Positions 1 to 36,647 of a DNA stretch of 36,647 nt are shown here, piece by piece; positions within the stretch are counted from its first letter, which is position 1; every line of letters begins with the position of its first letter. The DNA is from Jiangella aurantiaca. Its GTDB lineage: Bacteria > Actinomycetota > Actinomycetes > Jiangellales > Jiangellaceae. The stretch is from NCBI RefSeq assembly GCF_004349105.1, contig NZ_SMLB01000059.1, positions 1-36,647 on the forward strand, given 5' to 3'. A model generated the notes under the pieces. The model did no database searches. It was not told the origin of the DNA and saw only the letters and a list, made by a program, of their open reading frames with translations. The position numbers were made by a program, and so were the translations under genes.

Positions 1-348
1 GGGACGATCATGCTGATGTCCGGGGTGTTCCAGGTCATCGCCGGCATCGTCGCGCTGTTCAACGGCTCCTACTACGCGGTCCGCTCCGACGAGTTGCTCG
101 TCACCGTCGGCTACACCGGATGGGGCTGGGTGCACATCATCGTCGGGGCGGCCGTCGCGCTGACCGGGTTGGCGGTCATGGGCGGGCGGCTGTGGGCCTA
201 CGCCGTGTGCGTGGCGTTGGCCGTCGTCAGCGCGATAGTCAACGTCGGCTTCCTCGCGGCCTATCCCGTCGGGGCGACCATCACGATCGCGCTCGACGTC
301 GTGGTCATCTTCGCGATCACCGTCCACGGACGAGAGGTCCGCTCCTGA
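1..348 (+). CDS. DUF7144-like membrane protein, 5' end outside the window
   Basis: The reading frame is open from base 1, so the gene probably begins upstream; the first in-window ATG (position 10) lies inside the first membrane segment. The visible 115 residues form four hydrophobic helices with short loops. It aligns along its length with the protein at 6508-6927: both read G-T-[IM]-M near the start, a GVF..I[AS]G stretch, a central GWG/WGW-[IV]H-[IL]I segment and a C-terminal ALDV[VF]VI helix. They are paralogues of the actinobacterial family I know as DUF7144; function is unknown. It ends 56 bp from the convergent SHOCT gene, with a strong hairpin between them. No enzymatic motif is visible. 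I am sure it is a membrane protein, less sure of the family number. Confidence 0.8.
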   Translation, partial: GTIMLMSGVFQVIAGIVALFNGSYYAVRSDELLVTVGYTGWGWVHIIVGAAVALTGLAVMGGRLWAYAVCVALAVVSAIVNVGFLAAYPVGATITIALDVVVIFAITVHGREVRS

Positions 349-353
349 CATGT

Positions 354-388
354 ACCAGACCACAGCACCTGTGGGGCTGTGGCCTGGT
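354..388. terminator. Bidirectional hairpin terminator between convergent genes
   Basis: Left arm 354-366 and right arm 376-388 pair over 12 of 13 positions (single A-C mismatch at 359/383), with a 9-base loop. It fills the gap between the stop at 348 (+) and the stop at 405 (-). There is no T-run, as is usual for actinomycete terminators. Confidence 0.65.
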
Positions 389-404
389 CGGCGGTTCGGT
401 CGGG

Positions 405-650
405 TCAGATCCCGAGGATCTGCTTCTTCTTCGCCTCGTACTCCTCATCCGTGACCAGGCCTTGTTGCTTGAGCCGGGCGAGTTGCTCCAGCTCCGCGAC
501 GTAGGCCGGCTGCCCCGGTGCGGACGGTGCCGCGGCCGGAGGTGGTGGTGCGTACTGCGGCTCCGGCGACAACATGTCCTGTCGGCGGTCCACACGCCGG
601 GTGGTTCGCCGGGCGGTGCGCCGGGCGACACGTCTGCTCGGTCCGAACAT
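405..650 (-). CDS. Small SHOCT-domain protein
   Basis: An 81-residue protein with an Arg-rich N-terminus (residues 1-24), a Pro/Ala linker (about 25-48) and a C-terminal SHOCT domain (about 52-81) with the characteristic LxxLxxQGxxTxEEYExKKxxIL pattern. SHOCT domains are short C-terminal helical hairpins thought to mediate oligomerisation or protein contacts. It starts 3 bp after the stop of the DUF6325 gene, so the two are almost certainly co-transcribed and possibly translationally coupled. Basic N-terminus plus SHOCT is common in actinobacterial small envelope-associated proteins, but no function can be assigned. It is the last gene of the likely operon starting at 4068. Confidence 0.85.
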   Translation of the reverse strand: MFGPSRRVARRTARRTTRRVDRRQDMLSPEPQYAPPPPAAAPSAPGQPAYVAELEQLARLKQQGLVTDEEYEAKKKQILGI

Positions 651-653
651 GGC

Positions 654-1190
654 TCAGATCTCCTTCTGCTGGGTGCTGGCGGCGAGGGTCTCTGCCTCCG
701 CCGCCGACAGGAGTCCGACGGCCACGAGGTCGAGCGGACTGATGAAGCCGTCGCTGACGGGAAAGCCACCGGCTCGGACGATGGCGTCGCGCACCGGGAC
801 CGCCCAGCGGTGCTCGAGCAGGACGAGCGCGGCCGCGGAGTCGTTCGGGATGTCCTTCAGGACGTCCCACGCGTCCTGGTCGGAGAAGAAGTCCAGGCCC
901 TCGGCACCAGCCTCCGCGCCCGCCTCGGCTCCGATCTCCACGCCGTCGTCGCCGCCGGCGCCGAGGCCGATCAGAGCGCCGACCACGGCCCCGAACTCGA
1001 TCGCCTCCGCCTGCGAGAGCTGGCTGACCTCGAGTGTGGATACCTCGCCGTCGGAGTCCTTGTAGACGGTCAACGAGTCGACGAGGCGAACGGTGTCGCT
1101 CGCTCTGAGTCGTTCGAACTCGGCGAGGATCTCGCCTTTGAAGTCAGGCTTGTTGAAGCCGAGCACCACCAATTGCACTGGTCCGATCAC
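654..1190 (-). CDS. DUF6325 / DUF1269-like protein
   Basis: A 178-residue protein starting with GTG behind a GAGAGGTGGG Shine-Dalgarno-like stretch. The N-terminus (GPVQLVVLGF) and the alternating strand-helix pattern, a Gly/Ala-rich central segment (about residues 67-97) and a C-terminal AALVLLEHRWAVPVRDAI stretch match what I know as DUF6325, related to DUF1269. Members are often predicted to be membrane-associated because of the Gly/Ala helix; function unknown. It lies between the sulfatase (61-bp gap) and the SHOCT gene (3-bp gap). DUF6325 next to SHOCT is a recurrent actinobacterial pairing. Acidic residues in the central segment make a true transmembrane helix doubtful here. Confidence 0.75.
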   Translation of the reverse strand: MIGPVQLVVLGFNKPDFKGEILAEFERLRASDTVRLVDSLTVYKDSDGEVSTLEVSQLSQAEAIEFGAVVGALIGLGAGGDDGVEIGAEAGAEAGAEGLDFFSDQDAWDVLKDIPNDSAAALVLLEHRWAVPVRDAIVRAGGFPVSDGFISPLDLVAVGLLSAAEAETLAASTQQKEI

Positions 1191-1251
1191 TATCCCACCT
1201 CTCGTCCGTCCAGCGGCTCACCTACTGCCGCCGCGGGCCATTCGGCCCGGT

Positions 1252-3615
1252 TCATTGCTGAGCCATGATCCGAGCCAGCTCCGCCTCGTCGTCTTTGATC
1301 AGCTCACCGGTGACGTCGAACGTGACGGAGTGAAGGATTCCGGTGAACTCGAACGGTGGCTCGTAACCGTCAGCTGCGGGGGCACCGAAGTCATAGCCGC
1401 AGCTCAGTCCCTCGAGTTCGAAGATCAGCGGCGCGGTGTGCGGGAATTCGACGTTGGCGACCAGCTGACTGTCGACGTACAGCTGACCACGTCCTGGCAC
1501 GCCCTTGCCGTTCTTGAAGTCTGGCTGGCCGGTGGGCTCGAACTCGTATCGCAGCGTGTGCCGCCCCTTGGGCACGACGTCCCCGGAGTGCAGCGTGAAC
1601 TGGTCTCGGCCGACGTAGTTGTACGCGTAGTGCAGGCGCCCACCCTCGAGGTAGAAGCTGTAGCCGCCGGCGTCGCCGCCCTGAGCGACCAGGACTCCCT
1701 GGGCGCCCCCGTCGGGGATCTCGACGTCGGCCTCGATGCTGTAGGGGCGGTTGAACACGGGCGGGGCGGCGAACGCGGGCACCACCGCGCCGTTCGGGTA
1801 GTAGACGTAGCGGGTGCGCGGCTTGGACGTCTGCGGACGCTCCGCGGCGAGGCGTGGCTGCAACGAGCCGTCGAGCGGCAGCACCTTGTACTTCTCCGCC
1901 TCGGCCCACCAGGTCGCGATCAGCTCACGCAGTCGCTCGGGGAACTCGGCCGCCACGTCCGTCGCCTCGGTCGGGTCCTCGGCGATGTGGTAGAGCTCCC
2001 AGCCGTCGCGATCGAGCTGGTCGAGGACCTCCGGTGTGATGGCGTCGCCCATCTTGCGGCCGTGTCGCGCCGCCTCGGTGAAGCTGGGGCCCGGCCACGG
2101 GCAGACGGCCCGCCAGCCGTCGTGGTAGATCGAGCGGTGCCCGAACATCTCGAAGTATTGAGTGGTGTGCTTCGTCGGCGCGTCAGCGGCGTCGAAGGTG
2201 TGCGCGAAGCTGACACCCTCCACCGGTGACTGCGTGACACCGCCGATGGTGGCCGGCGCATCGGCGCCGATCGCCTCCAGCACGGTCGGCACCATGTCGA
2301 TGACGTGGGCGTACTGCGTCCGGATCTCGCCTCGGGCCGTCATCCCCGCCGGCCACGCCAGCACGAAGGGATCCGTAGATCCGCCGCGATAGGTCTCTCG
2401 CTTCCAGCGCCGGAAGGGCGTGTTCCCGGCCCAGGTCCAACCCCACGGGTAGTGGTTGTACGCCCTGGTCCCACCGAGGTCGTCGATCTTGGCGAGATTG
2501 TCCTCGAAGCTCTCGGGGACCATGTTGAAGAAGAGCATCTCGTTGAAGGAGCCGGTCGGCCCGCCCTCGGCCGAGGCGCCGTTGTCGGAGACGATCATGA
2601 TGATGGTGTTGTCGAGTTCGCCGATCCGTTCGAGCGTGTCGAGGATGCGGCCGAAGTGGTGGTCGGCGTGCGATAGGAAGCCCGCATACACCTCCATCAT
2701 CCGGGCGTACAACCGGCGCTCGTCGGCCGACAGCGACGTCCACTCCGGCACGTCCGGGTCACGCGGGGAGAGTTCGGAGTCGGCGGCGAAGAGGCCGATC
2801 TGCTTCTGGTTCTCGAACACGGTTTCGCGGTAAGCGTCCCAGCCCATGTCGAACGCACCCGCATACCTGTCGGCCCACTCCTTCGGGACATGGTGCGGAG
2901 CGTGGGCGGCGCCCGTCGCGTAGTACATGAAGAAGGGCTTCTCGGGCGCGTTGACGTGGGCGTCCAGCATGAGTTTGATCGCCTGGTCGGCCAGGTCCTC
3001 ACTCAAGTGGTAGCCGTCCTCCGGCTGCCGCGGCTGTGTGACCGAGCCGTTGTCCTGGGTCAGGTCCGGATACCACTGATTGGTCTCACCGCCGAGGAAG
3101 CCGTAGAAGCGTTCGAACCCGCGCCCCAGGGGCCACCGATGGAACGGTCCGGCCGGCGTGTTGTCCTCTGACGGGGACAAATGCCATTTGCCGAGGCAGA
3201 ATGTGTTGTAGCCGTACTCGACCAGCATCTCCGAGAGCATCCCGTTCTCGAACGGCATGCGGCCGTCGTAGCCGGGATATCCGGTGGCGAGCTCCATGAT
3301 GCACGCGACACCGTTGGAATGATGGTTGCGTCCGGTGAGGATGCTCGACCGTGTGGGAGAGCACAGCGCGGTCGTGTGCATGTTGGCGTAGCGCAGCCCG
3401 GACGCGGCGACCCGATCGATGTTCGGTGTGCTCACGAGGCCCCCGAAACAGCTCAACTGCCCGTACCCCACGTCGTCGAGGACGAAGAACAATACGTTCG
3501 GCGCACCGTCCGGAGCCCGCACCGGTGCCGGCCATGCTGGCGACGAGTCGTCGGCGGTTCGCCCGATACGCCCCGGGAAACGGCTCCCCTGCTCGTACTC
3601 GACGAGATCACTCAT
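1252..3615 (-). CDS. Arylsulfatase, cytosolic 787-aa type
   Basis: Type I sulfatase that hydrolyses sulfate esters using a formylglycine made from cysteine. Residues 38-50 carry the metal-binding NVLFFVLDDVG strand (Asp47, Asp48). The activation motif C-x-P-x-R is at 85-89 (CSPTR), followed by the LTGR element. The catalytic domain runs to about residue 560; the last 200 or so residues look like a beta-rich accessory domain. There is no signal peptide, so it probably acts in the cytosol, like the mycobacterial AtsA/AtsD type of about the same length. I prefer the ATG at 3615 (AGGTGGAAGG just upstream) to the GTG at 3636, which has no ribosome-binding site. No formylglycine-generating enzyme is in the window, so maturation must depend on one encoded elsewhere. 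Likely co-transcribed with the upstream CMD-like gene. Confidence 0.93.
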   Translation of the reverse strand: MSDLVEYEQGSRFPGRIGRTADDSSPAWPAPVRAPDGAPNVLFFVLDDVGYGQLSCFGGLVSTPNIDRVAASGLRYANMHTTALCSPTRSSILTGRNHHSNGVACIMELATGYPGYDGRMPFENGMLSEMLVEYGYNTFCLGKWHLSPSEDNTPAGPFHRWPLGRGFERFYGFLGGETNQWYPDLTQDNGSVTQPRQPEDGYHLSEDLADQAIKLMLDAHVNAPEKPFFMYYATGAAHAPHHVPKEWADRYAGAFDMGWDAYRETVFENQKQIGLFAADSELSPRDPDVPEWTSLSADERRLYARMMEVYAGFLSHADHHFGRILDTLERIGELDNTIIMIVSDNGASAEGGPTGSFNEMLFFNMVPESFEDNLAKIDDLGGTRAYNHYPWGWTWAGNTPFRRWKRETYRGGSTDPFVLAWPAGMTARGEIRTQYAHVIDMVPTVLEAIGADAPATIGGVTQSPVEGVSFAHTFDAADAPTKHTTQYFEMFGHRSIYHDGWRAVCPWPGPSFTEAARHGRKMGDAITPEVLDQLDRDGWELYHIAEDPTEATDVAAEFPERLRELIATWWAEAEKYKVLPLDGSLQPRLAAERPQTSKPRTRYVYYPNGAVVPAFAAPPVFNRPYSIEADVEIPDGGAQGVLVAQGGDAGGYSFYLEGGRLHYAYNYVGRDQFTLHSGDVVPKGRHTLRYEFEPTGQPDFKNGKGVPGRGQLYVDSQLVANVEFPHTAPLIFELEGLSCGYDFGAPAADGYEPPFEFTGILHSVTFDVTGELIKDDEAELARIMAQQ

Positions 3616-3690
3616 CGTGCCTTCCACCTCTTCCACACTTGACGGTCAGCGCCCGGGCAGCTGCGCCGGAACGCCGGCAATGAGCGGACA

Positions 3691-4068
3691 TCAGCCGATC
3701 TCGCCGTCGTCGTCGAGACGTTCCAGTGCGGCGTCGACGTCGTAGCCGACGGCCAGCCCGAGTTTCGGCGCGGCCGACACCAGCCGCTCCACACCGACAG
3801 TGGGCGCCACCGCGATCACTGCGCCCGCGATCTCCTCCACCGTGGCCCCGGAAGCGAACGCCGCATCGACGATCCACTGGTAGGAAGGTGCGCCGGCGTC
3901 CACCGCCAGGAGCGCTCCGAGCTGCACCAGCGCCCGGGTCTTCGGGTCCAGTTTCGACGCGCCGATGTTCTCGAGCCGGATACCCAGCACCGATTCGATG
4001 AACTGCTCGTCGTGCACCGCCAAGCTGCGCAGCACGACTTCGTGGAATCGGTCTTGCCGTGTCACCAT
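3691..4068 (-). CDS. Carboxymuconolactone decarboxylase / AhpD-like fold protein
   Basis: A 125-residue all-helical protein of the CMD family (KTRALVQLGALLAVDAGAPSYQWIVDAAFASGATVEEI core, cited here as residues about 43-81 with the DxKTRAL and GAT.EEI landmarks). CMD proteins include decarboxylases and thiol peroxidases. This one has no CxxC pair and no cysteine at all, so an AhpD-type peroxidase is excluded and its reaction is open. I prefer the ATG at 4068 (GGGAG upstream, and conserved sequence begins there) over upstream in-frame starts. First gene of the minus-strand run into the sulfatase (75-bp gap). It diverges from the antiporter gene across a control region with two 17-bp dyads. Confidence 0.85.
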   Translation of the reverse strand: MVTRQDRFHEVVLRSLAVHDEQFIESVLGIRLENIGASKLDPKTRALVQLGALLAVDAGAPSYQWIVDAAFASGATVEEIAGAVIAVAPTVGVERLVSAAPKLGLAVGYDVDAALERLDDDGEIG

Positions 4069-4152
4069 CGCCCGACTCCCGTCGAGAGGCCGCTCGCGTC
4101 GCCGACGATTCGGCCGGCTGACCCATGCCACAGCACGGGCCCGGGCACCACA

Positions 4153-4169
4153 TCATCCGGACCGGATGA
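4153..4169. promoter_or_regulatory. 17-bp dyad TCATCC-N5-GGATGA, copy 1
   Basis: Perfect inverted repeat (TCATCCGG-A-CCGGATGA; arms extend to 8 bases). It lies between the divergent CMD/sulfatase operon (start 4068) and the antiporter (start 4254). Candidate operator of the MalT-like LuxR protein encoded at 7706-10006. Confidence 0.6.
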
Positions 4170-4202
4170 AAAGCGCGGGTGCTCGGTCATGGGGTCGCGG
4201 AT

Positions 4203-4219
4203 TCATCCGGTTCGCATGA
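4203..4219. promoter_or_regulatory. 17-bp dyad, copy 2 (one mismatch)
   Basis: TCATCCGGTTCGCATGA has the same spacing as copy 1 with one change in the right arm (GCATGA for GGATGA). It starts 50 bp from copy 1 and 51 bp before the antiporter GTG. Like copy 4 it is followed by TGCG. Confidence 0.5.
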
Positions 4220-4253
4220 TGCGCTCGTCCGCTCGGGGTGTTCGATTGAACGG

Positions 4254-5555
4254 GTGACAGGGCTCGCCGTGCTCGCCGTGGTGTTCATCGGCTACTCCGC
4301 CGTGGCGGCCCGCTTGGGTCGTTGGTCCATCACCGCGCCGATGGTGTTCATCGCGGCAGGCGCCCTGATCGGCCCGCACGGCCTCGGCATCCTGGACGTC
4401 GCGACCGACGTCGAGGCGGTGAAGATCATCGCCGAGGTGACGCTCGCGCTGATCCTCTTCGCGGACGCCTCCAGCCTCAGATGGAGAGAGGTCCGCCTCG
4501 ACGCGACCCTTCCTGCCCGGCTGCTGTTACTCGGATTCCCCCTCACCGTCCTAGCAGGCGCGATGGCCGGCTGGTGGCTCATCCCCGCAGCCGGCTGGGC
4601 GACCGCGGCACTGGCGGCCAGCATGCTCGCCCCCACGGACGCCGCCCTCGGACTCGGGGTCTTCACCGACCGCTCGGTCCCGGCGCGCATCCGGCGGGCC
4701 CTCAATGTCGAGAGCGGCCTCAACGACGGGCTGGCCACGCCGCTCGTGACGCTTTTCCTGGCGGTCGTCGTGGCCGCGGAGGGGGCCGGTCCGGACGGCT
4801 GGGTCGCCGAATCCGCTCGGGAGCTCGGCACCGCGATCGCGGTTGGCGCCCTCATCGGCCTCGGTGCCGGGCATCTCATCTCCGGTGCACGGCGGCGCGA
4901 ATGGACATCACCGATGTCCGAGCGATTGGCGGTGCTGGCGACGGCGCTGCTGTCCTACACCACCGCGGTGGCGGCCGGCGGCAACGGCTTCGTGGCCGCG
5001 TTCGCCGCGGGCATCCTCTTCGCCTCCGCGTCCGCGGGTCGGCTGCGAGAGGCAACCGAGTTCACCGAGGATCTCGGGCTGTTCGCTTCGTACCTGATCT
5101 GGGCCCTGTTCGGCGCGTTGCTCGTCGCCCCCGTGCTGACCCACGAGATTCATCCGTCAGCGATCGTCTATGCGCTGGTCAGCCTCACCTTGGTGCGGCT
5201 CGTGCCGGTGGCCCTGGCGCTGGCGGGCACCGGCCTGAGACCTGGCTCGATCGCGTTCATGGGATGGTTCGGCCCGAGGGGTCTGGCATCGGTCTTGTTC
5301 ACGCTCATCGTGTTCGAGTCGTTCGAGGCCGGGGGGTTGGCCTCGGAACGGCTCGTCGAAGTGGCCACCTGGACCATCCTGCTGTCGGTCATCGCACATG
5401 GACTGACGGCCGGCCCGCTGGCCGCGGCCTACGGGCGAGCCGTCGCAGACGCTCCCGTCGAGCACCGCGAACCCGCGGCACAGCTGGAGACCCGTGTCCC
5501 CAGGGATCTTTCGGCACGTTCGCCGGAACGAGGTGCCGACGGTGAACCGACGTGA
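4254..5555 (+). CDS. CPA1/NhaP-type cation:proton antiporter
   Basis: A 433-residue protein with about 12 hydrophobic helices. The Na+/H+ exchanger core shows a Pro-Thr-Asp motif at 127-129 (APTDAAL) and an ESGLNDG motif at 153-159; the two aspartates correspond to the ion-binding pair of the NhaP/NHE family. It should exchange cytoplasmic Na+ or K+ for external H+. I chose the GTG at 4254 because the first membrane helix starts right after it; the upstream in-frame GTG at 4179 would add a non-hydrophobic leader that crosses a dyad site. The short C-terminal tail (about 45 residues) is charged and lacks a TrkA-C or CNMP domain. The MscS gene follows after 34 bp, suggesting a joint role in ion and turgor control. 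Confidence 0.9.
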   Translation: MTGLAVLAVVFIGYSAVAARLGRWSITAPMVFIAAGALIGPHGLGILDVATDVEAVKIIAEVTLALILFADASSLRWREVRLDATLPARLLLLGFPLTVLAGAMAGWWLIPAAGWATAALAASMLAPTDAALGLGVFTDRSVPARIRRALNVESGLNDGLATPLVTLFLAVVVAAEGAGPDGWVAESARELGTAIAVGALIGLGAGHLISGARRREWTSPMSERLAVLATALLSYTTAVAAGGNGFVAAFAAGILFASASAGRLREATEFTEDLGLFASYLIWALFGALLVAPVLTHEIHPSAIVYALVSLTLVRLVPVALALAGTGLRPGSIAFMGWFGPRGLASVLFTLIVFESFEAGGLASERLVEVATWTILLSVIAHGLTAGPLAAAYGRAVADAPVEHREPAAQLETRVPRDLSARSPERGADGEPT

Positions 5556-5589
5556 TCCTCGTCAAGTCATCGGCTGAGCGGAGAGTGCG

Positions 5590-6429
5590 ATGACGGAGTT
5601 CGCCGCCGCCGTCGGCGTCATGGACCAGGTCGAAGACTACGTCGCCCGCGCCGACGTCAGCGGCTGGGACGCCCTCTTCGCAGTCGTGACGCTAGCCGGC
5701 GCCTGGTTGCTGTCGAAGGTCACCCGGCGGCTACTGAGCCGCCTCCTCGGACGCGTGGCGGGCATCCCTGACGACGCCAAACGCCTGCTCTCCCGGATGG
5801 GCGGATACGTCGTCATCGTCCTCGGCCTCGCCTACGCACTCTCGCTGCTCGGCGCCGACGTCGCCCCGTTGCTCACAGTCGTGCTGGTCGTCGTGGTCGT
5901 GGTCGCTCTCGCCCTGCGCAGCGTGGCTGAGAACTTCGCCGCCGGCATCGTCCTGCAGACCCGCCGTACGGTTCGGTTCGGCGACGAGATCGCCGCTCTT
6001 GGCCACACGGGCGTCGTGGCGGCGATGAACGGCCGCAGCGTCGTGATCAGGACGGCCGACGGGCGTCAGGTCCACCTGCCGAACGTCAAGCTGCTCGAGG
6101 CACCGGTGGCGAACCACACGATCCTCGGCGCCCGCCGCTCCGAGCTCGTCGCACACATCACTGGCGAGGTGGATGTGGACATCGTGGAGCGAGTGCGTAC
6201 GGCCGTGGCCGGCGCCGACGCGGTCCTCGCCGAGCCGGCACCGGGCGTCTCCACGGTCGAGATCGGCCTCGATCGGCTCAGCCTGACGATCGGCTTCTGG
6301 CACGACCCGCCCGACGGCGCCACCGCCAGCTCCGCCGTGGCCACCGATGTGGCGAAGGCGCTACGGGCCCTTCACCTCGGCTTCGCCCTGGGTCCACCCA
6401 CACCGCACGGTTTCATCCCCATCGGATGA
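5590..6429 (+). CDS. MscS-family mechanosensitive ion channel
   Basis: A 279-residue membrane protein. Three hydrophobic helices (about residues 25-47, 72-90 and 92-115) are followed by the MscS signature: the pore-lining helix runs into SVAENFAAGIVLQTRRTVR, then FGDEI and a beta domain in which DGR..HLPN is recognisable (about residues 155-164). The C-terminal alpha/beta domain is short. Small MscS channels open under membrane tension to release solutes. The start ATG has GGAGAG 6 bases upstream. It follows the antiporter by 34 bp, so they are probably one transcript. The last codons overlap dyad copy 3, so the coding sequence itself holds a possible regulator site for the next gene. Confidence 0.9.
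   Translation: MTEFAAAVGVMDQVEDYVARADVSGWDALFAVVTLAGAWLLSKVTRRLLSRLLGRVAGIPDDAKRLLSRMGGYVVIVLGLAYALSLLGADVAPLLTVVLVVVVVVALALRSVAENFAAGIVLQTRRTVRFGDEIAALGHTGVVAAMNGRSVVIRTADGRQVHLPNVKLLEAPVANHTILGARRSELVAHITGEVDVDIVERVRTAVAGADAVLAEPAPGVSTVEIGLDRLSLTIGFWHDPPDGATASSAVATDVAKALRALHLGFALGPPTPHGFIPIG
6413..6429. promoter_or_regulatory. 17-bp dyad, copy 3 (perfect arms)
   Basis: TCATCC-CCATC-GGATGA ends exactly at the stop codon of the MscS gene and lies 78 bp before the DUF7144 start at 6508. Possible operator for a separate transcript of the following two membrane genes. Confidence 0.5.
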
Positions 6430-6507
6430 TGAGGGATCGGCCGCCGTCTCCTACGTTGACGATCTCGGAGCGAGAACTCTGGGGGACGCATGATCCAGGA
6501 GGAGCGG

Positions 6508-6927
6508 ATGAGCCAGTACCAGGACACGGGGCGAGTCTCAGAGCCGAGAGGCGGGGCCGTCGGCCTCATCGTCTTCGCCGGCACCATGATGATCATGATC
6601 GGGGTGTTCCACATCATCTCCGGTCTGGCCGCCCTGATCGAGGACGACTTCTACGTGACGACTCCGAACCATCTGCTCGAGTTCGACCTCACCACCTGGG
6701 GATGGATCCACCTGATCGCCGGCATCGTCGTGGCGGGGGCCGGCTTCGCGGTGTTCGCCGGGCAGACCTGGGCGCGGGTGGTCGGCATCATGCTGGCGGG
6801 CCTGAGTGCCGTCGCCAACTTCGCCTTCATCCCCTACTACCCCGTATGGTCGCTGTTGATCATCGCCCTCGACGTCTTCGTCATCTGGGCACTGGCGACT
6901 CAAGGCCGCAACGTCGCGCTCGACTGA
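6508..6927 (+). CDS. DUF7144 family membrane protein
   Basis: A 139-residue protein with a short polar N-terminus and four hydrophobic helices. The landmarks shared with the partial protein at 1-348 are GTMMIMIGVFHIISG, TWGWIHLIAG and IIALDVFVIWAL. The start at 6508 has a strong AGGAGGAG (6497-6504) at good distance; an upstream in-frame ATG at 6490 has no comparable site. Family function is unknown. It sits downstream of dyad copy 3 and upstream of a hairpin and the 236-aa membrane protein. Two paralogues flanking the same stress-type island suggest a shared role in envelope or ion homeostasis (inference). Confidence 0.85.
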   Translation: MSQYQDTGRVSEPRGGAVGLIVFAGTMMIMIGVFHIISGLAALIEDDFYVTTPNHLLEFDLTTWGWIHLIAGIVVAGAGFAVFAGQTWARVVGIMLAGLSAVANFAFIPYYPVWSLLIIALDVFVIWALATQGRNVALD

Positions 6928-6959
6928 GCGCCGTGCCGGGCCGCGGGGGCGGCGGGCCG

Positions 6960-6988
6960 TCAGCCCGGTACCCTCGCGGCCGGGCTGA
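6960..6988 (+). terminator. GC-rich hairpin next to the ribosome-binding site of the 6999 gene
   Basis: Arms TCAGCCCGG (6960-6968) and CCGGGCTGA (6980-6988) are perfectly complementary with an 11-base loop. The right arm overlaps the first bases of the GAGGAG Shine-Dalgarno (6987-6992) of the next gene. It could act as an intrinsic terminator or attenuator after DUF7144, or limit translation of the next gene. Confidence 0.5.
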
Positions 6989-6998
6989 GGAGCCGACG

Positions 6999-7709
6999 GT
7001 GACCAGCGACACCCCGCTCGAACGCCATCGATCTCTCCGGCGAGCCGCGTTGCTGACCGCGGGCCTGGGTGCGGCGCATGCGGTCCTGTTGCTGCTCTCG
7101 TACGCACTGCTGTCAGGCGTACCCGAGCCGGACTCATCCGACGCCGAGATCGTCGCCTTCTACAGCTCGAGCGACCGGAGACTGCTCGTGCTCGTCGGCC
7201 TCTACCTGATGCCGTTCGCCGGGATCGCCTTCCTGTGGTTCATCGTGGCCCTGCGGACCTGGATCGCCCATTCGGTGGCGCGGGAGAACGCCCTGATCTC
7301 CAATGTCCAACTGGTCAGCGGCATCGTCTTCATCGCGCTGTTCTTCGCCGGCGCGGGCGCCACGGCGACCCTGGCCACCAGCGTCGAGTTCGCGGACGCC
7401 CAGATCGATCCGGTGACGGCTCGCCAGTTCCCCCAGTACGGCAACTCCCTGCTGTTCGTCTTCGCCATGCGGATGGCCGCCATGTTCGTCATCACCACAT
7501 CGAAGATCGGTCGGAGCGCGGGAATCCTGCCGCGCTGGTTCACGTGGACCGGCTTCGGCGTCGGGCTGTTCCTGCTGCTGAGCGTCTCGTTCTACCCCGC
7601 CCTGGTCGTGGTGTTCCCAGTCTGGCTGCTGATGCTCAGCGGCCTCCTGCTCCTTCGAGCACGCCGCATCCCGGTCGACGCGGCCCTCACCCGCGTCCAG
7701 CCCCGTTAG
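6999..7709 (+). CDS. Uncharacterised six-helix membrane protein
   Basis: A 236-residue protein starting at GTG 6999 with GAGGAG 6 bases upstream. The open frame extends back to 6426, but that part is out-of-frame shadow of DUF7144. About six hydrophobic helices are visible (roughly residues 15-38, 61-84, 97-121, 146-166, 175-193, 195-216), with an extracytoplasmic-looking acidic loop after helix 1 (PEPDSSDAEIVAFYSSS) and a second loop between helices 3 and 4. It resembles conserved actinobacterial hypothetical membrane proteins, but I cannot name a domain. It ends with a 4-bp stop-stop overlap with the convergent LuxR regulator. Its place at the end of the antiporter-MscS-DUF7144 run suggests membership in the same stress group (inference). 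Confidence 0.75.
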   Translation: MTSDTPLERHRSLRRAALLTAGLGAAHAVLLLLSYALLSGVPEPDSSDAEIVAFYSSSDRRLLVLVGLYLMPFAGIAFLWFIVALRTWIAHSVARENALISNVQLVSGIVFIALFFAGAGATATLATSVEFADAQIDPVTARQFPQYGNSLLFVFAMRMAAMFVITTSKIGRSAGILPRWFTWTGFGVGLFLLLSVSFYPALVVVFPVWLLMLSGLLLLRARRIPVDAALTRVQPR

Positions 7710-10006
7710 TCCTCGAGCAGGCCGATGTCGCGAGCTCTGAGGACCGCGTCGGTGCGAGCCGAGACGCTCAGCTTGCGATAGATGGAGATGGCCTGGGACT
7801 TGATCGTGTTGGGCGACAGGTGGAAGCGTTCACCGATCTCACGGAACGACAAGTGCGTCGGCAGGTAGGACAGCAACCTGAGCTCGGCGGCGGTCAATGA
7901 CGTCGGTCCTGGAACACCACGTACCTGGAACTGACCGAGACGGCGTTGCAGCTCGCCGAGCTGGTCCCCGAGGGTGCCCAGGTCGGGCACCCTGGCCACG
8001 ATGTCGCGGGCGTCGGCGAGCAGAGTCCACGCTCCGGCCCGATCGGACAGTGCGAGCTGCACCTGGGCCAGCTCGATCATCGTCTGGGCCGCGAGCCACG
8101 GGATGGCACGGGTGAGCATGGGACGCAACCGGTGAGCCCGGATGACCTCCTGCTGGGCGAGGAGCACGTTCCCGCTGTGAAGAGCCGTCCGCGCCACCAC
8201 GGCGAAGGTGATCGAGCTCGGCAGGTAGGTCTCGAGACCGCCGCGCTCGACCGTGATTCGGGCGCGACGTGTCAGCGTCTCGGCAGCGGTCCAGTCACCC
8301 CGGCTCATGGCAGCGAGGGACCGCTCGGCGAGAGCAAGCGACGACATGGGGAACGCATCGATCCGTTCGGCGGCCTCGACGGCATCGGCCAGGATCGCGT
8401 CTGCCTGCTCAGCGTCGCCGGCCAGCAGGGTGCTTGCGCCGTAGAGCATCAGGGCGGCCGGGCGCCAGGGGCCGGCCTCCGGCTCCAGGCGCACCGCCGC
8501 CTGGGCGTCCTTCCGCATCTGGTCCACGCCGCGCCGGCACGTCAGGGCATGCAGCAGGTGCAGGGTCGAGACGGCCGTGGTGCCGCCGTGCGGCGGACTC
8601 GTGGCGCAGCTCCGCTCGGCGAGATCGGCCCACCATGCCGCACCGATGGCGTCACCGGTCAGGGCGGCCGTCCACCCGGCCAGCACGGCCAGGGACGGGT
8701 GCCGTTCCATCACCTTCTCGTCGAACCTGTCGAGCCAGGCTCGTAGGGTGTCGAGCCGGCTCGTGCGGTACAGCTGCAGCGCCAACTGCTCGAGCAGCAG
8801 CGCAGCGCGGTCTTCGTCACCGGCGGCCCAGGCGTGGTGAAGGGCCTCCTCGTGCATGCCCTGCCGCTCGAACCAGTCGGCCGCCCTACTGTGCAGGACC
8901 GGCGCCACGCCGGGCCGTCGTGAGGTCAGCTCGGTGAGGAGCACGTCGCGGAACAGATGGTGATATCGGTACCACTCGCGGTGGTGATCGAGTGGCAAGA
9001 GGAACAGCTGGGAGTCCTCGGCCGACCCGAGGAGCTGCGACGACCCGGAGCGCTGGAGAACCGCGTCACACAGCGATCCGCACATCCGGTCCAGGATCGC
9101 GGTGTGGGTGAGGAAGCGGACCAGGTCGCCCGGTAGCTGGGCGAGCACCTCAGCCTGGACGTAGTCGGCCACGAACCGATCGCTGCCCGCGAAGGCCGGG
9201 CCCAGCGGTCGCGTGTGTCCGCCCGCCGCGAGGGACAGCGCGGCCAGGCACAGCCCGGCCGGCCATCCCTCCGTCCGGCGGGTGAGCTCCGCCATCGCCT
9301 CGTCCGGGAGGTCCACCCCGGCGTTCCGGAGCAGCGTCCGTGCCTCAGTGGCATCGAGGGCCAGGTCAGACACGTCGATCTCGGCCAGCACGCCGTTGGC
9401 GCGCCACCGTGCCAGCGGCAGGCCGGGAACGGTTCGCGAGGTGACGGCCAGCTGCGAGCCGGACGGAAGCCGCTGAGCGAGCTCGGCGATGGCATCCAGG
9501 CACGCGTGTTCGACGAGGCTGTGCACGTCGTCGAGCAACAGGACCACCGGTGTCGTCATGGCGGCCAGCGCCGAACCCAACCGGGGAAGCACCGTCGACA
9601 TCACCGAGCCGCTGCGGGACGCGAGGGCGGTGAACACCGTCGGCGGGAGCGGCTCGATGCGGTCCAGGGCGACTGCGACATGGCTGAGCAGCCCGACCGG
9701 GTCGTTGTCGCCGCCGTCGAGCGAAACCCACGCGACAGGCCTGTTCTCCACCCGGCTCCACTCGCTGAGCAGGGTCGTCTTGCCGTATCCGGCCGCGGCA
9801 TGGATCGCAACGACAGGTGCCGCGGACCTGCTGAGCCGGTCGATCAGGGTGCGCCTGGACACGTTCCCGGCGCGCGGCGGCGGCGCGTGCAGCTTGGACT
9901 CGATGACGTCGACCTGTGGGCTCCCGCCCAGCACCGGCGCCGTGGAGAGGCGGCGCAGCGAATCACGCGAGGACGCCGACGCGTGGGACACTTGCAGACC
10001 GCTCAT
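7706..10006 (-). CDS. MalT-like LuxR-family ATPase transcription regulator
   Basis: A 766-residue signal-transduction ATPase of the MalT/LAL type. Order of parts: N-terminal SKLHAP motif typical of the class (about 37-42), Walker A AAGYGKTT (71-78), Walker B VVLLLDDVH, a winged-helix/arm region, a TPR-rich central part (about 400-680) and a C-terminal LuxR helix-turn-helix in the last 65 residues (LTAAELRLL...SFREIGERFHLS.NTIKSQ). Such proteins bind ATP plus a small inducer, oligomerise and activate promoters carrying GGATGA-type boxes. I prefer ATG 10006 (GGGGAGG at good spacing) to the upstream in-frame ATG at 10054. Two dyads sit in its promoter region, suggesting autoregulation. The inducer is unknown. 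It probably controls the surrounding sulfatase/antiporter/MscS genes. Confidence 0.9.
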   Translation of the reverse strand: MSGLQVSHASASSRDSLRRLSTAPVLGGSPQVDVIESKLHAPPPRAGNVSRRTLIDRLSRSAAPVVAIHAAAGYGKTTLLSEWSRVENRPVAWVSLDGGDNDPVGLLSHVAVALDRIEPLPPTVFTALASRSGSVMSTVLPRLGSALAAMTTPVVLLLDDVHSLVEHACLDAIAELAQRLPSGSQLAVTSRTVPGLPLARWRANGVLAEIDVSDLALDATEARTLLRNAGVDLPDEAMAELTRRTEGWPAGLCLAALSLAAGGHTRPLGPAFAGSDRFVADYVQAEVLAQLPGDLVRFLTHTAILDRMCGSLCDAVLQRSGSSQLLGSAEDSQLFLLPLDHHREWYRYHHLFRDVLLTELTSRRPGVAPVLHSRAADWFERQGMHEEALHHAWAAGDEDRAALLLEQLALQLYRTSRLDTLRAWLDRFDEKVMERHPSLAVLAGWTAALTGDAIGAAWWADLAERSCATSPPHGGTTAVSTLHLLHALTCRRGVDQMRKDAQAAVRLEPEAGPWRPAALMLYGASTLLAGDAEQADAILADAVEAAERIDAFPMSSLALAERSLAAMSRGDWTAAETLTRRARITVERGGLETYLPSSITFAVVARTALHSGNVLLAQQEVIRAHRLRPMLTRAIPWLAAQTMIELAQVQLALSDRAGAWTLLADARDIVARVPDLGTLGDQLGELQRRLGQFQVRGVPGPTSLTAAELRLLSYLPTHLSFREIGERFHLSPNTIKSQAISIYRKLSVSARTDAVLRARDIGLLED

Positions 10007-10113
10007 CGCCACCTCCCCGTCATGCAGTGGACGAGCCGCCGCCAGAATCAGCATGCGTTCCAGAGGGCGGGTCCGGCCTCACCCGCTCTGGGTGAAGCCG
10101 GCGCACGGGTCTT

Positions 10114-10130
10114 TCATCCCGGTCGGATGA
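10114..10130. promoter_or_regulatory. 17-bp dyad, copy 4 (perfect arms)
   Basis: TCATCC-CGGTC-GGATGA, followed by TGCG as in copy 2. It is 108 bp upstream of the LuxR start (10006) and 223 bp before the plus-strand gene at 10353. Confidence 0.55.
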
Positions 10131-10151
10131 TGCGACCAACCCGGTGTGGCG

Positions 10152-10168
10152 TCATCGTGGTCGCATGA
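10152..10168. promoter_or_regulatory. 17-bp dyad, copy 5 (degenerate)
   Basis: TCATCG-TGGTC-GCATGA keeps the outer TCAT...ATGA at identical spacing, with one change per arm. It lies 38 bp after copy 4, making a pair like copies 1 and 2. Confidence 0.35.
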
Positions 10169-10352
10169 ACGGGGAACGCCGTGCGTCCGGAGACGCCGCC
10201 TCCGCCTGTGAGGCACGTCTGCGAGGAGGCGAGGACGAGGACGCGACCTGGCGATCCGAGCCCCCGGCTGCGGTGCGGGTTCCGGATCACGAGACCGTGA
10301 AGGCGAGCACCACGGTGCCGACCCCGACATAGGCGGTGCGCGGGAAGGGCGG

Positions 10353-10772
10353 ATGAAAGCCGTGTTGATCGCATTGCTCGTCGTCCTCGGCGTGGATCTG
10401 ACCGCCGTCGTAGCGCTCGGGGCGCTTGTGCTCGGACGTAAGCGGTGGCTCAGACGGCGGCCAGGCCATTTCGTCGGGGCGATTCGAGGCGTGAGTGGCA
10501 ACGTCGACGGGCTCGCCAGCACATGGCGACGCGGCTGCGGCCGCTGGGTCTCCAACGTCCTCGTCTGGAACAAGGCACCATTCATGTTCCGCAATGTCTT
10601 CGTACCAGTCGACTGCCTCGCCGGGGAACGTCGTGCGCACTCCGGCGAGGTCAAGCGGCTGGGCGACACACCGATCGTCATCGAGCTCGTCTCGGGCGCC
10701 GCCGTGATCGAGGTCGCGACGAGGCCCGGAGACCGCACCCTCGCGACGGGTCCGATGACAACGCCCGTCTGA
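10353..10772 (+). CDS. Single-pass membrane protein, DUF2550-like
   Basis: A 139-residue protein with one N-terminal hydrophobic helix (residues 3-28), then a basic stretch (GRKRWLRRR) and a soluble domain of about 100 residues predicted to be cytoplasmic. Helix, basic motif and a domain of short strands with a WRRG..RW segment resemble the actinobacterial DUF2550 family, but the match is by eye and weak. The start ATG is preceded by GGGAAGGG. It is divergent from the LuxR regulator, with the dyad pair in the shared upstream region, so it may be a regulon member. It ends 58 bp before the convergent aldolase gene. Confidence 0.6.
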   Translation: MKAVLIALLVVLGVDLTAVVALGALVLGRKRWLRRRPGHFVGAIRGVSGNVDGLASTWRRGCGRWVSNVLVWNKAPFMFRNVFVPVDCLAGERRAHSGEVKRLGDTPIVIELVSGAAVIEVATRPGDRTLATGPMTTPV

Positions 10773-10830
10773 GAACGTTGTGAAGCAGAGCCATCCTGAC
10801 TTGTGCGCGATTGCGGTCCTTGGTCCGCGG

Positions 10831-11610
10831 TCAGCCGGTCAAGGCGTCGCGCATGCGTGCGACCGCGTCGACGAGGAGCGGAGCCGGCAGCAGTTGGACC
10901 ACGGTCACGCCGGCCGCGATGAACTCCTCGGCACGTTCCATGGACTTGCTGCCGACGGAGATGCCTACCGGCTTGCCGGCCGCGCGTGCCCGGCGGATGC
11001 CGTCGCGGATCAGGGCACGCACGTCGGGGTGGTTGAAGTCGCCGATGTGCCCGGCCGTCGCCGACAGGTCCCCGGCGCCGAAGGTGATCAGGTCCACGCC
11101 CGGGACCGCCGCGATGGCCTCGACGTTCTCGACGCCGGCCGGATCCTCGATCAGACACGTCACGAGCGTCTCGCGGTTGGCGAAGGCGAAGGCGTCCTCG
11201 GCGGGGACGCCGAGAGACCAGCGGGCGTGCATGCCGCGGCCGGCCGGGCTGGTGATGGCGCGGTCGCCGTCAGGGGCGAACTTCGCCGACCGCACCGCTG
11301 CGGCCGCATCCTCGGCGGTGGCGATGTGCGGGAACGTCAGTCCGGCGAAGCCACGGTTGAGCACTTGCGTGACGACGTCGGGTCGATTGGCGGCGAGCCG
11401 TGCGGTGGGCGTGACGTCCGCGGCCTCGGCCGCACGGGCGAGGTGCTCGAGGTCGCCGAGGGTCGCCGGTCCGTGTTCGCAGTCGATCCGGACGAAGTCC
11501 AGCCCGGCCATGGCGGCGTACTCGACCATGATCGGGTCCGCCGAGTCCATCGCGAGTCCGAAGACCATCTCGCCGCGCAGGACCTTGGCCTTCATGGTGT
11601 TCACTCTCAT
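10831..11610 (-). CDS. HpcH/HpaI-family aldolase
   Basis: A 259-residue class II (metal-dependent) pyruvate-type aldolase or related lyase of the HpcH/HpaI/citrate-lyase-beta superfamily. Visible landmarks: FVRIDCEHGP with the catalytic-base histidine (residue 46), an Arg-containing strand TPTARLAAN, and the metal ligands in LIEDPAGVENVE (Glu) and GAGDLSATAGH (Asp). It should cleave or form a C-C bond between a 2-oxo acid and an aldehyde. Of several in-frame starts I prefer ATG 11610, with GGAG 6 bases upstream; ATG 11595 is possible. Last gene of the run from 17099, 42 bp after the ATPase gene, so it probably handles a product of the imported compound. Its substrate cannot be read from sequence. 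Confidence 0.88.
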   Translation of the reverse strand: MRVNTMKAKVLRGEMVFGLAMDSADPIMVEYAAMAGLDFVRIDCEHGPATLGDLEHLARAAEAADVTPTARLAANRPDVVTQVLNRGFAGLTFPHIATAEDAAAAVRSAKFAPDGDRAITSPAGRGMHARWSLGVPAEDAFAFANRETLVTCLIEDPAGVENVEAIAAVPGVDLITFGAGDLSATAGHIGDFNHPDVRALIRDGIRRARAAGKPVGISVGSKSMERAEEFIAAGVTVVQLLPAPLLVDAVARMRDALTG

Positions 11611-11652
11611 GCTGACTCCAATCATCGGAACGGGGTGGTGCGGCACCGAGTG

Positions 11653-12762
11653 CTACGACCTGAGGCCGTCGGGGCCGAAGAGGTGCAGATCGGCCGGGCT
11701 GGCATGCACGATCAGGCGTTCACCGACGTCGATGTCGGCGTGCAGGCGCGCCTTCACCCGGAGCTCACCCAGCTGACCGTGGACCAGCCGCTCCCGCCCG
11801 AGCAGCTCGGTGAGTACGGTGGTGAGCTCCAGCACCAGGTCGGCGCCGGTCCCGGGGCCGGGGCGCAGATCCTCGGGCCGCACGCCGACCGTGACGTCCC
11901 CGGTCGGTACCGGCACCGACGGCGGCAGTGGCAGCCCGTCCGGATGCCCGGGCAGGTGCAGCCGGCCGGCCCGGTGCGTGCCGGTGAGCAGGTTCATGCC
12001 GCCGAGGAACGCTGCGACGAAGCTGGTCGCGGGGCGCCTGAACATCTCTTCGGCGGACGTGGCCTGCTCGATGCGGCCGGCCCGGAGGACCACCAGCTGG
12101 TCGGCGAGCGACAGTGCTTCGACCTGGTCGTGGGTGACGTAGAGGGTGGTCATGCCGAGCCGGCGTTGCAGGGCGAGGAATTCCGCGCGCATCTCCACGC
12201 GGAGTTCGGCGTCGAGGCTGGAGAACGGTTCGTCCATGAGGAGCACGTCCGGCTCGCGAACGAGCGCCCGGCCGATGCCGACTCGCTGCCGCTGCCCACC
12301 GGACAGCTGGCCGGGCCGCCGCTTCAGCAGGCCGTCGATCCGCAGCAGCTCGGCGACAGCCGCAACGCGGCTGGTCCGCTCGTGCTTGGGCACGCCGGCC
12401 ATCTTCAGCGGGAAGGCGAGGTTGCCCTCGGCGGTCTTGTCCGGGTAGAGGGCGTGGTTCTGGAAGACCATGGCGACACCGCGCAGTCCGGCGTCGACGG
12501 CGGACACGTCGCGTCCGCCGATGAGGACGGCACCGGAGGTGGGCGTCTCGAGCCCGGCGACGCAGCGCAGCAGGGTGGTCTTGCCGCAGCCGGACGGGCC
12601 GAGGAGGACAGTGATGCCGCCTGCTGGGCACTCGACGGTGACGTCGTCGAGCGCCACCGTGCCGTCGGGGAACCGCTTGGCGAGGTTCGTGCAGGAGACG
12701 CCCACGGGCGGCGACGTGTCGGTTCGGGCGGACGGCTGCACGGCCGGCGAGGTGGTCGTCAT
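11653..12762 (-). CDS. ABC importer ATPase, MalK/UgpC type
   Basis: A 369-residue ATPase that powers a CUT1-type importer. Walker A GPSGCGKTT, signature LSGGQRQRVG, Walker B VLLMDEPFSSLD and the H-loop TLYVTHDQVEAL are all intact. The C-terminal 120 residues form the TOBE/OB regulatory domain typical of MalK, UgpC and PotA (VGVRPEDL landmark). Its ATG overlaps the stop of the binding-protein gene by 4 bases (12759-12762), so translation is coupled. MalK-type ATPases can serve several importers, but here all components are adjacent. Substrate class is not specified by this subunit; putrescine, glycerol-3-phosphate and phosphonate importers have similar ATPases. Confidence 0.95.
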   Translation of the reverse strand: MTTTSPAVQPSARTDTSPPVGVSCTNLAKRFPDGTVALDDVTVECPAGGITVLLGPSGCGKTTLLRCVAGLETPTSGAVLIGGRDVSAVDAGLRGVAMVFQNHALYPDKTAEGNLAFPLKMAGVPKHERTSRVAAVAELLRIDGLLKRRPGQLSGGQRQRVGIGRALVREPDVLLMDEPFSSLDAELRVEMRAEFLALQRRLGMTTLYVTHDQVEALSLADQLVVLRAGRIEQATSAEEMFRRPATSFVAAFLGGMNLLTGTHRAGRLHLPGHPDGLPLPPSVPVPTGDVTVGVRPEDLRPGPGTGADLVLELTTVLTELLGRERLVHGQLGELRVKARLHADIDVGERLIVHASPADLHLFGPDGLRS

Positions 12763-14081
12763 GGCAGCAGTGACTCGGCGGCGGCTTCCGCGTCGGCCAG
12801 TGCCTCGGCCGGGTCCTTGCCGCTCAGCAGCGTGGCGAGGATCTCGTCACCGAGGATGCTCCAGATCTCCTGCGCCGAACGGCCGGGGAACTGGAACATC
12901 GGCGCGAAGGCGTCGACGTCTTCAGGGGTGAGCGCCAGCTCGGCGTGCTGCTCGGCAACCGTCTCGTTGGCGCTGGTGTCGAGGACGACGACGCCGCCTC
13001 CCTGCTCCGCCTGGTAGGCGGTCCCTCCCGCCGGGCCGATGAGCTCGCGCACCGCCTCCCACACGCCCCGCTGGCGAACCGGGTCGTCGGTGAACATCAC
13101 GATCGACGCTCCGCCGGCCAGGAGCACGCGGTCGTCGCCGTCGTGGAGCACGGGATACGGGGCGATGCGGTAGTCGAAGCCGGCGCTCTCGGCGTGGGTC
13201 CGCGCGCCCGAGCTGGCGTCGAAGGTCATCCCGACATCGCCACGGAAGTAGGCCTCGCTGATCGAGCTGGCGTCGTAGTAGGGCGCGACGACGCCGTCCG
13301 CCGCGAGCTCGGCGAGGAAGTCCACCAACTCGACCAGGGCAGGGTCGTCGAAGGTCAGCTCGGACTCGTCGTCGTCGACGAGCGCTCCGCCGCCCGAGGT
13401 GACGACGTTCTGCAGCCGCCACATGTTGGGGTCGTCGGAGAAGCGGAACGCCGCACCGTGCCGCGCGGCGCCGGACTCGACGATCTGCCGGGCCGCCGCC
13501 TCGAGCTCGCCGAATGTGCTCGGCGGGTCGTCGGGATCCAGCCCCGCGGCCAGGAAGACCTCGGCGTTGTAATACATGACGACCCACGATGCGGTCAGCG
13601 GAAAGCCGAACGTCTGGTCGTCGTAGACGCCGAAGTTCAACAGGGACGGCACCATGGTCGCCGGGTCGAAGGAGTCGTCCTCCCCCATCAGCGGGTCGAA
13701 CGGTTGCACCAGGCCGGCGTCGACGTAGGTCCGGATCGACGCCGAGCTGATGATCGCCGCGTCGGGGAGGTTCCCGGCGACCCGCGCGGCGAGGATGCGC
13801 TCCTCGACGGCGCCGTAGTCGCCGCCGGAGTTGACGAACTCGACCGTGGTGCCGGTCCGCTCGGTGAACTCGGGCGTGAGCACAGCAAATGCCGGGTCGA
13901 CGATGTTCGACGACGTGTCCGGGATCAGGATCTCGACGCTGACCGGCGCGTCGTCGGAGACCTCTGCCCGCTCGTCGGTGGCGTCGTCGCTGCCGCAACT
14001 CGCCGCGGCGAAGGCGAGGGCCACGACGATGCACAGGTGGCGGCCGGCGCGGCGCCGGCTGGTGGCAATGGTGTGACTCAT
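12759..14081 (-). CDS. ABC solute-binding lipoprotein, CUT1/UgpB-like
   Basis: A 440-residue extracytoplasmic binding protein. The N-terminus has an Arg-rich leader, a hydrophobic stretch and a lipobox (AASC, Cys29), so it should be lipid-anchored outside the membrane. An acidic linker follows, then the bacterial family-1 solute-binding fold (TFGELEAAARQIV and FPLTASWVVMYYN landmarks). It starts 28 bp after the stop of the permease gene at 14110. The ligand is unknown: family 1 includes binders of sugars, glycerol-3-phosphate and some organophosphorus compounds. The nearby phosphonatase-like hydrolase and aminotransferase hint at a phosphorus-containing or amino-substituted ligand (inference). 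Confidence 0.93.
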   Translation of the reverse strand: MSHTIATSRRRAGRHLCIVVALAFAAASCGSDDATDERAEVSDDAPVSVEILIPDTSSNIVDPAFAVLTPEFTERTGTTVEFVNSGGDYGAVEERILAARVAGNLPDAAIISSASIRTYVDAGLVQPFDPLMGEDDSFDPATMVPSLLNFGVYDDQTFGFPLTASWVVMYYNAEVFLAAGLDPDDPPSTFGELEAAARQIVESGAARHGAAFRFSDDPNMWRLQNVVTSGGGALVDDDESELTFDDPALVELVDFLAELAADGVVAPYYDASSISEAYFRGDVGMTFDASSGARTHAESAGFDYRIAPYPVLHDGDDRVLLAGGASIVMFTDDPVRQRGVWEAVRELIGPAGGTAYQAEQGGGVVVLDTSANETVAEQHAELALTPEDVDAFAPMFQFPGRSAQEIWSILGDEILATLLSGKDPAEALADAEAAAESLLP

Positions 14082-14109
14082 GGTGCTCCTGTCGTGACGG
14101 GAGGTGTGG

Positions 14110-14928
14110 TCAATCGGCGACGTTGAGACTGATGCCGCGGACGAACTGCCGTTGCGCGACCAGGAAGGCGATGATCAGGGGCGCGACCGCGAGCGTGGCC
14201 GCGGCCATCTGCGCCCCGTAGCGGACGCCGGCCTCCTGGTCGGCGAACTGGGTGATGGCGAACGGCACGGTGGCGTTGGCCGGACTCTGCAGCACGACCG
14301 AGGCCCAGAACAGGTCGTTCCAGCTCGACACGACGCTGAAGATGCCGAACGCGGTGATCGCCGGCCTGACGTTGGGGAGGACGACCCGCCAGACCATGCC
14401 GAACTCACCGACCCGGTCCAGCCGGGCGGCGTCGAAGATGCTCTGCGGCAGGGTGAGGATGAACTGGCGGAAGAGGAAGATCCCGAAGGCCGACGTCAGG
14501 GACGGCCAGACCAGCGCGGCGATCGTGTCGAGCTGCCCGACCCTGGAGATCATCACGTAGGTCGGGATCGCGATGACCAGGCTGGGCACGATCAGGCACC
14601 CGAACATCACCCAGAGGGCGACGTTGCGGCCGCGGAAGCGGTGCCGCGCGAGGACGTAACCGGCCGGCAGGCAGGTGAGGAGCTGGCTGACGAACGTGAT
14701 GGCCGCCACTACGACGCTGGTGCGGTAGGCGCGCACCCAGTCCCACTCGCGTACGGCGAGCCGGAAGTTCTCGAACGTCAGGTCGCCCAGTCCGGCACCG
14801 CCGAAGATCAACCGCTCGGGGACGAAGGCGGTCCACAGCATGATCGCGAACGGCAGCAGCATGACCACGCCGCCGAGAGCCAGCGCGAGGTGCGTCAGCG
14901 CCTGACGGGAGACGGTTCGGGCGGTCAT
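14110..14928 (-). CDS. ABC importer permease, MalG/UgpE type
   Basis: A 272-residue inner-membrane permease with six predicted helices and the EAA-type loop near the middle (DAARLDRVGEFGMVWRVVLPNVRPA, cited as residues about 172-196 with the DAA...G and LP landmarks). The open frame extends upstream to 15438, but conserved permease sequence begins after ATG 14928, which overlaps the stop of the partner permease by 4 bases (ATGA, 14925-14928). It pairs with the MalF-type subunit at 14925-15869 to form the translocation pore. The C-terminus ends in the short conserved RGISLN-type tail. Confidence 0.93.
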   Translation of the reverse strand: MTARTVSRQALTHLALALGGVVMLLPFAIMLWTAFVPERLIFGGAGLGDLTFENFRLAVREWDWVRAYRTSVVVAAITFVSQLLTCLPAGYVLARHRFRGRNVALWVMFGCLIVPSLVIAIPTYVMISRVGQLDTIAALVWPSLTSAFGIFLFRQFILTLPQSIFDAARLDRVGEFGMVWRVVLPNVRPAITAFGIFSVVSSWNDLFWASVVLQSPANATVPFAITQFADQEAGVRYGAQMAAATLAVAPLIIAFLVAQRQFVRGISLNVAD

Positions 14929-15869
14929 CGCGTTCCCGCCCGTTCCCAGCGCGCACCCACCGTGGCGAGCTGGATCGCCGTCAACGCCAGGATCAGCACC
15001 AGCAGCGCCAGCGTGACGACGGAGCCGCCACCGACGTCGAGGAAGCGGATGCCACGCTCCCAGAGCAGATAGGACAGAGTGGTCGAACTGCTGACAGGGC
15101 CCCCCTCGGTCATCACCCGCACCTGGTCGAACACCTTCAGCGCGTTGCGTGTCGTGATGATCAACGTGAACACCACGGCGGGTCCCAGCGCGGGCCACGT
15201 CACGTGCCAGAACCGGCTCCACGCGCCCGCGCCATCGAGCCGCGCCGCCTCCACCAGGTGCGGAGGGACGCCCGCGAGGCCGGCGAGGAACATCACCACC
15301 GCGAAACCCACGTTCTCCCAGGTGCCGACGACGGCGACGGCGGGCAGCGCCAGCGTGGTGGAATGCAGCCAGTCCTCCAGCCCGAGGAGGCGCCCGACCG
15401 TGGCGTCGATCACGCCGGTGTCGGCGTAGAACAGCCACCGCCAGGCCACCGCCATCGCGGCCATCGTGGAGGCGACAGGCAGGAAGTAGACGTTGCGCCA
15501 GAACGTCCCGCCCCAGCTCACAGAGTGGATACCGAGCGCGACCAGCATCGCGGCGGCCAACGTCACCGGCACCGTCAACAGCATGTAGACGGCGGTGTTG
15601 ACCAGCGCGCGGCGGAACTCCTCGCTCGACAGGACACGGCCGAAGTTGTCCAGCGCAACGAAATCCGCGGTGCCGAGCAACGGGTCGTAGTCGAACAGGG
15701 CGAGGACCAGGACGACCAGCACGGGCGCGACGACGGACAGGAACAGCAGCACGTAGCCCGGGACGAGCAACGCCACCGCGGGCAGCCGGAACCGGGTGCG
15801 GGACGGCACAGGGCCGAGCTCTGGTGGCCGTCGCAACGGCCGAGGCGACGGCAGAACGCGGAGCGACAT
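14925..15869 (-). CDS. ABC importer permease, MalF/UgpA type
   Basis: A 314-residue permease with a Pro/Arg-rich cytoplasmic N-terminus (about 28 residues), six hydrophobic helices and the EAA loop (VEAARLDGAGAWSRFWHVTWP landmarks, about residues 213-232). First of the transporter genes; 120 bp separate it from the aminotransferase stop at 15990 on the same strand, so it could be read through from 17099 or have its own promoter. That gap contains a CGTTGCCTA element (15948-15956) that recurs in front of the RpiR gene. Confidence 0.93.
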   Translation of the reverse strand: MSLRVLPSPRPLRRPPELGPVPSRTRFRLPAVALLVPGYVLLFLSVVAPVLVVLVLALFDYDPLLGTADFVALDNFGRVLSSEEFRRALVNTAVYMLLTVPVTLAAAMLVALGIHSVSWGGTFWRNVYFLPVASTMAAMAVAWRWLFYADTGVIDATVGRLLGLEDWLHSTTLALPAVAVVGTWENVGFAVVMFLAGLAGVPPHLVEAARLDGAGAWSRFWHVTWPALGPAVVFTLIITTRNALKVFDQVRVMTEGGPVSSSTTLSYLLWERGIRFLDVGGGSVVTLALLVLILALTAIQLATVGARWERAGTR

Positions 15870-15989
15870 CAGGGCCGTCCTCGAGACGATGGACCGGGTC
15901 GACGTCAGGGAACGCTACTGCCCAGCCTCAGGAGTGTCCAGCAATCTCGTTGCCTAGGCGGCAGGTGTAGCCGACTGTTCACACCGCGT

Positions 15990-17099
15990 TCATGCAGGTG
16001 ACGGCGGTTCATCCCGCATCGCCGCCAGGACCTCCAACCCGCGCCGCACGTCGCCACGATCGAGGGGCGTGCTCAGGGAGAGTCGGACCCGAGGCGGCGC
16101 CGGGTAGTCGTCGACGGTGAACATCTCGGCGGGTCGCACCAGCACGCCAAGTCCGGCCGCCGTCGCGGTGAAGCCGCGAGGCGAGTGGCCGGGCGGCACC
16201 CGTAGCCACAGATGCATCGACGCCTCCTGCGCCCGGAACTCGTATCCGGCGAGATACTCGCGCGCGAGTATCTGCCGGGCGCTGGACTCCCGATGGATCG
16301 CTGAAGCGATCGCGGCCGCCCGCCCGTCGGCGATCCAGCGGCGGAGCACCTCCGCGGACAGCGGGTTCGCCACCCAGTACGACAGTCGCGCGACGGGGCC
16401 GAGCAGCCGCTGAACCGACGGCGCACCGGGACCGACGAGATACCCGACGCGCAAGCCCTGGGCGAGCGCCTTGGTCAACCCCATCGAGTACCAGGTGAGC
16501 TCCGGGGCGAGGGTGACGAGCGGCGGCGGCGCGTCCGTATGCAGCGCCCCGAGCACGTCGTCCTCGAAGATCGGCACGCCGTGCCGACGCGCCACTGCGA
16601 CGATCTCCGCACGGCGCCCGGCGCTCATGATCGACGTCGTGGGGTTCTGGTAGGTCGGATTGCAGTAGATCAGGGCCGGACGGGCGTCTCGGCAGGCCGC
16701 GTCGAGGGCGTCCGGGAGCATGCCGTCCGCGTCGAGCGCCACCGGGCGCAGCCCAAGACGCGCCCGTTCCGCCAGCTGACGCATCACCCCGTACGTCAGC
16801 CCCTCGGCGAGGACGACGTCGCCCGGGCGGGTGAGGTGGCGCAGGACCAGCAGCAGCGAGCTCTGCGTGCCGTTCGTCAGCACCACCCGCGACGGATCGG
16901 GCGCCGGCATGCGCCGCGCCAGCCAGGCCGCCGCGGCGGCACGGTCGGCCGGACCACCGCCGGACCTGCTCTCGCGCACGAGCATCCCGAGATCCGCGCC
17001 GGTCGCCATCTCTCGCAGCGTGCTGGACAGCGCTGCGCCGAGCTCGTCCGGCGCCGGCGGTATGGAGCGGGTGAAGTCCGCGACGATCGAGCGTGCCAT
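15990..17099 (-). CDS. PLP-dependent aminotransferase, fold type I (2-aminoadipate/MocR-like domain)
   Basis: A 369-residue class I/II aminotransferase without the GntR-type DNA-binding domain found in MocR proteins. Landmarks: TNGTQSSLLLVLRHL (cofactor phosphate region, about 75-89), CNPTYQNPT (146-154), IFEDDVLG with the pyridine-nitrogen Asp (about 180), the Schiff-base lysine in SMGLTKALAQGLRVGY (Lys210) and the carboxylate-binding Arg region RVRLSLS near the C-terminus. It transfers an amino group between an amino compound and a 2-oxo acid. ATG 17099 is chosen for its GGGAGGAG; two in-frame GTG codons precede it directly. It diverges from the HAD hydrolase and is followed by the ABC importer, so it may deaminate the imported substrate before C-P or phosphate cleavage. 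Confidence 0.9.
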   Translation of the reverse strand: MARSIVADFTRSIPPAPDELGAALSSTLREMATGADLGMLVRESRSGGGPADRAAAAAWLARRMPAPDPSRVVLTNGTQSSLLLVLRHLTRPGDVVLAEGLTYGVMRQLAERARLGLRPVALDADGMLPDALDAACRDARPALIYCNPTYQNPTTSIMSAGRRAEIVAVARRHGVPIFEDDVLGALHTDAPPPLVTLAPELTWYSMGLTKALAQGLRVGYLVGPGAPSVQRLLGPVARLSYWVANPLSAEVLRRWIADGRAAAIASAIHRESSARQILAREYLAGYEFRAQEASMHLWLRVPPGHSPRGFTATAAGLGVLVRPAEMFTVDDYPAPPRVRLSLSTPLDRGDVRRGLEVLAAMRDEPPSPA

Positions 17100-17270
17100 C
17101 ACCACTCCTCCCTGTGGTCACCCGCCACCCCGCCGTGTGCCGGTCGAGCGGATCGGCTCGGGCCGAGACTACCGGCTGTGGAATTCTGTTGCTAGACGCG
17201 AGCCGACCCAAGCACTATCGTTCCCCATGCCGTCGACTGCCGACGGCGGGCCCACCTCGAGGAGGCAGAC

Positions 17271-17972
17271 GTGATGCGAGCGACCCCGTCGTCGGAACTG
17301 GTGGTCTGCGACATGGCCGGTACCGTCTTCGGTGACGACGGCCTGGTGGGCGCGGCCTTCCGCGATGGCCTGCTGGCCGGCGGCGTCCCCGAGGGACCAG
17401 CGCTCGACGCTGCGATGGAGACGTTCGCCCGCAACCGAGGGCGCAGCAAGATCGACGCCTTCCGGCAGATCCTGCCGGAGGAGTCCGCGCGCCGGGCCAA
17501 CACCGCGTTCGAGCGACGGTACGAAGAACTCGTCGATATCCACGGCGTCACCGCGTTCCCGGACGTGGGCCCCTTCTTCGGCCGGCTGCGGGACGCCGGC
17601 GTGCGAGTCGCCCTCACCACAGGCTTCGCCGTCTCCACGCGTGAGGTTCTCCTGGATGTTCTCGGGTGGCGCGACGCGGTCGACGTCGCTTTGAGCCCCA
17701 GCGATGCCGGCCGTGGCCGTCCCTATCCCGACATGATCTTGACCGCCGCGCTCAAACTCCAGGTCACGGACATGCACGGTGTCGCCGTCGTCGGCGACAC
17801 GCGCAGCGACCTGGTGGCAGGCTGGCGATCCGGTGCCGGCGTGGTGGCCGGCGTCACCAGCGGCGCGGACGACCGCGCCACGCTGCAGGCGGCGCCGCAC
17901 ACCCACATCCTCGAGTCCGTCATCGACATCGAGCCGTTGATCATCGCCGCGACCGCGCGTATCGGCGGCTGA
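17271..17972 (+). CDS. Phosphonatase-like HAD hydrolase
   Basis: A 233-residue HAD-superfamily hydrolase. Motif 1 is D-M-A-G-T (Asp14-Thr18) rather than D-x-D-G-T; the alanine is characteristic of the phosphonoacetaldehyde hydrolase (PhnX) branch, as is the cap lysine: SKID (Lys60) lines up with the KID around the Schiff-base lysine of PhnX. Motif 2 is in ALTTGFAVST, motif 3 in GRGRPYPDMI, and motif 4 is VGDTRSDLVAG. Length and motifs fit the phosphonatase-like family that I know from phosphonate gene neighbourhoods. GTG 17271 and ATG 17274 are both served by AGGAGG at 17260-17265. It is divergent from the aminotransferase/importer genes. A phosphatase acting on an ordinary phosphate ester remains possible. 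Confidence 0.85.
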   Translation: MMRATPSSELVVCDMAGTVFGDDGLVGAAFRDGLLAGGVPEGPALDAAMETFARNRGRSKIDAFRQILPEESARRANTAFERRYEELVDIHGVTAFPDVGPFFGRLRDAGVRVALTTGFAVSTREVLLDVLGWRDAVDVALSPSDAGRGRPYPDMILTAALKLQVTDMHGVAVVGDTRSDLVAGWRSGAGVVAGVTSGADDRATLQAAPHTHILESVIDIEPLIIAATARIGG

Positions 17973-17999
17973 GCCGCGGTTCCCGCGTCTGGTCACGGC

Positions 18000-18878
18000 T
18001 CACATGGTGTGGTCGGCAGTCACGTCCGCCATCGCGTCGAGGTAAGCCGTCGACCGGCCGGGATCCTTGAGCGCCAGCCCGACGAACAACGCGTCCATGA
18101 TCGCCAGATGGGCGAGCCGGCTTGCCGTGGCCTCCAGCCGGAAGCCCTGCCTCGTACTGCCGCCGACCAGCGGCGCGTCCGCGAGATCGGCCAGCGGCGA
18201 CCGCTGGAAACTGGTCACCGCGACGACGTAGGCCCCGCGCGACTTCGCGGTCTCCGCGACCAGCAGCGTCTCCCGGGTCGCGCCGGTGTGGCTCACCGCG
18301 ACGCACACGCCGTTCTCATTCAGCTGCCAGGCGGCCAGGTGCTGCGCGATGGCGTCGGTCGGTGCCGTCGTCGACAGCCCCAGCACCTGAAGCCGGTAGG
18401 CGGCATCGTGCGCCGGCGACGACGACTGCCCGTTGCCCACGACCAGCACGCGATCGCGGGTGTGCAGCGCGTCGAGCGCGCCGGCGAACGCCGTGGGATC
18501 CACCGTCGTCACGGCGTCGGCCAGGGCACGACTCCCGGTTCCCAGGATGGTGCGCAGTACCTCCCCCGGCGCGGACTCCCCGGTCAGCTGGTCGGCGAAC
18601 ACCAGCTGATCCGATCCGCGCAACGCCAGGTCACGCACCAGTGCCAGCTTGAGATCCTGGAACCCCTTGAACCCGGCCTGCTGGCACGCCCGCACGACAG
18701 TCGAAGCGGCCGTGTCGGCGCGGGCAGCCAGGTCCGCGGCCGCGTAGCCGATGACCGCCTCCGGGTCGGCGATGATCACCTCCATCGCCCGCCGCGCACT
18801 CGGCACCAGCGAGGGCGCCGCGGCCTGGATCTTCGCCAGCACCGCACCGCTGGTCAGCGGCACCGGACCCGCAGCCAT
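18000..18878 (-). CDS. MurR/RpiR-family transcription regulator
   Basis: A 292-residue regulator: N-terminal HTH_6 domain (about residues 10-85, with the helix-turn-helix around TAASTVVRACQQAGFKGF) and C-terminal SIS sugar-isomerase-like sensor domain (about 115-265; VVGNGQSS and AVSHTGATRETL are the phosphosugar-binding loops). RpiR proteins sense phosphorylated sugars or related anions. I prefer ATG 18878 (GGGAGG 7 bases upstream) over the longer frame from 18968, whose extra 30 residues are low-complexity. It converges on the HAD gene with a 27-bp gap. A perfect 17-bp dyad lies 101 bp upstream and may be its own operator. Probable regulator of the importer locus. Confidence 0.9.
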   Translation of the reverse strand: MAAGPVPLTSGAVLAKIQAAAPSLVPSARRAMEVIIADPEAVIGYAAADLAARADTAASTVVRACQQAGFKGFQDLKLALVRDLALRGSDQLVFADQLTGESAPGEVLRTILGTGSRALADAVTTVDPTAFAGALDALHTRDRVLVVGNGQSSSPAHDAAYRLQVLGLSTTAPTDAIAQHLAAWQLNENGVCVAVSHTGATRETLLVAETAKSRGAYVVAVTSFQRSPLADLADAPLVGGSTRQGFRLEATASRLAHLAIMDALFVGLALKDPGRSTAYLDAMADVTADHTM

Positions 18879-19198
18879 CCCAGGCCTCCCGAGCTCGACT
18901 CCAGCGATCGCCGCCGGACGCACGCCCGCGCCCGGCCCCGGCAGGGAATGCCGTTGCGGCCTCAGCATAACCCGCGGACCGACGTTGCCTACGTCGAGCC
19001 GGTGACATGTGCCAGGGGATGGACGGTCGTGGGGTCGTCGAGGGGAGCTCCCAGGAGCGCTTCGAGTCGGCGTGATCGCAGGACGGTCGCAGCTGCATCC
19101 TGCCCGATCCCAAGACTGCGGCTGCGGGCATGTCGAGAATGCGGCGGCGGCTCCGTCCCTGGATCAAGACAACCAACGGTGCATGGAGAATGGCAGCG
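18879..19198. promoter_or_regulatory. Divergent intergenic region, RpiR / VOC
   Basis: A 320-bp stretch with no gene I can support. It holds the 18980-18996 dyad. A minus-strand frame at about 18989-19110 reads VLRSRRLEALLGAPLDD, reminiscent of the N-terminus of some AlbA_2/Schlafen-type ATP-binding proteins, but it has no start and mixed codon use; at most a relic. Confidence 0.4.
18980..18996. promoter_or_regulatory. Perfect dyad CGACGT-N5-ACGTCG upstream of RpiR
   Basis: Six-base arms with a TGCCT centre. It contains the 9-mer CGTTGCCTA (18983-18991), which also occurs at 15948-15956 ahead of the ABC permease; a one-base-shorter variant (TGTTGCTAGACG, 17188-17199) lies between the aminotransferase and HAD genes. 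Candidate RpiR operator. Confidence 0.4.
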
Positions 19199-19639
19199 AT
19201 GACCTGCGTGAAGGGTTTCGACCATATCGGAATCACCGTCGACGACCTCGACCTGGTGACGACGTTCTTCGTCGGGTTGGGTCTCGAGGTCGAGGGACGC
19301 ACATTCGTGGAGGGCGAGTTCCTCGACACCGTCATCGGCATCCCCGACTCGCGCACCCAGATGGTCATGCTGCGCCCGCCTGGCGGAGGGACGGGGATAG
19401 AGCTCGCACGCTTCGTCCGGCCGCGTCACGAGCCCGGATCACCCGCCGCGATGGCGAACGAACTGGGGCTGCGCGGTGTCGTCTTCGAGGTGGACGACCT
19501 TCAGGCGGCCGTCGACGGCCTGGCTGCGGGCGGATACGGGCTGGTCGGCGGCATAGGCCAGCACGAGAACACCTGGCGCATGGCCGCCGTGCGCGGTCCG
19601 GAGGGAATCGTCGTCTCGCTGGCCGAGCGGATCGGCTGA
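19199..19639 (+). CDS. VOC-superfamily (glyoxalase/dioxygenase fold) protein
   Basis: A 146-residue protein with two beta-alpha-beta-beta-beta modules. Likely metal ligands are His in FDHIGITV (first strand) and Glu in GIELARF; the second half has VVFEVDDL where a His is common (GVVFEV here), and the final strand is EGIVVSLAE, so the metal site may be altered. VOC proteins include lactoylglutathione lyases, fosfomycin-type resistance enzymes, epimerases and dioxygenases; none can be chosen. The start is uncertain: ATG 19199 begins the conserved sequence, but ATG 19190 is in frame. It stands alone between RpiR and the convergent PPOX gene. Confidence 0.8.
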   Translation: MTCVKGFDHIGITVDDLDLVTTFFVGLGLEVEGRTFVEGEFLDTVIGIPDSRTQMVMLRPPGGGTGIELARFVRPRHEPGSPAAMANELGLRGVVFEVDDLQAAVDGLAAGGYGLVGGIGQHENTWRMAAVRGPEGIVVSLAERIG

Positions 19640-19674
19640 CGCGCGAGCGATCGCCCGACGCCATTCGAGTCCGT

Positions 19675-19691
19675 CCGCCGCTTGACGGCGG
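19675..19691. terminator. Possible hairpin terminator
   Basis: CCGCCG-CTTGA-CGGCGG, a 6-bp GC stem with a 5-base loop, 36 bp after the VOC stop and before the convergent PPOX stop. Short, no T-run. Confidence 0.35.
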
Positions 19692-19821
19692 TGGCATCAT
19701 CCGGGTTGGCGGGAGCGCGTCTGTGCGCCAGAGCCTGAGCGTGTCGAGTGGGTCTAGCGCTCGCGCGCCTACGATGCAGAGGTGGCCGCCGCCGGCCCAG
19801 CCCGGCCGTGTCCGTCCCTTG

Positions 19822-20244
19822 TCAGCCGAGGCCGGATCGCGCGACGACATTGGTGATGCTGATCCGGACCGCGGTGAAGCCTGCCTGCACGAATGACTCA
19901 GCGAGTTCCTCCGCTGGCTGGGAGGGGTAGTAGCGGTTGGCGATGCCCGCGGCGACGTGCTTGATCTGGTCCACGTCGGACGAGACTTGTGCCTCTCCCT
20001 CGATGGTCACGAAGCTGTAGGGTTGCCGCTCATCGCTGAGGCAGAGTGCGATGCGCGTGTCGCGAGCCAGGCTCTTGCCCTTGACGCTCCCGGGCGATAG
20101 GGCGAAGGCGAATTCGTCGCCGTCGAGAATGAAGCAGACGGGGGTGACGTGTGGTCGCCCGTCGGGACGGACAAGGGCTATGTGGGCAAGCTTTGTCCCC
20201 GCCGTGGCGAAGGATCGCCATTCGTTTTCGGTCATGGTTGCCAT
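19822..20244 (-). CDS. PPOX-class, probably F420-dependent, oxidoreductase
   Basis: A 140-residue split-barrel flavin/deazaflavin protein of the pyridoxamine-phosphate-oxidase-like superfamily. Landmarks: an N-terminal helix, KLAHIALVRPDGRPHVTPVCF (about 18-38), SVKGKSLARDTRIALCL (cofactor phosphate-binding region, about 53-69) and PYSFVTIEGEAQV (about 75-87). These match the small actinobacterial PPOX proteins that reduce substrates with F420H2; cofactor choice cannot be proven by eye. It has a GAGAGGAAG ribosome-binding site. It is downstream of the MFS gene and of a frameshifted small membrane gene on the same strand, so probably the last gene of that unit. Confidence 0.88.
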   Translation of the reverse strand: MATMTENEWRSFATAGTKLAHIALVRPDGRPHVTPVCFILDGDEFAFALSPGSVKGKSLARDTRIALCLSDERQPYSFVTIEGEAQVSSDVDQIKHVAAGIANRYYPSQPAEELAESFVQAGFTAVRISITNVVARSGLG

Positions 20245-20316
20245 GGGTGTGCTTCCTCTCGTTTTCGATCTTGCGAATTCCCGCTGACGGTGGCGCTGTC
20301 TCGGCGCGGCGGCATC

Positions 20317-20513
20317 TCATCCCGCGAGCAGCGGCGTCGACCAGCGTCGGCACCTCGACCGCGTCGACCGCGATCCAGATCGGCCAGAACTCCACCCGGC
20401 CGCGCGATGTCCCACACCGCGCCGACCACGTACACGATCCCCAACGCGACGGCGACGAACATCGTGCTGCCGGGGGCTCGCCTCGAGGCAGCGCTGGCGG
20501 CACTCGTCGTCAT
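20317..20513 (-). pseudogene. Frameshifted small membrane protein gene
   Basis: From ATG 20513 (GAGGGAG upstream) the frame encodes a hydrophobic start (MFVAVALGIVYVVGAVWDIAR) with G/C at nearly all third positions. Near 20396-20402, in a run of Gs and Cs, that codon bias leaves the frame and moves to the next one, which reads RVEFWPIWIAVDAVEVPTLV, again hydrophobic with G/C third bases. Skipping one base would join the two halves into a two-helix protein of about 65 residues; a stop at 20317-20319 in the third frame suggests a second change near the end. Either a sequencing error or a decayed gene. The unshifted frame runs to 20232 and overlaps the PPOX start, but its second half is Arg-rich nonsense. 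Family not recognised. Confidence 0.5.
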
Positions 20514-20531
20514 GGGTATCGTCTCCCTCGT

Positions 20532-21824
20532 TCAGGCGTTCGCGTAGGTGGGTTGTGTCGGGTGAGACTGTCCGCATCGGGCGGACAGGCGTCGTTCGCC
20601 TGGCGCTGTGGTTCGGCGGCGCAGCGCCGGCCCGAGCGCCTGCTGGGCGGCAAAGAGAGCAATGCCAGTGAGCGCACCGAGCACCCCCAGCGCGGTTCGC
20701 CCAGCATGATCGAGCAGTACCGTGCCGGCCACGGGGCCGAGTACGGCGCCGATGCTCCACATGGTGGAGGCGACGCCCATGTACCTGCCGCGCAGGTCGG
20801 CCGGTGCAAGGTCGGCGAAGGTGGCGCCGAACATGACGGCGATGCCGATCTCGCCGAGGGTCCACGCCAGCACCGATCCGGCATAGCCGGCAGCACTGTG
20901 GACAGCGGCGCCGAGACCGACGCCAGCACCGACCAGCAGCATCGAGGCAGCCAGCACCGTGCTGCGGTCGCGACTGGCGAGCAGCCGCACCGCAAGTGGT
21001 TGCGCCACGACGATGGCCAGTCCGTTCACCGCCAGCACCACGCCGTACGTCGCGGGGCTGTGGCCGTCGGCCGTCATCACGAGTGGCAGCGTCGTGAACG
21101 TCTGCAGGAACAGGGTGAAGTAGACGAGGTAGATCACCATCATGGCGAGCATCAACCGGTCGCACAGGAGAACAGGAAGCAGCGGTCGGCGGGTTTGCTT
21201 CGACTCCGGCGGCCGGGTCTCGGGCACGCGCCGCCAGACGATCAGTGCCGCGACGACTGAGGCTGACGCGTTGATCCAGAACAGCAGCCCGTACCCATGC
21301 TGGGCGAGGATCCCGGCCGTGACCGTGGCGATCGAGAAGCCGAGGTTGGCCGCCCAGAAGAGGAGTCCGAACGCCCGGACCCGCTGCTGTGAAGGGAGGT
21401 CGGCGACCGCGGCCGACCCGGCCGGGTAGAACAGCTCGGCCGTCAGTCCGACGCCGACAGCGGCCGCCCAGATCGCCGGCATCGCATCCGCGGAACCGAG
21501 CGCAACAAGTGCCACAGTCGTCCCCAAGAACCCCACCAGCATGGTGTGGCGTCGGCCGATCCTGTCGCCCAGCCAGCCACCGAGCAGCTGCGATCCGATG
21601 ACTCCGATCCCCACCGCGGCGACTACCGCGGCGGCGGTCGCCGGCGAGAGCTGCTGCTCCTGCGTCAGATAGAGAACCAGGAACGACTGCACGAGGCCGC
21701 CGGCCCGGCTCACGAAGTAGGTCGCCGCCAGCGCCCAGACCAGGTGTGGCAGCCCCAAGCCCAGCCGGGTCGACAGGCCCCGGACTCCCGTCGCTACCGA
21801 GGTGACTGTGCTGTAGGTCGTCAT
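20532..21824 (-). CDS. MFS transporter (drug/metabolite efflux type)
   Basis: A 430-residue major-facilitator protein with 12 hydrophobic helices. Loop 2-3 carries the MFS signature GGWLGDRIGRRHTMLVGF (about residues 80-97); a degenerate repeat occurs after helix 8 (VRLLASRDRSTVLAASM). Substrate unknown. The architecture fits small-molecule exporters of the DHA1 kind. The ATG at 21824 has no obvious Shine-Dalgarno, so the mRNA may be leaderless or the start may be internal. It is divergent from a LysR regulator, the usual arrangement in which LysR controls the exporter. The C-terminal tail (about 35 residues) is Arg/Thr-rich and polar. Confidence 0.92.
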   Translation of the reverse strand: MTTYSTVTSVATGVRGLSTRLGLGLPHLVWALAATYFVSRAGGLVQSFLVLYLTQEQQLSPATAAAVVAAVGIGVIGSQLLGGWLGDRIGRRHTMLVGFLGTTVALVALGSADAMPAIWAAAVGVGLTAELFYPAGSAAVADLPSQQRVRAFGLLFWAANLGFSIATVTAGILAQHGYGLLFWINASASVVAALIVWRRVPETRPPESKQTRRPLLPVLLCDRLMLAMMVIYLVYFTLFLQTFTTLPLVMTADGHSPATYGVVLAVNGLAIVVAQPLAVRLLASRDRSTVLAASMLLVGAGVGLGAAVHSAAGYAGSVLAWTLGEIGIAVMFGATFADLAPADLRGRYMGVASTMWSIGAVLGPVAGTVLLDHAGRTALGVLGALTGIALFAAQQALGPALRRRTTAPGERRLSARCGQSHPTQPTYANA

Positions 21825-21871
21825 AGCGACGACGCTAGGTTCGACTATCCAGTAAGAAAAGCGATTGTTTC

Positions 21872-21886
21872 CGATCGAGTCGATCG
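21872..21886. promoter_or_regulatory. Candidate LysR operator CGATCG-AGT-CGATCG
   Basis: Two CGATCG palindromes three bases apart in the 83-bp gap between the divergent MFS and LysR genes. It sits upstream of a TATGCT -10-like element (21895-21900) whose expected start point coincides with the GTG at 21908. Confidence 0.4.
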
Positions 21887-21907
21887 CCGTGGGCTATGCT
21901 ATGGATC

Positions 21908-22801
21908 GTGGTTGACGTCGAGCTGCGCCACCTGAGGACCATGGCCGCGATCGCCGAGGAGGGAACGTTCGGGCGAGCGGCTGACCGGCTCGGCTACACC
22001 CAATCGTCGGTAAGTCAGCAGATCGCCGCACTCGAGAAGACCGTCGGCGGCCCCGTGTTCGATCGACCCGGTGGTCCCAGGCCAGTTCGGATCACCCCAC
22101 TCGGCGAAGTGGTCTTGACCCGCGGCCGCGATCTGCTCGCAAAATCGAAGGCGCTGGCCGACGCCGTCGAGCGGTTCAACGCAGGCGAGGGTCGGATCGA
22201 CATCGGCACCTTCCCGAGCGTGTCCAACCTGATCCTGCCGACCGTTGTACGCCGGCTGCTGGACGAGCACCCCGGCTGTGACATCAGGCTATCCGAGGTG
22301 GAACCGGCCGATCCGCAGATCGGAGATCTCGACCTACTCTTCTATGACGGTCTCGTCGATGGTGACGTCGAGCACGTCAAGCTGTTCGACGAGCATTACC
22401 CCCTGGTGGCCGCCGCCGGCGCATTCCCCGATGGTCCAGTACGGGTGAAGCTGCTCGACGATGCTCCGATGGTCGCCTGGCCTCCCACCTATCACCAACG
22501 GTGGTTGGAGCGGGCGCTCGCCAGCGCCGGCGCACAGCCACGGATCGTGTTTCGTACCGCCGGCCACGAAGCCATCTTGTCCATGGTGCGGGCGGGCATA
22601 GGCTCGGCGGTGCTGCCATGGCTCGCCCTCCACGCATCCGATGCCTGGTCCGACGACCGGCTCAGCATCCACCCACTGCGACCATCGCCCACGCGCGAGA
22701 CGTACCTGCACTGGCCGGCCGGACGTACCCAATCGCCACTCGCAGCCCGAGCCATCGACATCGCCGTCGAAGCCGCCAACGATCTGGCCAACCAGATGTG
22801 A
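21908..22801 (+). CDS. LysR-family transcription regulator
   Basis: A 297-residue regulator: winged helix-turn-helix at residues 5-63 (ELRHLRTMAAIAEEGTFGRAADRLGYTQ landmarks, then SSVSQQIAALEK) and a periplasmic-binding-like effector domain from about 90 on (IDIGTFPSVSNLILP). The start is uncertain: ATG 21896 is possible, but TATGCT at 21895-21900 looks like a -10 box, which would place transcription start at GTG 21908 and make a leaderless mRNA. Divergent from the MFS gene, which it probably controls. The gene is complete; immediately after it comes the truncated GH42 gene in opposite orientation. Confidence 0.9.
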   Translation: MVDVELRHLRTMAAIAEEGTFGRAADRLGYTQSSVSQQIAALEKTVGGPVFDRPGGPRPVRITPLGEVVLTRGRDLLAKSKALADAVERFNAGEGRIDIGTFPSVSNLILPTVVRRLLDEHPGCDIRLSEVEPADPQIGDLDLLFYDGLVDGDVEHVKLFDEHYPLVAAAGAFPDGPVRVKLLDDAPMVAWPPTYHQRWLERALASAGAQPRIVFRTAGHEAILSMVRAGIGSAVLPWLALHASDAWSDDRLSIHPLRPSPTRETYLHWPAGRTQSPLAARAIDIAVEAANDLANQM

Positions 22802-22814
22802 CATCGCCCGGCTC

Positions 22815-22831
22815 CTGGGGAGTCCTCCCAG
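22815..22831. terminator. Weak hairpin after LysR
   Basis: CTGGGG and TCCCAG arms (five Watson-Crick pairs plus one G-T) around a 5-base loop, 14 bp past the LysR stop and 31 bp from the convergent GH42 fragment stop. Confidence 0.3.
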
Positions 22832-22861
22832 TGGGCTCGCCGTCATAACGGGCTGTCCAGG

Positions 22862-23284
22862 TCAGTCCGCCCGCCACACTCGCTCGGCGTACTCGCGGAA
22901 GAGCTCGGACGTGTAGTCGACCTCCTGCCGGCCACCCCAGGGCACCGCGTGCCCGTCACGGCGGATGACGGCGAGCTCCGGGTGCTTCCGGCTCAGCCAC
23001 CGCGGGACCGCGTAGGTGGGCGTGCCGAGGATCACGTCGATGCCGTGCTCGGCGGCTCCGTCGAGCACAGGAGTGAGCCAGTCGAGCGCGAACCGGCCGT
23101 CGGACGGCTCCCACTTCGACCACACCGACTCACCGATCCGGATACAGGTGATCCCAGCGTCGTGCATCAGCGACAGGTCGTCGGCCAGCCGTCCTGGGTC
23201 GGGAAGGTACTCGTTGTAGTAGGCGACGCCGAGGCGCGGCCCCGCCCGCCAGGTGCGCAAGCGATCTCCGGTGGTCTCGGACAT
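22862..23284 (-). pseudogene. GH42 beta-galactosidase, N-terminal fragment
   Basis: About 140 codons with a clear GH42 N-terminus: the first TIM-barrel strand (RLGVAYYNEYLPD), ADDLSLMHDAGITCIRIGE, VILGTPTYAVPRWLSRKHPE and EVDYTSELFREYAERV. Full GH42 enzymes have about 650 or more residues; this frame stops right before the segment holding the acid/base NE pair, and the nucleophile domain is missing too, so it cannot be active. The coding bias is intact up to the stop, as expected from a recent deletion rather than point decay. ATG 23284 follows the stop of the upstream GH gene by 2 bp; a GTG at 23290 overlaps it. The remnant suggests that a larger glycoside-utilisation operon was cut at this point. 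Confidence 0.75.
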
Positions 23285-23286
23285 GG

Positions 23287-24792
23287 TCACGCCCCGACTC
23301 GGGTGATCCGCAGCGCGACGGCCTCGTCCTGGGGGAGCTCCAGCGGTGCTGAGTCACGATCGTAGGCATCGTTGCGCAAGACCTCGGTGAGGGTGAACCG
23401 GCGACCCACGCGCGTCACGGTCATGTTCCAGGTGTCGATGACATCGACCTCGAACACGTCGCCGATCTCGGGCCGTTCGCCTGGGAACCCGATCGGCAGG
23501 CGGAACTCCCACGCCGGCGGCGCCGATGCACCGAGGTACTGCACATACTGGCGGCGGGACACGCCGGCCACATACCAGGGGTCGTCCCATTTGTCGATCG
23601 GGTCGAGGCCGGGCACGACCAGGTCCTCGAGAATGGCCCGCAGGAACCGCAACCGCGCGGGCGACTCCCCGCGCAACCGGCCGCCCTCGACCATGTGGAG
23701 GCTGCCGCTCTCGGTCACGAAGCTCTCTCCGTGCGAGGCGTAGCACCCAGCCACGGTGGCGACCCAGAACTGGTGGACGAGCTGACGCGCCGTCAGCCCG
23801 CCCCAGCGGTCGGGGATGTCGCCCTCGTACTTGATCTCGTCCAGCACGACGGGCTTGCCATAGACGTCGCGGTACAGGTTCGCCCGGCCGAAGCCGGTCG
23901 TGGCGGATCCGTTCTGGATCGAGGCGTGGGTGACCCACGACTGGTTGTAGTCGTAGAGCTCGATCCAGTTGTGGATCGAGCGCAGGTGCCCGTGCGGGTC
24001 GATCTCGGCGAGCCGCCGGCCGACGCCGTCCCACCGTTGCCTCGGCCGCTTCAGCTGATCGAACTCGTTGCACAGCGACCACCACACGTGCGGAAAGGCG
24101 GACAAGCGAGCCACCAGGTACCGCAGGTAGACGTCGTCCTCGTCCTCGGTGAGCTCGTCGAGCCCGAAGTGGCCACGGTCGTAGGCGTTGAAGATCAAGA
24201 CGTCCGCCTGTACGCCGCGGCGGCCGAGCGCCTCAACTGCGGCGTCGAGGCGCCGGAAGAAGGGGATCACCGGCCGAGTGACGTCCCACCGCCCGCCCGT
24301 CCGCTCGAACGGGAAGAGCTCCGGAGTGTGCTCGATGTAGCCGCCGGCCTGCGGGAAGACCATGAACCGCAGCTTGTTGAAGCCGGCGTCGGCGATGGCG
24401 TCCACCGTCTGGGAGTACAACGGCTCGTCCTGGTGCAGCCAGTTGTACGCCGTCGTGCCCACCGGCCGGAACGGTGTGCCGTCGGCGTGAGCGAAATGGA
24501 ACCGGCTGGCGACCCGGACCGGGCCGCGCTGCTCGCCACCGACGACCTCGAACCGTCCCTCGGCACCGGCGAGCGAGTCGTCCTCGGCACTCTCACTGCG
24601 CCACGTCCACGTCCCGGCCTCCTCCGGCGCGAACCGGACGCGATACGTCCGCCCGCCGTCCCAGAAACCCGGAACCAGGCGCTCACCGGCCGACTCGTGT
24701 GCGAAGCGCACCGACAACGGCGTGGAGTCCGCCGGGACGACCACGCCTCCTTCGAAGGACAGCTCGATCGGTCGATAGCGCTCATGCGACAT
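23287..24792 (-). CDS. Glycoside hydrolase with DUF5060 and DUF4038-like TIM barrel
   Basis: A 501-residue protein: N-terminal beta-sandwich of DUF5060 type (residues 7-90; PGFWDGGRTYRVRFAPEEAGTW), a TIM barrel related to DUF4038/apiosidase-like hydrolases (about 95-400) and a C-terminal beta domain (about 410-501). Candidate catalytic glutamates are Glu243 in WWSLCNEFD (acid/base) and Glu319 in KPVVLDEIKYEG (nucleophile). There is no signal peptide, so it probably acts on imported oligosaccharides. I prefer ATG 24792 (GGGAAGGA upstream) over the in-frame start at 24882, which would add 30 residues of odd, Cys/Met-rich sequence. Members are annotated against various plant-derived glycosides; the exact substrate is not readable. 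Co-directional with the GH42 fragment. Confidence 0.85.
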   Translation of the reverse strand: MSHERYRPIELSFEGGVVVPADSTPLSVRFAHESAGERLVPGFWDGGRTYRVRFAPEEAGTWTWRSESAEDDSLAGAEGRFEVVGGEQRGPVRVASRFHFAHADGTPFRPVGTTAYNWLHQDEPLYSQTVDAIADAGFNKLRFMVFPQAGGYIEHTPELFPFERTGGRWDVTRPVIPFFRRLDAAVEALGRRGVQADVLIFNAYDRGHFGLDELTEDEDDVYLRYLVARLSAFPHVWWSLCNEFDQLKRPRQRWDGVGRRLAEIDPHGHLRSIHNWIELYDYNQSWVTHASIQNGSATTGFGRANLYRDVYGKPVVLDEIKYEGDIPDRWGGLTARQLVHQFWVATVAGCYASHGESFVTESGSLHMVEGGRLRGESPARLRFLRAILEDLVVPGLDPIDKWDDPWYVAGVSRRQYVQYLGASAPPAWEFRLPIGFPGERPEIGDVFEVDVIDTWNMTVTRVGRRFTLTEVLRNDAYDRDSAPLELPQDEAVALRITRVGA

Positions 24793-25091
24793 GAATATGT
24801 CCTTCCCTCGAGTCTGTTGCAGCCTGCCGTGCATAGACATGTTGACGTGAATGTTCATGCAACACCAACATCGGCGCGACATTGATCGGCGTCGGAGTCG
24901 GCGGGAGGACGGTTGCCGGTAGAGCCGAGGCGATGCTCACAGTCAGCAGGGCGGCACGACATGAAATCCATTCCACTCTGAATTGGCAGTGCATCTTAGG
25001 CGGTCCCCACCGCATCGCCGGGCGGCTACGACCCTTCGGCGTGGACCTGTGGCTGCTCGCAGCACCCAGACAACGGCGCGAAATCTTCCTC

Positions 25092-25120
25092 TTGTCCGCC
25101 CTTGCGGCTCCTGCTACGGT
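25092..25120 (+). promoter_or_regulatory. Promoter of the SDR gene
   Basis: TTGTCC (25092-25097), 17-bp spacer, TACGGT (25115-25120): a good housekeeping-sigma match. The expected start point falls inside the palindrome at 25122-25137. Confidence 0.55.
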
Positions 25121-25121
25121 C

Positions 25122-25137
25122 AGTCAATCGTTTGACT
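25122..25137. promoter_or_regulatory. LacI-type operator, site 1
   Basis: AGTCAA-TCGT-TTGACT, 6-base arms with a central CG as usual for LacI-family operators. It shares the core TCAATCGNTTGA with site 2 (29234-29245) and covers the predicted transcription start of the SDR operon. The likely ligand is the LacI protein at 35547-36590. Confidence 0.65.
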
Positions 25138-25146
25138 GGAGGCCTC

Positions 25147-25923
25147 GTGAGTGTTGCTGTCGACCTTCGGGAGCGGAGGGCACTGGTCACCGGAGGCGCC
25201 GGTGGACTCGGTCTCGCTTGTGCCCGGGCGATGGTCGCCGCGGGTTCGCGGGTCGCGCTGTGCGACCTGCCGGGCGAGCGCCTGAAGGCAGCGGTCGAAG
25301 AGCTCGGTGACGCCGCGACGGGCATCGAAGCCGACCTCGTCGGCCACGGCGAACCCGCACGGGTGGTGCACGAAGCGACCAGCGCGCTCGGCGGTCTGGA
25401 CATCCTCGTCAACTGCGCCGGCATCATGGAGACGGTCCCGATGTCACGGGTGAGCGAGGAATCCTGGCGGCGCATCCTCGACCTCAACCTCACCGCGACC
25501 TTCCTGGTCACCCAGGCCGCCGCGAACGCCATGGCCGAGCGCGGCGGCGCGGTCGTCACGCTCGCCTCGGTGGCGGGCCGGTCCGGCCGCCCCAACGCGG
25601 TCCACTACGCCGCCAGCAAGGCGGCGCTGCTGTCGATGACGAAGTCGGCCGCCATGGCGTACGGGCCGGCGGTCAGGGTCAACGCCGTGTGCCCCGGCGT
25701 CTTCCACACGCCCATGTGGGACGGCATCATCGCCGACCGCGGCCGGGCGTTCGGCGTGGGCGCCGGCGAGTCCTACCTGCGCGAGGTCACCGCTGCCGCG
25801 CCGCTGGGCCGGGAGGGACGGCCCGACGAGCTCGCGGCCGTCGTGGTGTTCCTTGTCAGCGATCTGGCGTCGTACGTGACGGGACAAGCGCTCAACGTCG
25901 ACGGTGGATTGGAGATGCATTGA
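25147..25923 (+). CDS. Short-chain dehydrogenase/reductase
   Basis: A 258-residue classical SDR. The cofactor motif TGGAGGLG (residues 15-22), the NAG motif in LVNCAGIM, the catalytic Ser in LASVAGRSG and YAASK (Tyr-x-x-x-Lys) are all intact. The acidic Asp in CDLPGERL, at the end of the second strand, favours NAD+ over NADP+. Starts at GTG 25147 with GGAGG; the open frame reaches back to 25102 through the operator and is not credible. First gene of the LacI-controlled cluster; its stop overlaps the lyase start by one base. Oxidation of a sugar (for example a fucose-type dehydrogenase) or of a downstream hydroxy acid is plausible, given the lactonase further on. Confidence 0.92.
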   Translation: MSVAVDLRERRALVTGGAGGLGLACARAMVAAGSRVALCDLPGERLKAAVEELGDAATGIEADLVGHGEPARVVHEATSALGGLDILVNCAGIMETVPMSRVSEESWRRILDLNLTATFLVTQAAANAMAERGGAVVTLASVAGRSGRPNAVHYAASKAALLSMTKSAAMAYGPAVRVNAVCPGVFHTPMWDGIIADRGRAFGVGAGESYLREVTAAAPLGREGRPDELAAVVVFLVSDLASYVTGQALNVDGGLEMH

Positions 25924-27284
25924 TGGCCGTTGGCGCGATCGCGGGGCCGTTCCGGCTGCTCACCGCGCTGTACGCGGACGAGCCCATGGCGCGGGTGTTC
26001 AGCGAGGAGGCCACCGTCGACGGATGGCTGCGCGCCGAGCTGGCGCTGTGCCGGGCGCAGGCGAGCGTGGGCGTCGTCGGTGAGGACGACGTCCACGCCC
26101 TGGAGCGGCGGATCGCGGCCCGCGACGTCGACCTCGTCGCGCTGTGGGCGGAGTCGCGGAACGTCGGCTACCCGGTGCTGCCGCTGGTACGGCAGCTGGC
26201 CGAGCCCGTCGACGGCGCCAAGCCACCGCGCGTGCACTGGGGCGCAACCACCCAGGACATCATGGACACAGGCCTGGTCCTGCAGCTCACGGCCGCCGGC
26301 CGGCGCCTCGAGCACCTGCTGATCGAGTTCGGCGACGCGCTGGCCGAGCTGGCCGACCGGCACCGGGGCACGGCCATGGCCGCCCGCACGCACGCCCAGC
26401 AGGCCGTCCCGACCACGTTCGGCGCGAAGATCGCGGCCTACCTCGGCCAGGTCACCCGCGACCTCGGCCGGCAGCGGACGGCGACGGCCGGCGTCAGCAC
26501 GGTGTCGATCTACGGCGCCGGCGGCACGTCCGCAGCCTTGGGCGAGACGGCCGGCGCCATCCGGCGGGCGATGGCGGCCGACCTCGGGCTGGGGCACGAC
26601 GACGTGCCGTGGCACGTGGCCCGCGACCGGCTGGTCGAGTTCGGCGCGGTCTGTGCCTCCGCCGCTGGGACGGCCGGCCGGTTCGGCCGGGAAGTCGCCG
26701 ACCTGTCGCGGACCGAGATCGCCGAGGTGCGTGAGGTCGACGGCCACCACCGGGGCGCGTCGTCGACCATGCCGCAGAAGCGCAATCCGATCTCGTCGGA
26801 GGCGATGGTCGGGTTCGGCGTGCACGCGGCGACCCTGCTGCCGGGGCTGTACCGGACGCTCGAGGCCGGCCACGAGCGCGCCGCCGGCGAATGGCAGGCC
26901 GAGTGGATGATCCTCCCCGACCTCGCGTGCAGCGCTGCCGGCGCGCTGGCCCTCGCCGCGGACACCGCGCGCGGCCTGCAGGTCGACGCGCGGGCCATGG
27001 CGGCGAACATGGACGCCGAAGGCGGGTCGGTGATGTCCGAGGCGTACATGATGCGGCTGGCCCCGCACCTCGGACGGGAGAAGGCGCACGACACCGTCTA
27101 CGCGGCGGCCGGCCGGGCCCGCGCCGACGGCACCACCCTCGACGCCGTCCTGCGCGACACGGCCGAGGTCGTGGCGCTGCTGCCCGACGGCATCGACCCC
27201 GGCGACTACGTCGGCCAGGCTGAATCGATCTGCGACCGCGCCCTCGAGACGTGGTCAGTCCAGCGAGAGGCGAAGGGACGATGA
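25923..27284 (+). CDS. Fumarase/aspartase-superfamily lyase, PcaB/PurB-like
   Basis: A 453-residue all-helical lyase. The superfamily signature is GASSTMPQKRNPIS (residues 278-291), on the flexible loop carrying the catalytic serine. WGATTQDIMDTG (106-117) and ARTHAQQAVPTTFG (154-167) are shared with 3-carboxy-cis,cis-muconate cycloisomerase (PcaB) and adenylosuccinate lyase; a C-terminal ADSL_C-like domain covers about 370-445. Such enzymes perform anti beta-elimination or addition next to a carboxylate. No other beta-ketoadipate or purine gene is nearby, so the substrate is probably a sugar-derived acid, which would be unusual for the family. ATG overlaps the SDR stop (TGATG), and its own stop overlaps the E1-alpha start by 4 bases. 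Confidence 0.88.
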   Translation: MAVGAIAGPFRLLTALYADEPMARVFSEEATVDGWLRAELALCRAQASVGVVGEDDVHALERRIAARDVDLVALWAESRNVGYPVLPLVRQLAEPVDGAKPPRVHWGATTQDIMDTGLVLQLTAAGRRLEHLLIEFGDALAELADRHRGTAMAARTHAQQAVPTTFGAKIAAYLGQVTRDLGRQRTATAGVSTVSIYGAGGTSAALGETAGAIRRAMAADLGLGHDDVPWHVARDRLVEFGAVCASAAGTAGRFGREVADLSRTEIAEVREVDGHHRGASSTMPQKRNPISSEAMVGFGVHAATLLPGLYRTLEAGHERAAGEWQAEWMILPDLACSAAGALALAADTARGLQVDARAMAANMDAEGGSVMSEAYMMRLAPHLGREKAHDTVYAAAGRARADGTTLDAVLRDTAEVVALLPDGIDPGDYVGQAESICDRALETWSVQREAKGR

Positions 27285-28246
27285 CAGAACCGGAGACCGC
27301 CACTGACACCATGCTGCGCGACCTACGCGGCCTCTGGCGCATCAGGCTGCTCGAGGAGAAGATCCGCGACCTGCGGCTGAACGGCGACATCGTCGGTTCG
27401 GTGCATCTGTGCATCGGGCAGGAGGCCGGCCCGGTCGGCGCCTGCTCCGTACTGGAGCCGGCCGACGCGCTGTTCGCGACCTACCGCGGGCACGGCTGGG
27501 CGCTGGCCCGCGGCGTGCCGGCCGCGGGCATCCTGGCCGAGCTCCTGGGCCGGTCGACAGGCGTCAACGGCGGCCGCGGCGGGTCGGCGCACTTCAGCGC
27601 GCCCGAGCACGGCTTCCACGGCGAGAACTCGATCGTCGGCGGCGGTGCGCCGCTGGCGGTGGGCGCCGCACTCGCGGGCCGGTTCGACGGCACGGGGCGG
27701 GTGGCGCTGTGCGTCTTCGGCGACGGCGCCATGAACCAGGGCTCGGTCCACGAGTCGATGAACTTCGCCGCGGCATTCGACCTGCCGGTGGTCTTCGTCT
27801 GCGAGAACAACGAGTACTCCGAGCTGACACCGATCCGCGACATGGTCCGCAACGACGTCCTCGCCGAGCGCGCCCGGGCTTACGGCATCCTCGGCGAGCG
27901 CATCGACGGCAACGACCCCGCGGTGGTCCGCGACCGGGTCGGCGATGCCGTCCAGAGCGCCCGCGAGGGCGGCGGCCCGGTCCTGCTCGAGCTTATGACC
28001 GCCCGGCTCGTGGGCCACTACATCGGCGACGCCGAGCAGTACCGCCGGCCCGGTGAGCTGGAACGGCTGGCCGAGACCGAACCCATCGCCCGGCTGCGGC
28101 GGGCACTGCGGTCGGCCTCCGTCGACGAGACCGCCATCGCGGCGGCACACGCCGAGGCCGCCCGCGAGATCGAGGCGGCGGCGCAGGAGGCAGCGGCCGC
28201 TCCGCCGGCCGGCACTGACGCCGTCAGGAGGCACGTCCATGCCTGA
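27281..28246 (+). CDS. TPP-dependent dehydrogenase E1 component, alpha subunit
   Basis: A 321-residue protein of the acetoin/pyruvate/branched-chain oxoacid dehydrogenase E1-alpha family. The thiamine diphosphate and Mg2+ motif starts with GDGAMNQG (147-154) and ends with ENN (175-177). The YRGHGWALARG segment and the GRGGSAHF loop are typical. ATG 27281 overlaps the lyase stop (ATGA). It forms a heterotetramer with the beta subunit encoded next (8-bp overlap) and decarboxylates a 2-oxo acid or cleaves a vicinal diketone or acyloin, passing the acyl group to a lipoyl domain. No E2 or E3 gene is in the window. Confidence 0.92.
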   Translation: MTEPETATDTMLRDLRGLWRIRLLEEKIRDLRLNGDIVGSVHLCIGQEAGPVGACSVLEPADALFATYRGHGWALARGVPAAGILAELLGRSTGVNGGRGGSAHFSAPEHGFHGENSIVGGGAPLAVGAALAGRFDGTGRVALCVFGDGAMNQGSVHESMNFAAAFDLPVVFVCENNEYSELTPIRDMVRNDVLAERARAYGILGERIDGNDPAVVRDRVGDAVQSAREGGGPVLLELMTARLVGHYIGDAEQYRRPGELERLAETEPIARLRRALRSASVDETAIAAAHAEAAREIEAAAQEAAAAPPAGTDAVRRHVHA

Positions 28247-29225
28247 GACCCGGAAGCTCTCCTACGGCGAGGCCGCCAACGCGGCGCTGCGCCGCGCGCT
28301 CGACGACTGGCCCGAGGTCCTGGTGTACGGCGAGGACGTCGGCGTTCCGGGCGGCGTGTTCGGGGTCAGCAAGGGGCTGCGCAAGCAGTTCGGCGACCGG
28401 GTGTTCGACACCCCCATCAGTGAGTCGGCCATCCTCGGCTCCGCCGTCGGCGCCGCCATGTTCGGCCGGCGACCGGTCGTCGAGATCATGTGGACCGACT
28501 TCTTTCTCGTCGCGCTGGACCAGGTCGTCAACCAGGCGGCCAACGTCCGCTACGTCTCCGAGGGCCGGCTCACCGCACCGCTGACCATCCGCACCCAGCA
28601 GGGGACGGCGCCGGGCTCGTGCGCCCAGCACTCGCAGAGCCTCGAGGCGTTCTTCCTGCACACGCCGGGCATCCGTGTGTGCATGCCGGTCACGGCGCAG
28701 GACGCCCACGACCTGTTGCTCTCGTCGATCGCGTGCGACGACCCCGTCGTCGTGATCGAGAACCGCACGCTCTACCACGGCGGTAAGCAAGAGGTGAGCG
28801 TCGGCGGGCCGGTCGCGCCGATCGGCGGACTGCGCGTCCGCCGTCCCGGCACGACGGCGACGGCGGTGACCTGGGGATCGATCTCCCAGCAGGTGCTCGT
28901 CGCCGCCGAGACCCTCGCCTCGGAGGACCACGACGTCGAGGTCCTCGAGACGCCCTGGCTTGACCCGTTCCCGTGGGACGAGGTGCTGGCGTCGGTCGCC
29001 CGGACCCGCCGGCTCGTCGTCACGCACGAGGCCAACCGCACGGGTGGGTTCGGCGCCGAGGTCCTTGCCCGCGTGGCCGAGGCCGGCATCGAGCTTGCCG
29101 CTCCCCCGGTGCGCGTGGCCGTGCCCGACCTGAGGCTGCCGGCGGCACCGGGCCTCGCGGCCGCGGTAGTCCCGGCGGCCGGTGACGTCGCCGATGCGCT
29201 GCGGCGGGTGACCACCACCGGCTAG
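28239..29225 (+). CDS. TPP-dependent dehydrogenase E1 component, beta subunit
   Basis: A 328-residue transketolase-like beta subunit. The N-terminal pyrimidine-binding domain has VYGEDVG..GGVFGVSKGL and FDTPISESAILGSAVGAA (Glu of SES activates the cofactor), then QGTAPGSCAQHSQSLEAFFLHTPG landmarks (about 125-147) and a C-terminal domain from about 200. ATG 28239 has AGGAGG (28226-28231) inside the alpha gene and overlaps it by 8 bp. The TAG at 29223-29225 is followed at once by LacI operator site 2, so the first transcription unit probably ends here, although read-through is possible. Confidence 0.92.
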   Translation: MPETRKLSYGEAANAALRRALDDWPEVLVYGEDVGVPGGVFGVSKGLRKQFGDRVFDTPISESAILGSAVGAAMFGRRPVVEIMWTDFFLVALDQVVNQAANVRYVSEGRLTAPLTIRTQQGTAPGSCAQHSQSLEAFFLHTPGIRVCMPVTAQDAHDLLLSSIACDDPVVVIENRTLYHGGKQEVSVGGPVAPIGGLRVRRPGTTATAVTWGSISQQVLVAAETLASEDHDVEVLETPWLDPFPWDEVLASVARTRRLVVTHEANRTGGFGAEVLARVAEAGIELAAPPVRVAVPDLRLPAAPGLAAAVVPAAGDVADALRRVTTTG

Positions 29226-29233
29226 CACCGCAC

Positions 29234-29245
29234 TCAATCGATTGA
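29234..29245. promoter_or_regulatory. LacI-type operator, site 2
   Basis: TCAATCGATTGA, a perfect 12-bp palindrome with central CG, nearly identical to the core of site 1. It overlaps the -35 element of the promoter at 29242-29271. Confidence 0.65.
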
Positions 29246-29271
29246 CCACCTCGCGTCCCGCACCGTACGGC
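29242..29271 (+). promoter_or_regulatory. Promoter of the CUT2 importer unit
   Basis: TTGACC (29242-29247), 18-bp spacer, TACGGC (29266-29271). The -10 is nearly the same as that of the SDR promoter (TACGGT). The leader to ATG 29307 would be about 29 bases. Confidence 0.5.
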
Positions 29272-29306
29272 GCCGGACGTCCCTATGACGATCGAGAGGA
29301 CTTGCC

Positions 29307-30299
29307 ATGAGGCACCACAACGGAGTGAGGTCCGCCGTGCTGACCGGCGCGCTGGCGCTGGCGCTCGCCGCCTGCGCGACCGAGGCCACCGACGACGCCG
29401 GCTCCGATGACGGCGGTGACTCCGGCAGCTGCCGCATCGCCATCGACAACGGGTCGGGCACCGGATTCCCGTACCCGAACGCCGGCGCTCAGGGCATCAC
29501 CGACGCGGCCGAGGAGCTCGGCTGCGAGGTGATCGCGCACCTGGACGGCAAGAGCGACGTGCAGACCGAGGCCGCGAACGTCCAGAACATCGTGTCGCAG
29601 CAGCCGGACGGCGTCGTCATCATCCCGGCCAACGCCGCCGAGGCCGGCCGGTTCGTCGACCAGATGTCCGAGGCCGGCATCAAGGTGGTCAGCTTCCACA
29701 GCATCATCGGCGCCGAGCGCGCCATCGACGACGTCTACCCCTCGCTGAGCGCCCTGGTCATCGAGAACGAGACCGGCGTCGGCGCCATGGTCGGCGAGGC
29801 GATGATGGAGAGCCTCCCGGACGGCGGCCCCATCGGCCTGGTGCTCGGCGCCCCGGGCTACGCCGAGAACACGCTGCGGGTCGACGAGTTCCGGGCGGTC
29901 ACCGAGGGGACGTTCGAGATCGTCGCCGAGCAGCCCGGCGGCTGGGTGGCCGACCAGGGGCAGACGGCGTGCGCCTCGATGCTCAACGCCAACCCGGAGA
30001 TCGTCGGCTTCTACGCGATCTCCGACGACATGGCGGTCGGCTGCCAGCAGGCCGTCGAGTCCGCCGGGTCCAGCGCCGTCGTGTGGGGGGTCGGCGGCTC
30101 GCAGCTGGGCATCGACTCCATCACCGCCGGCGGCATGGACGGCACCGTCTGCTACAAACCCTACGACGGCGGCCGCCGGGCGATGGAGGAGCTCAAGAAG
30201 GCCATCGACGACGATGACTACGGCACCGGCGAGCTGGTCTTCTACGACACCCCGGTGATCACCGCGGAGAACGCGGGCGACTGTGAGCCGCAGTGGTGA
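29307..30299 (+). CDS. ABC sugar-binding lipoprotein, ribose/xylose type (CUT2)
   Basis: A 330-residue periplasmic-binding protein. Signal sequence with lipobox LAAC (Cys23), an Asp/Gly/Ser-rich linker (24-41), then the two-lobed sugar-binding fold of the RbsB/XylF class (IVSQQPDGVVIIPANAAEAG, GYAENTLRVDEFRAV and FYAISDDMAVGCQQAVESAG landmarks). There is a Cys at 42 and further Cys residues in the lobes, so a disulfide is possible. It should deliver a monosaccharide, polyol or deoxysugar to the permease at 31833. The upstream gap carries operator site 2 and a promoter, so expression is probably repressed by the LacI protein of this cluster. Ligand identity unknown. Confidence 0.92.
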   Translation: MRHHNGVRSAVLTGALALALAACATEATDDAGSDDGGDSGSCRIAIDNGSGTGFPYPNAGAQGITDAAEELGCEVIAHLDGKSDVQTEAANVQNIVSQQPDGVVIIPANAAEAGRFVDQMSEAGIKVVSFHSIIGAERAIDDVYPSLSALVIENETGVGAMVGEAMMESLPDGGPIGLVLGAPGYAENTLRVDEFRAVTEGTFEIVAEQPGGWVADQGQTACASMLNANPEIVGFYAISDDMAVGCQQAVESAGSSAVVWGVGGSQLGIDSITAGGMDGTVCYKPYDGGRRAMEELKKAIDDDDYGTGELVFYDTPVITAENAGDCEPQW

Positions 30300-30324
30300 C
30301 CGGCGCGCGGAGGACGGCGGCACC

Positions 30325-31836
30325 ATGAGCGGCCCGCTCCTCGAGGCCCGCGGCGTCTCCAAACGGTTCCCCAACGGCACCGAGGCGCTGCGCCAGGTGA
30401 GCCTCGCCGTGGAGGAGGGGTCGATCCACGGCCTCGTCGGGGCGAACGGCGCCGGGAAGTCGACGCTGTTCAAGATCATCGCCGGAGCGCTCCCGCCCAC
30501 CTCGGGTCAGCTCCGCTGGCGCGACGCGGACGTGCGCTGGAACGCCCCCGGCGACTCGCGGGCGGCCGGCGTCTCGACGATCCACCAGCACATCCCGCTG
30601 GTGCCGACGCTCACGGTGCTCGAGAACGTCTACATCGGCGAGCTGTCCGGGGTGTTCCGCAAGGCGCCGCTGCTGCGCCGCTACGACGAGCTGTGCGATC
30701 GCCTGGGCTACCGCGCCGATCCGGACCGCGAGGTCGCGCATCTGCCGCTCGGCGAGCGGCAGATGGTCGCCGTCGCGCAGGCGCTGGCCGGCGGCGCGTC
30801 GCTGGTCTGCATGGACGAGCCGACCGCGTCGATGGCGAACCCGGAGGTCGACATGCTGTTCGCGGCGGTGCGCCGGTTACGGGCCGACGGCGTCTCGTTC
30901 GTGTTCTGCTCGCACTTCCTCGACCAGGTGCTCGAGCTGACCGACGCCGTCACCGTGCTGCGCGACGGCCGGGTCGTGACGTCGGCGGCCACCTCCGGTC
31001 TCGACGAGGACACCCTGGTCGACGCGATGGTGGGCCGCGCCCTGCACGCGATGGAGGAACGCCGGGCCGAGCCGCTGCCGGACGGCGCCCCGGTCCTGCT
31101 CCAGGCCCGCGGGCTGACGTCGCCGGGGCGGCTGGACGGGGTCGACCTCACCGTCCGCGCCGGCGAGATCGTCGGCGTCGCCGGCATGCTCGGTTCCGGC
31201 CGCTCGGAGCTGCTCGAGGCGCTGTTCGGCGCTGATCAGCACTGCTCGGGCACGGTGGCGGTGCGCGACCAGCCGGTGCCGCACCGGGTCGGCGCGCGCG
31301 TGCGGTCCGGCGTCGCGCTGGTCCCGGAGGACCGGTCCCGGCAGGGTCTGGTGCCGGCCTGGGAGATCTGGCGCAACGTGTCGCTGCCGGGCCTGGCCGA
31401 CCTGTCCCGCCGCGGCGTGCCGGACCACGCCGCCGAGCTCGACCGCGCCGAGACCGCGATCCGCGACCTCGGCATCCGCACGCCATCCGCCGAGACACCG
31501 GTGGCGGCGTTGTCCGGCGGGAACGCCCAGAAAGTGGTCTTCGCCAAGTGGCTGTACGGCGACGGCGAGGTCTTCCTGCTCGACGAGCCGACCGTCGGTG
31601 TGGACGTCGGCGCCAAGGCGGACATCCTGCGGCTCGTGCGTGACTTCGCCGCAGGTGGCAAGGCGGTGGTGATCGTCTCCTCGGCCTTCGAGGAGCTGCT
31701 GGCGGTCGCCCACCGCATCGTGGTCATGCGCGGCGGCCGGGTCGTCGCCGAGCGCCTGGCCGGTGAGACCGACGAACCGGAGCTGCTGGCGTTGGCCAGC
31801 GGGCTCACGACAGTGACGGGAGCGAGCCGACGATGA
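30325..31836 (+). CDS. ABC sugar importer ATPase, RbsA/MglA/XylG type (tandem domains)
   Basis: A 503-residue protein with two fused ATPase domains. Domain 1: Walker A GANGAGKST, signature LPLGERQ (degenerate from LSxGxxQ, as usual in this class), Walker B LVCMDEPTAS. Domain 2: degenerate Walker A GMLGSGRSE, intact signature LSGGNAQKV and Walker B VFLLDEPTVGVDVGAK. This asymmetry is normal for CUT2 ATPases. ATG 30325 has GGAGG 11 bases upstream; the frame is open further back to 30283, but homology starts here. Its stop overlaps the permease start (ATGA, 31833-31836). Confidence 0.95.
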   Translation: MSGPLLEARGVSKRFPNGTEALRQVSLAVEEGSIHGLVGANGAGKSTLFKIIAGALPPTSGQLRWRDADVRWNAPGDSRAAGVSTIHQHIPLVPTLTVLENVYIGELSGVFRKAPLLRRYDELCDRLGYRADPDREVAHLPLGERQMVAVAQALAGGASLVCMDEPTASMANPEVDMLFAAVRRLRADGVSFVFCSHFLDQVLELTDAVTVLRDGRVVTSAATSGLDEDTLVDAMVGRALHAMEERRAEPLPDGAPVLLQARGLTSPGRLDGVDLTVRAGEIVGVAGMLGSGRSELLEALFGADQHCSGTVAVRDQPVPHRVGARVRSGVALVPEDRSRQGLVPAWEIWRNVSLPGLADLSRRGVPDHAAELDRAETAIRDLGIRTPSAETPVAALSGGNAQKVVFAKWLYGDGEVFLLDEPTVGVDVGAKADILRLVRDFAAGGKAVVIVSSAFEELLAVAHRIVVMRGGRVVAERLAGETDEPELLALASGLTTVTGASRR

Positions 31837-33098
31837 CGACCATCCTGCCGCGAGCGGCCGAGGCCGCGCGGGCGCGGCCGGCACCGACGCTGCGACAGCG
31901 GGCCGAGCCGTTCAGGCTGCACCGGGCCGGCGTCGTGTACGCCTTCGCGCTGATCCTGCTCACCTTCACGCTGGCCGCCGAGTTCACCGGCCGCCCGTTC
32001 TACCTGTCGCCGGTGAACTCGGCGAACATCCTCGACCAGACGGTCCAGGTCGGCATTCTCGCGGTCATCATGACCATCTGCCTCATCAGCGGGAACTTCG
32101 ACCTGTCCGTCGGCGCGACGGCGGCGCTGGGCGCGGGTGTCACCATGACGGTGCTCAACGCCGGCGCGGGGGTGGGCGTGGCGGTGCTGGCCGGACTCGG
32201 CACCGGCGTCGCGATGGGCCTGCTCAACGGCGCCCTGGTTCAGCTGGTCGGCGTCAACGCGTTCATCGTGACGCTCGGGACGATGACGGGGGTGCGAGGG
32301 CTGCTGTTCATCCTCACCGACGGGCAGAGCATCCAGACCGACCACAGCGGCCTCGGTGACCTGTTCACCGGTGTGCTGCCGCTCAACGCCAAGGTGTGGG
32401 TCGCGATCGCCGGCGTCGTGCTGCTGGTCCTGGGGCTGCGGTCGCTGCGACGTGAGCGCCAGGGCCTCGTGGCCAGTGGCCACGGGCCGTGGATGGTGAT
32501 CGCCGGCGTGCTGGTCGCGGCCGTCTCGCTGGCGTTCCTGCCGACCCGGTGGGAGCTCACGAAGCAGGTCTACATCTTCCTCGCCGTCGCCGTCCTGGCC
32601 TGGCTCGTGCTGCGGTTCACCGCGGTCGGGCGGCGGCTGTACGCCGTCGGCGGCAACACCGAGGCGGCGCGGCTGTCCGGCATCGCCGTCGCCCGCTACA
32701 AGATCGCGCCATTCGTGCTCAACGGGCTGTTCGCCGCGCTGGTGGGCATCCTCTACGTGTCTCGGTTCTCGGCGATCAACCCGCAGGCGATGAGCGGCCT
32801 GGAGCTGACGGTGCTCGCCGCAGCCATCCTGGGAGGCACGTCGCTGTTCGGCGGCGCGGGCAACGTCCTCAAGTCCGTCGTCGGCGCGCTGATCCTGTTC
32901 ACGCTCATCAACGGGTTCGGCGTGCTCAACCTCGGCGCCAACTACCAGGATCTGATCAAGGGTGTCGTCATCATCGGCGCCGCCACGATCTACGTCCTGG
33001 CCGAGCGCCGCGGGCAACGCGGCCGACGGGTGACCGACGCCGGTGGCGATCCGCCGCCCGAGCAACCGGCGCCACAGACGGAGAGGAACACTCCGTGA
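31833..33098 (+). CDS. ABC sugar importer permease, XylH/RbsC type
   Basis: A 421-residue permease with about 10 to 11 hydrophobic helices and a polar, Pro-rich C-terminal tail. The signature GNFDLSVGATAALG (about residues 87-100) matches the G.xDLSVG motif of BPD_transp_2 permeases, and the YAVGGNTEAARLSGI loop (about 270-284) is also typical. At over 400 residues it is longer than RbsC (about 320) and close to XylH (about 390), with an additional helix pair in the middle. Overlaps the ATPase stop and the VOC start by 4 bases each. Probably works as a homodimer with the two proteins encoded just before. Confidence 0.95.
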   Translation: MTTILPRAAEAARARPAPTLRQRAEPFRLHRAGVVYAFALILLTFTLAAEFTGRPFYLSPVNSANILDQTVQVGILAVIMTICLISGNFDLSVGATAALGAGVTMTVLNAGAGVGVAVLAGLGTGVAMGLLNGALVQLVGVNAFIVTLGTMTGVRGLLFILTDGQSIQTDHSGLGDLFTGVLPLNAKVWVAIAGVVLLVLGLRSLRRERQGLVASGHGPWMVIAGVLVAAVSLAFLPTRWELTKQVYIFLAVAVLAWLVLRFTAVGRRLYAVGGNTEAARLSGIAVARYKIAPFVLNGLFAALVGILYVSRFSAINPQAMSGLELTVLAAAILGGTSLFGGAGNVLKSVVGALILFTLINGFGVLNLGANYQDLIKGVVIIGAATIYVLAERRGQRGRRVTDAGGDPPPEQPAPQTERNTP

Positions 33099-33574
33099 GC
33101 GGTCCGGCCAGCACGGTGACGGCGATCTGGCACTTCAGCTTCACCGTCTCAGACCTCGAGGCGTCCGTGGCGTTCTACCGCGACCTGCTCGGCATGACCC
33201 TCGTGCACCTGCAGGACCAGGACAACGACTACACGCGTGCGCTGGTCGGCTACCCGGACGCCCGCCTGCGGGTGGCGCAGCTGCGCTCCGGGCCCGTGTC
33301 GAGCACCGGCTCGTCGCACGACCTCGAGCTCGTGCAGTACCTGGCGCCGGCCCGGCCCCGGCTCGATCCCGAACGCGGGCGGGCCGGCGCGGCCCATCTG
33401 GCCTTCGTCGTCGACGACGCCCGGGCGGTCCACAGCCGGCTCGCCGACGCCGGCGTGCGTTTCGTGTCCCCGCCCAACGCCATCACAGCGGGCGCCAACA
33501 AGGGCGGGTACACCTGCTACTTCCTCGATCCCGACGACATCACGCTCGAGCTGGTCCAGCCGCCGCCGTCGTGA
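33095..33574 (+). CDS. VOC-superfamily metalloenzyme
   Basis: A 159-residue protein with two beta-alpha-beta-beta-beta modules and a complete set of four likely metal ligands: His13 (IWHFSFTV), Glu in HDLELVQY, His in AAHLAFVVD, Glu in ITLELVQP. With all ligands intact it should be catalytic: glyoxalase, isomerase/epimerase or single-domain extradiol dioxygenase. GTG 33095 overlaps the permease stop (GTGA), so it is made together with the importer. The position between a sugar permease and a lactonase suggests isomerisation or epimerisation of a sugar or sugar acid (inference). The protein at 19199-19639 is a distant member of the same fold with a less complete site. Confidence 0.87.
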   Translation: MSGPASTVTAIWHFSFTVSDLEASVAFYRDLLGMTLVHLQDQDNDYTRALVGYPDARLRVAQLRSGPVSSTGSSHDLELVQYLAPARPRLDPERGRAGAAHLAFVVDDARAVHSRLADAGVRFVSPPNAITAGANKGGYTCYFLDPDDITLELVQPPPS

Positions 33575-33628
33575 CGGCCCCCGCCGCCCCCGCAGTCCCT
33601 ACACTCTGGCCAGGAGGTCGATCACCGC

Positions 33629-34477
33629 ATGAGAGTCGTCGACGCACATCAGCATTTCTGGGACCTCGAGGCGGTCGCCTACCCCTGGCTCACGCCCGCC
33701 GACGGCCCGATCCACCGCACGTTCGACTGGCCCGACCTCGAACCCGAACTGACCGCGTCCGGGGTCGACGCCACCGTGCTGGTGCAGGCGGCGAACTCCG
33801 TCGAGGACACCGAGGCGATGCTGGCACAGGCCGACCGGCACGCGGAGGTGGCCGGGGTGGTCGGCTGGGTGGACCTCACCGACGCCGCGGCGGCGACGGC
33901 GGTGCTGGACCGGTTCGCGGCCGACCCCCGGTTCGCCGGCATCCGCCACCTCATCCACGACGAGCCCGACCCGGACTGGCTGCTGCAGGACGCCGTGCTC
34001 GACAACCTGGGGCTGCTGGCCGAGCGCGGCCTCGCCTTCGACGTCGTGGCGGTGCTGCCGCGGCACCTCGAGCACGTCCCCACCCTGGCCGAGCGGCATC
34101 CCGAGCTGCGACTGGTCATCGACCACCTGGCCAAGCCGCCGATCCGCGACCGCGGCTGGGAGCCGTGGGCGTCGCTGCTGCGCCGCGCCGCGGAGTACCC
34201 GAACGTCTACGCCAAGGTGTCCGGCCTCAACACGGCCGCGGAGTGGGAGACATGGAAGCCCGCCGACCTCGCACCGTACGTCGAGCACGCCCTCGAGGTG
34301 TTCGGTCCCGGCCGGCTGATGTACGGCGGCGACTGGCCGGTCAGCATCCTGGCCGGCGGCTACCAACCCGTGTGGCGGGCGACGCTCGAGCTGCTCGCGC
34401 AGCTGCCCGACGCCGACCGCGCCCAGGTGCTCGGCGGCACCGCCACCGCGGTCTACCGGCTGCCGGAGGTGAGCTGA
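33629..34477 (+). CDS. Amidohydrolase-2 family lactonase, L-fucono/L-rhamnonolactonase-like
   Basis: A 282-residue TIM-barrel hydrolase of the COG3618 type. Landmarks: VDAHQHFWD (His7, His9) at the N-terminus, GIRHLIHDEPDPDWL, LVIDHLAKPPI (His on a later strand), KVSGL and the catalytic Asp in MYGGDWPV. Relatives hydrolyse L-fucono-1,5-lactone, L-rhamnono-lactone or 2-pyrone-4,6-dicarboxylate; the HQHFWD form favours a sugar lactone. AGGAGG lies about 11 bases before the ATG, slightly far. A 54-bp gap separates it from the VOC gene, the only real gap downstream of 30325. Its stop overlaps the next start by one base (TGATG). Confidence 0.9.
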   Translation: MRVVDAHQHFWDLEAVAYPWLTPADGPIHRTFDWPDLEPELTASGVDATVLVQAANSVEDTEAMLAQADRHAEVAGVVGWVDLTDAAAATAVLDRFAADPRFAGIRHLIHDEPDPDWLLQDAVLDNLGLLAERGLAFDVVAVLPRHLEHVPTLAERHPELRLVIDHLAKPPIRDRGWEPWASLLRRAAEYPNVYAKVSGLNTAAEWETWKPADLAPYVEHALEVFGPGRLMYGGDWPVSILAGGYQPVWRATLELLAQLPDADRAQVLGGTATAVYRLPEVS

Positions 34478-35550
34478 TGCTCGACGTGCTGCGTCCCATC
34501 GCGGCCGAGTGCGACCTCACCGTCCCGGCCGCGCACCGGTTGCCCATCGCCGTCGTCGGGGCGGGATCCATCGTGGACGTCGCCCACCTGCCGGCCTACG
34601 CGAAAGCCGGGCTCGACGTCCGCGGCATCGTCGACCTCGACGCCGCCAAGGCCGCCGAGGTGGCGCGGCGGCACGGCGTACCGCGCGTCTTCGCGTCGCT
34701 GGAGGACCTGCTCGCCGACGACGTGCCCGTCGTCGACGTCGCCGTCGCCCCGGCCGCCCAGCCGGCGATCGCGATGCAGGCACTCGAGGCCGGCAAGCAC
34801 CTGCTCTGCCAGAAGCCGTTCGCCCTGGAGATGGCCGACGCCGAGAAGGTCGTCGATCTGGCCGCCGAGCACGGCCGCGTCGTCACAGTCAACCAGCAGA
34901 TGCGCTACGAGGAGGGCATCGCGGCGGCCCGCGCCATGGTGCGGCACGGCTGGATCGGCCAGCCGACCTCGATGACCATCACCGTCGACATCGCCACCGA
35001 CTTCTCCGGCTGGGGCTGGCTCTACCGCAGCCCGCGGCTGGACTACTGGTACCACTCCATCCACTACTTCGACGCCGTCCGCTCGGTCCTCGGCGACCCC
35101 GCGACGGTGTACGCGGTGGCCGGCACCACACCCGGCCAGGGCCCGGCGGGCGAGACCCGGACGATCAGCACACTGACGTTCCCCTCCGGGGCGCACGCGA
35201 TGGTGTTCGTGAACCACGAGAACCGGGCCGGTGACACCGTGGCGCAGTTCCGCATCGACGGGTCCGAGGGCGCCGTCCGCGGCAGCATCGGGCTGCTCGA
35301 GGACTATCCGCACGGCCGCCCGGACACCGTCGAGGTGAGCAGCCGCACGCTGCCCACCGACGGCTGGCTGCCCTACCCGGTCACATCGCGCTGGCTGCCC
35401 GACGCCGTCGCCGGCCCGATGCGCGCGCTGCTCGCCGAGGTCGCCACTGGCGTCGAAGCACCGACCTCGGGCCGGGACAACCTGGCGACGCTGCGGCTCG
35501 TTCACGCGCTGTACCGCAGCGCCGACATCGGACAGGCGCAGACCCCGTGA
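34477..35550 (+). CDS. Gfo/Idh/MocA-family oxidoreductase
   Basis: A 357-residue NAD(P)-dependent dehydrogenase. An N-terminal extension of about 22 residues precedes the Rossmann motif IAVVGAGSIVDVAHLPAY (24-41). The usual E-K-P motif is Q-K-P here (CQKPFA, 112-114), a known variant; the lysine is kept. The C-terminal alpha/beta domain carries YWYHSIHYFDAV, whose histidines are the likely catalytic and substrate-binding residues. It probably oxidises a pyranose or cyclitol, giving the lactone for the preceding hydrolase (inference). One-base overlap with the lactonase and a GTGA overlap with LacI make a tight translational unit. The frame extends upstream to 33043 without support. Confidence 0.92.
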   Translation: MLDVLRPIAAECDLTVPAAHRLPIAVVGAGSIVDVAHLPAYAKAGLDVRGIVDLDAAKAAEVARRHGVPRVFASLEDLLADDVPVVDVAVAPAAQPAIAMQALEAGKHLLCQKPFALEMADAEKVVDLAAEHGRVVTVNQQMRYEEGIAAARAMVRHGWIGQPTSMTITVDIATDFSGWGWLYRSPRLDYWYHSIHYFDAVRSVLGDPATVYAVAGTTPGQGPAGETRTISTLTFPSGAHAMVFVNHENRAGDTVAQFRIDGSEGAVRGSIGLLEDYPHGRPDTVEVSSRTLPTDGWLPYPVTSRWLPDAVAGPMRALLAEVATGVEAPTSGRDNLATLRLVHALYRSADIGQAQTP

Positions 35551-36590
35551 CAGCCGGAACCGGCGGCGCCCGCCGCACCACGCTGGCCGACGTCGCGACG
35601 CGCGCCGGCGTCGACCGCTCGGTCATCTCGCGAGTGCTCAGCGGCGACCCGCGGCTGCTCATCCGCGAGGAGACCCGCCAGCGCGTCCTCGACGCCGTCC
35701 GCGACCTGGGCTACCGGCCGAACGTGGCCGCGCGGACGTTGCGAACCCGGCGAACCGGCACCCTGGGACTGCTCATCCCGGATTACGCGAACCCGGTGTA
35801 CGCCGAGATCATCAAGGGCGCCGAGGCCGCGGCCGCCGAGCGCGACTGCGTCCTGCTCACCGGCAGTGCCAATGCCGCGACCGAGCTGAACTCCTACCTC
35901 GACCTCCTCGGTCAGGGCCGGGTCGACGGCCTGTTGCTCGCCGGCGAGCTGACGTCGAGGGCCGTTCTCGACGGCCTCACCGCCGACGGCCTGCCGTGGC
36001 TGCTGGTCAACCGCACCCTGCGCGGTGAGGCTCGGCACGTGGTGCTCGACGACGAGCGCGCCGCGGCCCTCGCCGTCGAGCACCTCGTCGGCCTCGGGCA
36101 CACCGAGATCGCCCACCTCGCCGGGCCGAACGGCGCCGACACCGCCCGCCGCCGCAACCGCGGCTACCGGGCCGCGATGCGGGCTCACGGCCTGACCGCG
36201 CGCCTGGACTGGACGACTCGCGGCGACTACACCGCCGACGGCGGGTACCGGGCGATGCTCGAGATCCTCGACGCGCGCGGGCGGCCCACCGCGGTGTTCG
36301 TCGCGAACCTCGCCTCGGCCATCGGCGCACTGCACGCGCTGCGGTCGCGCGGCGTGGCCGCGCCGGCGCAGATGTCGGTGATCGCCGTCCACGACCTGCC
36401 GCTCGCCGAGCACCTCTCCCCCGCGCTCACTACGGTGCGCATGCCGCTGCGCGAGCTCGGCCGGCGCGGCGTCGAGCTGCTGGCCGAGGTCGGACCGGAG
36501 GAGGCCGTGCGCGAGGTCGTCACCGGCCCGATGCAGGTCGTGCCGCGCGAGTCCACCGCTCCCCCGCCGGATCTCCAGGAGAGAATGTGA
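35547..36590 (+). CDS. LacI-family transcription regulator
   Basis: A 347-residue repressor: helix-turn-helix at residues 11-32 (TTLADVATRAGVDRSVISRVL), hinge helix around PNVAARTLRTRR and a sugar-binding-type effector domain from about residue 70 (LGLLIPDYANPVYAEIIKGAE). The residues that read the operator in LacI (Tyr17, Gln18, Arg22) correspond to Arg, Ser and Arg here. GTG 35547 overlaps the stop of the Gfo/Idh gene. Two palindromes matching TCAATCGNTTGA lie at 25122 and 29234 on promoter elements of the two halves of the cluster, so this is the likely local repressor, released by the imported sugar or an intermediate. As part of the second unit it would be autoregulated. Confidence 0.93.
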   Translation: MTAGTGGARRTTLADVATRAGVDRSVISRVLSGDPRLLIREETRQRVLDAVRDLGYRPNVAARTLRTRRTGTLGLLIPDYANPVYAEIIKGAEAAAAERDCVLLTGSANAATELNSYLDLLGQGRVDGLLLAGELTSRAVLDGLTADGLPWLLVNRTLRGEARHVVLDDERAAALAVEHLVGLGHTEIAHLAGPNGADTARRRNRGYRAAMRAHGLTARLDWTTRGDYTADGGYRAMLEILDARGRPTAVFVANLASAIGALHALRSRGVAAPAQMSVIAVHDLPLAEHLSPALTTVRMPLRELGRRGVELLAEVGPEEAVREVVTGPMQVVPRESTAPPPDLQERM

Positions 36591-36647
36591 GCCGACGACC
36601 ACCCGGCGTCCTGTACCGCACCGACGCCGACCCGCCCGCCCCGGTGC
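36587..36647 (+). CDS. Start of an unidentified gene, cut by the window edge
   Basis: GTG 36587 overlaps the LacI stop (GTGA) and has AGGAGAG at 36577-36583. Twenty residues are visible (MSRRPPGVLYRTDADPPAPV). Too short to identify; the coupling shows that the cluster continues to the right. Confidence 0.55.
   Translation, partial: MSRRPPGVLYRTDADPPAPV

Follow-up and report, generated by a model that had tools for sequence, protein, structure and literature searches.

In Jiangella aurantiaca, a 17-base inverted repeat, TCATCC-N5-GGATGA, recurs within a cluster of sulfatase, ion-transport and LuxR-type regulator genes. What does this dyad do, and which protein reads it? A first-pass annotation had proposed, from sequence alone, that it is the site of a MalT-like activator. 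We determined the sites, their rarity, their conservation, their promoter geometry and their gene associations by computation, in the window (the whole stretch of 36,647 nucleotides that was analyzed), in the assembly to which it belongs and in related genomes. Very probably, a MalT-like regulator uses the dyads to switch on genes for sulfatase, ion transport and small membrane proteins. Beyond this, we infer that the regulator encoded at the locus binds them, that it activates transcription in this organism and that it answers to an inducer; on our reading of the gene set, the regulon would couple the use of sulfate esters to ion and envelope homeostasis.

A rare inverted repeat in the control regions of one locus

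Perfect copies of the dyad lie at 4153-4169, 6413-6429 and 10114-10130 (n = 3), where the first-pass annotation had placed them. It had also described the copies as confined to the 4.1-10.2 kb section and as exceeding chance, and both statements hold: all six window sites with two or fewer mismatches fall in that section, and 100 dinucleotide shuffles of the window yielded 0 perfect copies. Its two degenerate copies exist, at 4203-4219 (one mismatch, 50 bp from the 4153 dyad) and 10152-10168 (two mismatches), but the latter may not be a fifth operator, because it overlaps a -10-like CATCGT (10153-10158) in register with the 10114 dyad on the plus strand. The copies listed were real, but a perfect TCACCC-N5-GGGTGA at 10079-10095 (minus strand), two mismatches from the TCATCC-N5-GGATGA spelling, had been overlooked; it is the site closest to the LuxR gene, and the 10114 dyad lies 35 bp past it.

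The 4153 dyad sits between two divergent operons. On the minus strand, genes for a carboxymuconolactone decarboxylase (CMD) family protein (3691-4068; Pfam PF02627, 2.2e-7) and a sulfatase (1252-3636; PF00884, 9.7e-61; start uncertain) probably share one operon. On the plus strand, the ORF of a Na+/H+ exchanger-family antiporter (4254-5555; PF00999, 9.3e-46) is followed after 34 bp by that of an MscS-type mechanosensitive channel (5590-6429; PF00924, 7.1e-14). The channel gene, which the first-pass annotation had tied to the same activator, has no dyad of its own. The 6413 dyad (plus strand) overlaps the last codons and the stop of the MscS ORF and precedes a gene for a DUF7144 small protein (6490-6927, plus strand; PF23636, 4.8e-49). 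An ORF at 6999-7709 (plus strand), which has no Pfam or NCBIfam match and looks hydrophobic by eye, and the LuxR gene (7706-10006, minus strand) complete the section. Gene calls, here and in the other regions, come from a crude script of ours, as do the starts of the CMD, antiporter and LuxR genes. Further to the right, an ORF at 10353-10772 (plus strand), with a weak coding score and no Pfam match, lies 3' of a possible rightward promoter at 10114; it may or may not be a gene.

Across the whole assembly (6,620,775 bases, 102 contigs), the window copies are the only strict TCATCC-N5-GGATGA sites (reversed control, 0), and none was found in the 11 other genomes of the genus that were searched. 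The generalized form TCAYCC-N5-GGRTGA occurs 11 times (reversed control, 0), with four sites in the window (contig C57), six at C69:1531-9850 and one at C72:7384, the last having a -10-like element in register toward a PLDcN-SHOCT gene. Ten of the 11 sit in two LuxR-containing clusters. The dyad is thus not scattered through the genome in either form, and on the shuffles, the scan and the empty control we rejected chance as its origin.

The C69 cluster (G000:C69:1531-9850, region L057) forms another MalT-like regulon of this genome. Its six sites are all spelled TCACCC-N5-GGGTGA, and its genes encode LuxR, PLDcN-SHOCT, ion channel, DUF6325, SulP and DUF6069 proteins.

A MalT-like regulator encoded beside the repeats

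The Pfam, NCBIfam and PDB matches of the 7706-10006 protein agree with the earlier claim that the locus encodes a MalT-like LuxR regulator. Judged by its sequence, this protein has the LAL/STAND architecture, with a predicted N-terminal STAND-type NTPase, a MalT-like TPR middle part and a C-terminal GerE helix-turn-helix. In Pfam, the GerE domain scores above its cut-off; AAA_16 and TPR_MalT match below theirs. A P-loop, AAAGYGKTT, can be read in the protein, which matches the solved MalT chain 8bob_C (PDB) at 4e-36. We rejected its assignment as an equivalog of E. coli MalT: NCBIfam PRK04841 (the MalT equivalog) reaches 279.1 bits over residues 50-604 where 537 are required, and direct repeats of the half-site, as the MalT box would have them, show no favored spacing. 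The closest relative found, with 67% identity, is encoded in Phytoactinopolyspora endophytica (Jiangellaceae).

Conservation and distribution among actinobacteria

The dyad is conserved upstream of orthologues in P. endophytica. The contig of this locus (L034), from a genome (G017) classed in the window's family, encodes a sulfatase (43% identity) and a DUF7144 protein (46%) in a gene order different from that of the window. TCATCCCCATCGGGTGA lies upstream of the sulfatase gene, two one-mismatch dyads 43 bp apart precede the DUF7144 gene, and TCACCC-N5-GGGTGA precedes the LuxR gene; a further dyad stands before a PLDcN-SHOCT gene and another at 9724. The LuxR-proximal dyads align together with their downstream sequence (window 10079 with L034 9925). 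The consensus is therefore better written TCAYCC-N5-GGRTGA. The spelling TCATCC-N5-GGATGA given in the first-pass annotation is genuine, but a regulon defined strictly by it would be too narrow, base 4 of the half-site being C or T. Adjoining the 9724 dyad, at L034:9480-9660 (minus strand), there is a by-eye hint of a broken SfLAP-like gene.

The generalized dyad occurs in 18 of the 22 genomes of the family, with up to 19 copies (reversed control, 0 or 1). Within the class, TCACCC-N5-GGGTGA was found in 188 of 393 genomes, with up to 18 copies (control, at most 2), many of the low counts probably being due to chance; strict TCATCC-N5-GGATGA was found in 58 of the 393, at no more than two copies save in this genome, and its frequency outside this genome looks near chance expectation. 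In clusters from families f1, f8, f17 and f26, dyads lie near MalT-like LuxR genes and upstream of a recurring set of genes: DUF7144, DUF6325, DUF6069, PLDcN-SHOCT, SulP permeases, SfLAP proteins, sulfatases, an alkyl sulfatase and an ion channel. Genes were labeled with Pfam in the window, L034, L057 and L059-L061, and with our own small HMMs in the other regions.

Comparison of the helix-turn-helix domains separates a dyad-rich long group of LuxR proteins, with the recognition helix NTVKTH, from a short group that includes the window protein, with NTIKSQ and relatives; this split rests on visual inspection of the list of helix-turn-helix sequences, region by region.

Position relative to promoters and genes

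In 25 regions with 108 distinct dyads, no dyad lies well within a called gene (20 nt margin); under a stricter overlap rule 3 of 52 dyads in 11 regions touch one. The dyads also keep a fixed distance from a -10-like element. The pattern AnnnT, placed so that its A falls at +32 or +33 relative to the dyad centre, accompanies 102 of 139 oriented sites (25 regions). After de-duplication with a 60% similarity filter, which corrects only partly since many rows are orthologues, it accompanies 78 of 110, compared with 4.6 +/- 2.0 in 1000 shuffles (maximum 12), and AnnnT at any other offset reaches at most seven in this reduced set. Called gene starts peak at +44 from the dyad centre (10 of 139), which fits leaderless transcripts. 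The spacer is strict: 107 inverted repeats are at N5 and at most three at each other spacing from 0 to 30, in a count that takes in both L059 and L060, which overlap. Direct repeats of GGRTGA show no spacing peak, with at most six at any spacer of 0-30. Together, the fixed distance to AnnnT and the strict N5 correspond to the arrangement of a promoter whose activator stands in for the -35 element.

Within the window, starts are predicted from this register for the 6413 dyad (plus strand; TACGTT at 6452-6457, A at +32), the 10079 dyad (minus strand; CATGCT at 10050-10055, A at +33) and the 10114 dyad (plus strand); for the first two they would fall at about 6464 and about 10043, respectively. 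No AnnnT is in register with the 4153 dyad in either direction or with the 4203 dyad, which is a point against reading the dyads as activator sites. The antiporter GTG at 4254 lies 43 nt from the centre of the 4203 dyad and, given this distance, is a possible leaderless start.

At single-site loci the register depends on the family, being present at 15 of 16 sites in f1 and 5 of 8 in f36, at 1 of 16 in f18 (1.1 expected), and at none in f33 (0 of 3), f8 (0 of 2), f3 (0 of 2), f43 (0 of 1) and f44 (0 of 1). Hence the dyad cannot be taken as meaningful in all lineages. Seven regions (L177-L180, L184, L185 and L186) were fetched because they held strict sites; L185 and L186 have no LuxR gene of the MalT-like kind, and the dyad at L185:8998 falls inside a called gene. 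One genome of family f40 (G168; L066 and L118) has eleven generalized dyads across 4.2 Mb (control, 0), and the two of them that were examined both have a -10-like element in register. These dyads are not clustered, and the regulator in that genome is therefore perhaps a more global one.

The dyad is associated with particular genes as well. In the long-group set (18 regions; L058, L128, L129, L138 and L139 omitted), a site with at most one mismatch stands 20-300 nt upstream of 82 of the 106 recurring-family genes that lead an operon and of 46 of 121 others (Fisher 2e-9); with perfect sites the counts are 75 of 106 and 35 of 121. In the short-group set (14 regions; L143, L146, L183 and L184-L186 omitted), sites with at most one mismatch precede 27 of 56 recurring-family genes and 21 of 86 others (p 0.004), and perfect sites show no clear difference (12 of 56 vs 13 of 86). 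All these comparisons are partly circular, because the families were named from dyad neighbors in some of the same regions.

Relation to known MalT-like systems

The proposal of a MalT-like activator site is supported by a published system. In Actinoplanes sp. SE50/110, Droste et al. (2020) described a region of 51 genes in which 17 start sites are preceded by 5'-TCATCC-5nt-GGATGA-3'; deletion of malT (ACSP50_3915) lowered the expression of 42 of the 51 genes, overexpression raised that of 39, and the motif is also present in four related species (PMC7567727). The first-pass proposal was therefore right in kind and already in print for another genus. In Actinoplanes, as here, the same dyad stands upstream of several operons of one locus, a MalT-like LuxR is encoded within the region and gene order is shuffled among relatives. 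The motif end lies 34.4 +/- 1.0 nt from the start site there, and about 35 nt is predicted here from the -10 register (PMC7567727). The Actinoplanes region differs in its 51 genes, some of them for arginine and amino acids; the main text of that paper mentions neither sulfatase nor SulP and has no gel-shift or footprint terms, and the spelling it describes is the T form (PMC7567727).

The likeness to the E. coli MalT box, also pointed out in the first-pass annotation, extends to the half-site, GGATGA being the core GGA(T/G)GA with T at its variable position, in the box that is quoted as GGGGA(T/G)GAGG (PMC7567727), but not to the arrangement. E. coli MalT shares the STAND-type NTPase, the C-terminal LuxR helix-turn-helix and a site that overlaps the -35 region; here, by contrast, two half-sites form an inverted repeat with a 5-base spacer and not direct repeats, and no maltose genes were seen among the Pfam-matched genes of the locus. 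A MalT-like LuxR acting on palindromes is also known from Streptomyces coelicolor, where the LAL SCO6993 binds them in gel shifts and footprints, including at its own promoter (PMC9628970). This protein differs in being described as a repressor, and its sites are, according to the authors, without a common consensus (PMC9628970); nor do they resemble the TCAYCC dyad.

We regard the window dyads as true operators of a regulon under a MalT-like activator. This regulon is of the Actinoplanes MalT kind but lies in the family to which Phytoactinopolyspora belongs, and it is set apart by a broader consensus and by its genes. The surprise is limited, because the core motif and the activator role are published for Actinoplanes. 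No other report on the dyad, on its C spelling or on a link to SulP, sulfatase or DUF7144 was among the matches listed in a literature search that left subscription journals mostly outside its scope. Apparently unreported are the spread over families, the sulfatase/SulP/DUF gene set and a C/T half-site preference that tracks the two LuxR groups.

Which regulator reads the dyads

We consider it likely that a MalT-like LuxR activator (LAL, STAND-type) uses the dyads as its operators. The most probable candidate is the 7706-10006 protein, which would act at the CMD/sulfatase, antiporter/MscS and DUF7144 operons as well as at the promoter of its own gene. Inducer and ATP would cause the regulator to multimerize, and its paired helix-turn-helix domains would bind the inverted repeat TCAYCC-N5-GGRTGA. 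The dyad would then be centred about 43-44 bp upstream of the transcription start, in the position of the -35 box, from which the bound activator could recruit RNA polymerase to a weak -10 (nAnnnT). Pairs of dyads 35-50 bp apart may aid assembly.

Dyads are also found at other loci with LuxR proteins like that of the window. Eight regions fetched as window-like LuxR loci (L140-L147) hold 14 sites with at most one mismatch, compared with about 1.25 in mononucleotide shuffles; five of the 14 belong to three loci (L006, L040 and L048) already seen with one-mismatch sites. Many of the sites lie upstream of DUF7144, DUF6325, SHOCT or sulfatase genes, and two of the eight regions have none. Three further regions, L181, L182 and L183, hold two, one and no sites, respectively. 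The -10 register is present at 35 of 59 oriented sites of short-group loci, compared with 2.7 expected, and at 10 of 21 sites, by hand count, in L140-L147, L181 and L182 only.

Two points count against the local protein. Its recognition helix, as read from the sequence, is NTIKSQ, not the NTVKTH of the dyad-rich group, and the gene association in short-group regions is modest and not visible with perfect sites. Helix letters alone do not decide the matter, however, since the LuxR proteins of L046 and L048 have NTVKTH, yet no perfect dyad is found nearby. Long-group proteins in L014, L030 and one of the two in L137 likewise have no dyad within 2.5 kb. Palindromes upstream of 17 LuxR genes that lack clear dyads revealed no shared alternative operator.

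Other binders were weighed against the 7706-10006 protein. The main alternative is the paralogous LAL of contig C69, which could bind the window dyads in trans, instead of or beside the local LuxR, making the window locus and its LuxR a downstream branch of the C69 regulon. That protein belongs to the dyad-rich group and is encoded among six dyads of the same family, P. endophytica (G017) has both kinds of locus too, and the window protein departs from the group at the recognition helix. We hold this reading rather improbable, and the spelling of the sites counts against it: three of the four window sites have the T form, whereas all seven elsewhere in the genome have the C form. The same bias holds more widely, base 4 being T in 21 of 38 half-sites at short-group loci but in 6 of 178 at long-group loci; with the window and the regions fetched for T sites removed, the contrast is 4 of 12 vs 6 of 178 (p 0.0016), the reduced C/T half-site counts (10:10 and 4:8) having been taken by hand from the listed sites. 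That T half-sites track window-like loci favors the local LuxR as the predicted binder, without proving it.

An unrelated transcription factor encoded elsewhere, with the LuxR genes merely among its targets, seems very unlikely. Some genomes do have in-register dyads that are untraced to a LuxR gene, such as both sites examined in G168, but dyad clusters center on MalT-like LuxR genes in several families, and deletion and overexpression of malT in Actinoplanes alter transcription of the dyad-bearing region (PMC7567727). We give least credence of all to the view that the dyads are repeats due to chance or act as RNA hairpins or terminators. Folding is conceivable for a 6-bp inverted repeat around a loop of 5 bases, and the strict spelling is as sparse in the class as noted above, near what chance would give; against this stand the empty shuffles of the window and the placement of the dyads upstream of starts or between divergent genes, at a fixed distance from a -10-like element.

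A possible promoter code shared by two regulator groups

Tentatively, we suggest that one promoter code is common to several actinobacterial families, with TCAYCC-N5-GGRTGA centred at -43/-44 and followed by a weak -10, and that two diverged groups of MalT-like regulators read it. The two regulons would be kept separate in one cell by base 4, changed from C to T in both half-sites alike. Both would activate an uncharacterized program that covers hydrolysis of sulfate esters, transport of sulfate and small membrane proteins (DUF7144, DUF6325, DUF6069, SHOCT). Such an operator and promoter code would make a large, mostly orphan class of ATP-dependent regulators readable, and would place DUF7144, DUF6325, DUF6069 and SHOCT/PLDc_N proteins alongside sulfatases and SulP transporters in regulons open to sequence searches. 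With the C/T split of the half-site, the divergence of DNA specificity between paralogues of a single genome can be tested directly. Skewed one-mismatch dyads, TCAC(G/T)CAG...GG(G/A)TGA, at L145:4478, L147:1744 and L144:10326, precede DUF6325, DUF7144 and a LuxR/CMD gene pair, and are perhaps a third operator spelling.
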